Origin: a virus
Virus record (IMG/VR): IMGVR_UViG_3300036820_000027
Location: 1-46,966 of that record
Direction: 5' to 3' (one strand)
DNA: 46,966 nt
Positions 1-46,966 of the stretch are shown one piece after another; within the stretch, counting starts at the first letter, position 1; each line of letters starts with the position of its first letter. The translations under genes were made by a program, and so were the position numbers. Under the pieces are notes generated by a model, which ran no database searches, was not told the DNA's origin, and saw only the letters and a list, made by a program, of their open reading frames with translations.

Positions 1-115
1 CTGGCTGTTCCTGTTTATCACTTTGGTTATAACGTTTTTGGCCGTCGATCACGTCCGCAAAGTCAATACCGAAAGGTTGATTCTGCGGATGAGAAGGTAC
101 AAGGTGTGGCTATGA
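1..115 (+). CDS. Small membrane protein, 5'-truncated copy of the gene at 46829-46954
   Basis: This is the 3' part of the 41-residue gene whose complete copy lies at the other end of the window. The frame opens at base 2, and the first base is the third base of codon 4. It encodes most of a hydrophobic helix followed by a basic tail ending RRYKVWL, with stop TGA at 113-115. It is partial only because of where the circle was cut. Confidence 0.7.
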   Translation, partial: WLFLFITLVITFLAVDHVRKVNTERLILRMRRYKVWL

Positions 116-127
116 CCGATGGGATCA
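1..127. repeat. Terminal direct repeat, left copy (circularisation overlap)
   Basis: These 127 bases are identical to the last 127 bases of the window (46840-46966). The boundaries lie inside coding sequence, and 127 is a common largest k-mer in short-read assemblers. The simplest reading is that a circular or circularly permuted genome was opened at an arbitrary point and the overlap was kept. A true packaged terminal repeat is possible but less likely. Confidence 0.95.
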
Positions 128-225
128 TGAGGGGCACATTTTACGGGGCTCTCGGCTCGGCTATATTCTGCGCCATTGTCGGGGCAGCTTGGTACCTGTG
201 TGCGTGGTTGAGAGGTGTGCTGTGA
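112..225 (+). CDS. Small single-pass membrane protein (37 aa)
   Basis: ATG at 112 overlaps the preceding stop in an ATGA junction, and the gene ends in a TGA that overlaps the next GTG start, so it fits the translationally coupled early operon. The product has one hydrophobic segment (about residues 11-34, rich in Ala, Gly, Ile, Trp and Tyr) and few charged residues. No family is recognised. Small early membrane peptides in phages often affect the host envelope or exclude competing phages, but nothing here shows that directly. Confidence 0.6.
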   Translation: MTDGIMRGTFYGALGSAIFCAIVGAAWYLCAWLRGVL

Positions 226-479
226 CCGCAGAGACCCTGGAACGCATTGCCGAGTTGAAAGAACACATCTCTTGGGACGAAGAGGATTTGAGGGATGCGC
301 AGCGCGGCATCAAAGACGCCTGCGCTGAAGTCAACCAACTGTGCCAGCGGATCGCCTCGCTCCAGCTAGAGGCCGTTCACAAACTGTCGCAACTTGCCGC
401 GGATCGCGCCGAACTGGAAATGATGCTTCCGCTTGAAGTACTGACCATTACGGAAGCTCCTGAAGGGATGGCCAAGTGA
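222..479 (+). CDS. Small coiled-coil protein (85 aa)
   Basis: The GTG at 222 is chosen as start because it overlaps the upstream stop (GTGA) and has AGAGGT just before it; an in-frame ATG at 189 would overlap the membrane-protein gene. The product is almost entirely charged amphipathic helix (ELKEHISWDEEDLRDAQRG, then QLCQRIASLQLEAVHKLSQL), typical of a coiled coil. It is soluble and of unknown function. It lies in the early small-gene cluster and couples to the next gene by an overlapping stop and start. Confidence 0.7.
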   Translation: MTAETLERIAELKEHISWDEEDLRDAQRGIKDACAEVNQLCQRIASLQLEAVHKLSQLAADRAELEMMLPLEVLTITEAPEGMAK

Positions 480-775
480 TGTACGAGATTGAAAAGAATG
501 TGCCTGTGCCAAGAAAGCTCACAGGGCCAAAGGGCACATATCCGATTCTCGATATGGCGATAGGTGATTCGTTTGCCATCCCGTTCGAGCAGATCGAAGA
601 AGCGCGCGCGATTCGTAATCGAGTGGGTCCAGTCATTTACTACGCGCAAAGAAACTCTACTCGTCGTTTCACTACGCGCCTCGACCCTGTCAAACGAGAA
701 CTCCGCGTGTGGCGCATTGAAGACAGGCCCCAAGCCGAAGAAGACGCGCTGACGGACCTGGTGGTGCGCCCATGA
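479..775 (+). CDS. Phage protein with GDSF motif (98 aa)
   Basis: ATG at 479 overlaps the preceding TGA; a GTG one codon earlier is possible. The product has the pattern YPILDMAIGDSFAIPFEQ, a basic middle with RRFTTR, and a conserved RVWRIED near the end. This arrangement (aim-for-Pro start, GDSF, RFTTR, VWR) matches a small uncharacterised family that is common in phage early regions. No biochemical function is established for it, and a nucleic-acid-binding role is only a guess from its basic middle part. Confidence 0.75.
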   Translation: MYEIEKNVPVPRKLTGPKGTYPILDMAIGDSFAIPFEQIEEARAIRNRVGPVIYYAQRNSTRRFTTRLDPVKRELRVWRIEDRPQAEEDALTDLVVRP

Positions 776-1242
776 GCAAGCTCAACAAAGCAGGGATACG
801 GCTGCTCGCAGATGACTTGGTGAAGCACGCCAAGCGGTATGACCAAAACGTGTTTGGCCGGGTTGACGAGTGCGGAACTGTGGCCTGCCTCGCGGGGTTC
901 TGCGCGATACGTGAGGTGGGCACGCGGAGATTTACCGCGCTAGTGGAGGGCTGGAATAGACAAGACGAAGACGGTTTCTATTACTGTGTTCCGGCAGGGC
1001 TGAAGCAGTTGGGGCTTACTGGCTATCCAGCGATTTTCGGTGACATACCTTTGTGGCCGCAAGATCTCGAAGACTTGTATTGGAGCGGTCGCCCGTTCTC
1101 CGCACCCATCGCCGCCCTCTATGCCCTCCAACGTCTTCTTCCAGACGGCTCCATTGACAAGAACCCCAAAGCAGTCCATACCCGCCTGACCCAGCTAAAA
1201 GTCATGCTCGAAAAGCAGAAGAGAGCGGAGGCGAAGAAGTGA
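772..1242 (+). CDS. CGT-x2-C motif protein, paralogue A (156 aa)
   Basis: ATG at 772 overlaps the upstream stop. Residues 25-45 hold the signature YDQNVF..ECGTVACLAGF, found in a widespread uncharacterised family of bacterial and phage proteins. A WPQDLEDL segment follows near residue 100 and a basic helix ends the protein. It is clearly related to the product of 1511-1927 (shared KAGI, QNV, CGT, C-AGF and WP-DL), which suggests a local duplication separated by one gene. The paired Cys residues could bind metal. Function unknown. Confidence 0.75.
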   Translation: MSKLNKAGIRLLADDLVKHAKRYDQNVFGRVDECGTVACLAGFCAIREVGTRRFTALVEGWNRQDEDGFYYCVPAGLKQLGLTGYPAIFGDIPLWPQDLEDLYWSGRPFSAPIAALYALQRLLPDGSIDKNPKAVHTRLTQLKVMLEKQKRAEAKK

Positions 1243-1514
1243 GCTGCCTTGAGAACTCCATGGTCATCGGCCCCTACTACCCCGAAAAGGTAGAACCCAG
1301 ACATTGGGTCGGCTGTGAACTCTGTGGGGCAGAGATGAAAGAGCGGCACGACCGCAATGTCTGTGCCGACTGTAGAACTCTTTGTCTTATCTGCAACGAC
1401 TGGATGGGAGCACAACCGGAAATGACCAATCACGAAGGACGAGTCCACATTTCCTGCGAGGCGGGCGACGTGATGGGCATTTACAACGAAGTGGTTTACG
1501 GGAGGGCTGCATGA
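1239..1514 (+). CDS. Zinc-ribbon protein (91 aa)
   Basis: The GTG at 1239 is the likely start: a perfect GGAGG lies seven bases upstream at 1227-1231 and the codon overlaps the preceding stop. An in-frame ATG at 1260 has no such site. Cys pairs CELC, CADC and CLIC, followed by a His and a final Cys, indicate one or two zinc-binding knuckles. Such small treble-clef or ribbon proteins are common in phage early operons and may bind nucleic acid or host proteins. The exact role is unknown. Confidence 0.75.
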   Translation: MSCLENSMVIGPYYPEKVEPRHWVGCELCGAEMKERHDRNVCADCRTLCLICNDWMGAQPEMTNHEGRVHISCEAGDVMGIYNEVVYGRAA

Positions 1515-1927
1515 AACGTAAAGGCTTGAAGAAGGCTGGCATAGACAAACTCGAAAAGATCATGCTGGCAAACCGCAAATATTACAACCAGAACGTTCGC
1601 TTTGGAGTTACGGGGGCGTGCGGCACCGAATGTTGCGGAGCTGGGTTCGCCTATCTGTTGGAAGTGGGGAAGCAGCAATTCGACAGCGAGGCTGGCCTTA
1701 AGGGTCGTTATGACCAATCAGACTTCGCCGATAGATGCTCTCGGGCTGGATGCGATCTGCTCGGAATTGATGACAGCGAGGCCGATATTTTCGAGTTCAG
1801 CCGCAGTTGGCCTACGGACCTCCGCGAAGGTTTTAATAAGTGCAAAACCCCCATGGCCCGCGTCCGCTTCTACATCAACATGCTCCGCACACGTGCCGAT
1901 AAAGACGGCAAGTTGGAGACTTTATGA
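1511..1927 (+). CDS. CGT-x2-C motif protein, paralogue B (138 aa)
   Basis: ATG at 1511 follows a GGAGGG at 1501-1506 and overlaps the upstream stop; a longer frame opening at 1382 would run over the zinc-ribbon gene. The N-terminal half carries YYNQNVRFG and ACGTECCGAGFAYLLEVG, matching paralogue A (772-1242). The C-terminal SWPTDLREGF also matches A. There is an extra Cys in the motif (ECCG). Function unknown. The gene is coupled to the next small gene by ATGA. Confidence 0.75.
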   Translation: MKRKGLKKAGIDKLEKIMLANRKYYNQNVRFGVTGACGTECCGAGFAYLLEVGKQQFDSEAGLKGRYDQSDFADRCSRAGCDLLGIDDSEADIFEFSRSWPTDLREGFNKCKTPMARVRFYINMLRTRADKDGKLETL

Positions 1928-2070
1928 ATGAGCTGGTAGTAGAGAAACGCGCGGAGCATGAAGACGATGATGCGTGTTTGCCGGAAGCTGCCGACCTGGT
2001 GAACTCCGATCTCGAAGAAGCTCGAATCGATCCCAAAGAATTTTGGAGGCACAATGCTGAGTCTCTATGA
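1924..2070 (+). CDS. Small acidic protein (48 aa)
   Basis: A short frame whose ATG overlaps the previous stop (ATGA) and whose end overlaps the next gene start at 2054. It encodes a highly acidic peptide (EHEDDDACLPEAADL) with no membrane segment. The overlaps at both ends and the fit in a gapless operon are the main evidence. No homologue is recognised. Small acidic phage proteins can be nucleic-acid mimics or inhibitors, but that is speculation here. Confidence 0.55.
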   Translation: MNELVVEKRAEHEDDDACLPEAADLVNSDLEEARIDPKEFWRHNAESL

Positions 2071-2578
2071 AATGGCCGAAGAGTGGCTGATTGTTTCGAC
2101 CATGCTCGAACACAGCGAAGGCGAACTGACTCCAGAGATGGAACAGCGTCTTGACGATCTGATGGCGCAGGGGCCGGACAAGCTGGAAGCTGCAGCGATG
2201 GTGGTGCGCAACCTCGAAGCGTTTGAAGAGAACTGCAAAGCCGAGTCCCGTAGGTTGGCCGAGCGCGCGCAGTCGTTCTCAAACAACGCGAAACGCCTCA
2301 AGGAGCGCATGACCATGGCCCTTGATGGAGCGTTTCACGGCAAGATCAAAACTCCCATCTTTACCATCTGGACGCAGAAAGCGCCGGACACAGTAGCCGT
2401 CGATCTGCGCGAAGAATTCACTCTTGAAATGCTGCAACAGGACCACCCTTCCCTGGTACGCACAAAGCTCGAACTGGACAAGCAAGCGTGTAAGGCGATG
2501 GTCGAAAAAGGCGATGAATTGCCTGAGTCGATCTTTGTCGAGAAAACCGAAGGCAAGCGGTACACGCGGATCAAATGA
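2054..2578 (+). CDS. Siphovirus Gp157-like protein (174 aa)
   Basis: ATG at 2054 has GGAGG about six bases upstream. The product has the layout of the Gp157 family: an N-terminal helical half (acidic, EGELTPEMEQRLDDL), a long central coiled coil (SRRLAERAQSFSNNAKRLKE), then a short beta domain with KIKTPIFTIW and a C-terminal KRYTRIK. The length suits the family. Gp157 proteins accompany recombination and SSB genes in many phages and have been linked to phage resistance in Streptococcus. The SSB-like gene is two genes downstream here, as is usual. Confidence 0.85.
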   Translation: MLSLYEMAEEWLIVSTMLEHSEGELTPEMEQRLDDLMAQGPDKLEAAAMVVRNLEAFEENCKAESRRLAERAQSFSNNAKRLKERMTMALDGAFHGKIKTPIFTIWTQKAPDTVAVDLREEFTLEMLQQDHPSLVRTKLELDKQACKAMVEKGDELPESIFVEKTEGKRYTRIK

Positions 2579-2742
2579 AGTCCCGAACTCAATACTTTGC
2601 GGACCTGTATCTCTTGCTGAAGAGAAACGGTCTGTGTGTGAAGTGCAAGCGAAACGCACGCCCCGGACGAGTGTTCTGTTCGGCGTGTACTGCGAAAGCG
2701 AAAAGGAGAAAGAATGCCCATCAATTACAAAGCTCGCTCTGA
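2575..2742 (+). CDS. Very basic small zinc-finger protein (55 aa)
   Basis: ATG at 2575 overlaps the Gp157 stop and the gene overlaps the start of the SSB-like gene by 29 bases. The product has CVKCKRNARPGRVFCSAC, a classic four-Cys zinc knuckle, followed by a strongly basic AKAKRRK tail. The composition suggests DNA or RNA binding. Similar CxxC/CxxC micro-proteins occur beside recombination genes in other phages. No specific function is known. Confidence 0.65.
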   Translation: MKSRTQYFADLYLLLKRNGLCVKCKRNARPGRVFCSACTAKAKRRKNAHQLQSSL

Positions 2743-3322
2743 AGGAGGAACCTTTACCGCGCTGCCTTCAGGAACCTATCTGGCTGTGTGCGACATCGTT
2801 GCCGAATTGGGAATCCAGCCTGGTTCTGGCCTTTATCCCTCCCCCAAAGCTCAGATTTATCTCCGGTTTGAAGTTCCCGATGAGCGCGTTGCGTTCACCA
2901 AAGACGGCAAAGACCTGGAAGGGCCGGCGGTCATTGGCAAGCCCTATACCGCGTCGATGAATGAGAAAGCGAACCTGCGCAAAGACCTGGAATCGTGGCG
3001 CGGCAAAGCGTTCACCGATGAAGAGGCTGAGAGCTTCGATATTGCCTCCGTGTTGGGCAAGGGCTGCATGTTGAGTGTCACGGAAGCGCAGAGGAACGGC
3101 AAGACTTACACAAACATCACCGGCATTGGAAAGCTGGTCAAAGGCGCGACTTGCCCGAAAGCTGAGAACGGCCCGTTCCTCTATTCGAGCGATACCACGG
3201 ACAGCTACCACAGTCTCCCGAAGTGGCTTCGCGACAAGATCGATACCCAGATGACGCCGAAACAGGCCACGGCCCAGCACAAGCAATTAACTGAAATCGA
3301 GGATGACGACATTCCTTTTTAG
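2714..3322 (+). CDS. Single-stranded DNA-binding-like replication/recombination protein (202 aa)
   Basis: ATG at 2714 is preceded by AAGGAGA. Residues 1-150 form a beta-rich domain with the pattern GTYLAVCDIVAELG, KAQIYLRFEVP, GKPYTASMNEKANLRKDLE and WRGKAFTDEEA, matching phage proteins annotated as SSB-like. The C terminus, EIEDDDIPF, is a textbook SSB-type acidic tail with terminal Phe, the kind that recruits partner proteins. It probably coats single-stranded DNA during replication or recombination. It is the last gene before a strong terminator, which closes the first early block. Confidence 0.8.
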   Translation: MPINYKARSEGGTFTALPSGTYLAVCDIVAELGIQPGSGLYPSPKAQIYLRFEVPDERVAFTKDGKDLEGPAVIGKPYTASMNEKANLRKDLESWRGKAFTDEEAESFDIASVLGKGCMLSVTEAQRNGKTYTNITGIGKLVKGATCPKAENGPFLYSSDTTDSYHSLPKWLRDKIDTQMTPKQATAQHKQLTEIEDDDIPF

Positions 3323-3325
3323 CCA

Positions 3326-3368
3326 CCCACTCAGGCTTGGATGTAAGCGGTCCTGAGTGGGATTTTTT
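3326..3368 (+). terminator. Intrinsic terminator after the SSB-like gene
   Basis: A perfect 10-bp stem (CCCACTCAGG at 3326-3335 pairing with CCTGAGTGGG at 3352-3361) with a 16-base loop is followed by a run of six T residues at 3363-3368. It begins four bases after the SSB-like stop. It should end, or partly attenuate, transcription of the first early block before the replication genes. Confidence 0.9.
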
Positions 3369-3417
3369 GGATGCTATAAACGTGGCCCCGTAGACACACT
3401 CCCCGCTTGGGCAAGGA

Positions 3418-3639
3418 ATGAAGATGAGCAGTTTGGACCCAAAAAACGCTAACAGCACGTGTATGGGCAGCAGGGCTAATCAGACGGTCCCCCTATGTCC
3501 TTGCTACCTGACTGTCAGTTGCCCGGCTTGCGGAGCCTCTAAGGGGGGATTCTGCCGCAGGAAAGATGGTTCTAGGAATGTCCGCATTCATCAAGATCGC
3601 CAACACAAATACGCGCGCCTGAAAACAGGAGGCCTATGA
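3418..3639 (+). CDS. Small zinc-finger protein (73 aa)
   Basis: ATG at 3418, second choice ATG at 3424. The C-terminal half holds SCPACGASKGGFCRRKDG followed by RNVRIHQDRQ, a Cys-x2-Cys...Cys...His arrangement seen in small phage and actinobacterial zinc-finger proteins. The N-terminal half is low in recognisable features. The gene stands alone between the terminator and the origin-like region, so it needs its own promoter or readthrough; only a weak TATAAA is visible at 3375-3380. Confidence 0.6.
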   Translation: MKMSSLDPKNANSTCMGSRANQTVPLCPCYLTVSCPACGASKGGFCRRKDGSRNVRIHQDRQHKYARLKTGGL

Positions 3640-3676
3640 GGGTGAACGGGGGGCGTGCCGTAGTTACCAAAGTTTA

Positions 3677-3695
3677 GTGGACAATATTATCCACA
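3677..3695. promoter_or_regulatory. Palindromic DnaA-box/iteron pair upstream of the initiator gene
   Basis: GTGGACAATATTATCCACA contains a perfect consensus DnaA box, TTATCCACA (3687-3695), and on the opposite arm GTGGACAA, the same core repeated inside the downstream initiator gene. The arms form an imperfect 18-bp palindrome with AATATT at its centre. A TATTAT that could act as a -10 element (3685-3690) lies within it, so binding here could both mark an origin and repress the initiator gene. Confidence 0.6.
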
Positions 3696-3714
3696 AGCGT
3701 ATTGTTGGAGCATC

Positions 3715-4584
3715 GTGTCAGTGACCTTTACGAAGCTCTTTTCCAGCATAACCTCGTCCACTGTGTGGCTTGAGGATAGCGATACCCGCGTTGTTTGGAT
3801 CACCATGCTCGCCATGGCCGATAGACGCGGCAGAGTCTTTGCCAGCATCCCCGGGCTGGCCAAGGACGCCGTGGTCTCAGTCGATTCGTGCCGTAAGGCT
3901 ATCAAAACGTTTCTTTCCCCAGACAGCGATAGCCGCACTAAGGTTGCCGGTGGCCGAAGGATAGAAGAGATCGACGGCGGATGGAGGCTGATAAATCACT
4001 CTAAGTACCGTGCAATCAGGGATGAAGAAGAAAGACGAGCCTACAAGACAGAGAAGCAGAGAGAGTATCGCTCTGTGGACAATGTGGACTCAGGTGGACA
4101 ACGTGGACCGCGGAAGACCGTTGTGGACGCTGGTGGACATAATGCAGAGGCAGAGGCAGAGGCAGAAGTACAAAACCCTTCTCGCGGCAAGCGCGAGATG
4201 AAGAAGGAATTAAAACCTTCTCGCAATCCGAACCTTCCGGTTGAAGTGTTTGCTTTGCCGGAATGGGTTCCTCGCCGAGCCTGGGACGCGTGGATGGAAG
4301 TGCGAAAGAAGAAGCGAGCCGCCAATACGGTACATGCCTTGGAATTGGCAATTCGAGCCTTGGAGAAATTGAAAGCTCAGGGGGCAAACGTTCAAGCCGT
4401 CATCGAGCAATCCGTCATGCGGGGTTACACGGGGCTTTTCGAGATCGCGGTGAGCAGGGGAGGACAGAATGGACCACGGAACGGCAAGAACTACAGCGAA
4501 CTCTACCGTGAGCTTGGACTCGAAGATCAGGGAGATCAAGCGGGCGTTGACGAACATGGGAATCTTCCGGCAGGCGTCGATTGA
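3715..4584 (+). CDS. Phage replication initiator / replisome organiser (289 aa)
   Basis: The start is GTG at 3715 or 3721; GGAG at 3707-3710 sits 4 or 10 bases away. The N-terminal domain (FTKLFSSITSSTVW, VVWITMLAMADRRG, ASIPGLAKDA, then GGWRLINHSKYR) is a winged-helix type shared with many phage replication proteins. A charged linker follows (KTEKQREYRS, then the iteron-encoded part and an AEAEAEAE run). The C-terminal part has WVPRRAWDAWMEVRKKK. It should bind the origin and recruit helicase. The iterons inside its linker region resemble the organisation of lambda O. Confidence 0.8.
   Translation: MSVTFTKLFSSITSSTVWLEDSDTRVVWITMLAMADRRGRVFASIPGLAKDAVVSVDSCRKAIKTFLSPDSDSRTKVAGGRRIEEIDGGWRLINHSKYRAIRDEEERRAYKTEKQREYRSVDNVDSGGQRGPRKTVVDAGGHNAEAEAEAEVQNPSRGKREMKKELKPSRNPNLPVEVFALPEWVPRRAWDAWMEVRKKKRAANTVHALELAIRALEKLKAQGANVQAVIEQSVMRGYTGLFEIAVSRGGQNGPRNGKNYSELYRELGLEDQGDQAGVDEHGNLPAGVD
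4074..4140 (+). repeat. Iteron cluster inside the initiator gene (probable origin)
   Basis: Six copies of a GTGGAC core occur in 67 bases: TGTGGACAA (4074), TGTGGACTC (4083), GGTGGACAA (4093), CGTGGACCG (4102), TGTGGACGC (4122) and GGTGGACAT (4132). The first four are nearly back to back at 9-10 bp spacing. The complement of the best copy, TTGTCCACA, is one base from a DnaA box. The same core occurs upstream at 3677. Placement in the linker of the initiator gene parallels ori in lambda O. Confidence 0.75.
4147..4168 (+). repeat. Short tandem repeat, AGGCAG units
   Basis: About three and a half AGGCAG hexamers follow directly after the iterons and encode the AEAEAEAE run of the initiator linker. 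This could simply be slippage-prone coding sequence, or a spacer between the iterons and the rest of the origin. Confidence 0.6.
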
Positions 4585-4990
4585 CCCGCAAACAATCAAG
4601 CTCTACGCGGCCAAGCTGGTGAACTTCGATCTCGGAGATTTGCAGGATGCCTGCAAGCGCATCGAAGACCTGCCTCGCGGTGAAGGTGAAACAGCTTTTC
4701 CAGAAATCGGAGCGGTGCGGAGCATGGTTGAAATCTGCCGCAACGCTCGCCTCAACCGCGTGGAAGCGGAGATGCACAAAGCCCTGGTTCGGTGGCGCTG
4801 CCCAGACTGCAGCCTGAGGATGTCTGGCTGGGTAGCACGGGGCGACACCCGCGAGAGGCGGTGCAAGTCCACCTACGGACCCTGGACGCCGTGGAACCCC
4901 CCCGCTGTGCCGGCAAAGAGGACTTTCCTGCCGGAAGGACAGATTTGCGGGGCACTGATGATCGTGATCCACGACGAAGGCCAATTTTAA
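4508..4990 (+). CDS. Probable helicase loader, G39P-like, with zinc ribbon (160 aa)
   Basis: The frame opens at ATG 4469, but GTG 4508 (MSLDSKIREI after reading GTG as Met) and ATG 4556 reduce the overlap with the initiator; the exact start is uncertain. The N-terminal half (DPQTIKLYAAKLVNFDLGDL, ACKRIEDLPRGEGETAFPEI) resembles the helical domain of SPP1 G39P-type helicase loaders. The C-terminal half carries CPDCSLRMSGW and a later Cys, which suggests a zinc site. Its position immediately after the initiator supports a role in loading the host replicative helicase. Confidence 0.6.
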   Translation: MSLDSKIREIKRALTNMGIFRQASIDPQTIKLYAAKLVNFDLGDLQDACKRIEDLPRGEGETAFPEIGAVRSMVEICRNARLNRVEAEMHKALVRWRCPDCSLRMSGWVARGDTRERRCKSTYGPWTPWNPPAVPAKRTFLPEGQICGALMIVIHDEGQF

Positions 4991-5014
4991 CCAGTAACGG
5001 GAAAGGAAGACAGC

Positions 5015-5410
5015 GTGAGCTTGGCGTTTCCGAAGCCGAAAGACATGCCCAAAGTCAGCATGGCGTTCAAGACCATGGATGACGGCAGAGAGATTTGCTT
5101 CACGTTCGGCATGGTCAAGGAGAGCTTCAAGGGCAGGAAGGAGTACCGGAGGCGCACCGAAGCGATGTGGGAGCGGCAGAGGGGCGTGTGCTGCTTGCAC
5201 GGGCATATTCCTGAGTGTCCGGGACCCTTACTTTTATCCGAAGCCACCTTCGAGCATGAAAAAGGAAGAACAGCAGGAAAGAGGGACGACCGGATTGAAG
5301 TTGATGGGCAGTGGATCAACGGTGCCGCTCACTTAATTTGCAATCAGTTGAAAGGTTCAAGGTTTATCGACTACAACGCGGCACACAAAAGCGTGACAGC
5401 GTGCGATTGA
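5015..5410 (+). CDS. HNH-type endonuclease-like protein (131 aa)
   Basis: GTG at 5015 has AAAGGAAG upstream. The central part, RGVCCLHGHIPECPG, supplies the zinc-knuckle Cys and His residues. SEATFEHEKGRTAGKRDDRI and NGAAHLICNQLKGSRF follow, matching the HE...RDDRI...NGAAH.CN..KGSR pattern of phage NinG/HNH-like proteins, including the catalytic-type His. The length is typical of the family. Such nucleases process recombination intermediates or help packaging. It sits with the replication genes. Confidence 0.75.
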   Translation: MSLAFPKPKDMPKVSMAFKTMDDGREICFTFGMVKESFKGRKEYRRRTEAMWERQRGVCCLHGHIPECPGPLLLSEATFEHEKGRTAGKRDDRIEVDGQWINGAAHLICNQLKGSRFIDYNAAHKSVTACD

Positions 5411-5493
5411 AGACCATCCTTTACGCCATGCTGTTTGACGCGCTCTTAGTTGGCTCAGTGGTAGTGGCGTATCGGTTTCTGGTGCGGAGGTAA
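5401..5493 (+). CDS. Small membrane peptide (30 aa)
   Basis: GTG at 5401 or TTG at 5407 overlapping the HNH stop would give a peptide with one hydrophobic helix (ILYAMLFDALLVGSVVVAYRF) and basic ends. No strong ribosome-binding site is seen, and the evidence is mainly that it fills an otherwise empty gap in a gapless operon. It ends three bases before the next start, and its last codons supply that gene's GGAGG. Confidence 0.4.
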   Translation: MRLKTILYAMLFDALLVGSVVVAYRFLVRR

Positions 5494-5496
5494 GAC

Positions 5497-5853
5497 GTGA
5501 AAGAGCGGCAGAAAATCCCGAAGGCTCTCAGCAAAGGTGAGGCTGCGTTTGCTCTTCACTGCCGCGCTGAAAACTTAATCCCCGAGACGGAGTTTTGCTT
5601 TCATCCTGTGCGCAAATGGAGATTCGATTTTGCATGGCCGGAACAGAAGATCGCTGTCGAGGTGGAGGGATTGTCCAACACGTTCAGCCGCCACTCAACG
5701 ATCAGCGGCTATCGGGAAGACTGCCACAAATACAACGCCGCAGTGTCTTTGGGCTGGAAAGTGCTGCGCTACACAACCGACATGGTACTGAGCGGCGAGG
5801 CTATCGACGGTGTTCTGGAAGTGCTGAAACAGGAGAGCAAATGCCAATCTTGA
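5497..5853 (+). CDS. DUF559/Vsr-like PD-(D/E)XK endonuclease (118 aa)
   Basis: GTG at 5497 lies seven bases after GGAGG. The pattern KGEAAFALHCRAENL, FHPVRKWRFDFAWPEQKIAV, EVEGL, YREDCHKYNAAVSLGWKVLR is that of the compact endonuclease-like family common in phages: D in RFDFAW and E-x-E in VEVEG form the PD-(D/E)XK core, and the Lys of YN follows. It probably cleaves branched or mismatched DNA, possibly as a Holliday-junction resolvase, given its neighbours in replication and recombination. Confidence 0.8.
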   Translation: MKERQKIPKALSKGEAAFALHCRAENLIPETEFCFHPVRKWRFDFAWPEQKIAVEVEGLSNTFSRHSTISGYREDCHKYNAAVSLGWKVLRYTTDMVLSGEAIDGVLEVLKQESKCQS

Positions 5854-6308
5854 ACTACACGACGGAGGTTCCGGCTGACAAGTCAGTGGGCCAAATCGTT
5901 GCCTTATTGTCGCGCAAGCAGGCGCAAAGTATCACGCAGGAATTTCTCGAAGATGGAAGAGTGAAGGCCATCAGTTTTTCGATGAAGGTGGGAGTTGGAT
6001 TCGTCTCTTTTCAGCTTCCAGCAAACATTGAAGGGGTTCACGGCATTCTCCAGAAGGAAGCGCCGTACAACAATTATCGGCAGTGCAGCCGCGATGCCTA
6101 TTTTGCGAAGTTGCGCAGCCAAGCGGAGAGGATCGCATGGCGCATCGTGAAGGATTGGGTAGAGGCCCAGATGGCGATGATCGAATCTGGGCAGGCGGAG
6201 GCCGCTCAAGTCTTTCTGCCTTACGCGCGCCAGCACGACGGGCGCACAGTGTACGAGTTGTTCATCGAGAGTCACCAGCGGCAACTTGGCAGCGGAGAGA
6301 GCCATTGA
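5841..6308 (+). CDS. Conserved phage protein of unknown function (155 aa)
   Basis: ATG at 5841 follows AGGAGAGC; longer readings of this frame run over the nuclease gene. The beginning, PILNYTTEVPADKSVGQIVA, then LLSRKQAQSI and GRVKAISFSM, matches a family found in very many phage replication regions. A C-terminal helical half (SQAERIAWRIVKDWVEAQMAM) follows and ends near LPYARQHDGRTVYELF. Its role has not been defined. It is coupled to the next gene by a TTGA overlap. Confidence 0.75.
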   Translation: MPILNYTTEVPADKSVGQIVALLSRKQAQSITQEFLEDGRVKAISFSMKVGVGFVSFQLPANIEGVHGILQKEAPYNNYRQCSRDAYFAKLRSQAERIAWRIVKDWVEAQMAMIESGQAEAAQVFLPYARQHDGRTVYELFIESHQRQLGSGESH

Positions 6309-6604
6309 GGCCCCCCAAGTTGATTCACATTTACTCGGACGACACCGAATTGGCTAAAGACTGGGCGTTCGTTATGCGCATAAGAAATCACTGCAAGACA
6401 GCCGTATTTCCGGTAAGCATGTGGCTGAAGAACGGCAAACATTGCCCTGATGCGCGACTGCTGCTCGAAACAGAATCAGCAACCATAACGGGAGAACATT
6501 TCATGATGCCAATGGGGTTTTTGCTTGGGCGGAGGGAACAGATTATGGAAGCTGTGATGACCGCGGCAGTAAGACGTAGAGGGCCGAGAAAGAAGGTTAT
6601 ATGA
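6305..6604 (+). CDS. Hypothetical protein, TTG start (99 aa)
   Basis: TTG at 6305 overlaps the upstream stop and has GGAGAG six bases before it, so the product starts MRPPKLIHIYSDD. It is an alpha/beta-looking small protein with a basic C terminus (AAVRRRGPRKKVI). No family is recognised. It overlaps the next gene by four bases (ATGA), in keeping with the operon. Confidence 0.6.
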   Translation: MRPPKLIHIYSDDTELAKDWAFVMRIRNHCKTAVFPVSMWLKNGKHCPDARLLLETESATITGEHFMMPMGFLLGRREQIMEAVMTAAVRRRGPRKKVI

Positions 6605-6786
6605 AAGAGTTGCAATCGTTCCCGCTCAACACAGCTTTTCTGTGTCAGGACTGCGATCACGTAGGCAACTCAGAAAGAACTTGTCCTACCTGCGGATCGT
6701 CAGCGTTGATGAGTTTGGCCCCCGTGCTGAATAGGGTCACACAATCGCAGGCAGAGTTCAATTTTCGGTCCGTGAGGGCCAGTTAA
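6601..6786 (+). CDS. Small zinc-ribbon protein (61 aa)
   Basis: ATG at 6601 overlaps the preceding stop. FLCQDCDHVGNSERTCPTCG is a rubredoxin-like or zinc-ribbon Cys4 motif with normal CxxC spacings, followed by a short unstructured tail. Ribbons like this mediate protein or nucleic-acid contacts. Specific function unknown. Confidence 0.7.
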   Translation: MKELQSFPLNTAFLCQDCDHVGNSERTCPTCGSSALMSLAPVLNRVTQSQAEFNFRSVRAS

Positions 6787-6812
6787 CAGGTGCGTGAAGG
6801 AGGACAGGGGAA

Positions 6813-7238
6813 ATGAAGCTGAGTGAAGCAATGTTATTGGGCGATTCGTTGCGGAGACGTACCAATGAAATTTACTTACAACAGGACCCCGAGCATGAAG
6901 GCGAGTGGTGTGGTTGTGCTGTCGGCGGAGCATTGCTGGCGCTAGGTAGAGGTAGGGCGAGGCTAGGAAAGCCGGAAAACAACGTAGATGCTAAGTATTC
7001 CATTTGGCCGTGGCTGGTAGAACCTGATCTAGCTAATTACGGTCGCCCATTCGAAGGCTCGGTGGAGCACGCGGAGAATGTCGCCTCATTTGAAAACGTG
7101 ATGCAGGGCAAGAACTCCTTCGAGCAGCTAGTCGATTACGTCCGCTCCATCGAGCCTGACTGTGGGGAGTGCAATCAATTTCAATGCACCTGCCAGAAAC
7201 AGGAAGTTGCTCAAGAACAGATCGCAGTTACGGTCTAG
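6813..7238 (+). CDS. Hypothetical protein with WCGCAVGG motif (141 aa)
   Basis: ATG at 6813 is preceded by a purine-rich AGGAGGACAGGGG. The N-terminal third has a helix, then EWCGCAVGGALLALG, which recalls the CGT..C.AG motif of the paralogues at 772 and 1511 (Cys-Gly-x-Ala/Val-Gly). The C terminus has a Cys-rich ECNQFQCTCQK. It may be a distant member of the same family, found beside host-interaction genes in other phages. Function unknown. Confidence 0.65.
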   Translation: MKLSEAMLLGDSLRRRTNEIYLQQDPEHEGEWCGCAVGGALLALGRGRARLGKPENNVDAKYSIWPWLVEPDLANYGRPFEGSVEHAENVASFENVMQGKNSFEQLVDYVRSIEPDCGECNQFQCTCQKQEVAQEQIAVTV

Positions 7239-7270
7239 GCGTCCCATTCCGGGGCGGGGAAGGAAGCAGG

Positions 7271-8149
7271 GTGAGCGAACTGATTTCAATTCGGCTTGAG
7301 CCAAAGGTTCTCGTGCGTGTATTCCCTCGCGTCACGAAGGCCACGCCACAAGACGAGCTAGCTTATTTTGGGCCGCCGCCGCTTCTTTTTCCTGTGCACG
7401 CCGATGAAGTTCACGTTGACTGCACATTCACCGCCGACAAGCCCAAAGCTGAATTCTTGGCCGAGCAGTGGCACGCCACGGGGTTGCCGGTCACGGTTGG
7501 AGGAGTAGCCTACGGCGATCCGGGCCGTGAATTTGTCGTCGGGCGATATGTCAAGGAGGGCTACACCTTCACGTCCCGTGGATGCCCGCGCAGGTGTTGG
7601 TTCTGCTCTGTATGGAAGCGTGATCCAGTGCCGAGGATATTACCTATTAAGGCTGGGTGGAACATCCTAGACGACAACCTGTTGGCGTGCCCAGAAGACC
7701 ATGTGCGGGCAGTTTTCTCCATGCTGAGACAGCAGGGCAGGCAGATTGAATTCACTGGAGGCTTGGAGGCCCTTTCGCTTCAGGACTATCAGGTTGGGTT
7801 ACTGGCAGACCTGAAGCCACGCCCAAACTGCTTTTTCGCTTACGATCCCGGCGATGCTTTCGAGACATTGGAGAGTGCCGCGCGCCGCATGATCGAAGCT
7901 GGGTTCACTGCGCGATCGCATCGGCTTAGAGTTTACGTTCTCATCGGCTATCCGAAGGACACATTCAGTGAGGCGGAGAAGCGCCTCAATTCCATGCTTG
8001 ACATCGGATTCACGCCCCACGCAATGCTTTGGCAGCCCGAAACGGAGAGCGCGGAGAAACACAGGCCAGCCCCAGAGTGGCGCAAGTTCCAAAGACGCTG
8101 GGCTAGGCCAACAATCATTCACGCAACACGCCACGGATCGGGCCAGTAA
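7271..8149 (+). CDS. Radical SAM protein (292 aa)
   Basis: GTG at 7271 is preferred over the frame opening at 7169, which overlaps the previous gene; AAGGAAG lies upstream. The cluster motif CPRRCWFC (Cys105, Cys109, Cys112) is the radical SAM CX3CX2C. It is preceded by VGGVAYGDPG and EGYTFTSRG. Downstream there are LDDNLLACPEDHV, IEFTGGLEA, FFAYDPGD and VYVLIGYPKDT, consistent with strands of the partial TIM barrel and the GGE-like SAM site. The substrate is unknown. Related phage copies exist but are uncharacterised. The next gene is a Dam-type methylase. Confidence 0.85.
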   Translation: MSELISIRLEPKVLVRVFPRVTKATPQDELAYFGPPPLLFPVHADEVHVDCTFTADKPKAEFLAEQWHATGLPVTVGGVAYGDPGREFVVGRYVKEGYTFTSRGCPRRCWFCSVWKRDPVPRILPIKAGWNILDDNLLACPEDHVRAVFSMLRQQGRQIEFTGGLEALSLQDYQVGLLADLKPRPNCFFAYDPGDAFETLESAARRMIEAGFTARSHRLRVYVLIGYPKDTFSEAEKRLNSMLDIGFTPHAMLWQPETESAEKHRPAPEWRKFQRRWARPTIIHATRHGSGQ

Positions 8150-8177
8150 CCGGCGGCGCTGAGGAGGGGTGAGCAGA

Positions 8178-8645
8178 ATGGAACGTTCGGAATGGGAGAC
8201 GCCAGTGGAGTTCTTCGCCAAAGTGGATGCTGAATTTCATTTCACGCTGGACGCCTGCGCGCTCTCACACAACGCCAAATGTGTTGACTACATCGACCCA
8301 TCGCAAGATGCTCTATCGCGGCGGTGGCTTGGCACCGTGTGGATGAATCCTCCGTATGGGAAAACCATTGGCGCGTGGCTGCGCAAAGCGATGGACGAAG
8401 CAAGCCGTGGGGCAACGGTAGTGGCCCTGGTGCCGACGCGAACCAATCCTCCCTGGTGGCATGACTATGCGCTCAAGGCTCACGAGATCCGATTCATAAA
8501 GAGCAAACTCGCCTTCAATTTACCCAAAGCTGAAGGGGACGACCTGAAGCGATTCCTCGGGGTTCCATTTACAGGACACGCTCTTTTGGTGTTCAGGCCA
8601 GGGGAACTATGTGGCCCGACAGTTTCAACGTGGTATCAGAAATGA
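8178..8645 (+). CDS. Phage Dam-type DNA N6-adenine methyltransferase (155 aa)
   Basis: ATG at 8178 lies ten bases from GGAGGGG; GTG at 8169 is too close to it. The N terminus, SEWETPVEFFAKVD, is followed by FTLDACA and then NPPY (residues 57-60), the catalytic motif IV of N6-adenine methylases. The length and the WETP...LDA...NPPYG order match the compact phage Dam family. It would methylate adenine in phage DNA, probably protecting it from host restriction. It follows the radical SAM gene with a 28-base gap. Confidence 0.85.
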   Translation: MERSEWETPVEFFAKVDAEFHFTLDACALSHNAKCVDYIDPSQDALSRRWLGTVWMNPPYGKTIGAWLRKAMDEASRGATVVALVPTRTNPPWWHDYALKAHEIRFIKSKLAFNLPKAEGDDLKRFLGVPFTGHALLVFRPGELCGPTVSTWYQK

Positions 8646-8670
8646 ATTTCGCACCCCCGGAGGTCCAGCC

Positions 8671-9024
8671 ATGAGCAAGACAGCAAATCAAGGAGAACCA
8701 ATGAAAGAGCTGAGCGAGGAACTGAAGAACATAGCGTGGGGAGCTTACAGGTCTGCCCCGGGTCGTGTACCTTCCGTTGAAGCCGCCTGTCTAGCGGTGG
8801 GCAACGCAATGGTAGAGCAGGACCGCGAAGAGGGCTCTCTCAGCGAGTCGCAGTGGGCTGAAGTGGAGAAGGCGATGTATGCGCAGGGCAACACATCGGG
8901 TGGCTGGCCGCAATATATTGCTGGCGTCCGTGCTCGCCTGCTGCCACCGAAGACGCCGCCAACGCTGGAGGAACGGGTGACTACAGTGAGTCTCGGCGAC
9001 GGCATCTGGTTTGCGGATCAGTGA
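8671..9024 (+). CDS. Hypothetical protein (117 aa)
   Basis: ATG at 8671 has GGAGG eight bases before it; a second start at 8701 also has AAGGAG, so two forms are possible. The upstream extension to 8611 overlaps the methylase. The body is alpha-helical (EELKNIAWGAYRSAP, VEAACLAVGNAM, SQWAEVEKAMYA) and ends in a Pro-rich stretch. No family recognised. It is coupled to the zinc-ribbon gene downstream. Confidence 0.6.
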   Translation: MSKTANQGEPMKELSEELKNIAWGAYRSAPGRVPSVEAACLAVGNAMVEQDREEGSLSESQWAEVEKAMYAQGNTSGGWPQYIAGVRARLLPPKTPPTLEERVTTVSLGDGIWFADQ

Positions 9025-9176
9025 CGACGATGGGACTTGCCCTCTCTGAAACGTATGCACGCGACCCTCATTTCTATTCCGGGACGATGTGTGTCAACTG
9101 CCACGCTCACTTTCCATTAAGCGAATTCAAGTGGGAAGACGGCGAACCAATGGATCCAGCAATGCAGAAGAACTAG
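9021..9176 (+). CDS. Small zinc-binding phage protein (51 aa)
   Basis: GTG at 9021 overlaps the preceding stop (GTGA). The product contains HFYSGTMCVNCHAHFPLSEF and then KWEDGEPMD, a motif (YSGT-C-x2-C-x2-HFP...W.DG) seen in many phage proteins, sometimes alone and sometimes as a C-terminal domain. CxxCxxH suggests a zinc knuckle. It may be the C-terminal domain of the preceding protein, split into a separate gene. Confidence 0.6.
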   Translation: MTTMGLALSETYARDPHFYSGTMCVNCHAHFPLSEFKWEDGEPMDPAMQKN

Positions 9177-9204
9177 CCTAGCGCACCGTCCCATTACGCG
9201 CGTA

Positions 9205-9217
9205 TGGCGCTAACCGG
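9205..9217 (+). repeat. 13-bp intergenic repeat, copy 1
   Basis: TGGCGCTAACCGG occurs here and again at 9913-9925, in both cases 30-40 bases before a gene start and followed by a purine-rich ribosome-binding region. It may be a duplicated leader or a protein-binding site. Confidence 0.4.
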
Positions 9218-9254
9218 GCAGGCGGCAGAGACGTGGCGGGAAGGGGGGAAACAG

Positions 9255-9896
9255 ATGCGGTTTTCGTTTGATAGCGGAGTCGATCTGGGCAAGAAATTGC
9301 CTGATTTTGCTGAGTTGGTTGTCAAGAACGAGCCGATGCTATTCAATTGTTCCGTCGAAGCATCCCGCTCCCTTGGCGGCCCCATTACGAACGCGTTCCT
9401 CGATGCTTTGGGCGTTTGGGGAACTGAAGGCGTGGTGGACACGCGTGTTCACATGCTGATGCCAGGTTGGTATTCGTGCATTCCCGGCTGGCACCACGAT
9501 GATGTACCACGATCCCGAGAAGACGGACAACCGAACTATGTAACTCCAGAGTACCGAGCGGAGCACGTGATGTGTCTGATTAACGGCGATATTTGCCCTA
9601 CGCAGTTTGCCGTGGGGCGCTGTGAAATGCCAGAGGTTGCGCTGGGAGGCACCGTTTACGGAGTTTGGAACGACGAAGTAGAAATACAAATCAAGAAAAG
9701 AAACCTAGCGCGCTTCACTGCCCCATCAAATCAGCTTGTATTTTTCAATTCAGAAAGTTTCCATCGCGGGACAATGGCTGTGCGCAGCGGATGGCGGTGG
9801 TTTGGGCGATTGACTACTGGCACGGGACGCAAGGCGACAAATGAGCTGCGCAAACAGGTGCAGGTATACCTGCCTCAACCGACACAGGGATGGTAA
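9255..9896 (+). CDS. Possible 2OG-Fe(II) oxygenase-like protein (213 aa)
   Basis: ATG at 9255 follows AAGGGGGG; an ATG at 9204 is possible but has no good site. Residues PGWHHDDVPR give His80-x-Asp82, and NSESFHRGTMAVRSGWRWFG gives His170 followed by Arg177, the spacing expected for the iron and 2-oxoglutarate ligands of a double-stranded beta-helix oxygenase. The strands between (HVMCLINGD, VFFNSE) fit that fold. A conserved phage family, but the activity is inferred from motifs only. It lies close to the Dam and radical SAM genes. Confidence 0.55.
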   Translation: MRFSFDSGVDLGKKLPDFAELVVKNEPMLFNCSVEASRSLGGPITNAFLDALGVWGTEGVVDTRVHMLMPGWYSCIPGWHHDDVPRSREDGQPNYVTPEYRAEHVMCLINGDICPTQFAVGRCEMPEVALGGTVYGVWNDEVEIQIKKRNLARFTAPSNQLVFFNSESFHRGTMAVRSGWRWFGRLTTGTGRKATNELRKQVQVYLPQPTQGW

Positions 9897-9912
9897 CGGC
9901 CTGACGCACGTG

Positions 9913-9925
9913 TGGCGCTAACCGG
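9913..9925 (+). repeat. 13-bp intergenic repeat, copy 2
   Basis: Second exact copy of TGGCGCTAACCGG, in the leader of the gene at 9953. The copies bracket the oxygenase-like gene, so they may be the scar of a cassette insertion at this place. Confidence 0.4.
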
Positions 9926-9952
9926 CAGCGGAGTTGCTGCGGAGGAAATGAC

Positions 9953-10207
9953 ATGCACGGAACTGGATACAACGAAGCACAGAGAAATCAAGATGACAAT
10001 AGGGCGTGTCCTGCGCCGAACCCGAGTGGTGCCTACTACGGCGAGAGCCCTGTAACCACAAAGGAAGCCGGTTTGCGGGACCTTCTGTATCAACGTATCA
10101 ATCGAGCGCAGAACGATACGGAAAAGCTCGCCAAGGCTATCCGCATCCTCAAAGCTCATCCTGAGTTTGAAGACCTGCTCTGGCTGATTCGGAGCGGACT
10201 GGTTTAG
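9953..10207 (+). CDS. Hypothetical protein (84 aa)
   Basis: ATG at 9953 is preceded by CGGAGG at eight bases. The first 35 residues are polar and probably disordered. The rest is helical (LRDLLYQRINRAQNDTEKLA, then KAIRILKAHPEFEDLLWLI). A helix ending in FEDLLWLIRSGLV recalls small phage proteins of unknown function. It is followed by a 138-base gap with possible RNA structure. Confidence 0.6.
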   Translation: MHGTGYNEAQRNQDDNRACPAPNPSGAYYGESPVTTKEAGLRDLLYQRINRAQNDTEKLAKAIRILKAHPEFEDLLWLIRSGLV

Positions 10208-10227
10208 GTTCTGCCGCAAGGCAGATA

Positions 10228-10323
10228 GTGCAGCGGGTAGTAGCGTATTCCGAGGCGGTCCATGTGTCCGCAGATTATACGGAGCGCTCCTATTAAACCA
10301 GCCAAATAAGCGGCCCGCTGCAC
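10228..10323 (+). ncRNA. Possible structured RNA or leader between 10207 and 10346
   Basis: This gap of 138 bases is the largest in the early unit. A perfect 10-bp inverted repeat, GTGCAGCGGG (10228-10237) and CCCGCTGCAC (10314-10323), would close a 96-base domain. Inside are GCGG/CCGC and TCCG/CGGA pairs and a palindrome GGAGCGCTCC (10281-10290). No tRNA cloverleaf could be fitted. It could be a small RNA, a structured leader for the zinc-finger gene downstream, or a chance arrangement. Confidence 0.3.
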
Positions 10324-10345
10324 GAGAGATTCAGAAGGAGAGACG

Positions 10346-10759
10346 ATGGCAGAAATAACCGAAACGAAACGTTGCTGCTCTTCATGTGATGCGAGGAAAC
10401 TATGCCACATTTGTAAGACGCAAACACTCTACGCCTGCTCGGATTGTCGCATCGATTTGGGCGTTACCGTCTATGTGTGCAATCGTGCGTCGTGCCAAGA
10501 TGCGCATGAGCAGAAATGTGGCCACTCTCTACGCGAAAAGTACGCGCGGCTGTCCGAACTGAAGGACACGCTGGTGGAGGCGCTGAACGGCATGAACGAT
10601 CTATTCCGCGAAGCGGAGGGCCAGAGTGTTTTTGTGATTCGCAAACTTGGCGGCGGAATCACGAATGGAGATCAGGACAGGATCGACGCGGTAATCACAA
10701 AGTTGGATGCCGCCCTTTCCGCCGCTGCGCTCTTTGAGCAGGAGAAGGGCACTAAATGA
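10346..10759 (+). CDS. Multi-zinc-finger protein (137 aa)
   Basis: ATG at 10346 follows AAGGAGAGACG. The N-terminal 65 residues contain RCCSSCDARKLCHICKTQTL, CSDC and CNRASC-x5-HEQKCGH, enough Cys and His for two or three zinc sites of a treble-clef or B-box type. The remainder is helical (LSELKDTLVEALNGMNDLF, then DRIDAVITKLDAALSAAALF). The architecture suggests a protein-protein or nucleic-acid adaptor. Unknown function. It is coupled to the next gene by ATGA. Confidence 0.65.
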   Translation: MAEITETKRCCSSCDARKLCHICKTQTLYACSDCRIDLGVTVYVCNRASCQDAHEQKCGHSLREKYARLSELKDTLVEALNGMNDLFREAEGQSVFVIRKLGGGITNGDQDRIDAVITKLDAALSAAALFEQEKGTK

Positions 10760-10896
10760 ACTGGCGCTACATGTGGATGGACCAAAAGGCGTTCTGGTGG
10801 GGATTCTTTCACCCGTGGGCTACGAAGTTGGAACGCAGGAGACACGCCGAGAAGTTGGCTGCTCGATATTTTGAGCAGGAGAGGGGGAGGGGATGA
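10756..10896 (+). CDS. Small Trp-rich basic protein (46 aa)
   Basis: ATG at 10756 overlaps the preceding stop, and its own stop overlaps the ATG at 10893. The N-terminal half is aromatic (MNWRYMWMDQKAFWWGFFHP) and the C-terminal half is a basic helix (KLERRRHAEKLAARYF). It looks like a membrane-surface peptide rather than a transmembrane one. No family known; support comes from the tight coupling on both sides. Confidence 0.5.
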   Translation: MNWRYMWMDQKAFWWGFFHPWATKLERRRHAEKLAARYFEQERGRG

Positions 10897-11780
10897 CGGA
10901 TATAAATGAAGCGGCGATAGCGATCATGATTGCGATGGGCGTCTGCACCGTTTTCCTGATACTTTGCGCCGGAGAAATTCGCATTGTTGCTGCGTCGCAT
11001 CGCCGCCGCACTGGAGAAGCGCCAATGAGCAAGGAAATGACTGAGATACCGGAACGCTGGCAGGATGTTTATCGCCGCGCCGCTAGCTTGATAGAAGAGC
11101 ATGACAATCATCCAGTTGATTTGGAGAAGCATCCACTAGTGGGCGCATCTCTTGCGACGGCTGGAATTGTCAAGATACTAGTTCGAGACGTGGCCCGCTT
11201 GGAGCAGGACCTCAGCGCAGCGAAGGCGGAGATTGTGCGGACGAAGAAAGACCGCGACGATGCGATAAAAAGGTTGTACCTGCGCGAAAGTGAGAATTGG
11301 AAGCGGGTATGCGCTTCGGATGTGTATCAGGACCTTAAACACGGGGCCTACCGAGACATCATGGGGCTGCTCTCTGATGGCGAGATAAGTATTGGCAAAG
11401 CAGCCGAGGCCATCGCCGAACGGTGTGGAGGGATAGAGCCATTTTTACCCGACTGGAATCCGCCAGAACAGGACGCAGATTTATCTTGGCGCGAAAGACA
11501 CGACAAATCCGTCGCCCGCCTCACAGCCCAGGTAGACGCGCTCAAAGCGCCGTGGATAAGCGTGAAAGATAGGTTGCCGGAAGTCGGTGCGCTTGTGATC
11601 GTAGGCAATGCGGAGTGGCCGCGAACGTGTCTCGGTAGTTACAAAGGCGAGGACGGCTGGCGCGGCTATCTCGACGAGACAGAAGAGTTGCCGGTCGGCG
11701 ATCCAACGCACTGGCAACCGCTTCCAGAACCACCGGCCCGTCTCGCAGCCGCGCAGGGAGGCGAGAATGGACGAGAATGA
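10893..11780 (+). CDS. Membrane-anchored protein with C-terminal DUF551 domain (295 aa)
   Basis: ATG at 10893 follows GGGGGAGGGG. Residues about 7-27 (AAIAIMIAMGVCTVFLILCA) form a membrane helix. A middle coiled coil (LEQDLSAAKAEIVRTKKDRD) follows, and residues 240-290 match DUF551: WISVKDRLPE, VIVGN, then DPTHWQPLPEPP. An internal ATG at 11026 with GGAG upstream could make a soluble form without the helix. DUF551 is frequent in phages and prophages and has no assigned function. Confidence 0.75.
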   Translation: MTDINEAAIAIMIAMGVCTVFLILCAGEIRIVAASHRRRTGEAPMSKEMTEIPERWQDVYRRAASLIEEHDNHPVDLEKHPLVGASLATAGIVKILVRDVARLEQDLSAAKAEIVRTKKDRDDAIKRLYLRESENWKRVCASDVYQDLKHGAYRDIMGLLSDGEISIGKAAEAIAERCGGIEPFLPDWNPPEQDADLSWRERHDKSVARLTAQVDALKAPWISVKDRLPEVGALVIVGNAEWPRTCLGSYKGEDGWRGYLDETEELPVGDPTHWQPLPEPPARLAAAQGGENGRE

Positions 11781-11952
11781 GCAGTTCGTGCGCGAGCACT
11801 GGGATGAGGTTAAGCTATGCGGGCCAAGCGGAGATGGGTGCCATTTAGAGTTAGGTCCGCAGCGCTTTCATATTTACGGGAATATGGTTTGCAACGCATG
11901 GATCAACGCGGCTCAATTCACGCGGGAGAGACAACGGCGAGGTGAGATGTGA
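11767..11952 (+). CDS. Small conserved phage protein (61 aa)
   Basis: ATG at 11767 lies eight bases after GGGAGG inside the DUF551 gene's end. The product, with FVREHWDEVKLCG, RFHIYGNMVCNAWINAAQFT and a basic RERQRR end, resembles a small phage family that begins F(V)..HW..V and ends with W..A..FT..R. Function unknown. Confidence 0.6.
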   Translation: MDENEQFVREHWDEVKLCGPSGDGCHLELGPQRFHIYGNMVCNAWINAAQFTRERQRRGEM

Positions 11953-12191
11953 AAAAGGGAACGAAGATGCGCACGGTACTCGTCTACTGCCTGTGGGTGG
12001 ACACGGACGGGGTGACGCCGGTCAATATGCACGGAGAAGTGGCAACGTCCAAGCGCCAGCATTGCTATTCTTGGGAGCCTCAACGGCGCGGGCCGAAATG
12101 GCTAAAAGCCAACGCCGAGCAATGGAAACCGCTCCCCACGCAGCAGCGCTCCAAGCAACCGAGAAAGGAGAGTAATCAATCATGGATATAG
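11949..12191 (+). CDS. Hypothetical protein (80 aa)
   Basis: GTG at 11949 overlaps the upstream stop; ATG at 11967 with AAGGGA upstream is an alternative that shortens it by six residues. The N-terminal half has a beta-strand-like MRTVLVYCLWVDTDG; the C-terminal half is basic and Pro/Gln-rich. No recognised family. It slightly overlaps the next small gene. Confidence 0.5.
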   Translation: MKKGTKMRTVLVYCLWVDTDGVTPVNMHGEVATSKRQHCYSWEPQRRGPKWLKANAEQWKPLPTQQRSKQPRKESNQSWI

Positions 12192-12319
12192 GCGAACCAC
12201 AACGAGTGATTTATGTCGATCCTGTAGAGCTTCCTGAGCCTCTACGCCCAGAGCCAGAACGAGTGGAGCAACCAGAGCCAGAAAAGGAGCCAGTGCATAA
12301 TGGCATTTTTCGGAAATAA
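12182..12319 (+). CDS. Small Pro/Glu-rich peptide (45 aa)
   Basis: ATG at 12182 with AAAGGAGAG ten bases upstream. The product is dominated by a PEP-type repeat (LPEPLRPEPERVEQPEPEKE) and is probably extended, like TonB-type Pro-rich spacers. It overlaps the next gene by 20 bases. Whether it is expressed is uncertain, but the site and the operon position support it. Confidence 0.45.
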   Translation: MDIGEPQRVIYVDPVELPEPLRPEPERVEQPEPEKEPVHNGIFRK

Positions 12320-12926
12320 AACTATCGCTGAGATGGATAAAGAGTACATGAGGCAACTGTTGAGCAACGCCTCTCTAGCGCAGGGCGTGAGTGGCTTCTT
12401 GGGCTCATGGCCTTCTGAAGAAAGCGTGCTACAGGCGCAACAGCTAGCAGAGCTAAAGCAAAAGTCAATCGATGCTCTGGGCGCAAAGATAGCTCAACTA
12501 AAGGACTCAGAAGCAATCAAAATGACTGCTCCGATTCCCGACTACATGGGCACTATCACGGCGTGGCGCGGCTGGCAGATTAGGAATGGAAAACTGGCCC
12601 CGATAGGCACGAGCGGAATATGGGAGCCCAAGAAAGCCAACCGCGCTGTCTGCACGAAATTAGAAACCGGCGCTAACCACGATGCCCCGTCAAAGAAATG
12701 CACCTGCGGATACTGGACTTTCCGCACCATGGAAACGCTTCAAGAAGCATTGGCTGGCTATGCCCAAAAGGTTCAGGTAATCGGCACCGTCGATATATGG
12801 GGCAAGGTTATCGAATGCACAAACGGATTCCGCGCTGAATACGCCTACCCAAAAGAACTCTGGTTGCTCGATGACGAACTGGAGCATCTGTCATGGACGT
12901 ACGGCGTGCCCATCAGAAAGCTCTAG
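12300..12926 (+). CDS. Hypothetical protein with Cys-His motif (208 aa)
   Basis: ATG at 12300 follows AAAAGGAG. The first 75 residues are helical. From about 80 on there is a domain with TAWRGWQIRNG, IWEPKKANRAVC, HDAPSKKCTCGYWTF, VDIWGKVIECTNGFRAEYAY and PKELWLL. This C..H..C.CG...WG.V....GYRAE.AYP order is found in scattered bacterial and phage proteins of unknown function and suggests a bound metal. It is the penultimate gene of the early unit. Confidence 0.6.
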   Translation: MAFFGNKTIAEMDKEYMRQLLSNASLAQGVSGFLGSWPSEESVLQAQQLAELKQKSIDALGAKIAQLKDSEAIKMTAPIPDYMGTITAWRGWQIRNGKLAPIGTSGIWEPKKANRAVCTKLETGANHDAPSKKCTCGYWTFRTMETLQEALAGYAQKVQVIGTVDIWGKVIECTNGFRAEYAYPKELWLLDDELEHLSWTYGVPIRKL

Positions 12927-12950
12927 CATCCAACCCCCTAAAGGAGCATC

Positions 12951-13640
12951 ATGATCCCCTCAACAGCATTGCTTGACGAAAATATCCATCTTGAGCCGTT
13001 CACTTCGCAGTGGTCGGCCAGCATCTCACCCTGCGCCCCCTTGAGCTACAGCATCGTGACCGATCCGTTGAGCAAGTCTCTTTTGCTCTGCGCCTCTGGC
13101 ACGACCGATCCCAAACAGGCCCAATTCCCCGGCGTCCTCTTCTGCCCTGGAGTCAATGGGAAATCCATTCCAAGGCCCATGCTGCCCAACACCGGAAATG
13201 TAGCCTTGGGATACAAGTTCGCCATTTCCTCAGCCCTTCTTCCGAACCTGCACGTCTGGGAAACCGACTCCCTCTTTCTCAAAGGTGGTTTGAAGCTCAA
13301 CGGCTCCTTGCAGCGGCACAATCTGACAGGGCAGATTGACATAGGCAACTGGACTAACACTCAGTACATGGCTGGAGCTATCGAGCCAGATGCAGAGCAT
13401 GACGTAACGGTTCAATATGCCATCACGCCAAGCGCCCTCAGTGTGGTCTCTTACACCTGTGATGGGGTAACAGGCACCAATGCAGCAATGAGCGCGCCAC
13501 AAGCCGCTACAGCCTCAAACTGGCTATCTGTGGTTGAAGGTTCAGATGGAGCGGTGAACACTCAGTTCCAGATAGGGCTTTTGCCGCCTGGACTGCCGGT
13601 TGTGGTTCGACTGTGGGATGTTTTCTTGGCCTACTGGTAG
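12951..13640 (+). CDS. Hypothetical beta-rich protein, last gene of the rightward unit (229 aa)
   Basis: ATG at 12951 follows AAAGGAGC. The sequence is rich in Thr, Ser, Gly, Asn and aromatic residues with alternating hydrophobics (LPNLHVWETDSLFLKGGL, LKLNGSLQRHNLTG), suggesting a beta sandwich, possibly a concanavalin-like or carbohydrate-binding fold. Its composition is more like a structural or appendage protein than an early regulator, which is odd for its strand. It has no signal peptide. Function unknown. Confidence 0.55.
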   Translation: MIPSTALLDENIHLEPFTSQWSASISPCAPLSYSIVTDPLSKSLLLCASGTTDPKQAQFPGVLFCPGVNGKSIPRPMLPNTGNVALGYKFAISSALLPNLHVWETDSLFLKGGLKLNGSLQRHNLTGQIDIGNWTNTQYMAGAIEPDAEHDVTVQYAITPSALSVVSYTCDGVTGTNAAMSAPQAATASNWLSVVEGSDGAVNTQFQIGLLPPGLPVVVRLWDVFLAYW

Positions 13641-13658
13641 GGAATATCCGGTGGCGTT

Positions 13659-13811
13659 CTAGCGCGTCCAGTGCCCCAATCCAAGCAGGATCGAGAGCGC
13701 CCAGAAAGCCATACCGAGCCATCCAAGGTTAATCCGTGGCGGAGTGGGAACGTTGAGTGACGCCAGAACCAGACACACGAATGCAAAGACCATCAAAATC
13801 AAAGTAAGCAT
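13659..13811 (-). CDS. Two-helix small membrane protein, holin candidate (50 aa)
   Basis: Starts at 13811 with GGAGG six bases upstream on the minus strand. Two hydrophobic helices (LTLILMVFAFVCLVLASL and LGWLGMAFWALSILLGLG) are joined by a short VPTPPRIN turn. Small double-pass proteins of this kind beside phage lysis genes are often holins, and this is the last gene of the late unit, just after the endolysin group. No functional proof. Confidence 0.7.
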   Translation of the reverse strand: MLTLILMVFAFVCLVLASLNVPTPPRINLGWLGMAFWALSILLGLGHWTR

Positions 13812-13833
13812 GGAGCCTCCAACCTATTCAGAT

Positions 13834-13866
13834 GCAGAAACGGCCCACCCGAAGGTGAGCCGTCTG
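13834..13866 (-). promoter_or_regulatory. Hairpin with C(UUCG)G tetraloop between late genes
   Basis: On the minus-strand transcript the sequence folds as GCAG, then ACGGC, then CACC, closed by a CUUCGG loop, with one or two mismatched bases. UUCG closed by C-G is an extra-stable tetraloop. There is no T run, so it is more likely an mRNA-stabilising or processing element between two late genes than a classical terminator. Confidence 0.6.
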
Positions 13867-13874
13867 CGCGGGGG

Positions 13875-14393
13875 TTAGGCTGCTTTCAGCGTCTCGGGGA
13901 AGCCGCCCGAAGCGACTGCATCGTTCCACGCCTTTTTGTACTGCACGTCGGCTGCATGGAAGCGGCTGAGTTTGATCCCCGGCACAAGCGCGTGGACTTT
14001 CTGCACCGTGTCCGCAGCTACAGCAGCTTGGTGCATTCCCTGCTCTTCTGCGCCCACCGTACCTTGAGGAGCAGCAGGAGCCGGCGAGTTGGCCGTCAAG
14101 ACTCCAATGACCGTCTCGATGCCCGCCAGAATGATGTTGGTCAATGCTTCGACAGTCGGAGGCAAGGGCAAAGAGGCAAAGACAGTCTGGAAATCGCCGA
14201 TCAATTCCAAGACGTTTTGAGCCGTTGTGCCGCTCTGCCAGTTCTGGACGGCGGTAAGGGCCGCGTCATAGGCAGCGATGGCGGCTTGGGCCTCTGTGGT
14301 TCCAGCAATGCCCGCAAAAGTTAAGAGGCTCTTCAGGGTCGGTTCAATCGCGGCCATCAAAGCGGCGACAGTCTTATTGGCGTTCTGACACAT
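13875..14393 (-). CDS. Ala-rich helical late protein (172 aa)
   Basis: ATG at 14393 with AAGGAA upstream. The sequence is mostly Ala, Val, Leu and Thr helices (ALMAAIEPTLKSLLTFAG, EALTNIILAGIETVIGVL) followed by a polar C-terminal part (FHAADVQYKKAWNDAVASGG). The hydrophobic helices may be amphipathic rather than membrane-spanning. No named family; the gene sits between the UUCG hairpin and the holin-like gene. Its role in lysis or in the virion is undetermined. Confidence 0.6.
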   Translation of the reverse strand: MCQNANKTVAALMAAIEPTLKSLLTFAGIAGTTEAQAAIAAYDAALTAVQNWQSGTTAQNVLELIGDFQTVFASLPLPPTVEALTNIILAGIETVIGVLTANSPAPAAPQGTVGAEEQGMHQAAVAADTVQKVHALVPGIKLSRFHAADVQYKKAWNDAVASGGFPETLKAA

Positions 14394-14631
14394 GAGAAGG
14401 TTCCTTTCCAGATTCAGGTCCAGAGGTGATGGTGGCGGTTACGTGGTCAGCCGCGGCGGTACGGAGCCCTTGCCCCGTCAGCAATCCAATTCCGGCGCCG
14501 ATGACCCCGGTAGCGGCATCGTTCGACACGCCATAATGTTTGCAGCTCATGTCGAAGGCCATGCCGAGAATAATGACAATGATGGCAACCCAAGGCTGGT
14601 TTAGAGCGTTAAGCGCGGCTATGAATTTCAT
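14374..14631 (-). CDS. Holin-like membrane protein (85 aa)
   Basis: ATG at 14631 is chosen; the frame opening at 14802 would overlap the next gene and gives no sensible protein. AGGTGAGG lies upstream. A first membrane helix (WVAIIVIILGMAFDM) is followed by a polar turn and a second Gly-rich hydrophobic stretch (ATGVIGAGIGLLTGQ), then a charged C terminus. The size and topology fit phage holins. Overlap with the next upstream gene (ATGA) places it in the lysis cassette. Confidence 0.65.
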   Translation of the reverse strand: MKFIAALNALNQPWVAIIVIILGMAFDMSCKHYGVSNDAATGVIGAGIGLLTGQGLRTAAADHVTATITSGPESGKEPSHVSERQ

Positions 14632-14843
14632 CGCCTCACCTTGCAGACTGCCCATTCGGAGCGGCGAAGAAATCTCTTCTTCAAACAGATCCCAGGTCCA
14701 GGGGGGATCGGCTGATATGTGAAGTGAAACCAGCAAGGATCGGGACCGCCTTCGAGCGCCACAGTCACGTCGTGAACCTTTTGCTCGGGTGTCCGGGAGC
14801 AAGGACGGGAGAGAAGGGCGAGCAGAACAACGTGCGCGATCAT
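14628..14843 (-). CDS. Small exported or membrane-anchored protein in the lysis cassette (71 aa)
   Basis: ATG at 14843 overlaps the endolysin stop; an ATG four codons upstream is possible. The N terminus, MIAHVVLLALLSRPCS, is a short hydrophobic stretch, possibly an uncleaved anchor or signal. The rest is polar with several Cys and a Pro-rich middle, ending basic. It could be a spanin-like component, as it sits where Rz or Rz1 would be, but no homology to them is visible. Confidence 0.5.
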   Translation of the reverse strand: MIAHVVLLALLSRPCSRTPEQKVHDVTVALEGGPDPCWFHFTYQPIPPGPGICLKKRFLRRSEWAVCKVRR

Positions 14844-15292
14844 ACCGACCCCCATAGCGCCTGTTCAGCCTCGCGGCGCGCGAGCAATCCCTGATTTGGC
14901 AAACCGTTCACAATATCCCAGTGCTTGAACTGAAGCCCCGCCCCGGCATAGTCTCCCGAATTGAGCAATCTAAGCAAAGTTGAAGACTTGAGCCTGCCTG
15001 CACCCAGATTGAACGTGAAGTCCACCAGCGCGTCGTACTGGCCTTGGGTCAAGGGAACATTGACCAGCGAATCGATTTCTTTACAAACAGCCTGAAGGTC
15101 GTTGTCCAAAGCACTATCTGCCTGTGCCAAGGTCCAGGTCATGCCTTCTTTCACGTCCGGGCCGTGATGACCGTAGCCAATCGACCACCCATCCACGTCC
15201 CAGTAAGCTTTTGCTGAGAATCCTTCGCTGCGCTCAATCAAAGCAGTGCAGGAGGGAGACGGGAGAAGAGTCAGGTTAGCTGCGTTCGGCAT
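14840..15292 (-). CDS. Endolysin, GH24 phage lysozyme (150 aa)
   Basis: Lambda/T4-type lysozyme fold. IERSEGFSAKAYWDVDGWSIGYGHH carries, in two short pieces, the catalytic Glu23 (SEGF), Asp32 nine residues later and IGYGH; the usual Thr is Ser37 and the loop is one residue shorter than in T4 lysozyme. LTQGQYDALVDFTFNLG and ARREAEQALW are the conserved family motifs. It cleaves peptidoglycan glycan strands. No signal or SAR anchor is seen, so it should need a holin for release. Confidence 0.9.
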   Translation of the reverse strand: MPNAANLTLLPSPSCTALIERSEGFSAKAYWDVDGWSIGYGHHGPDVKEGMTWTLAQADSALDNDLQAVCKEIDSLVNVPLTQGQYDALVDFTFNLGAGRLKSSTLLRLLNSGDYAGAGLQFKHWDIVNGLPNQGLLARREAEQALWGSV

Positions 15293-15467
15293 CGGCTTTG
15301 CCTTTCTCGTAGGCAGCCTTGCCGTGACGTAAGAGGTCTTCGTGCGTGTAGAAGGGAGTCTTCCAGTCAGCGGCGGTAGTCGGTTGCGGTGGACAGGGTT
15401 GTTGCCCTTGACCCCCGCAGGGAAATGGATTGCCGGGAGTTCCCGGAGGGTTCGGATTACTTGGCAT
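15276..15467 (-). CDS. Small Pro/Gly-rich protein (63 aa)
   Basis: ATG at 15467 with GAGGTGAG upstream. The first half is Pro, Gly and Gln-rich (NPNPPGTPGNPFPCGGQGQ) with two Cys; the second half is a basic amphipathic helix (KAAYEKGKADAERS). It overlaps the endolysin start by 17 bases, so they are probably co-translated. Function unknown. Confidence 0.55.
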   Translation of the reverse strand: MPSNPNPPGTPGNPFPCGGQGQQPCPPQPTTAADWKTPFYTHEDLLRHGKAAYEKGKADAERS

Positions 15468-15475
15468 GGCTCACC

Positions 15476-15985
15476 TCAAAATCGGCTGGCGTCGAGAGGC
15501 TGCACCTTGGCCGTGGTCGGGTCGAAGTTCCCCGACATCTTTTGCAGGTCTTCACTCGTCAGCGGATGCGCTCTGAGATAATCTTGCCACAGAATCCGCA
15601 GCACCGGAGATATTTCATGGTAGGCCCAGCCGGTAAGGGAGAGCAGAGCTGCGGCCGCGGCAGTGAATACCTTCCATCCCCACGACCGGACGATCTGCCA
15701 ATAGCGCGAGTGTCTCTGCTGGCGGTCTTTGAGCAGGGTGATGAACGTCTCGACGGTTTCGAGTTTGCTGGTGGCTTCCCGCTGCTCTGCTGAAAGACGG
15801 GCATACCGCTTTTCATCCTCGGCGCGCGCTACCTCAAGGTATCCAGGCGGACCACCGGAGCCGTTTGACCACAACGACACACGCCACCTGTCCATCTTCT
15901 CTATGGAGTCCTTGAAGGGCTTGATATGGCTGGCAACTTCCTCCACGATCATTCTCCGTATGTTTTGATGCTCGTCCCCCACCAA
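15476..15985 (-). CDS. Coiled-coil protein with one membrane helix, lysis region (169 aa)
   Basis: The start is unsure: TTG 15985, GTG 15982 or ATG 15952. Residues 55-90 form a charged helix (RLSAEQREATSKLETVETF). One hydrophobic segment (WKVFTAAAAALLSLTGWAY) lies near residues 108-126, and an acidic-to-polar C-terminal tail follows. The layout is like phage proteins between tail and lysis genes that are annotated as holin-like or as membrane anchors. It lies between the lipoprotein-like gene and the endolysin. Confidence 0.55.
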   Translation of the reverse strand: MVGDEHQNIRRMIVEEVASHIKPFKDSIEKMDRWRVSLWSNGSGGPPGYLEVARAEDEKRYARLSAEQREATSKLETVETFITLLKDRQQRHSRYWQIVRSWGWKVFTAAAAALLSLTGWAYHEISPVLRILWQDYLRAHPLTSEDLQKMSGNFDPTTAKVQPLDASRF

Positions 15986-16014
15986 GGCCCCCGCAAAGAA
16001 GATGTTTCAATCGA

Positions 16015-16548
16015 CTACCGAACGCGAACGATACGCCCCACGACTTGTACCGGAACCGCCATTGAAGCAAGCTGCTGGCTTGGCGTAGGAGCATTCAACA
16101 ACGCTGGCTTTTCCAGGCTAGCCGACTGCGCGGCATTGCCCGCAGGGATGCCGGGAGCCAACGGTACTTGCGGGCTGGTCACAGGCGCGCTAGGCGCGGA
16201 AGGCGGAGAGTTCTCCGCATTCCAAACTGTAGTCACGACAGCGCAGACGGTCTCGCCAGTGGTATTGTCCTGAGTAAAAGTCAGGGCAGCCACGGGCGCG
16301 CCGGGGTTCAGTTGCTTGTAATTCGCGCTGGTCGCTGGATCGCAGGTCGTGCCGGAAATGGTTTCAACGCTGAGGATGTAGCTGCATGGAAATTGCCCCG
16401 CAGCCGTCCCGCAGCCGGCAAAGGCTGGCGTGCTGGAGGGCGCTGTCCAGGTCCAGACTGTGTTATAGCCTTTGGTTGGTGTCGGAGCTTGCGCACAGCC
16501 AGCGGTTGCCAGTGTGATAAAAGCGAGTGCTGCGAAAATCCTTTTCAT
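16015..16548 (-). CDS. Exported Fn3-like protein with signal peptide (177 aa)
   Basis: ATG at 16548 with AAAGGAAAG upstream; TTG at 16563 is less likely. The start MKRIFAALAFITLATAGCA is a signal sequence, with TAGC a near-match to a lipobox; cleavage after GCAQA is the alternative. The mature part resembles a fibronectin-III or Ig-like module (TVWTWTAPSSTP, CSYILSVETI, TVCAVVTTVWNAENSP) with paired Cys, followed by a Pro/Ala-rich tail. Fifth and last of the exported late proteins. Confidence 0.65.
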   Translation of the reverse strand: MKRIFAALAFITLATAGCAQAPTPTKGYNTVWTWTAPSSTPAFAGCGTAAGQFPCSYILSVETISGTTCDPATSANYKQLNPGAPVAALTFTQDNTTGETVCAVVTTVWNAENSPPSAPSAPVTSPQVPLAPGIPAGNAAQSASLEKPALLNAPTPSQQLASMAVPVQVVGRIVRVR

Positions 16549-16559
16549 GGTCTTTCCTT

Positions 16560-18671
16560 TCAATTGAAAGATGCTCCAGATATGGTGGCCCCGCTGTAAC
16601 TGCTGCTTGTCAATCCGCTATAGCAGGTGCTTGCATTAAAACCTAACATGCTCCCGGTTCCGTCCGGCACTCCGGCCATTGAATTTAAGTAACAATCCTG
16701 CGCCGGGATCGAAGTCACATGCGAGGCCCAGGCTGTCACCAAACTTCCGCTCGTACACTGACCTGAAGACGTTGCGATTGCTCCTGGATAAGTTCCTCCA
16801 GAGCATGTCCCAATATTCCCTGAAGACACATCCGGCCCCACTGGAGGCCACGCCTTGCCCGAAGTCCACCACGACGGGGTTGAGTTGTAGTAAAGCGAGG
16901 CGGGAAGAGTCTGGGCGAGACCGGAAAAATAGGTCGAAGTGAAATTTGCATTCACAAACGCCACTGCCGCCGGGGATGCTTCGGTCGCATTCCATTGCGT
17001 TGCTGCATTGACCGTGTCGTAGTTGCCCCAGCGCATCAGCGTAGGTCTGACGACAGAATCGCATCCCGGCGTCCCGCAGGTTCCTGAGGTCGTTTCGCCA
17101 GCTCCAGACCAGCCCAGCGAATAAATGCTGACTGACGCCTTGGTCTGATTTGTCCCGCCAGAGGAAGACGTTGCGTAGGACTCGTAAGTGGTGTGGTATC
17201 CGGTTTGTCCTAAGACGTTCCCAATCAGATTGTGGACGCGCGAGAAACTTCGATCAATGAATGGAGACGTGTTGTAGATCGGCCCGCTCGATTGATGCTG
17301 CCAGCCCGGAGCGAGATTTCTAAAGAACGTTTCGGTGTTCGACGATCCCCATGTATCGTCCGTCGCCACGTTGAGAATAAAGTTGCCTTCGTACAGGTCC
17401 ATATCGTTTCCGGCGTTGTGCGAAGCGTAGGACGATTGAAGGTAATTGGAGTTCGTGTAAACTCCGCCGATCATCAGGTTGTAATCGACCACCGTTCCTG
17501 AAGTGTTGCCAGTGATTAAAGGACTTGTTAGCTGCTGGAAGATGTTGTTCTCTACCAGCTCGGCTGAGGTCTGTTCTGGCTCATAACCGTAACTTTCGGT
17601 CGAATGACCCTGCGACTGGAAGAAATAGCTGTCACGGATGACCGTGCCGAAAGAGAGATTGGTCTGCACATGCGCGCGTTCAGCGTCGTAGGACGACACG
17701 TCTTTAACCCAACAGTCGAAACAACCGGCTACCGAGATGTTGAACAAATTGATCGCCGAGCCATCGAGATAGACATTCTCCAATCCCTCGTCTTGAGTCT
17801 GCCCGACCCACCACGCGCCCGGAGACCGTCCCGACTGAATGTTATTGAAGTAGACTCCAGGCGAAATTCCCACCGTGTACGGTCCTGTGCCCGACCCGCT
17901 GATTGAGGTCACTGTCGCGAGTTGTTTCTGCGAATAGGTGTAGGTAATGCCGCTTAAAGCGATGCGGCGTCCGTCGAAGTTTGAAGGCCCTCCGTCGTTC
18001 AACGTGCAAGCTCCTCCGCCCGCATCGGAGGATGTGGACGAGTCGCACATATAAACTCCGCCATTGTCCGCCAGGTCGTTGGCTTGGTCGAGGATGATGA
18101 TCGTTCCTACTGCAAGACCGTTTGATGTTGGAGTTCCGCCGCAGGTGTTGAGCGTGATCGACGTTGTGCCTTGGGAATAACCCGCTGTCCACAAACATTG
18201 ATGAGTCCCGCTCGGAGGAAGAACAGGGGAACTGCCAGCATAGTAAACCGAGCCGTTCATGCAAATGCCTGCTGAGAGTCCGGTGCATCCTGCCGAAGTT
18301 TGAATCAACAAGCACGTGCTTCCCGCAGCGCAGGTGTTCCCCGGCGCGCTCGAACCTGCTCCCCGAAGAACCATCTTCCCTTGCGTCGGGAAAGTAATGC
18401 CGTTCACGTACCACGTTCCGGCTGGCAAACTGACTACATTGTGCGTAGCGTCACAGGAAACCAGAGCAGTATGGATTGAAGTCGCGTTTGCAGCGGCATT
18501 TCCCGAGCCGGTTAAGAGACTGGGCTGTGTCGCACACGGGACTGTATACGCAGGAATAGAAAACCCCGCACTGGTCCAGTCCACCGCCCTTGAAGGGTCG
18601 AGGAACGTTGACCAGTTCTGCGCATAGGCTGGCAGCGCAAACAGAAAAAGGATGAGACTAATTCGGCGCAA
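16560..18671 (-). CDS. Exported beta-helix tailspike-like protein (703 aa)
   Basis: TTG at 18671 with a GGGGGG stretch five bases before it. The N terminus, MRRISLILFLFALPAYAQ, is a clear Sec signal with an A-Q end. The mature part has a pectate-lyase-like parallel beta-helix character: VVSLPAGTWYVNGITFP, GKMVLRGAG, then repeated short Asn/Gly/Ser turns (LVENNIFQQLTSPL, VVDYNLMIGG). Many Cys occur as CxxC-like pairs. It is probably a receptor-binding or polysaccharide-degrading protein. The export signal is unexpected in a phage tail protein. Confidence 0.7.
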   Translation of the reverse strand: MRRISLILFLFALPAYAQNWSTFLDPSRAVDWTSAGFSIPAYTVPCATQPSLLTGSGNAAANATSIHTALVSCDATHNVVSLPAGTWYVNGITFPTQGKMVLRGAGSSAPGNTCAAGSTCLLIQTSAGCTGLSAGICMNGSVYYAGSSPVLPPSGTHQCLWTAGYSQGTTSITLNTCGGTPTSNGLAVGTIIILDQANDLADNGGVYMCDSSTSSDAGGGACTLNDGGPSNFDGRRIALSGITYTYSQKQLATVTSISGSGTGPYTVGISPGVYFNNIQSGRSPGAWWVGQTQDEGLENVYLDGSAINLFNISVAGCFDCWVKDVSSYDAERAHVQTNLSFGTVIRDSYFFQSQGHSTESYGYEPEQTSAELVENNIFQQLTSPLITGNTSGTVVDYNLMIGGVYTNSNYLQSSYASHNAGNDMDLYEGNFILNVATDDTWGSSNTETFFRNLAPGWQHQSSGPIYNTSPFIDRSFSRVHNLIGNVLGQTGYHTTYESYATSSSGGTNQTKASVSIYSLGWSGAGETTSGTCGTPGCDSVVRPTLMRWGNYDTVNAATQWNATEASPAAVAFVNANFTSTYFSGLAQTLPASLYYNSTPSWWTSGKAWPPVGPDVSSGNIGTCSGGTYPGAIATSSGQCTSGSLVTAWASHVTSIPAQDCYLNSMAGVPDGTGSMLGFNASTCYSGLTSSSYSGATISGASFN

Positions 18672-20652
18672 ATGCCCCCCATGATCCGTAAGGGTCCCAG
18701 ACCAGTCCGCTGTACCAAATCGGATTTGTGAAAGAACACGATGACCACTTGCCGATGGTCACGGTCTGCGCAGAAGCGGGCGACCAGAAGGTGACTCCGG
18801 TTGCAACGGCTGAATGTGCCCCTTGTGACATCGTGACCGCAGTTCCGCTAACGGCGGTGATGTAAGTACCGGGTTCAATTGATCCATCTGTGCTGCCGAT
18901 AGGATCGCCGATGGCCGGTGTCCCGCTTGAGGGAACCACAATAGTCAAAGCTGTTGATCCTGCTGACGCGGTGCCGTTCGTCGCGGCGACCAGCGTTGTC
19001 GGCTTGGCTACAAAATTGACCGTTCCACTGACAATCGCTGTTGTGTTCTGCGAGAGCGTGATGGTGCAGGTGCTTGAGCAGGTGCCGGAGATCGCTTCAA
19101 CTGCCGTCAGGTAAGCAATTCCGGTTGTCGGATAAACAACGTTCCCGACTGCCGGGGTTCCCGTGGCGCTGGTGATGGTCAAAGAGGTTGAGCCGGAAGT
19201 TGCTGTACCAGTTCCACTGCCGCTGAATGTCGGGGTAGCGCAGAATGTCTGGCTAGTCGAAGAACACAGCACATCGTAGTTTGTCGAACCGACTTGCGAC
19301 CAAGTCGAACCGGACTTTGAATAAACGATGATCTGGTGGTACCTCTCGTTCACGCTGGCTAAATGAGCTTGCAGCCAATAGTCAGTGTCGAGAGACAGAC
19401 CGGTAAGAAGAGGCCCGGTCCCACTGTTGGCGTCTTCCATGTAGACCTGAAGATGGTTTGTCGTATCGTAATGAGCTTGTTCCGTCAAGGTTCCGGTAGT
19501 CGCGCCCGATCCCAATTGGGTCATGTCGCAGACGGTGGTGTTGGTTACGCCTGAAGACCCGGCACGGAAGAAATAGCTTAGCCACGCACTTTGACCTTGA
19601 TTACCGGAACGGTCGGAAAAGCTGAAGTCTGACGCTCCCCCCGAACCAAGAGTCCCGGAAAAGAAAATGCTTCCTCCGGCATCTCCAAAGGTATGCGGAA
19701 ACCCTTGCGCGATGATTCGCCCCGTGCCGGTGGGGTTGACTGAAGTGTCCCAGGTAGGCCCTGTACCGAGATTTGTCCATGGGGCGGCGGTCGTGTTTCC
19801 GTGCGTAGACCAAGCCGATCCGCTGTTCTGTGTGTTGAGAATAGTGGTCGTGATGGTCGCGCCGTTGGTTTGCGAAGACGCCGAGAATCCAAACATGCCG
19901 GTGATGGGGCGATAACCCGCTGGATTGCTCGCGTTCTCAACCGCGAATTGCGTGTCCACGTAGTTCACGGAAGCTGACGTGAAGGGGCAGTTCTCCGCCG
20001 TCGCTGTGGTCTGAATCATGTACTGAAAGTAGTGGGAAAAGGATTGCGTAACCGCCGTCAAAGTTCCCGACGGTGTGAATCCTGTGCCCGCTGTCGTTGT
20101 AGCTGCTGACGATCTGTCGAGCGCGCAGATGATAACTTCGCTTGCATTCGCCGGAGCTACTGCCGTGCCTGCTGTTGGGTTAGCGGCGCTGGTCGCTTGA
20201 GAAATCGTCGCCAGCCCATCCACTACGTCGCTGGTAGGAGTTCCTTTCCACGCCTGGCAAGCCAAACCTTCGCTGGCCCCGCCGTTGGTCGCGTTCATAT
20301 TCGGAGTAATCGATCCGCTGGCGGAATTAGCAAATGACGCCGAAATAACCCAGTTATTTGCGTTGGCCCCGTTGATGTTTCCATAGACCGTATCGTAGAC
20401 GCCATTGATCGGATCGGTGATGTATGCGTCTTCTGTTGAGAAGGTCGTTACGAAGCCCTCACAGGTGATCGTGTCTCCCGCTGTAACCGTCATAGCGGCA
20501 GAACAGGAGACCGTTTGGGTCGTGCCGTGCCCCGTGCATGAGGCGTCGAGCGTGATGGGCGTTACGGAGACGGAGAAAATCTTTCGATGCGGCCCGTTGA
20601 TCTGAGCTGAGAGCGGCAGCGCGATGAGAAGAAAAAGAAGGAGTCTCTTCAT
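18658..20652 (-). CDS. Exported lectin-like appendage protein (664 aa)
   Basis: ATG at 20652 is chosen because the frame from 20865 runs over the upstream gene. MKRLLLFLLIALPLSAQ is a signal peptide. The mature protein is beta-rich and Ser/Thr/Gly-heavy. There is a central part like a concanavalin/LamG module (SAWLSYFFRAG, HLQVYMEDANSG, TDYWLQAHLASVNERYHQ), then Ig-like repeats with Cys pairs (GTCSSTCTITLSQ). It may bind surface sugars. Its start overlaps the upstream stop (TGATG), so the two are coupled. Confidence 0.7.
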   Translation of the reverse strand: MKRLLLFLLIALPLSAQINGPHRKIFSVSVTPITLDASCTGHGTTQTVSCSAAMTVTAGDTITCEGFVTTFSTEDAYITDPINGVYDTVYGNINGANANNWVISASFANSASGSITPNMNATNGGASEGLACQAWKGTPTSDVVDGLATISQATSAANPTAGTAVAPANASEVIICALDRSSAATTTAGTGFTPSGTLTAVTQSFSHYFQYMIQTTATAENCPFTSASVNYVDTQFAVENASNPAGYRPITGMFGFSASSQTNGATITTTILNTQNSGSAWSTHGNTTAAPWTNLGTGPTWDTSVNPTGTGRIIAQGFPHTFGDAGGSIFFSGTLGSGGASDFSFSDRSGNQGQSAWLSYFFRAGSSGVTNTTVCDMTQLGSGATTGTLTEQAHYDTTNHLQVYMEDANSGTGPLLTGLSLDTDYWLQAHLASVNERYHQIIVYSKSGSTWSQVGSTNYDVLCSSTSQTFCATPTFSGSGTGTATSGSTSLTITSATGTPAVGNVVYPTTGIAYLTAVEAISGTCSSTCTITLSQNTTAIVSGTVNFVAKPTTLVAATNGTASAGSTALTIVVPSSGTPAIGDPIGSTDGSIEPGTYITAVSGTAVTMSQGAHSAVATGVTFWSPASAQTVTIGKWSSCSFTNPIWYSGLVWDPYGSWGAFAPN

Positions 20653-22394
20653 CAATAAGTCCCCGTGACCACAAACGTGGTCTGTTTCGCGGTGCCATCG
20701 GCTACGAACGTGAACTTGATGTAGTCCCCACTGGTTAGCGCGACGTTGGCGCTTTGCGTGCCAGCCGCGAAAGCTGTTGTGCAAGTGACTGCGCCGGTCA
20801 GCAGAGCGCCGAGCGTATTTCCCGCCGCATTCATCGTCGATGTAGTCCCACCATCGATGTAGCACTTCAGGCCGGTCAGCGTCACCGTCACGCCGGTTGT
20901 GTTGTAGCAGAACGATTGCAGGTAGGTCCCGGCTGGAACCGCATTCAATCCGTCTCCCAGACCCGTCTCACAGGACCATTTGCTGTACTGCGCTGCGAGT
21001 TGAGTTGCGGTGACAGAGTTGTTGTTAAGGTTTGCGCCGGGGATTCCAGTGATGTTCGTGCCTGTGCCACTGGACGGAGTGCCGAGCGCTCCACCGTTGA
21101 CCACAAACGCTCCCGCACTTCCTGTGTTGACGCCAAGAGCCGTCAAAACTCCTGTGCCCGTCGTGTTCGTTTGCGAGGCTTGGAAACCCGCCCCGGTCAT
21201 AATCGCGCCGCTGGTCAGAGAGGCCGCGCTGGTTACGCACGTCGCGCAGGCGATGGTTCCTGTGGTCGTGATTGTGCCGCCTGTGATGGGTCCTGTTGTG
21301 GCAATCGAAGTAACAGTACCAGACCCCGAACCTTGGCACCCTGTATTGGTTGCCGCGTTTGCGGCGGTGCAAATGTGAGAATACGCGCCGCCATTTTCGC
21401 TTACTTCTGCAAGTCCTGAAGTGCCAGAATCCGCGCCATAAACTACATTCGCCGCAATTCCAGATACTTGAGTTCCAGATGGAATGGTTATTCCATGGGT
21501 GGTACCCGCAATTGTTACTGGCCCTGGTAATCCTACTGCTCCAGTACTCGGATTGATAGTGAGTCCAGAAATAGTCGAAGGAGCCTGTGACCCAGAAGTG
21601 CTGGATGCAGCAAGAATGGAAAAAGATGAGTTGGTTGTGCTTGCAGCCGTCGTTACGGTAGCAGCGTTGCCGGTCGTGTTCTGGTTTAGCGTTGGCACAT
21701 CTGCGGACTGAATCGCGCCATCGACATAATCAGTTCCATTGTTCCTGAGGTAATGTCCAGCCGTGACCGCACCGCTGATGTCGAAACCGGTTGAGGCGAT
21801 CCACTTGGCTGAGGTCTGGTTTGCAGTCCACGTATTTGCGTGTGTGAGATTGAGCGAAGCAACCACCGCTCCCGTGGTAGGAGAAATTGTCAGTGTGCTA
21901 TCGGAATTGCTTACAGAGGATACGGCGCCCCCGCCAGCAGCGCACGACCCATCCCCCCTCAGAAATGTCGAAGAAGAGCAAGTCCCGGTCCAGAGAGCAA
22001 TGATGTCGGAAGACGCCGCAATCGAGGGTACCCCTGTCGTTGTGGTGATCTTCAAAACTCCAGTTGCCAAGCCGGATAAAATCGTCCCGTTTAGACCCTT
22101 GACGGTCGTAGCGCCTCCGGTCGAGGTACTTGTGGCATCGCCAGTCAGGGCGTTGAAAGTACCCGAGCCGCCGCCAAAACACGATGCGTCCGCAGGCACC
22201 CATTGTGCAGCCGAAGAGTTGTAGCAATAAAGCGCAATCGGTGTGGGAGTGAAGGAAACTGCTCCACTGCTGCTGCTGGTGGCCGCAGCAGCCCACGACG
22301 AACCGGTATAGGTGAAAGCCCCGCCAGCAAACGAAGGTGTGAACTGCGCCTGCGCCGCAACAGGAAACAACAATAGCCAGAGAAACTTTTTCAT
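20652..22394 (-). CDS. Exported tail-fibre-like protein (580 aa)
   Basis: ATG at 22394 with GGAAGG upstream; the longer frame from 22739 overlaps the next gene. MKKFLWLLLFPVAAQAQ is a signal peptide with an AQA-Q end. The body carries phrases typical of phage tail fibres: SSTFLRGDGSCA, TWTANQTSAKW, AGHYLRNNGTDYVDGAIQSA and LNQNTTGNAATVTTA, followed by a trimeric-fibre-like C-terminal region. This is the clearest case of a tail-fibre protein with an export signal. Coupled to the downstream gene by TGATG. Confidence 0.8.
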   Translation of the reverse strand: MKKFLWLLLFPVAAQAQFTPSFAGGAFTYTGSSWAAAATSSSSGAVSFTPTPIALYCYNSSAAQWVPADASCFGGGSGTFNALTGDATSTSTGGATTVKGLNGTILSGLATGVLKITTTTGVPSIAASSDIIALWTGTCSSSTFLRGDGSCAAGGGAVSSVSNSDSTLTISPTTGAVVASLNLTHANTWTANQTSAKWIASTGFDISGAVTAGHYLRNNGTDYVDGAIQSADVPTLNQNTTGNAATVTTAASTTNSSFSILAASSTSGSQAPSTISGLTINPSTGAVGLPGPVTIAGTTHGITIPSGTQVSGIAANVVYGADSGTSGLAEVSENGGAYSHICTAANAATNTGCQGSGSGTVTSIATTGPITGGTITTTGTIACATCVTSAASLTSGAIMTGAGFQASQTNTTGTGVLTALGVNTGSAGAFVVNGGALGTPSSGTGTNITGIPGANLNNNSVTATQLAAQYSKWSCETGLGDGLNAVPAGTYLQSFCYNTTGVTVTLTGLKCYIDGGTTSTMNAAGNTLGALLTGAVTCTTAFAAGTQSANVALTSGDYIKFTFVADGTAKQTTFVVTGTY

Positions 22395-22405
22395 CTCACA
22401 CCTTC

Positions 22406-24796
22406 CTAATTTGGCGTGCATACAATGCTCACCGTTCCCCCACTGGCCGTTGTTGCCACATGAGTGATCGTTACCGAATTCGTGCCCACGGCAGAGACGT
22501 ATCCGACTACCGTAGAAGCCGCCGCTGTCGCGTTCGTTGGAGAGAACGCGCAATGCGAAGAGGCTGTAGCTCCAGTCACCGTGAAGGCGTCTGAGGTTCC
22601 TGTTGTGTAGGTACCGCTGCCAGAGACGGCAATTTGGCTGGTGGTAACGTTGGCTCCGAATGACGGGCCGTCTACCCACTGCAGAGAAGCGTTGCATGTT
22701 GAAAAAGCTCTTTGGCCCGCAACCGGATTGGTCAACCATTCCGTAAGGCTTTCAGCAGGGCAAGAAGTTCCGGCAGTTGGAAGACTGGAGACTCGTTTTG
22801 CGTCGAAACCGTAATCCCAAGTCTGGACTTGCAGCCAGTTGACCGTAGCCGAAGCCGCTGCGGGACAGCCTGAAGTTGTCAGACAAACCGGGGCCGGAGT
22901 AACGATAATTCCGGGGCCAGTCAAGCCCGAACACCCGGAATAAGCCGAGTTCATCGCTACGCAAGTGACTTGTACAGTCGAGGTTCCTGTGCCCCCAGAA
23001 CCGGAGCTTGGAATGGCAAGCCAGTCGCCGATATGGACGCTCCCTGTCGGACCAGCCGGAATAAAAGCGGGAGTAAAATTAGTGATATTGGCGTTTGATC
23101 CATTGAGGACAAGAGTCCCTGTGGCAGTCACTTGTTCTGCCGATCCAAGAGACCCTCTTCCATCAGCAGGGCTGATTACAACCGTAATCGGACCCCCGGA
23201 AGTTGTGAAGTCAGTTTGCTTGTTGACTAACCAATCTCCGGCCTGCCGAAGAACTGTGTTGGCGGAACGCGAGGCTTTGGGGATTACATCGAGCAGCCAA
23301 TCTTCAAGACCGATCCCCTGAAATGCTTTGGGGCTCGCTCCAAAGGACCATAACGCTCCTTGTGCTTCAGAATCCGAACCGTATTCCTGTTGAGTCGTTC
23401 TGTTTTTGTAGAGCGCACTCATATCGATAACGTAGTTGCGGCCAAGAAACACTACCCCCACGTTTCCCGAATTTGTGCTGACAATCGGATGCGGATCGGT
23501 GAGATTGCCCGCCACATTGTAATTCTTGATGTTGATGATCGGCTGAATTGTAGCGGGGCTGACTTGATCGTTATTGAAAAAGAACCTGCCTTGATCGTTG
23601 TTTCCTGAAATGACTGTGGGAAGATTTTCCTCGATGCGCGCGGTGTCCACTTCAAACAATTGTCCCGGCCCGCAGGAATCGCAGAACAACTCACCCGCGC
23701 CATAATTGTTGGGCCGGATCGGGCTTCCGCTGCAAGACCCGACATAACCCTGCGTACAGAGGTACGTAGACACTGCTGTAGAAACATTGTTGTCCATCGT
23801 GTAATCGCGGAGCACAATAGGAAAGCCATCGGCAGTACTCGTGGACCAGAATTTCAGAAAGTACCCACCAAGAGCGTCTGTCCTGAAGTGAGTAAAGTAT
23901 CCATTCAGAATCTCACCAGGCGTGATCTGACTTCCCATCGTGATGCCGTCGCCATAGAAGTTCTGAATCTGGAAATTATCCAGAATCGCGCGCTCGTCTA
24001 TGATCTCCTGATTGGTAGTCGTCAGGTTCATAAAGTTCTGCGCCATGGTCGTAATGGTCGAACCGGGATTCACTCCCTCAAAGTGCATGTTCTCGAAACC
24101 GCCCGCAGACAGTCCCGGCCACTGCACCAGATAAGTGTTCGTTCCACCAGCACCGTTGTAGAAAATATGGCTCGATCCAGGGAACGCTCCACGCCAGAAG
24201 ACCTGAGAATTGTAGGTATTTGGGATTACCTCTTCATGCATCCGGTAATTGCCAGTAGGCCATATGGACGGAAGACAGCTTTGCACGCTGCTGAAGGTCG
24301 AACATGACCCGGGCAAGACTCCGTTCGAGTAAAGAGCGGATGCGTCAGCTACGCCGGCATTGTCCGCGCCATAATCTCTGACATTTGCTGCTCCAGTGCG
24401 CGTGGACTGCCCGTTCCGCTGGTTATCGACCATAGGATTGGCCTGGACTGGAGACCCGACTCCAGCGTTCGTGCAGTTATAGGGAATTGTGTCCGTACCT
24501 GAATAATTTTGCTCGATCAGGACCGACCCGCCGAAAGTGCATGCTTCGGTGTATGCAGTCAGGATTCCATTGTTTCCTGTATTCAGGATCGATGCTGACC
24601 ATACCGTGTTGAGGTTGGGTGCCGTCAGCGAGTGGCGCGACGGAGTTATCGTGATGCTGGAGTCAGCCTGAAGCGACGAGGCTGACGAATTGGCGAACTG
24701 CACCGCAAAGGCCGGGGGAGCGGGCGTTACCTGCGTCCAACGGATTTGCTGTGCTGCGCACGGCAAACAAAATAGAAAAATGAGAAGCTTTGTCAT
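22406..24796 (-). CDS. Exported tailspike with pectate-lyase-like fold (796 aa)
   Basis: ATG at 24796, overlapping the upstream stop as TGATG; a start at 24940 would overlap the adaptor gene. MTKLLIFLFCLPCAAQ is a signal peptide. Near residue 140 there is NVRDYGADNAGVADASALY, the entry motif of Pectate_lyase_3 tailspikes. Long Asn/Gly-rich beta-helix sequence and a Cys-containing C-terminal Ig-like region (SHCAFSP...VSIVCTPN) follow. It probably recognises or cleaves host surface polysaccharide. Confidence 0.75.
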   Translation of the reverse strand: MTKLLIFLFCLPCAAQQIRWTQVTPAPPAFAVQFANSSASSLQADSSITITPSRHSLTAPNLNTVWSASILNTGNNGILTAYTEACTFGGSVLIEQNYSGTDTIPYNCTNAGVGSPVQANPMVDNQRNGQSTRTGAANVRDYGADNAGVADASALYSNGVLPGSCSTFSSVQSCLPSIWPTGNYRMHEEVIPNTYNSQVFWRGAFPGSSHIFYNGAGGTNTYLVQWPGLSAGGFENMHFEGVNPGSTITTMAQNFMNLTTTNQEIIDERAILDNFQIQNFYGDGITMGSQITPGEILNGYFTHFRTDALGGYFLKFWSTSTADGFPIVLRDYTMDNNVSTAVSTYLCTQGYVGSCSGSPIRPNNYGAGELFCDSCGPGQLFEVDTARIEENLPTVISGNNDQGRFFFNNDQVSPATIQPIINIKNYNVAGNLTDPHPIVSTNSGNVGVVFLGRNYVIDMSALYKNRTTQQEYGSDSEAQGALWSFGASPKAFQGIGLEDWLLDVIPKASRSANTVLRQAGDWLVNKQTDFTTSGGPITVVISPADGRGSLGSAEQVTATGTLVLNGSNANITNFTPAFIPAGPTGSVHIGDWLAIPSSGSGGTGTSTVQVTCVAMNSAYSGCSGLTGPGIIVTPAPVCLTTSGCPAAASATVNWLQVQTWDYGFDAKRVSSLPTAGTSCPAESLTEWLTNPVAGQRAFSTCNASLQWVDGPSFGANVTTSQIAVSGSGTYTTGTSDAFTVTGATASSHCAFSPTNATAAASTVVGYVSAVGTNSVTITHVATTASGGTVSIVCTPN

Positions 24797-25350
24797 CAAT
24801 AAAACCCCTGTACGTACACAACGTCTGCTGGAGTGCTCCCAGAAGAGGGTTGCGGAGCGTTGGCGTATGTGATAGTCAAAGTTCCAGAAACCCAGGAGAC
24901 TGTGTAGCCCACCCCTACAACAAGAGGGAAATTCAGCCACACGATGACCTGAACCGGATTCTGCGGAACGGCAAACGTGAACACGGTGTTGCTGCCGTTG
25001 ATCGGGCCTGACGGCGTTCCAGAAAATGCCGTCAGGCCCGCTGAACCGCCGCCGGAATTGCTCGGGGCCTGATCTTTCAGAACGACTGGATTCTCCCCGA
25101 ATAGCGGATGCCAGATGACCACCGTATAAAGAGTAGTGTCGTCCATATAGGCATCACTATGCCCGAACCCGTCCGTCAAAACAGGTTGAATTATGGGCGT
25201 ATCGCCGGTGAGGTCTGTATACACCGTCGCCAGGGGAGAAGGCGGATTTACATTGGTGGTCGCTGGTTGCATGCACCAATAGACCTGCGCTCCAGACAAA
25301 GCTCTCCCCAGAGCATCCGACACCCACCGATCATCTCTAGCAATCGCCAT
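24796..25350 (-). CDS. Tail-fibre adaptor / fibre N-terminal module (184 aa)
   Basis: ATG at 25350. The N-terminal half (VSDALGRALSGAQVYWCMQP, PLATVYTDLTGDTPI, QPVLTDGFGHSDAYM, LYTVVIWH) is the anchor module typical of phage fibre bases. The C-terminal half (GSNTVFTFAVPQNPVQVIVW, GYTVSWVSGTLTITYANAP) is a short beta module often repeated in fibres. It has no signal peptide, unlike the next five proteins, and probably links the fibres to the tail. Confidence 0.75.
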   Translation of the reverse strand: MAIARDDRWVSDALGRALSGAQVYWCMQPATTNVNPPSPLATVYTDLTGDTPIIQPVLTDGFGHSDAYMDDTTLYTVVIWHPLFGENPVVLKDQAPSNSGGGSAGLTAFSGTPSGPINGSNTVFTFAVPQNPVQVIVWLNFPLVVGVGYTVSWVSGTLTITYANAPQPSSGSTPADVVYVQGFY

Positions 25351-25352
25351 GG

Positions 25353-26039
25353 TTATCCGATCTTTGCAATGATGCTGGGACTGGTTCCCCCCGTGACGCT
25401 CGACACGTTGATCCGGTACACATATCCTCGCTGCAGAGTCACTTGGTTCAGCGGTCCGGCTGTCTGGACCCCGCCCGCAACAGTGGCAATCCCCGTCCCG
25501 TCTACGTTCGTGTATTCGGCGTCAATGTCTCTGATAGCTGCCTGCAAATGGACCGTCGCTGTCGTTGGAAGGCTTGGAAAAGTCACTGAGACCGGCACGG
25601 TAAACTGGCTGTCTCCCTGCGGAGCTTGAATCGCCACCGGTTGGGAAGAGCTGTTGACAAGCGCCTCAGAGGTCTCGCCAGGTTCGGTAAGGAAAGCTCC
25701 CGCATCAGCCGTTGCGCTCTGATTCGATCCCGTGAGGGCATAAGAGATCGTTCCCGCTCCGGTAGACCCAGTGATGTTTACCGCCGTGATGATGGCGCGC
25801 TTCACATTGAAAAGGCCGGTCTGCTGAGAGGTCGCCCAGATCGTAATCAGGTCTCCAACAAGAGGCAGAGGCCCGGTCGTAATCGTGACCGTGACCGTCG
25901 CAACGTTGGTCGCTATGGCGGTCTGCGTGACGTAGCCTTTGGTGTTGCCCTGAAGCATGTTGAGACCGCCGAACATATAGGCAGGTACGCCCTTCTGTAG
26001 CAGTTGCGGTCTCAGTGACGGTGAATTGTAGGCTGGCAT
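25353..26039 (-). CDS. Beta-rich virion protein (228 aa)
   Basis: ATG at 26039 with AAGGAGC upstream. Thr/Val-rich strands (TNVATVTVTITTGPLPLVGD, TVPVSVTFPSLPTTATVHL) suggest an Ig-like or jelly-roll fold. It resembles the protein of 33564-34445 in style (short N-terminal polar part, long TVTxT strands), which may mean a common structural role such as a head or tail decoration. No signal peptide. Exact function unknown. Confidence 0.65.
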   Translation of the reverse strand: MPAYNSPSLRPQLLQKGVPAYMFGGLNMLQGNTKGYVTQTAIATNVATVTVTITTGPLPLVGDLITIWATSQQTGLFNVKRAIITAVNITGSTGAGTISYALTGSNQSATADAGAFLTEPGETSEALVNSSSQPVAIQAPQGDSQFTVPVSVTFPSLPTTATVHLQAAIRDIDAEYTNVDGTGIATVAGGVQTAGPLNQVTLQRGYVYRINVSSVTGGTSPSIIAKIG

Positions 26040-26048
26040 CTTAGCTCC

Positions 26049-27008
26049 TTATTGACCCATGACTGCGTGTGTTGCGTGTCCAAAAATCCCGGTTCTGCGA
26101 AGTGCTTCTTCCCCAACTGCGGCCCCGCCCAGCAAAAGACCTCCCCTCAATTTCGAGGCCCTTGCATATTCCCGGAGTGCGTCGGTATAACGATCTCCCT
26201 GCCCGATGGACGATGCTGCATCGGTCAAATCTGAATTGAGTGCGCTTCTCACATTTCCCGCTTGCCGCAGCATTGTGGGTTTCAGTCCACGGCCCATCAA
26301 GGTCTGCAAAGGCTTTTGCCGCGTCAGATCGCTGACGTTACTGTAGAAATCCCGCCCTTCGGGAAAGAGAAATTGATCCTGCACGCCCTTGGTTGCGGGA
26401 CTCATCATATCTGTCATGCGGTTGGAAAGTTTGGTCATCGGCTTGGCCGCTTTGCCTCCTGCCGCGGTCAATTCTTCCCATCGTTGAAGTGCTGGCATCG
26501 TATTTCTCGGCACTACCGGAACGTCTTTCGCGGCGTTGGCAATATCTCCAAGAATTGCTCCTGCGCGCGAACGGCTGGGGATCATGGTGTCGAGTGCTTC
26601 CGCTTCCGGTCCGGCCATAACCATTGCGGGAATTTGCGCAGCCTGAAGGGTTCCGCCAAACATATCCTTGGTTCCGGTCAAAGGATGGCCTTGTCCTGCC
26701 TCAGCAAAGCCTTTCACCATGCGAAGAGGTCCAAGCACAGGGCTTCCCATTTGATCTGCGGTTTCAGGCGAGACGCCCGATTCAAGACCCGCGAAACCCT
26801 TGTCTCCACGGCCCTGCATAAGACCTAAACCGCGTCCGAGAATCGTTCTTGACCCTCCACCCCTTAGATCGTTTTCGGCGTCTTCAAACCAGTTTGGCTG
26901 GCGCGCGCTCATAGTCCCGGGAGAGCTGGTGGTTTCCGCGGGAGGCGCAGTGCTCCACCCCGGCGGTAGCGTGGACCAGCCATTCGGCAATGAAGCAGGA
27001 GGACTCAT
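26049..27008 (-). CDS. Putative internal virion / DNA-ejection protein (319 aa)
   Basis: ATG at 27008 overlaps the upstream stop (ATGA). The sequence is Gly/Ala/Met-rich with Pro/Trp at the N terminus, then helical segments (SRAGAILGDIANAAKD, LRGGLLLGGAAVGEEALRRTG) near the C terminus that may insert in membranes. With the next two genes it forms a group of three Ala/Gly-rich proteins, as in the ejection-protein clusters of P22- and T7-like podoviruses. The assignment rests on composition and position. Confidence 0.55.
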   Translation of the reverse strand: MSPPASLPNGWSTLPPGWSTAPPAETTSSPGTMSARQPNWFEDAENDLRGGGSRTILGRGLGLMQGRGDKGFAGLESGVSPETADQMGSPVLGPLRMVKGFAEAGQGHPLTGTKDMFGGTLQAAQIPAMVMAGPEAEALDTMIPSRSRAGAILGDIANAAKDVPVVPRNTMPALQRWEELTAAGGKAAKPMTKLSNRMTDMMSPATKGVQDQFLFPEGRDFYSNVSDLTRQKPLQTLMGRGLKPTMLRQAGNVRSALNSDLTDAASSIGQGDRYTDALREYARASKLRGGLLLGGAAVGEEALRRTGIFGHATHAVMGQ

Positions 27009-28366
27009 TTTTTCACCGCCTCATAATTGGAAGGGTCCGACCGCGATCCTGTTCCCTTATATCTGTGCGCCACGCCCTTATCGTCATAAACCGTGTCCGC
27101 AGGATTACCGCCCCCCTGCGTCTGGTCAGGACGCCCCTGCTGCTCCATCGACTGCAACCATGGGATCATGGTTTGAATCGTTGCCTTCAAGTTCTCCGGG
27201 GTCTGCTTTGGCGCGTTGATGGCGTTGTCGAACTCTTCACGCAGATTTTCCGGTAACCTCCCTTGCGCATGAGCCAAAGCTACCGCACTCGACATCATCA
27301 GCAAATCCGAGCGCAGAGCAGCAAAGTCTGGATTATCCATGCCGGTTTTTCCCTGCATGAAATCATTCCATCGCCCCATGACTGGACCGAGTTGTGTCGC
27401 GTTCGCATCGATCCTTTGCAATACTTCTGGGGCCATCTCGACCACAACCTGGGCGCGCCCTGCTGCCGTGCGCTGCTGAGAGGTTGGGGTGTTAACCGTG
27501 TTTACCCCTGCGGCGGTTTGCGATCCAGGCGCTACGGTAGAACCCGGACGCACATCCTGTGCCGTATATCCCCCTTGCTGATTTGGCGAAAATACCAATG
27601 CTTGCGGAGCTCTCTGGGTGTCCGTCGTATAAGCTCTTTCCGCGTCGGCAACCGTTGAACCTTTGTGGGTATTCATGTACTCGTCGATGTACTGCTGTTC
27701 CGGGGAATCAGGTCTGGGCTGCTTCAATTGCTGCACGCCCTCAATCCCTCCCAACCGCATCGCGCCGGTTTTTTCGTCGTATTCAATTGGCTGTCCGTTC
27801 GGGCCAAGCATTCCCGGAATAGCCTTCCAGGAAGGCGCGGTGCGCGCTTGCGTTTCAGAATCTAGATTTCTACCCTGCGCGCTTTGCAATCCCTCTTCGC
27901 TCTCGGTCCTTCCCGGCATCTCTGCGGTTTCTTCTTGCGTCTTGCCAGCGGTGGCTTGGGCATTGCCAGCTTGGGCGTTTTCCAGACCCTCCTTGGATTG
28001 TTCCCCCATCAAGTCCTGAAGGCTTTTCTGCAACCCCATCTCTTCCCAGTTGCGTCTGTTTTCTCCCCCGGTCGCTACATTCAAACCGTGGAGTATCTTG
28101 CCAAAAACTCCGGGATGATTCGTCGGCGAACCGTAAGGGTTTTCGTCCTTTTGGTAATCTTTAGCAAGTTTGCCGCTCAAATGCTCCTCAGCGCCCTCCA
28201 ACGGCGCAAAAGGCGTCGTCTGAGATGCCGTTCCTCTCACTTTAGGCGTGGGGCCGGGCAATGTCGGCTGATCTCCGCCAAGCGCAGAAGGATCGAAGCC
28301 CAGCATCGGAGGAGGAGTCAACGGCGGCAGACTATCTTGAATCTTCGCAAATGGAGAGACGACCAT
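27005..28366 (-). CDS. Putative internal virion protein (453 aa)
   Basis: ATG at 28366 overlaps the upstream TAA (TAATG). It begins Pro-rich (SLPPLTPPPMLGFDPS), then becomes Gln/Glu/Ala-rich and probably coiled (KSLQDLMGEQSKEGLENAQ), ending in a helical region (VVEMAPEVLQRIDANATQ, LRSDLLMMSSAVALAHAQG). It fits an ejection or internal-core protein next to its two neighbours. No clear homologue is recognised. Confidence 0.6.
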   Translation of the reverse strand: MVVSPFAKIQDSLPPLTPPPMLGFDPSALGGDQPTLPGPTPKVRGTASQTTPFAPLEGAEEHLSGKLAKDYQKDENPYGSPTNHPGVFGKILHGLNVATGGENRRNWEEMGLQKSLQDLMGEQSKEGLENAQAGNAQATAGKTQEETAEMPGRTESEEGLQSAQGRNLDSETQARTAPSWKAIPGMLGPNGQPIEYDEKTGAMRLGGIEGVQQLKQPRPDSPEQQYIDEYMNTHKGSTVADAERAYTTDTQRAPQALVFSPNQQGGYTAQDVRPGSTVAPGSQTAAGVNTVNTPTSQQRTAAGRAQVVVEMAPEVLQRIDANATQLGPVMGRWNDFMQGKTGMDNPDFAALRSDLLMMSSAVALAHAQGRLPENLREEFDNAINAPKQTPENLKATIQTMIPWLQSMEQQGRPDQTQGGGNPADTVYDDKGVAHRYKGTGSRSDPSNYEAVKK

Positions 28367-28965
28367 TACTGTTTAGCAAACCCCCCAAAGCCCGGGATTC
28401 CAAATCCCCCAGCTAACTTTGCGGCTTGTCCAGCAAGCCCCATGGCATTACTCAACCCAGACATCCACGGTGCCGGAGCAGCATCGGCGGCAAGTTCTGT
28501 CTTAATATCCCCCGATTCCTGCCCCATGGCATCCAGCATCCCGCTGGTATCGCTCTTGTACATCCCCCCGAGACCGGAAGCGCCTTCCTGCGTCTGCTCT
28601 TGCTTCAACCCGGCATTGCGGCCTGCGATGCCTTCACTGGCATCCGCTGCGGCTGCTGTGCGGTTTCTTGAAGCTGCATCCAAAGCCGCCTGATAAGAAC
28701 CGGTGTTATGAGAAGCTGCGGCTCTCTGCATGGCCTGTCCCGTAAGACCTGACGTAGCTCCTCCAGCTCCACCCTCCGCAGCAGCGGTCATGGCAGACAA
28801 ATCCTGTTGGCCGTAGCCTTGAGGGTGGAGCATTTCTTCTGTCAGAAATGGAGTAAGGGATGACCCGATGCCTTGGGCTTCGTTGCCCAGCATCCCGGCA
28901 GTGTTGAAAGCCTGATTGTATGTCCGTCCGGCTTGACCGGCGGCTGGGTTAGAAAAAAGTCCCAC
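28366..28965 (-). CDS. Putative internal virion protein, Ala/Gly-rich (199 aa)
   Basis: GTG at 28965 follows GGAGG by five bases. The sequence is low-complexity Ala/Gly/Gln/Met helix (TAAAEGGAGGATSGLTGQAM, QAALDAASRNRTAAAADA) with a hydrophobic C terminus (AMGLAGQAAKLAGGFGIPGF). Such proteins in podoviruses are often ejected with DNA. It is the first of the three-gene ejection-like group in transcription order. Confidence 0.6.
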   Translation of the reverse strand: MGLFSNPAAGQAGRTYNQAFNTAGMLGNEAQGIGSSLTPFLTEEMLHPQGYGQQDLSAMTAAAEGGAGGATSGLTGQAMQRAAASHNTGSYQAALDAASRNRTAAAADASEGIAGRNAGLKQEQTQEGASGLGGMYKSDTSGMLDAMGQESGDIKTELAADAAPAPWMSGLSNAMGLAGQAAKLAGGFGIPGFGGFAKQ

Positions 28966-29065
28966 TGAGCCTCCGTCGCATGGCGTCCGCGACTACGGAC
29001 TGTCTCAGCAGGGCTCAAAGCGCCGCTTGCCTTGGGGTTACGTTACAAACATACACCAAACAGAA

Positions 29066-29626
29066 TTAACTCGAAAGCCTAATCGGGTGCCGGCCGAATC
29101 CCTGCCCTCCTTGACTTCCATTTCCAGAAGCAGTACCAGAGCCGGTCGAGGGAAGTAAATCCAACTCCGTCGAACCAGCTAAAGTCACCGCCGCGCCGTT
29201 ATTGAACACTGTTCTGGCGGAAGGCTTTGACCCGGCATATTGACTGTAAGAGCGAAAGTAATAGCTGATCTGGTTACCTGAACCGTCTTTTGTCGGAAGG
29301 GAAAAAGGTGGCGGGGTTCGGCTTGTCCCATGGTGATAAACAATGGGCTGGCGAAAACTCGGGTCGTTGGGGCTGATTTCGGTGAAGTAGTTTATGCCCC
29401 TGTTTATCCTGGCGTTGTCCGTAACCGAAACATGGACGATCTCCCCCGCTGCAGCCACGGAGAGCCCTGACGGGGCTTGTGGGGCCGCTACGGTGCCCGT
29501 AGGAGAGACGGCAGCGTTCTGCGCGGTCCTCTCGATGGATTTGGCAATGTACTGCCGCAAATACTGTCCGAGCTTGGGATTCTCATTCTCGATTTGCGAA
29601 AGAAGATCGTTGCCGGGAAGACTCAT
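29066..29626 (-). CDS. Virion/tail protein (186 aa)
   Basis: ATG at 29626 overlaps the stop of the 1313-residue tail gene (ATGA) and has GGAGG about eight bases upstream. The N-terminal helix (LLSQIENENPKLGQYLRQYI) is followed by a beta-rich Ig-like part (GEIVHVSVTDNARINRGINY, QPIVYHHGTSRTP, SYYFRSYSQYAG). It may be a small tail or baseplate-like component. A gap of 100 bases follows without a gene. Confidence 0.65.
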   Translation of the reverse strand: MSLPGNDLLSQIENENPKLGQYLRQYIAKSIERTAQNAAVSPTGTVAAPQAPSGLSVAAAGEIVHVSVTDNARINRGINYFTEISPNDPSFRQPIVYHHGTSRTPPPFSLPTKDGSGNQISYYFRSYSQYAGSKPSARTVFNNGAAVTLAGSTELDLLPSTGSGTASGNGSQGGQGFGRHPIRLSS

Positions 29627-32600
29627 GCGCCCGTCCTCCCCCTGAACTGATTCCAAACTTCCTTTTCTCCGAAGGGCACCAGGTTAGCCAGAGAAAATCC
29701 CCCCAGACCGTCATTCTGACGAAATTCCAGAAAGGTTCTCGTAGCTGCAAAGTTCAAAGCAGTCTCAGCATCGTCATTGAATGGTTGTCCGGGTGTAAAC
29801 CCTCCGGGCAGCGTCCATGAATTCACTGGAGGGGTTCCTGGCCCTGGCAGCCTGTTGGCGTAAAGATTCAACTGGATGTTTCCAGCCGACTCAAGACTTG
29901 CCGTCATGTATCCCCATCTCACGCGGTTTTTCCCAAGTTGCGGCATTTGGGTGCGCTTTCCCAACTCAGGCAGTCCGGCGGTCGTGTAGAGAGAATCAAT
30001 AGCCAGCCCGTCATCCGTCGTTGCCTCGGGATCGAGGTAGTAAATCTTCGAGGTTCCCCTTCCGTTGCAGATGTAGAACTCAAAGTCTTCTGCCGTTTGA
30101 ACGAAGTTGGCATACGGCGAAGGAATTTGCCAGATCGACCATTTCCTTCGCATGTCAATCGCGTTCAACGTTCCAAACATGGTCGTGTGCATCTGGGGGT
30201 ATTGTTTTAATTCTTCTCCAGAATCCAGACCCTTGAAGTCGCACATCAAAATGACGTTTGGACTGGTAGGGTCTGCATTGACCGGCGCATTGGGCAGCCA
30301 GAAGTTTGGCGTAGACATGGGGACACCGACATAAATTCGCCTCTCATCTAAATCCACTTTGACCCAGATAGACTGAGCAGATTTCCAGTTGACGGCGTCC
30401 CACACCTGATAGATTTCCTGCGTGATCTTTCCCGGCTGGCCTCCGACAAAAAGGTATAATCCGTTGCGCGAAGCTCCCAGAAACCATTGCTCTCCCAGAT
30501 CGAAAGCTAACGGCCCTATCGCTCCCCCTGAACGTTGCGCGACTTCCGGCTCATCCCATTGTGCCGGTTCCAGATCAGAACCCTTCTGAAGAGAATAAAG
30601 ACTTGACCCCGGAGTTTTTCCAGCCCAAGCCTTCAGTCCGTAAAACGTATCGTAGAGCACCATCGCCCCATTGACTGGCTGTTGATTCTCAGAAGCAAAC
30701 CCCACCGTCCCCGTAACAGCATCTACCTGCTCGGGAAGTCCAGCGTAAGAACCGAAGACCGTAGTCGTGAGAATTGGAATTTCGGTTGGCACCACGTCGA
30801 ATCGGTCAAGCAAAATATCTGCGTTGACGCCCAAGTTCGATGCGTACACCTGAAGGACTGCGCTCGAAGGCACCGTTGTCAATTGGTTGACCAGCAGGGT
30901 TCCTTCATAAATTTGCAGGTTTGTTGTCATGCTCGCCAGAGGCAAGGTATAGGAACCGAGTACCACTCCGGCACTCACCAGCGCAATCGCGAGATCTCCC
31001 GATTGAATGCCGGAAGGGTTCGAGACCGTAACGCGCACAGAGTACGTCGTGTTGGGTTCAATGACCGGCTCAAGTTCCCAATCCTGATATGCCGTCTGCT
31101 GAATCAGTCCGGCCTGCGTCAAAGTGCTTCCAGAAGTGTTTTTGATGTAGTACGAGTTTCCAAATTTTGGACTCGGAATGACTGATCCATAAATGTCAGG
31201 CGTAGACCATCCAGGCGGTTTTCCAGAGGAAGGTCCGCCGTCAAAACTCAGGTTCACGAAATTCTGTACTTTGTTGACGCACAGCCCAAACCACTGCCTT
31301 CCGCCATAAGCAATCGTCCATCCCGGATCGCCGATTTCGATGTTTTGGAAGAGATTGTAACCATATCGATCGATGGCTTCTGCTTCGTCGAGAATCTGCC
31401 CGGTAAAGAACAGATTGACGCTGGTGGTCATGTTGTCATTGATAACCGTGGACGTAGCGGTATAGAGCTGATTGGCTGAATAGAAATTAACCGGAGTCGG
31501 CAAAACAAAGAAGTTTCCGCCCGGGACTCCATTTTGCCCCGCTTCGGTGATTGAAATGTACCTTCCTACAACATCTTCAGGCCCGAGAAGAACTCCAGAC
31601 ACCTGCAAGCCTGTCGTATTTTCCGGCACCGTGAACGTCACTGGCGGAGCGGGAAAGCTCCACAATCCATTTCGCGTGATGAATCCGCAGGTTCCCTGAT
31701 ACGTTCCTGGATCAATGAAAAGCCCCGAAGAGTTATAAACCAAATCCCCGCCAGTGCCGGTTCCGTAGATTGGATCGGTGACAGTTCCCACAAGACCCGG
31801 ACCGGGATCGATGAGAAATACAGTGCCCGCGGTAGTCGCTAGTCCGTCCTCAGCCTCAAAGCCAAAATCTGGAACAGGAACAAAGATGGTAAACGATCCA
31901 GTGGACCCTCCAGTGGCTGTTTGAATCACCGCATTGGTAACATTCAACGCCCCCCCGGCATTGAGGGTGTTTGTGATCGTAACCAACTCTCCCACTGCTG
32001 GAGGCGGGGAGGCGTTGGTAGATGAATAATTAAGTGTCGCAATGCCGGAGGCGACTTGAGAACCCGTGATCGCCATCTGCGATACGTTGGGAGCCTGTAC
32101 AATCCTCCACGCCGCGTTCCACGGAGTCAAGGAATTTCCCGTGATGGTGATCTGATTTCCCGGAAGAGCATTAGGAACCGGGGTTGAAGTCGTGACGGTC
32201 GCCACCGTCTGCTGGTAGTTTCCCGGCGTCCCCTGACGGTTAAACCCGAAACCCACTTCGCCTATCGAATAGGTGAAGTAGTACCAATTCTGTCCAGATT
32301 CATTGACTGGCTGTCCTTGCCCAACCGAAGTCACCTGCCACACGCCATTTCCATCGGTGAAGAGCAGGTTTGTCAGGTAGACGTATACCGGGTAAAGACC
32401 TTGCGTAAACGCATTGGTCAGGGTCGTATCTTCAGTCTGCGAATAGTAGATCGTAACCACATTGCCCGGGGTCGTGGTTCCCGGTCCGGTACTCCAAAGC
32501 TGTTCGATAAATTGCGTAGAAGAAATTGGATATTGCGTGATGTTCACTATCGGATATTGCGTCGATGACGCTTGGAGGGGAGTGAATGTCGGAGCTTGTC

Positions 32601-33564
32601 CCGGGCCTACCTGCGTGATCCTGTCTATCCACTTTGGCGTGTATTGAAGGGGCATGTCGATGCCCTGATACCCATTGCCAAAGGTAAGGAATTGAACGCC
32701 CGAACCCTGAGAACTCGTGATTAGAGAGTTATCGGCAATGCCGGTTCTGACAAGGGCTAAAGTTCCGGGATCGGTCGCGACATTTTCTACCCAGAAATTT
32801 CCCTGAGCGTCAATCGAGAGATTTTTAACATTTCCCGCCTGATCGGTGAACGTGGTCACATACTGGAAATTAGCCGTGCCGGTATTCAGACCTAAAGTCA
32901 TGGCGCAACTGTTGACAAATGCCGTTCCAGCAATGAATCTGCTCGTCACGCTGATGCGCACGCCGAAGTTGGTCGCATTCGCCTGCGAAGAAGTGACAAA
33001 CGCATTCCATCCATTCGTCAGACTCCCCAAAGTGATAGCGGCACCGCTCATCGGCATGGAAACTGAAACAAAGTCTCCAACAGGACTGCCGTTGACCAAA
33101 ATCTGCGCTTCGATGGTTGCGGGGACGTTGGCATATCCAAACAAGGTCAGAAGAATTCCGGTAATTGAAGAAGTTCCGGGAAGATTGAAGTCGAACTCTG
33201 TTACATCCAGAAAATTCAGTGGTTGAACAACTGGATTTCCTCCCGGACCCGGAAGCAGCCTTGATTGCGTAGAAACAGAAGCAAAAGACGATCCCACAGC
33301 AAAAATGGAAGTCGGGTTAGACCACAGGTTCGTTGCTATGGGATCATTGACCGCAGACGCGGGGATGTTTGGCCCCAGACTTTCATTCACAACGTCATAG
33401 ACGCTAGTAAGACCGTCTCGGGTCTTGCCTGAGCCTACAAGGTAATCCCAGTCATAATTTCTGGGCGAGGCTCCTTCCGGCAATGTCTCGGGCCTCGCCA
33501 GCGTGACGAGACCCCCAATCGACGTTACCGGTACAGGAACTTGACCGGGAGCTGTTCCGTGCAT
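29623..33564 (-). CDS. Very large beta-rich tail protein (1313 aa)
   Basis: ATG at 33564 overlaps the preceding TAA (TAATG). It begins PVTSIGGLVTLARPETLPEG, like phage tail proteins that start with a short linker. Beta-strand repeats of Thr, Val, Gly and Pro run through it, with no coiled coil, so it is not a tape-measure protein. A C-terminal part contains GLKAWAGKTPGS, LEPAQWDEPE and a collar of Trp-rich strands. It probably forms the stubby tail (nozzle or hub) of a podovirus. Confidence 0.7.
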   Translation of the reverse strand: MHGTAPGQVPVPVTSIGGLVTLARPETLPEGASPRNYDWDYLVGSGKTRDGLTSVYDVVNESLGPNIPASAVNDPIATNLWSNPTSIFAVGSSFASVSTQSRLLPGPGGNPVVQPLNFLDVTEFDFNLPGTSSITGILLTLFGYANVPATIEAQILVNGSPVGDFVSVSMPMSGAAITLGSLTNGWNAFVTSSQANATNFGVRISVTSRFIAGTAFVNSCAMTLGLNTGTANFQYVTTFTDQAGNVKNLSIDAQGNFWVENVATDPGTLALVRTGIADNSLITSSQGSGVQFLTFGNGYQGIDMPLQYTPKWIDRITQVGPGQAPTFTPLQASSTQYPIVNITQYPISSTQFIEQLWSTGPGTTTPGNVVTIYYSQTEDTTLTNAFTQGLYPVYVYLTNLLFTDGNGVWQVTSVGQGQPVNESGQNWYYFTYSIGEVGFGFNRQGTPGNYQQTVATVTTSTPVPNALPGNQITITGNSLTPWNAAWRIVQAPNVSQMAITGSQVASGIATLNYSSTNASPPPAVGELVTITNTLNAGGALNVTNAVIQTATGGSTGSFTIFVPVPDFGFEAEDGLATTAGTVFLIDPGPGLVGTVTDPIYGTGTGGDLVYNSSGLFIDPGTYQGTCGFITRNGLWSFPAPPVTFTVPENTTGLQVSGVLLGPEDVVGRYISITEAGQNGVPGGNFFVLPTPVNFYSANQLYTATSTVINDNMTTSVNLFFTGQILDEAEAIDRYGYNLFQNIEIGDPGWTIAYGGRQWFGLCVNKVQNFVNLSFDGGPSSGKPPGWSTPDIYGSVIPSPKFGNSYYIKNTSGSTLTQAGLIQQTAYQDWELEPVIEPNTTYSVRVTVSNPSGIQSGDLAIALVSAGVVLGSYTLPLASMTTNLQIYEGTLLVNQLTTVPSSAVLQVYASNLGVNADILLDRFDVVPTEIPILTTTVFGSYAGLPEQVDAVTGTVGFASENQQPVNGAMVLYDTFYGLKAWAGKTPGSSLYSLQKGSDLEPAQWDEPEVAQRSGGAIGPLAFDLGEQWFLGASRNGLYLFVGGQPGKITQEIYQVWDAVNWKSAQSIWVKVDLDERRIYVGVPMSTPNFWLPNAPVNADPTSPNVILMCDFKGLDSGEELKQYPQMHTTMFGTLNAIDMRRKWSIWQIPSPYANFVQTAEDFEFYICNGRGTSKIYYLDPEATTDDGLAIDSLYTTAGLPELGKRTQMPQLGKNRVRWGYMTASLESAGNIQLNLYANRLPGPGTPPVNSWTLPGGFTPGQPFNDDAETALNFAATRTFLEFRQNDGLGGFSLANLVPFGEKEVWNQFRGRTGA

Positions 33565-34445
33565 TAGAACGCTCCGGCAGAGAACTCGGCAAGAAAGCCA
33601 ACCGCGTCAGCCGGCAACGCGCCGGCCGCCACTTCGCCGGCGGTCGATGCCCAGTTGAAAACCCGCATCTGCAGTCCGATGTTGGTCTGGACAAATCCCT
33701 GCAAGTAGGCAAACGTGGACGCATTCTTGGTAAAGAACTGGAGCGCAGTCGGGTTGGCCTGCGGACCGATCCCCGCGATGGGCCTCGGCAGACCAAATTG
33801 GTCCACAAACCCCTTGCGCACGATGACACCGCCGGTCACGTAAGTGGGTTGCACCGTCATGGTGGCCAAAACTACCGTCTGCCCCACATTCGGTGCCGTG
33901 ATCGAAGCCGTCACGGTGGTGGCGGTCGCGGTCGAGGTTGTGTAGGAGCCATTCAGGAACGAATAGACGCCCGTGAGGCCCTGCACAATCACAGTCTGGC
34001 CGCCACCGCCCGTCAGCGCATTCACCACGTTGAACGTGACGACGCTGGACGTGATGGAAAAGCCGGTGATGATGAGCAACCCGCCCCCACCCGCGTTAAC
34101 GGTCGTGGTGACGGTCGCACCCGTGCCAACAGAAGGGAAGATGGCCGTCGCCACATCAGCGGTCGTGGCCGTTGCGCCAGTGCTCGGATTCACCACCGTC
34201 ACGGTCGCAATCGCGCCCGTGGATACAGTCGCCACCTTGAAGATCGCGCCCGGAGCCTTGGCCAGCGTGAACAGGTCGCCAACCACCCATCCCGAGCCGC
34301 CCGCCACCACGGTGCCGGTGTTGACGCTCGCGGGCATAATGACTGGGATTGCGTTTCCTCTAACCCGCATGGTGCGGTTCGTGCGGTCGATCCCGGCAAG
34401 AGTGTAATCAGAAACCTGAAGCAGAAACTGCGCTTGATTTGCCAT
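33564..34445 (-). CDS. Structural protein, Thr/Val-rich (293 aa)
   Basis: ATG at 34445 with GGAGGAG upstream. It starts MANQAQFLLQVSDYTLAG and then has repetitive beta sequence (GTVVAGGSGWVVGDLFTLA, VTTTVNAGGGGLLIITG, STATATTVTASI) and a C-terminal region with FTKNASTFAYLQGFVQTNIG. Gly/Thr/Val repeats suggest a decoration or head-fibre-like fold. It lies between the connector and the big tail protein, so a head-completion or decoration role is plausible. Confidence 0.65.
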   Translation of the reverse strand: MANQAQFLLQVSDYTLAGIDRTNRTMRVRGNAIPVIMPASVNTGTVVAGGSGWVVGDLFTLAKAPGAIFKVATVSTGAIATVTVVNPSTGATATTADVATAIFPSVGTGATVTTTVNAGGGGLLIITGFSITSSVVTFNVVNALTGGGGQTVIVQGLTGVYSFLNGSYTTSTATATTVTASITAPNVGQTVVLATMTVQPTYVTGGVIVRKGFVDQFGLPRPIAGIGPQANPTALQFFTKNASTFAYLQGFVQTNIGLQMRVFNWASTAGEVAAGALPADAVGFLAEFSAGAF

Positions 34446-34495
34446 GTTGGATGCTCCTCCTCAGAGCATGTTGAAGGTTATTCAGGCTCCTCGCC

Positions 34496-35341
34496 CTACA
34501 GCCAAGAGAAAGAGATTGCAAAGTCTGCAACAGCCTCATCGCCAAATCCCGACCTTTGACTTTCCGCGCTCTGCCGCTCGCGGATCGATTCCAGTCTTAA
34601 TTTCCCCATGAATTCCTTGTCGTCCGCCGCAGCATCGGCTTTCATCTCAGGCGCAAATCTTGTTGCATATCTTTTGCGCATCTTGGCTTCAATGGCGTTG
34701 GCGCTGTCAAGGATCGGTACGTAAGCCGTCGAGAAATCGATATTCGTTCCCAGAAACGGCGGAAAAGTGATGCGGCAGCGGATACGAATGTCCACTTGCT
34801 GCGTGGCACCGCCCATCCACATAACTCCTTGTCTCATTTCGTAGCCGTCCATCACAAGACCTTGCAGTTTGCCCGGTAAACCGGCAGGAAAACGCGTCAG
34901 AGGTGAAAAGTCATCATTAGTGTTTGACTGTCTTTGGCTGGCCGCAAGAATTCTCGACATGCCGATAGGCAAAGTCCATTGCGGGTACCATTGAACTCCG
35001 TCGAAATAGCCGGAATAGGCTAGAGCTACTTGCGTTGCCGGATTAGGCACTCCCGGGCCATAATTTGAGTTGACCGGGGGAAGTGCTTCAACAATCCAGT
35101 TGTCAAGCACTAATTCCGGGTCGCCGACAGTCCTCAATTCCGCAAACACATCCCTACAGGCAGCGTTAAGATACGTCAGTAAATTGGGGTTTGAGTTGGG
35201 CATGATGACGCCCGCCTGATTGCCCGTTCCGGTCCCAAATCCGGTTGTGTTGTTGCCGGTGTCATTGATAGACGCGCGGAAGAGATCGCAGATTTCCTGC
35301 AAGTTCGGGTACCGGATGTTTCCACCGACAGCAGCTTGCAT
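34496..35341 (-). CDS. Head-tail connector / adaptor protein (281 aa)
   Basis: ATG at 35341 with GGAGAG upstream. The N terminus, RYPNLQEICDLFRASINDTG, then LTYLNAACRDVFAELRTVGD, is the helical start typical of phage adaptor proteins. A beta middle (IRIRCRITFPPFLGTNIDF) and a helical C terminus (AIEAKMRKRYATRFAPEMKA) follow. The position after the capsid block and before the tail genes agrees with a gp4-like adaptor under the portal. Confidence 0.65.
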   Translation of the reverse strand: MQAAVGGNIRYPNLQEICDLFRASINDTGNNTTGFGTGTGNQAGVIMPNSNPNLLTYLNAACRDVFAELRTVGDPELVLDNWIVEALPPVNSNYGPGVPNPATQVALAYSGYFDGVQWYPQWTLPIGMSRILAASQRQSNTNDDFSPLTRFPAGLPGKLQGLVMDGYEMRQGVMWMGGATQQVDIRIRCRITFPPFLGTNIDFSTAYVPILDSANAIEAKMRKRYATRFAPEMKADAAADDKEFMGKLRLESIRERQSAESQRSGFGDEAVADFAISFSWL

Positions 35342-35427
35342 CTAACTCTCCAACTTCAGCGCGGGGCAACAGGCGGCAAGACCAAGGGAGACAATCTCAG
35401 CAGACGGCCCACCACCCCGGCTGAAGA

Positions 35428-36204
35428 CTACGGCGCGGTCATCAAGTCTTCCATTCGCGCCCGGTCAATGGCTCCAGCCTTGAATGCCCTATCGGGGTCA
35501 AGGACGCACAAAATACCCGTACTGCTCTTGTGAAATGCCACGCTGGATGGAATATCGTCTCCGCAGTTCGGGCATTTTGCCAGCACTTGGCTCTTCTGGT
35601 GCCAATCTGCCGTCAAGCGCAAAGCATCCATCGCGTCGTGAACGTCTTCATGCTGATGGAGGAAATCAGACAGAGCCCGTGAAGACTTTGCCGCGGCGCG
35701 GAATGCTTCGTCTGTGAGTCTTTTGAATCGCCGGTCGCGGAACGATTCCGCTTTCCGAATATCGCTCTCCTCCGGGGGATTTTTCCAGCTCGGGAACAAG
35801 CCTTGCGCGATGTAGTTGTTTCCAACTGAAACACTTGCGCCCTCAGCTCCAATGAACGGGTCACGAGACGTGCTTTCGGGGTTTAACAGCCCCACTGCGC
35901 ACATCCAGCCATCATGGTAGTCAATTCTCCGGCCGCCGCGCTCAAGGTCCAGGCACGCCTGCGCTACCGGGTCAGCAACAGTTGCCGCAAGAACGAATCT
36001 TTCTCCATTCGCACATCCTCGTAGCGTCAATCCGGGGAAAAGATCAGAGGAAATGGAAAATTCTCGCTTGGCTACCGAGAAAATGTAGATTGTGCGCTCC
36101 ACATGGTAGCGAGTGTTTCCAAGTTGCGGGTTGAACTCCTCCGGGTTGCCGCGCCGCATCTCTCCAGCACTTTCACCCTTCTCGAACACTGTCTTAGGCA
36201 TCAT
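35428..36204 (-). CDS. Late protein with C-terminal zinc knuckle (258 aa)
   Basis: ATG at 36204 or 36201 after AAGGAGAC. N-terminal part has YHVERTIYIFSVAKREFSIS, then PGLTLRGCANGERFV; a helical middle (RRFKRLTDEAFRAAAKS) follows; the C terminus holds KCPNCGDDIPSSVAFHKSS and a later Cys, a likely zinc site. Unknown family. In other phages such proteins lie among head genes and may help assembly rather than being in the virion. Confidence 0.6.
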   Translation of the reverse strand: MMPKTVFEKGESAGEMRRGNPEEFNPQLGNTRYHVERTIYIFSVAKREFSISSDLFPGLTLRGCANGERFVLAATVADPVAQACLDLERGGRRIDYHDGWMCAVGLLNPESTSRDPFIGAEGASVSVGNNYIAQGLFPSWKNPPEESDIRKAESFRDRRFKRLTDEAFRAAAKSSRALSDFLHQHEDVHDAMDALRLTADWHQKSQVLAKCPNCGDDIPSSVAFHKSSTGILCVLDPDRAFKAGAIDRARMEDLMTAP

Positions 36205-36211
36205 TGTCTCC

Positions 36212-36916
36212 TTAACTTGCCGTTACCATTCCCCGCCCATACCGCGCGGCGATAGCCATTGCCTGATCCATGCCCTTTTCGATGAACTGGGCACGGTTTG
36301 CCACGAGTTGACTGCTGCGCTTGACCCGCGAATCCGCCCAGGCATCCTTGATGACGCTGTCGCGGTTCCTATCCTGATGACGTTTGCGCTCCATGACCGC
36401 CTCCATCTTCTGAATCGGAGAAAGCCTCTTCCACGCCATCAGCATCGGCAACATGAGATCGAGAATCAACCCGCAAGGCTCCATACGATAGGTCACAAAT
36501 CTTTGATTCTGAACTCTGCGCATCTCAGGTCTCTTTTTGATCGGATTCCATACAACCTGAGACTTTTCCTGCTGCTCCAGTTGACGATGCATGAGTTGTT
36601 TCAATAGGCGGTAATGCCCATACTTCGGAAATGCCCCGCAATCAAGCAATCCTGTTTCTGGTTGACGGTAATCTAACTCCCAATTGTCGATGTCGCCAAA
36701 GGTTTCAGAAGACTCCCAAAGCATCAAAGCCCAGCAAGGCTCTCCCGGCATGACGCGAGCGTTTTTGTAGCCCACAAACCCGTCGTTGAACTTCCCGCCG
36801 ATGATCCTTCTAACCGTCTCGGACCAGACAAGCTGAAAGATCGGCTCTCCATATCGGTTTGTGCCGCCAATGCGTTCCAGTTCGTCGTTAAACCACGCTG
36901 GGGCCTCGCGGATCAC
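36212..36916 (-). CDS. Hypothetical late protein (234 aa)
   Basis: GTG at 36916 overlaps the GroES-like stop (GTGA), with GAGG seven bases upstream. The first half is compact alpha/beta (FQLVWSETVRRIIGGKFNDG, GEPCWALMLWESSETFGD); the second half is a long charged helix (LSPIQKMEAVMERKRHQDRN). It has no recognised domain. It is coupled to the GroES-like gene and lies among head-assembly genes. Confidence 0.6.
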   Translation of the reverse strand: MIREAPAWFNDELERIGGTNRYGEPIFQLVWSETVRRIIGGKFNDGFVGYKNARVMPGEPCWALMLWESSETFGDIDNWELDYRQPETGLLDCGAFPKYGHYRLLKQLMHRQLEQQEKSQVVWNPIKKRPEMRRVQNQRFVTYRMEPCGLILDLMLPMLMAWKRLSPIQKMEAVMERKRHQDRNRDSVIKDAWADSRVKRSSQLVANRAQFIEKGMDQAMAIAARYGRGMVTAS

Positions 36917-37287
36917 TGCATGACCTCAGTTTCAAGTCTTTCCGAGATACGCAATCCGCGCCCCAACAGGTCGCCAACGCGAATCTCAAGATACTCCGGC
37001 AATCCAAACTTGTTTTTGTCGCTCGGCAAGAGCCAGATCTGCCCAGCATAGGCATTGTCGGAGTCGAAGTAGACCTCATCTCCAACCTGTACCGGCATCT
37101 CGATAAACACGCCGGCCATGGCAACGCCATCCCCTACCGCCCGCACGATACCCCGATCAGAACGGTATTTTACGCGGGCATCGTCAAGGGGAATGTCGAT
37201 CCCAGAGTCGGACTGCTCGAAAAACTTGTCAACCGGCGTCACTTCAACAATCACGCGGTCGAGGAATGGCTTACGAGAGAATTGCAT
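36913..37287 (-). CDS. GroES-like co-chaperonin (124 aa)
   Basis: ATG at 37287, preferred over an upstream start at 37320 because GGAG lies eight bases before it. FLDRVIVEVTPVDKFFEQSD, SGIDIPLDD, RGIVRAVGDG, VQVGDEVYFDSD and a final LEIRVGDLLG follow the GroES order: PL-DRV, mobile loop, GxVxAVG, VGDxV, and I-E-D-I/V-L. It would pair with host GroEL to fold phage proteins, as T4 gp31 does for the capsid. It sits one gene after the major capsid protein. Confidence 0.75.
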   Translation of the reverse strand: MQFSRKPFLDRVIVEVTPVDKFFEQSDSGIDIPLDDARVKYRSDRGIVRAVGDGVAMAGVFIEMPVQVGDEVYFDSDNAYAGQIWLLPSDKNKFGLPEYLEIRVGDLLGRGLRISERLETEVMQ

Positions 37288-37615
37288 GTTCTGTCTCCAT
37301 GGCCGCTTCCGCCCGCGCAATAAGTGCGGCGTCTGGGGCTTTGTGGGCGCTAAGTTTCTTCATCGCCTTGTTTATCTCTTCGATGAACATCTCAATATCC
37401 ACGCGCATGGAATCTTTCATCGGTAGTAGGCTAGTGATTTCGAGAGAGATGAAGCTCTTATCGGAGGTTCTTTCTATGCCGACAAGATTGGTACGAAAGT
37501 AATCCGATAACTCCTCTGGCGCGGTTGTGATTTTCCCATCGTTGCCCCATTCCTTGAATGCGAATCCTTCGGGAAGTGAGGTGTTCTCTACAAAGGCCAC
37601 CAAATCAATTACCAT
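37271..37615 (-). CDS. Hypothetical head-region protein (114 aa)
   Basis: ATG at 37615 follows AGGAGAC. It is acidic and mixed alpha/beta (LVAFVENTSLPEGFAFKEWG, SYISLEITSLL-like core, then VDIEMFIEEINKAMKKLS). It overlaps the GroES-like gene by 17 bases. No family is known. Its place between capsid and chaperonin suggests a role in head assembly. Confidence 0.6.
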   Translation of the reverse strand: MVIDLVAFVENTSLPEGFAFKEWGNDGKITTAPEELSDYFRTNLVGIERTSDKSFISLEITSLLPMKDSMRVDIEMFIEEINKAMKKLSAHKAPDAALIARAEAAMETEHAILS

Positions 37616-37662
37616 GTTTTGTCTCCTAAGTTGTGGGGCGGCTATTCACCGCCCCGTGTTGG

Positions 37663-39018
37663 TTAGCTGGAAGCAGGAATCGGCAGGCCCTGAATGCTGA
37701 ATTGCCGTTTCGAGTTCGAGCAGATCCACTGCTCACCCGTTTCGTATGCAAACATCTGCGAATCGAAATAGGTGGTTGTGCCTGTGCCGTCGTTCGTGGG
37801 CACCGCGGCAATGGGATTGCCGGGAGTCCATTCGTGCAGGCGGGTCGGAAATAGCTGCCCCATGTACCAGTCTTCGGGAACGAAGAGGTCCATGCGCGTA
37901 GCGTCGGCAGTTGAGGAGTAGACAATTTCGCGTCCGCCCCAGGTAGGCTGCATGTTGCGCCGGGCGAGATCGGGCACTTCCTTATTGCCGCCCTCATCGA
38001 GACGCGTAAAGCCAGGGTTGTAGAACTCGTCAGCCAATGCAACGCCCTGCTGGAAGTTTGTGTACCAGAAGGATTTTTCGTTGGCGTCATAGTCGTCGCC
38101 CAAAGCTCTCATGCGGATTGATTCAACCCGCTGCGCCGTGGAGTTGACGATTGAACCCGAGCCGTTGAAGTTGATGATCGGCGTCTGGAAACGTCCGGGG
38201 TAGCTCGACACGGTAACGCCTGCGCGCGTACCGGTGTTCGAGTTGTTGATCCAGTACTTCTGCCCGAAGATCGACGACCCTGCAACTCCGGTGCCTCCCT
38301 GAATGACCAGAAGATCGGTGTTAGTCGTGCTGGTCGGAAGGGCAGTCGAGAAGTAGAGAATCTGGTTCACCGGGTCAACGTAGCTGATAAGAGCCACGCT
38401 GATTCCGCCAGTCCTTTGCGTCCCGCCGGCAGAGAAGACCAGAATGCCCTGCTGATCGGTAAACCTCGCAGCATTCGCCATGTTGGTAATGCTGGAGGTC
38501 TGGGCGCCCGAGCCGGTGTTGTTGGAAACAACGGCAGTAGCCGAGATCACGTCAATGGTGCCGGTGCCGTCCGAGTTCATCAAGCCTTCGCGTCCGTTTT
38601 CAAACGCCAGAAGAGACTTGTCCATCTCTTCGCGCGAGAACTTGACGAGGCCCTTTTCCTTGTCGGAGGTCGCTTCGATGGAGAGGTTGGAAATTTCGCA
38701 GACGTTGATAAGCCGGATCGGAGAGGCCGCAAAGGAAACGAATTGCGAACCCGATCCCCGAGGCCACGAGGCTACAGTTCCGGCGGTGTCAGCCGCGAAC
38801 TGCTGAATCCCCGCTCCACCCTGCACGCGGGTGGGCACCCAAAAAGGAGCGCGAGCCGTACCGCCGCGAGCGGTCTGGTTGGAGCACTGGATTTTCTTGC
38901 CATCGCGCTCAAGACGCGTCTGGAGCTTGTTGAAATGTTCCTGAAGGTCTGCAATCTTCTCGACAAACGATTCGAGTTCGATTGCCTGCACTGCGAGTTC
39001 CGTAGAAAGCTGCGCCAT
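37663..39018 (-). CDS. Major capsid protein (451 aa)
   Basis: ATG at 39018. The N-terminal helix (LAVQAIELESFVEKIADLQE, then HFNKLQTRLERDG) resembles the scaffold-like arm of HK97-fold capsids. Beta-rich body parts (PFWVPTRVQGGAG, SFAASPIRLINVCEISNLSI) and a P-domain-like C terminus (DRMDLFVPEDW-like WYMGQLFPTRLHEWTPGNPI) follow. The scaffold gene lies directly upstream and the portal beyond, the usual order. No other late protein has this size and place. Confidence 0.75.
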   Translation of the reverse strand: MAQLSTELAVQAIELESFVEKIADLQEHFNKLQTRLERDGKKIQCSNQTARGGTARAPFWVPTRVQGGAGIQQFAADTAGTVASWPRGSGSQFVSFAASPIRLINVCEISNLSIEATSDKEKGLVKFSREEMDKSLLAFENGREGLMNSDGTGTIDVISATAVVSNNTGSGAQTSSITNMANAARFTDQQGILVFSAGGTQRTGGISVALISYVDPVNQILYFSTALPTSTTNTDLLVIQGGTGVAGSSIFGQKYWINNSNTGTRAGVTVSSYPGRFQTPIINFNGSGSIVNSTAQRVESIRMRALGDDYDANEKSFWYTNFQQGVALADEFYNPGFTRLDEGGNKEVPDLARRNMQPTWGGREIVYSSTADATRMDLFVPEDWYMGQLFPTRLHEWTPGNPIAAVPTNDGTGTTTYFDSQMFAYETGEQWICSNSKRQFSIQGLPIPASS

Positions 39019-39101
39019 AAATCACCCAAACGTGAGCTACGCACCCCATAGGGCCGCGCGTGTGTCTCGCTTGGGATTCGGCAGGCTTGCTGAATTTGTA
39101 T

Positions 39102-39117
39102 ACCGGGGCAGCCCGGT
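39102..39117 (-). promoter_or_regulatory. Hairpin upstream of the major capsid gene
   Basis: ACCGGG-CTGC-CCCGGT forms a perfect 6-bp stem in the 138-base gap between scaffold and capsid. There is no T run. It could be a partial terminator, or an RNA-processing or stabilising site that raises capsid expression over the scaffold. Confidence 0.45.
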
Positions 39118-39146
39118 CAACGGAATCCCTGTTTGCTGTACATCAT

Positions 39147-39160
39147 ACCACTTGTGTCAA
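39147..39160 (-). promoter_or_regulatory. Promoter-like TTGACA...TATGAT upstream of the capsid gene
   Basis: On the minus strand TTGACA (39160-39155) is followed seven bases on by TATGAT. The spacing is far shorter than the normal 17 bp, so this is not a classical sigma-70 promoter. The same arrangement occurs at 46151-46170, which could point to a phage-specific element. Confidence 0.3.
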
Positions 39161-40410
39161 GGCCGGAACTGAACGGTCTCGCCACTCTTCAAAATCCACT
39201 TGTTCTGGTAAATCCAATCAGTAGGGGTTTTTTGAAAGTTGATCGCATCTCTTGAAGGCTTCACAGAGACGACTTTTACGCCCGGAGAGACAGGGGCCTT
39301 GACTACGTTACCACCTGTTTTCGGGGCAAGCCTGTTTCCACCCTTATCCAGCACTTGTCCATAATCGCGCCGAATCAGGTTCTCCAGAACAGACTTGGCA
39401 TGTTTATTGAACTCGCTCTTGAACGTCGATACAACGGACGCTGCATCCGGGCTCCGCTGCGAATTGAACCGCTTCATCTGACCCGTATAAGCAGGGTTCT
39501 TGCCTGCCAATCCAGAGACGCTGGTAATCAACTCCTGAGCCAATGCGGTTTTCTTGGCCTCCGAAAGTCGGATACCGGCTTTCGCCAGCTTCTCTGCCCA
39601 CGGTCTTAATTCCTTGCTGAAGGTCTCTTCGGCGTGCTGATTTGTCTTAGGATAGACGCTTTGCTTCCAGAACTCCGGGTTCCCCGATTTCGCCTCTTCT
39701 ACTGTTCCACGTGAAACAGTCTCTTTTCCGCCGAGTTGTTTAACCCTGTCGTCCTGGGTTTGAAACCACTGCGCCATTTGCTTGGCGTGTTCTGAAATAC
39801 TCCCCACATGCTCAAGCGTCCACTGCGGAAGTTGTTCTTTGGTCAGCCACGACGGTGGTTTCTGATTCAAAGCCGCCAGCATACTGTTCAAAGAAGAGTA
39901 GAGGGCGCTCGACTTCAGACCGTCCATGAAATGCGGCAGCAACAGGGCGGAATAGGCGTCGGGGTTTGACTCGGCCAAGTGGTCTATGAGGCCGGGAGCC
40001 ATTTTGAGAACACCGTCAAGCTGATCCTCGCTCAAAGACTTCATATCGCCCTGAGCGATCGCATCCAAAACGGTTTGCGACTCCGCTAGAGCTTCCTGAA
40101 TCGACTGCACGGCATCGATGCCGGTCTTGTCCCCGTGAGCTACACCGTTTAAGGCGTCGTATCGGGCACGAATCCCGTCAATGCCCTTGGGATCGATCTT
40201 GCCGAGAGCCTGAAGGCGGGAGTAATCATCCTTGACCCGGCGCGCAAACTTGCCAGCGTCTCCGTCCTCACGCAGACTCTTGATGTAATCGGAATATGCT
40301 TTGTCTTCGGCTTTGCGGGTTGTATCGGTTGAGTGACTTGATTCAACTTCTGAAGATTCCGAGCTTTCTACCGGAATCTCTACATCGAGTACGCCTGTGT
40401 CTCCGTCCAT
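39157..40410 (-). CDS. Scaffold-like protein (417 aa)
   Basis: ATG at 40410 with AGGAGAC upstream. The N terminus is acidic and Ser/Glu-rich (VEIPVESSESSEVESSHS); the middle is helical and charged (DYSRLQALGKIDPKGIDGIR); the C terminus is basic (VKVVSVKPSRDAINF, PTDWIYQNKWILKSGE). An acidic start with a basic capsid-binding end, between portal and capsid, is the scaffold signature. It would guide procapsid assembly and then leave. Confidence 0.7.
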   Translation of the reverse strand: MDGDTGVLDVEIPVESSESSEVESSHSTDTTRKAEDKAYSDYIKSLREDGDAGKFARRVKDDYSRLQALGKIDPKGIDGIRARYDALNGVAHGDKTGIDAVQSIQEALAESQTVLDAIAQGDMKSLSEDQLDGVLKMAPGLIDHLAESNPDAYSALLLPHFMDGLKSSALYSSLNSMLAALNQKPPSWLTKEQLPQWTLEHVGSISEHAKQMAQWFQTQDDRVKQLGGKETVSRGTVEEAKSGNPEFWKQSVYPKTNQHAEETFSKELRPWAEKLAKAGIRLSEAKKTALAQELITSVSGLAGKNPAYTGQMKRFNSQRSPDAASVVSTFKSEFNKHAKSVLENLIRRDYGQVLDKGGNRLAPKTGGNVVKAPVSPGVKVVSVKPSRDAINFQKTPTDWIYQNKWILKSGETVQFRP

Positions 40411-40418
40411 GTTGTCTC

Positions 40419-42926
40419 CTAACTCAAAGGCTTGCCCACAACCGACACTTTGCGTTTCGTCGGTACCCCTTGCGGGTTAAGTCCTTCTGTCTCCTCTGTT
40501 ACCTCGTGCTCTTGTTCCTGAACCTGCAACGCCATAGGCGGCATGGCAATCTTCAGTCTCTCGAACGCGATGGCCTGCGCCGCGGGAGGAAGTTTGGTAA
40601 TGTCGGCGGTAAAAGATCCTCTCACGTCCATTGGAGGGGGAGGGCTCAACTTCTCAGCGACGGCTGCGTGTTGCTGCCAGAACAGATGCAGATTCATCAA
40701 ACCGGCCTGATCTTGTTCGTTGCCTGACATCGCCGCGCGCCCCTTGGCCGACTTCATCGCCGCCAAAGCAATCTGAGCGTAAATCTGGTGGTCCTGAGAA
40801 GCATCTTGCGGTACAGGAACCGAAGAGATATTCGGCATAGTCTGTTGCAGTTGCTGGAGCGCCTGCTCGAGCTGCGCGACTTGCTGCTGCGCCTGTTGGA
40901 CGATCTGCTGACGCTGCATCGGATCTTGTCCTGCTGCCATTTCCGCCTGCTGATCGATCTGCTGAATCTGCTGTTCAAGTTGCGCAATCTGCGGATTCGG
41001 TACAGGCGACTCCATGAGCGCCTTTTGCGTAGCATCCACAGCGCCAAGAAGATCATCCCAGCCTGGAATTTGAAGACCAGATAAAGAAGGCATCTTGCGC
41101 AGTAATTCGAGGTTGCGCGGGTCGGACAGAATCGCGCCATAAAGAGGAACAGTGCCCATCGCCTGCAACATCGCGCCGATTTCAGCCTGTTGCTCTGCTA
41201 TCGTCGGCGGAATCTCAGTTGAGGTCGGCCACACCAGCACATCGCCGCGCAGTTTCTTGACGTTCACGCGCAGTCGTTCACCTGGCAGACCCACAGTGAA
41301 ATCGGATTTGCGATTATCCGCGGCGGATTTGATAGCCTGCGCGCAAAAACATGCGGTCGCTTCCGACATATCACACCACGGCAATGAAAACACCTGAAGA
41401 GCCTGATCCCGATTCAAACGAGCTTCGCCGAACGTGCCCTTCTCTGTGGTATCCGCTTCGATCCCGAACACGGCGGGAGAGCCGCCATCCATCGCCTCTG
41501 GAGCGCCGTTAATAAACCACTGAATTGATTCCATTAAGCTGTTATTTGGCTGGGGAACCCTTTCAATCGCCGTAACCTGATCCATTGTCATGTTGTGCTG
41601 CGCAAGCCACTCAAGATCGACAGGAATGCCCTTGGCCGGATCGTTGGCCTGCTGGTTTACAGCTTCGGCATCAATTGCGGGTTCACCCCAGAACCTTTTC
41701 GCTACAGCCGCGCGCTCGTAACGATCCTGCAGAGAAATCTTGGCGTTCAACACTTTTTGCAGCGGCAGGTAGTTCGTGCCAATAGACTCCCGATTCTGCC
41801 CGTCTCCCGGGGTAGCATGGCAACCCGCTACATGATCGTCAAAAGAACCCTCTCGGACGAGGGCAATCTCTCCTCCAGCCGTCCACACCTCAAGACCGGA
41901 TGGAAACTCATCATAGAAGGTCTGACGTTTGCCTTCATCCGCAATGGCCTCATACTGATACGGACGGAAGAAAAACACGGATTCTGTGGTGTCTGAGGCA
42001 TAAGCCTCCCCCGAAGTGCTGGAAGCCTGAACCGCGAGACGCACATTGGCGCGCGCCATCCGGTCAAGCTGCCCCATAGCATCTTTGTTAGCGCCGCCCG
42101 AAATGCGATCCCGCACCCATGGATACCTGGCCCTGAGCTGGTCCCGGTTTCTTTCGCGGGATAGCCTAATCCATCCGCATTCGTCGAACGTATCGGCCAT
42201 CATGGGAACTTTCCGTTCCAACTTACCAAAGACTTCGACCTCTTCCCTTCTGGCTGGTTGAGGGTCGCCAGTGTCGTCAATTTCCATTCCATACCGGGAA
42301 TCTGCGATGGTGTAAGTCAAGAAGACAGCCGCACCATCGGTATAGAGGAACGAAGCGCACTCCGACATGCGGCGCTTTAGTTTGGCCTGCTCCCTAAAAG
42401 CCTTGAGATACGGAACGGCTTCCTGCGATGCCTGCTGGTCCATCGTGTCATCGTCATCTTCCGGGACCGGCTGAACCGGAGGAACATCTCTTGACAACAA
42501 CGCTGTGATCTTCTTGTGCCGCGCTCCGAACACGTTGCAAGAAAACAGCTTCATGGAATTCTGTGTCTGGAGAATGGAGGCTCCCGTTGTACCAGAGCTG
42601 CCCCCGAACATTCCCCAGCCCTTCCATCCCACATTGAGGAAGTGATAATTTCTTCTGAATAGCCTTTGCTCCCATGCCTGCAACACCTCCCAGATGCGCG
42701 CCGCGGCGTCCGATCTCTCGACACCGGCAATCAGTTCATCGACGCAGCCTTTGTACTCGCCCAACTCATCTGGGCCGTAACAATCCTTCGGCGAGCAACG
42801 CCATGGAGCTTTGGCGCCGGGGATGTACTCGTATTGCGAGAAGTCGATGGGGGTAAAAGTGGAAGAGCCTTCGGAGTCCCCTTCGGACTCTACTAAGCCT
42901 TCGCGGTCTGCGCCTGTCAGGTCCAT
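40419..42926 (-). CDS. Portal protein (835 aa)
   Basis: ATG at 42926. It is long for a portal, as in P22-like podoviruses. Identified features: FSQYEYIPGAKAPWRCSPKD, FLNVGWKGWGMFGGSSG, NVFGARHKKITALLSRDVPP, then a Trp-rich core. Residues about 650-720 form a Gln-rich coiled coil (IAQLEQQIQQIDQQAEM, QQVAQLEQALQQLQQTM) that fits a C-terminal barrel-like coil. It forms the dodecameric channel through which DNA enters and leaves. It precedes the scaffold, the usual order. Confidence 0.85.
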   Translation of the reverse strand: MDLTGADREGLVESEGDSEGSSTFTPIDFSQYEYIPGAKAPWRCSPKDCYGPDELGEYKGCVDELIAGVERSDAAARIWEVLQAWEQRLFRRNYHFLNVGWKGWGMFGGSSGTTGASILQTQNSMKLFSCNVFGARHKKITALLSRDVPPVQPVPEDDDDTMDQQASQEAVPYLKAFREQAKLKRRMSECASFLYTDGAAVFLTYTIADSRYGMEIDDTGDPQPARREEVEVFGKLERKVPMMADTFDECGWIRLSRERNRDQLRARYPWVRDRISGGANKDAMGQLDRMARANVRLAVQASSTSGEAYASDTTESVFFFRPYQYEAIADEGKRQTFYDEFPSGLEVWTAGGEIALVREGSFDDHVAGCHATPGDGQNRESIGTNYLPLQKVLNAKISLQDRYERAAVAKRFWGEPAIDAEAVNQQANDPAKGIPVDLEWLAQHNMTMDQVTAIERVPQPNNSLMESIQWFINGAPEAMDGGSPAVFGIEADTTEKGTFGEARLNRDQALQVFSLPWCDMSEATACFCAQAIKSAADNRKSDFTVGLPGERLRVNVKKLRGDVLVWPTSTEIPPTIAEQQAEIGAMLQAMGTVPLYGAILSDPRNLELLRKMPSLSGLQIPGWDDLLGAVDATQKALMESPVPNPQIAQLEQQIQQIDQQAEMAAGQDPMQRQQIVQQAQQQVAQLEQALQQLQQTMPNISSVPVPQDASQDHQIYAQIALAAMKSAKGRAAMSGNEQDQAGLMNLHLFWQQHAAVAEKLSPPPPMDVRGSFTADITKLPPAAQAIAFERLKIAMPPMALQVQEQEHEVTEETEGLNPQGVPTKRKVSVVGKPLS

Positions 42927-43120
42927 TAGCTTCCGTGGTGCATGTGAGAAAGGCCCAGGCCGCTCACAGCCTTGCGCCGCAGCGTCGGGTTGCTGCTGTG
43001 GCTCGCTTGCTTCATACGAGCTTGGCCGATCTTTTGGCCTTCAGGAATGTGCAGCATACGATGAAGACTGCCCTCTTTGATCGAGAACGATTTCTTGCCG
43101 AGATTGACTGTCTTTTCCAT
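42926..43120 (-). CDS. Small conserved basic phage protein (64 aa)
   Basis: ATG at 43120 with GGGAGA ten bases upstream. KKSFSIKEGSLHRMLHIPEG, then QKIGQARMKQASHSSNP and LRRKAVSGLGLSHMHHG fit a small family that recurs beside portal or terminase genes in many phages: F(S/T)..G.LH..LG.P.G..I......A..S.NP..R..A. Function unknown. It overlaps its neighbours at both ends. Confidence 0.75.
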   Translation of the reverse strand: MEKTVNLGKKSFSIKEGSLHRMLHIPEGQKIGQARMKQASHSSNPTLRRKAVSGLGLSHMHHGS

Positions 43121-43313
43121 GCTGGATAATCTCCCTAAGTCGCGGCGCTAACCCCGCAGGAATAAAGCCACCCCGCACCATCTGTTTCGCTGCCGATCTC
43201 ACCTGATTGCGCGTAGAGCCATGCCGCATCGATGACTCAGTAGCCAGATAGCCCTCAATCAACCTTTGCAGGTTCGCTTGCGCCTTCTTGCGCTTGGCCT
43301 TGTCCAGCGTCAT
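43041..43313 (-). CDS. Small basic protein, overlapping gene (90 aa)
   Basis: ATG at 43313 with AAGGAT upstream; an ATG three codons earlier is possible. The product is a basic helix (TLDKAKRKKAQANLQRLIEG) then SSMRHGSTRNQVRSAAKQMV and a polar tail. It overlaps the coiled-coil gene at 43255 by 59 bases and the gene at 43120 by 80 bases in other frames. Only one or two of these three may be truly expressed, but each has a site. Confidence 0.5.
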   Translation of the reverse strand: MTLDKAKRKKAQANLQRLIEGYLATESSMRHGSTRNQVRSAAKQMVRGGFIPAGLAPRLREIIQHGKDSQSRQEIVLDQRGQSSSYAAHS

Positions 43314-43410
43314 GTTTCTCATCCTTGACAGGTTCCAGCGCCTCAATCCGCTTCTCCAGCTCGCGCACAACCTGCTGGAGATTCAATGCGCCTTTTTCGG
43401 GATAGCTCAC
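43255..43410 (-). CDS. Small coiled-coil protein (51 aa)
   Basis: GTG at 43410 overlaps the stop of the His-rich gene (GTGA). The sequence LNLQQVVRELEKRIEALEPV is a heptad-type helix, and the tail is acidic and Ala/Gln-rich. A frame opening at 43458 overlaps the upstream gene. Possibly an assembly chaperone or a small scaffold helper. No family known. Confidence 0.5.
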   Translation of the reverse strand: MSYPEKGALNLQQVVRELEKRIEALEPVKDEKHDAGQGQAQEGASEPAKVD

Positions 43411-43733
43411 ATCGCACCGCCTTGTTCTTCCCCACCACCGCACATCCCGCCAGGGCAATCGCCATGATCTTCAGGGCCGCTCATCTGGCCCTCATGCGAA
43501 ATGTGGTGCGCAGTGTGCGAGCCGTCGCCGTGATGCTGAATGTGCGAGTGACCATGGCCGGTGGCGGCGTGCATCTTCTGCAGATGCTCCTGAATCTGGC
43601 CTTCGCTGTCCAGATTGCCTTCCGATTCGTGCGGCATACCCTTGGACTCGCCATTCGCATCGGGCTCTTTGCCTCCGCCCGATCCTCCGAGATAGCCTTT
43701 GCCGAACTTCATTCCGTAACTTGCGGTTGCCAT
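43407..43733 (-). CDS. His/Gly-rich small protein (108 aa)
   Basis: ATG at 43733 follows AAGGAG by six bases and overlaps the preceding stop. It contains HLQKMHAATGHGHSHIQHHG and HTAHHISHEGQM, then a Cys/Gly end (CPGGMCGGGEEQGG). Such His-rich regions can bind metals. It is small and probably disordered apart from the metal sites. It lies between terminase and portal. Its function is unknown. Confidence 0.6.
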   Translation of the reverse strand: MATASYGMKFGKGYLGGSGGGKEPDANGESKGMPHESEGNLDSEGQIQEHLQKMHAATGHGHSHIQHHGDGSHTAHHISHEGQMSGPEDHGDCPGGMCGGGEEQGGAM

Positions 43734-43972
43734 CAGTTCTCCTTGTAATTGTCAGGATTGGCCGCGAAATCGGCCTGAAGCTGCTCCCAGTCAACGATTC
43801 GGATCTTATTGCCCTCTCGAATATTGCGCTGATACTTCAGGGCGCCAATCTCGGCCTCGAGTGTGTCGAGTTGCCGATTGAGAGCCGCCAACAGTACGCC
43901 AATGTTATCGACCAAATCCGCAACGTCACCCCAGCCGATCAGCGCCCGCAGCCATTTGCGAATCATGCGCAT
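43733..43972 (-). CDS. Small helical protein (79 aa)
   Basis: ATG at 43972 (or 43966). It has a basic N terminus (MIRKWLRALIGWG), then a coiled coil (LVDNIGVLLAALNRQLDTLE, AEIGALKYQRNI) and a polar tail. Perhaps an adaptor or packaging-associated helper. It is coupled to the His-rich gene by TGATG. No family recognised. Confidence 0.6.
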   Translation of the reverse strand: MRMIRKWLRALIGWGDVADLVDNIGVLLAALNRQLDTLEAEIGALKYQRNIREGNKIRIVDWEQLQADFAANPDNYKEN

Positions 43973-43988
43973 ATCGTAGCACAGGCTG

Positions 43989-45572
43989 TCAATCCCAATA
44001 CGATTTAGGCTGCTTCGCCTTCATCCGCCTCTCTGTCTCGGCCAGTTTAGCGAAATGCAACGCCATCGGGTCGGTAATCGCGGCCTGCTCCTTAACAACC
44101 TTCTCCTCTCGCGTCTCAGCCATCGGATTCGCTCCGAAAGTCATTGCCAGCATGTCTCCGCAATCCGGTGAATCGACGCCGCGATCCCGCATATCCTCCT
44201 TGCGCTCAAGCTGAATCACGCTCTTGGGGTTATCTGTGTCGAAGCGTGGACCCGTCAGGTCGCGCTCCAGCTCCGGGTCGTCATCGATCGATCCGTATTC
44301 CAGCCATGCCTTGGTAAGGCCCCATATCTCGGCCCTGCGGTTGAAGTACATGAACGGATCGCAAGCCTTATACCCCCCGTGGAACTCCTGGACGCTAAAC
44401 CAAGGATGATCCGCGAACCACCTGGCTAAAGCTGTTTCGGGCCACTCTCTGCGCGGTTGATTAGGTTTGGGCAGCAGCATGCGCAAGTGATCTGCCACAG
44501 CGCCCCCGATGCCATCACCGTCAATAACGATGCAGCGGGGGTTTTCTTCCATAATCCTCAGCGCAATCCTGCCTGACTGGTCGGGAATCGACAAACCACG
44601 CCATTTGTCCAGAATGTGTGCTACTTGTCCTTGCCGCGTTCCCACAACCGTCTGATTGAAGCCAGAACGGGCAATGTCGGCAGACATGATCTTGTAGCCG
44701 GACGGAACACATTGACGCTTACGCGCTGCGGATACTAAGTCCTGCGGAATGAACTGTAAACCGCCAGCACGCGGGAACTCGCCCCTGACACGGACGCGCA
44801 CAAAGTCTGAATCCTCGCCGAAGTCATCGATCCAGCGCGCAATTTGCTCTTTGTTTGTGCCAGGGACTGTCCTTGAATCGATGTGCCGAGTCACCCAGCG
44901 ATGACTCTGCGCACCGAAGCAGGTTGCAAACGGTGTGTCGTTCTGTGTTGGGTTGCCGAAGACGAGAAAGATGATCTCGGTATCCTCGTCGGTAAGGGCA
45001 CCTTCCGCCACTTCCCAAACAGGCTTAGGAATTGCCGAGCCTTCGTCGAAGACCAGAAGAATCCGCTTGCGCTTATTGTGAAGTCCCTGAAACGCTTCGG
45101 TGTTGTTCTCGGACCAGGTTTCCCTATCGAGACGCCAAGTATCTTCGTGGCCCTTTTCCCGCGATGTAATCCGTGTCGCTGAGGTTTTCCACCAATCCCG
45201 ATTGATAGACAGGCCAAACCATTTCAACACTTCAGGCCAGGTCTTCGTGGTGAGCTGATCTTCCGTATTGGCCGTTACAAGAGCGCGGCAATCATCGCAC
45301 GTGCTCATGGCCCAGTCGGAAATAATCGCAATCAGCGCGGTTTTGCCGATTCCATGACCAGAAGCGACAGCAATCTTTAACGGCTGGTGGCAAAACGGAG
45401 AGTTGAGGTGCTTGCCGATGACAGAGAGAATGTCCTCTTGCCATTCCTTAATCGATTCGTTCTCAAGTTGCCCCGGTTCTCCCCACGGGTAGGCATAACG
45501 CGCAAAACCCAATGGATCACGCACATACTGCGCAATATCTTCTACCAGCTCACTTTGCGCGTTTGCGGGCAT
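43989..45572 (-). CDS. terL: Terminase large subunit, TerL (527 aa)
   Basis: ATG at 45572 (a longer frame opens at 45638 inside the small-subunit gene). Walker A is VASGHGIGKTALI (residues 69-81), and Walker B is ILLVFDEGSA with Asp176-Glu177. A coupling motif FGNPT follows near residue 206. The C-terminal nuclease carries SADIARSG (Asp299), VIDGDGIGG (Asp351) and a late PDCGDMLA, the acidic set of the RNase-H-like nuclease. It cuts and pumps genomic DNA into the procapsid. Confidence 0.9.
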   Translation of the reverse strand: MPANAQSELVEDIAQYVRDPLGFARYAYPWGEPGQLENESIKEWQEDILSVIGKHLNSPFCHQPLKIAVASGHGIGKTALIAIISDWAMSTCDDCRALVTANTEDQLTTKTWPEVLKWFGLSINRDWWKTSATRITSREKGHEDTWRLDRETWSENNTEAFQGLHNKRKRILLVFDEGSAIPKPVWEVAEGALTDEDTEIIFLVFGNPTQNDTPFATCFGAQSHRWVTRHIDSRTVPGTNKEQIARWIDDFGEDSDFVRVRVRGEFPRAGGLQFIPQDLVSAARKRQCVPSGYKIMSADIARSGFNQTVVGTRQGQVAHILDKWRGLSIPDQSGRIALRIMEENPRCIVIDGDGIGGAVADHLRMLLPKPNQPRREWPETALARWFADHPWFSVQEFHGGYKACDPFMYFNRRAEIWGLTKAWLEYGSIDDDPELERDLTGPRFDTDNPKSVIQLERKEDMRDRGVDSPDCGDMLAMTFGANPMAETREEKVVKEQAAITDPMALHFAKLAETERRMKAKQPKSYWD

Positions 45573-46002
45573 TTGCGATTCGATTTGCCAGGACCAAAGG
45601 CGCCTCTGGGTCGCCGGCGATGATCTGGCGATCCGCAAGAGCTTTATTCAGTTGGCCGGCGCGCTTGAAATATGCCTGAACAATCAGCTTACTGCGCTCC
45701 ACATTGTCAGAAATGGTGATTTCTTCGCCCTTTGGCGTGACTTTGCTCACTTGTCCCATGCGAGCGGTGCGAGATTCAACTAGAGCTTTATCAACGAGAT
45801 GTTCGGCTTGAACTTCCCTCGCGCGTGCGGATTTCTGTCTAAATTCCTCATTAACTTCGCGCCACCGATACCAGGTTCTTTGCGAGATTGGATTGCCAAT
45901 GGAATCAAGCACTTCCTCTAGGGAAGAATCAGAATTAGCCAGACTCTCGCATATTCTGTCGGCGAGCACAGGATCAAATGGCTTGAGAGGGCCTGCTGGC
46001 AT
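45550..46002 (-). CDS. terS: Terminase small subunit, TerS (150 aa)
   Basis: ATG at 46002 with AAAGG eight bases upstream, directly after the TGA of the preceding frame. The N-terminal helix-turn-helix (DRICESLANSDSSLEEVLDS, SQRTWYRWREVNEEFRQKSA) is typical of phage small terminases; the middle is a charged helix; the C-terminal part (AYFKRAGQLNKALADRQIIA) is basic. It recognises viral DNA for packaging and recruits TerL, whose gene it overlaps by 23 bases. Confidence 0.85.
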   Translation of the reverse strand: MPAGPLKPFDPVLADRICESLANSDSSLEEVLDSIGNPISQRTWYRWREVNEEFRQKSARAREVQAEHLVDKALVESRTARMGQVSKVTPKGEEITISDNVERSKLIVQAYFKRAGQLNKALADRQIIAGDPEAPLVLANRIANARKRAK

Positions 46003-46149
46003 TCACGCAGCCTTTTTCAGTTGCCCGTGAAGGATCAGAACGGCCTTTGACAGCAAGCCGTTGGGCAGCCGGACAGAGGTCACGGTCTGCACGCGGACAG
46101 GCGTTTTGGTGATGGCGGGCGTCATGACAAGCAACTGCATAGATGCCAT
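46003..46149 (-). CDS. Possible small protein before terS (48 aa)
   Basis: An ATG at 46149 (or 46140, giving MQLLVMTPAITKTPVRVQTV) is followed by a basic, valine-rich stretch and a stop immediately before the terS ATG (TGAATG). Its Shine-Dalgarno sequence is weak, and a possible promoter overlaps its start, so the region may instead be the 5' leader of the terminase message. Confidence 0.35.
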   Translation of the reverse strand: MASMQLLVMTPAITKTPVRVQTVTSVRLPNGLLSKAVLILHGQLKKAA

Positions 46150-46150
46150 G

Positions 46151-46170
46151 AGTATACAACGGGATGTCAA
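46151..46170 (-). promoter_or_regulatory. Promoter-like element upstream of terS
   Basis: On the minus strand TTGACA (46170-46165) lies eight bases before TATACT (46156-46151). The spacing is non-standard. It is the second copy of the arrangement seen upstream of the capsid gene, and it lies downstream of the terminator at 46215, just where the late genes would need a new start. Confidence 0.35.
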
Positions 46171-46214
46171 GTCCCTCGCTGTCGCAACCAACTGCTCGGA
46201 ATTCTAGCATATTG

Positions 46215-46235
46215 AAAAAAGGTAAATTTTACCTT
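46215..46235 (-). terminator. Intrinsic terminator overlapping the 46229 gene end
   Basis: On the minus strand AAGGTAAAATTTACCTT followed by more T residues forms a short stem (GGTAAA with TTTACC, extended by AA/TT) and a T run. It includes the stop codon of the small membrane protein. The stem is A/T-rich, so it may only partly stop transcription. Confidence 0.6.
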
Positions 46236-46402
46236 CGCACAACCGGCCCAAAGACTTCCCAACCTAATACGCCAACCAGAATCCACAGAACAAGATAAGC
46301 TCCTGCCCGCTTGAACCATACTTGCCCCGGCTCGTAGTTCGACCACAGGCCAAAGATGATGGCGATTACGTAAATCACCCAAAACAAGACTCCGAGCGGC
46401 AT
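46229..46402 (-). CDS. Small two-helix membrane protein (57 aa)
   Basis: ATG at 46402 follows GGAGGG by six bases on the minus strand. The product starts MPLGVLFWVIYVIAIIFGLW, has a polar loop with SNYEPGQVWFKR, then a second helix AYLVLWILVGVLGWEVFG. Similar small MPLGVLFW proteins are widespread in phages without known function. It is the first gene on the leftward strand and ends in a terminator, so it may be expressed separately from the late genes. Confidence 0.75.
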   Translation of the reverse strand: MPLGVLFWVIYVIAIIFGLWSNYEPGQVWFKRAGAYLVLWILVGVLGWEVFGPVVRR

Positions 46403-46455
46403 GGAAGACCCTCCAGGTGATTAGATGCAGGTTTGAGGGATTTCCACATTTATTT

Positions 46456-46490
46456 GCATTATGCGCTTGACATGGTTTATGCATTATGCG
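46456..46490. promoter_or_regulatory. Direct repeats GCATTATGCG flanking the early promoter (operator)
   Basis: GCATTATGCG occurs twice, at 46456-46465 and 46481-46490, 25 bases apart. Each is a near palindrome (GCAT-T-ATGC). The first lies just before the -35 and the second ends at the -10, so a repressor bound here would block the promoter. Confidence 0.65.
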
Positions 46491-46495
46491 ATAGT
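46467..46495 (+). promoter_or_regulatory. Early promoter for the rightward unit
   Basis: TTGACA (46467-46472) is a perfect -35. GATAGT at 46490-46495, 17 bases on, matches four of six of the -10 consensus. Transcription would start near 46502 and enter the first rightward gene at 46564. This is the best sigma-70-like promoter in the genome and lies in the 161-base divergent gap. Confidence 0.65.
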
Positions 46496-46563
46496 TCACT
46501 ACATCAGAGGCAGCGCGGCCCGGCTTTGAGGTCTGACGCGAAAGCAGATTCCAGGAGAGAATT

Positions 46564-46719
46564 TTGGGCGCACTTAAATCAAGTACGTGCAGCAAGGGCC
46601 ATCGCATGACGGGTGCTAATGTCGGTATTCGTCCCGGCGGAAAGCAGGCGGGGCAGAGATATTGCCTCAAGTGTGCCCGCGAACGATCACGTCAACGATA
46701 TTCCAAGGTGAAAGCATGA
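46564..46719 (+). CDS. Small zinc-finger protein, first rightward gene (51 aa)
   Basis: TTG at 46564 with AGGAGAG upstream. CSKGHRMTGANVGIRPGG and RYCLKCARERSRQRY give a Cys-x2-GH...Cys-x2-Cys zinc knuckle like that of small HNH-type phage proteins, followed by a basic tail. It is the promoter-proximal early gene and overlaps the lipoprotein gene by four bases. Confidence 0.65.
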   Translation: MGALKSSTCSKGHRMTGANVGIRPGGKQAGQRYCLKCARERSRQRYSKVKA

Positions 46720-46835
46720 AGCCCACAACCCTTATCGCCATTCTGCTGATGCTGTTGGTTTTATGCGGCTGCTCGGCAAGAAAACCGATTCATATTCAGC
46801 ACTGGCCGTTACCGCATGGGAGCGCGAAATGGTAA
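46716..46835 (+). CDS. Small lipoprotein (39 aa)
   Basis: ATG at 46716 overlaps the upstream stop. MKPTTLIAILLMLLVLCGCS is a lipoprotein signal with lipobox LCGC, giving a mature lipid-anchored peptide of about 21 residues ending HWPLPHGSAKW. Phage-encoded lipoproteins expressed early, such as T5 Llp, block superinfection at the receptor; that role is possible here but not shown by sequence. Confidence 0.65.
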   Translation: MKPTTLIAILLMLLVLCGCSARKPIHIQHWPLPHGSAKW

Positions 46836-46954
46836 TCCTCTGGCTGTTCCTGTTTATCACTTTGGTTATAACGTTTTTGGCCGTCGATCACGTCCGCAAA
46901 GTCAATACCGAAAGGTTGATTCTGCGGATGAGAAGGTACAAGGTGTGGCTATGA
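46829..46954 (+). CDS. Small membrane protein (41 aa)
   Basis: ATG at 46829 overlaps the lipoprotein end; a longer frame opens at 46763 in a different reading but would cover it. One hydrophobic helix (VILWLFLFITLVITFLAVDH) is followed by a basic tail (RKVNTERLILRMRRYK), an N-out, C-in type. The end is repeated at the window start. It lies between the lipoprotein and another membrane peptide, so three consecutive early envelope genes exist here. Confidence 0.65.
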   Translation: MVILWLFLFITLVITFLAVDHVRKVNTERLILRMRRYKVWL

Positions 46955-46966
46955 CCGATGGGATCA
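46840..46966. repeat. Terminal direct repeat, right copy (circularisation overlap)
   Basis: Exact copy of bases 1-127. Removing either copy joins the gene at 46829 to the one at 112 without a frame break, which supports a circular or permuted genome. Confidence 0.95.

Follow-up and report, generated by a model that had tools for sequence, protein, structure and literature searches.

Results

Five genes with predicted signal peptides next to the virion genes

The stretch of DNA analyzed in this study, here called the window, is a 46,966-bp virus record from IMG/VR. Terminase genes at 43989-46002 are followed by a leftward block of virion genes. Between this block and the lysis genes lies a minus-strand group made up of gp228, an adaptor, and five consecutive genes, f1 to f5, which run from 24796 to 16015 and whose open reading frames were all confirmed. 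The features are as follows.

25353..26039, minus strand: gp228, a conserved beta-rich protein without a signal, which opens the module in relatives
24796..25350, minus strand: adaptor without a signal, with a predicted fold consistent with the P22-tailspike head-binding-domain (HBD) type
22406..24796, minus strand: f1, predicted first exported fibre, 796 aa; signal peptide at 24752-24796; mature start QQIRW; 16 Cys in the mature protein
20652..22394, minus strand: f2, predicted exported fibre, 580 aa; signal peptide MKKFLWLLLFPVAAQA; 12 Cys in the mature protein
18658..20652, minus strand: f3, predicted exported fibre-type protein, 664 aa; signal peptide MKRLLLFLLIALPLSA; 12 Cys in the mature protein
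16560..18671, minus strand: f4, predicted exported beta-helix protein, 703 aa; signal peptide MRRISLILFLFALPAYA; TTG start; 18 Cys
16015..16548, minus strand: f5, small protein, putatively exported or lipoprotein-like, 177 aa; signal ending in TAG before C; last of the run
14840..15292, minus strand: endolysin (phage lysozyme), encoded directly behind the fibre run and one of the lysis genes on which the proposed mechanism depends; Pfam PF00959, E 1.7e-39

The start codon of f1 lies within the adaptor stop codon (TGATG at 24796) and that of f3 within the f2 stop codon at 20652; f4, with its TTG start, overlaps f3 by 14 bp, and f2 and f5 each begin after an 11-bp gap. A promoter and terminator scan showed no enrichment.

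Signal peptides were called by an explicit rule based on the charge of the n-region, the h-region, and the residues at -3 and -1. The rule was widened to permit Cys at -3, and f1, which has Cys at that position, passes only in this form. The predicted cleavage sites follow MTKLLIFLFCLPCAA before QQ in f1, MKKFLWLLLFPVAAQA before QF in f2, MKRLLLFLLIALPLSA before QI in f3, and MRRISLILFLFALPAYA before QN in f4. The features of Sec signals cleaved by signal peptidase I (n-region charge, hydrophobic core, and small residues at -3 and -1) are canonical in f2, f3, and f4. The N terminus of f5, MKRIFAALAFITLATAG followed by CAQ, resembles a lipobox imperfectly, since its TAGC has T at -3 of the consensus [LVI][ASTVI][GAS]C; a similar small protein in a related phage (L137) has VAGC. 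A preliminary description of this DNA had proposed that the five consecutive products carry Sec signals and that the fibre adaptor just upstream has none, and both proposals were borne out: all five N termini are signal-like, that of f5 in the lipoprotein-like form, and the rule-based scan found no signal in the adaptor, gp228, or the upstream virion genes.

The signal peptides are conserved at the fibre locus of related phages

Relatives were gathered by scanning IMG/VR with the adaptor, gp228, a 1313-aa tail protein, and the 835-aa portal-position protein, which yielded dozens of related contigs. The architecture of signal plus fibre, which the preliminary description had suggested looking for in other phages, recurs among them. 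By the rule, a signal peptide begins the first large gene behind the adaptor/gp228 block in 20 of 29 representative metagenomic phages, and in 24 of 29 when four clear misses of the rule found by inspection (G007, L074, L082, and L115) are added. Of 173 other genes encoding 200 aa or more, only 4 have a signal (Fisher P 4e-17 against 20/29), and because of this low background rate, five signal-bearing genes in a row are not attributable to chance. The longest such runs in relatives also comprise five genes (L109 and L064). A separate search, starting from the f4 family, reached 31 viral loci, where members with a complete N terminus are nearly all signal bearing and mostly lie within runs of such genes. 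On one contig the f4 homologue adjoins tail-sheath genes (phrog_205), and therefore more than one morphotype is involved.

Gln occupies +1 in 34 of 48 predicted sites, residues at -3 and -1 are small, and n-regions are positively charged. A 104-kb contig (L148) carries the f1 body at 83% identity (612/736, residues 61-796) behind a different signal peptide, in which only 2 of 15 residues are identical. Judged from this pair of sequences, the signal diverges fast while its signal character is kept. A motif that seemed to offer a universal docking element directly after the first signal, [IV][ND]P..QI, occurs in 7 of 22 first fibres and is absent from the window, and was rejected as a general feature.

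Several small genes accompany the runs. A small signal-bearing or lipoprotein-like protein is often the last of the run before the lysis genes (16015-16548 in the window, L110:14555-15100, L120:7317-7826, and L137:7941-8456); it may serve in exclusion or in the envelope. Other small lipoprotein-like proteins near the lysis region have a twin-arginine motif of the form RR-F-L/F (L065:10245-10751, L125:9817-10362, and L115:16104-16715) and are possibly Tat-exported lipoproteins. L109:19573-20301, directly after the exported run, encodes 242 aa with 37 Cys in CSGCSxC-type repeats. In L063, two exported fibre genes are separated by a methyltransferase-like gene (9401-10141) read from the other strand.

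Cysteine counts are even in the signal-bearing proteins

Exported proteins that use disulfides tend towards even numbers of cysteines. We counted cysteines in the mature, deduplicated signal-bearing proteins, first in an initial set and then in one enlarged with the f4-linked loci. Counts are even in 41 of 44 proteins of the first set and in 75 of 85 of the enlarged set (P 9e-14), and in 64 of the 69 with at least six cysteines; among signal-less genes of the same contigs the corresponding figures are 68/128 and, with at least six cysteines, 39/70. In the window, the mature proteins f1 to f5 contain 16, 12, 12, 18, and 4 cysteines, making 58 for f1 to f4 together, whereas from the adaptor to 29656 the counts in the six neighbouring tail genes are 1, 0, 0, 0, 0, and 0.

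The 18 cysteines of f4 form nine sequence-adjacent pairs. Across its family, Cys 159 and Cys 177 are both present in 8 and both absent in 6 of 14 informative sequences and are never split, and the pairs 46/73, 129/137, 209/222, and 660/683 are nearly always both present. Because even counts are found in the signal-bearing proteins and not in the signal-less ones, the disulfides would be formed outside the cytoplasm, which agrees with the folding in an oxidizing periplasm that the preliminary description had proposed from the richness in cysteine. Export with disulfide formation is thus, on the sequence evidence, very likely.

The same data bear on the view that the hydrophobic N termini anchor ordinary cytoplasmic fibres or serve as helices in their assembly, the outcome that would have undone the original proposal. 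Hydrophobic ends are indeed known from some structural proteins of phages, and export is predicted here from sequence. However, an anchor does not call for small residues at -3 and -1, Gln at +1, positive n-regions, or lipobox-type variants, nor for a segment that diverges rapidly while the adjoining body is conserved, nor for even cysteine counts in the signal-bearing proteins only. The cysteine parity and the AxA sites followed by Gln together make this view highly improbable.

The adaptor model resembles virion-binding domains, and the domain is sometimes fused to signal-bearing fibres

The predicted adaptor structure (pLDDT 75) matched virion-binding N-terminal domains of tailspikes and fibres in Foldseek, among them the P22 HBD (1lkt, probability 0.99), Pam1 (7eeq, probability 1.00), the Pan3 tail machine, and Sf6. 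Support is modest (best E 1.6e-3, with modest TM-scores), but matches of high probability are mostly to structures of this kind, and the model is consistent with a fold of the P22-tailspike HBD type. A sequence search of the PDB with the adaptor profile A3 gave no tailspike match up to E 10.

In two relatives the adaptor domain lies directly behind the signal peptide and in one protein with the fibre (L098, a 1440-aa fibre, and L110, 425 aa). The adaptor profile matches this domain at E about 2e-12, and profile-profile comparison gives E 5e-38, with one sequence shared by the two profiles. In L087 and L072 an N-terminal adaptor domain without a signal is fused to a longer protein, and in L103 and L104 a large signal-less protein occupies the fibre locus and there is no signal-bearing run. 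On L148, the f1 body is preceded by the signal peptide and a module 45% identical to a small stand-alone protein, itself without a signal, encoded just upstream. This module looks like an HBD, but its homology to the window adaptor is unsupported (hhalign probability 0.7%).

Other arrangements were seen at this locus. gp228 is duplicated in L101, L102, and L112, with the first copy before a large protein without a clear signal and the second before signal-bearing fibres; a lipoprotein-type start is possible for the first large protein of L112. On the 109-kb contig G009 (L072, 8322-15853), a cluster of glycosyltransferase-like and nucleotide-sugar-enzyme-like genes stands in place of exported fibres and directly follows two adaptor-domain genes.

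The bodies behind the predicted signals look fibre- and depolymerase-like

Pfam and PHROG scans of f1 to f5 gave zero significant matches, and the Pectate_lyase_3 assignment once suggested for f1 was not upheld, with no Pfam match at E up to 0.1. The f2 body contains the fibre repeats FLRGDGSCA and LNQNTTGNAATVTTA, and its ICTAANAATNTGC block is common to signal-bearing fibres of other phages. The AlphaFold model of f4 is a right-handed beta-helix (pTM 0.80, pLDDT 68) whose best Foldseek matches are capsule depolymerases (E 6e-10, with low TM-scores). By fold only, the model of f4 is tailspike-like, and to this extent the earlier reading of the bodies as tailspikes, fibres, and lectins stands, while the lectin label has no profile support. 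f4 has no N-terminal virion-attachment domain, and the family alignment begins at the mature N terminus. Among the other signal-bearing proteins, the bodies include GH54, kelch, chitobiase-C-terminal-like, and weak carbohydrate-binding matches. Together with the adaptor context, these bodies favour receptor-binding or depolymerase fibres over unrelated cargo. The GH54 alpha-L-arabinofuranosidase catalytic domain was seen in two signal-bearing proteins (L064:13037-14002 and L069:427-3630), in one of them alone and in the other within a fibre-type protein.

Homologues of f4 occur in 8 of 236 genomes searched from the class Verrucomicrobiae. In the two bacterial loci examined the relatives bear signal peptides, and one locus is of EPS type. 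On a contig of a Spartobacteria MAG (L149, 6785-8590), a signal-bearing f4 relative lies amid glycosyltransferase genes, a context that suggests an exopolysaccharide-related role for the family.

These homologues raise the question of whether the run consists of captured host secreted proteins, that is, moron or auxiliary metabolic genes whose signals were passively inherited. The bacterial f4 relatives, with a signal-bearing one in the EPS-type cluster, are what such an origin would leave. Yet the signals also precede phage-type modules such as the adaptor domain and fibre repeats, almost all genes of the run have one even where the bodies are unrelated, and the signals are kept at the tail-fibre locus in dozens of phages. 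We consider passive inheritance improbable.

Discussion

It is assumed that a tailed phage both makes its tail fibres and attaches them inside the cytoplasm. The group of genes described here points to a different route. Our preferred reading is that f1 to f5 are Sec-exported, disulfide-bonded fibres of the receptor-binding or depolymerase type, together with envelope proteins, that dock on virions at lysis, and we give it a probability of roughly 0.6. The signal peptides and their conservation, the cysteine pairing, the adaptor fold, the fibre-type bodies, and the covalent union of signal, adaptor domain, and fibre in relatives are drawn from sequence or statistics, and three further steps are inferred: cleavage, residence in the periplasm, and docking at lysis. 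The five proteins would be synthesized with cleavable Sec signal peptides and exported to the periplasm, where the signal would be removed, usually before Gln, and the mature fibres would fold with several intramolecular disulfides. The virion, carrying the P22-HBD-like adaptor and gp228, would meanwhile be assembled in the cytoplasm. Once the products of the lysis genes have breached inner membrane and wall, the exported fibres could meet the virion and dock onto it, which would make the final maturation step extracytoplasmic. Docking at this stage is feasible because, as is generally known, completed P22 particles that lack tails can take up tailspikes in vitro.

The main alternative is that the proteins are exported but never bound to the virion and instead act during infection as exopolysaccharide degraders, receptor decoys, or superinfection blockers bound to the cell surface. 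The GH54, kelch, weak carbohydrate-binding, and depolymerase-like matches would suit free enzymes, as would the bacterial f4 relatives with their EPS-type cluster, the several different bodies in each phage, and the lipoprotein-like last member. The adaptor, which has no signal in most of the phages, the window included, could also form a complete short spike by itself. However, the proteins that unite a signal peptide, an adaptor domain, and a fibre are ill suited to a free enzyme. Phages that lack signal-bearing fibres have a signal-less fibre or an adaptor-fused protein at the same locus, and no other receptor-binding candidate was recognized in the window. We regard this alternative as a real but rather unlikely one for the run as a whole, while some members of the f4 family may act free of the virion, given their bacterial homologues. 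Of the three explanations first offered (secreted decoys or polysaccharide degraders, envelope-displayed blockers of superinfection, and fibres attached after export or lysis), attachment after export or lysis is thus the best supported, by the L098 and L110 fusions and by L148, with the binding to the virion itself still a predicted step.

Several known systems share parts of this arrangement. The window adaptor fold resembles the HBD of P22-type tailspikes (gp9 and those of Sf6 and HK620), and the f4 body shares the right-handed beta-helix of depolymerase tailspikes such as KP34p57 and LKA1 gp49. Unlike f1 to f5, these tailspikes have no signal peptide, are cytoplasmic, and are not known to need disulfides, and in the window group a protein of its own usually supplies the virion-binding domain. 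The pIII and pVIII proteins of filamentous phages are Sec-exported virion proteins, and the receptor-binding pIII has disulfides; filamentous virions, however, assemble in the membrane by extrusion, whereas the window belongs to a tailed double-stranded DNA phage with terminase and lysis genes. Secreted beta-helix proteins of Verrucomicrobiae belong to the same family as f4 but do not adjoin phage tail genes. The Llp and Cor lipoproteins are phage products that go through the Sec pathway of the host. So do endolysins with signal peptides or SAR domains, such as Lys44 of fOg44, and Lom of lambda (PMC6116005, PMC12309495). The roles of all these proteins lie in lysis, the envelope, or exclusion rather than in fibres, and unlike the window they do not form runs of large proteins with paired cysteines. 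A literature search, weak in that it covered few subscription journals, did not find Sec-exported tail fibres, and its only precedents were of the endolysin and Lom type.

The relatives appear to lie among uncultured phages. A tblastn search of 50,697 phage records in INPHARED gave no match to the adaptor, the portal-position protein, gp228, the 1313-aa tail protein, a distant adaptor, the fused fibre, f4, or two other fibres. A plasmid search gave no matches, and a GTDB scan with the portal-position protein found no relatives. The GTDB scan with gp228 found one 4-kb contig (L111) binned in a Spartobacteria MAG, which is too weak a basis for assigning a Spartobacteria host.

If confirmed, the new element is that tailspike-type fibres are made by a secretory route. 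In a broader form of the proposal, to which we give an even chance, this route would be used by many uncultured tailed phages, which belong to more than one morphotype. Their receptor-binding fibres would pass through the secretory pathway of the host and acquire disulfides, and the virion would be completed at lysis and outside the cytoplasm, a dedicated adaptor marking the border between cytoplasm and periplasm. Should extracytoplasmic completion be shown, it would be a categorically new way of finishing a phage particle, in which part of the virion matures only when particles meet the contents of the periplasm. The fibres could then bear disulfides, giving stability in harsh environments. 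Such a route would also offer an explanation for signal-bearing sugar-degrading enzymes in environmental viral contigs, which may be read as auxiliary metabolic genes, and it would mean that the annotation practice of taking a signal peptide to indicate a secreted, nonvirion protein can mislead for receptor-binding proteins.
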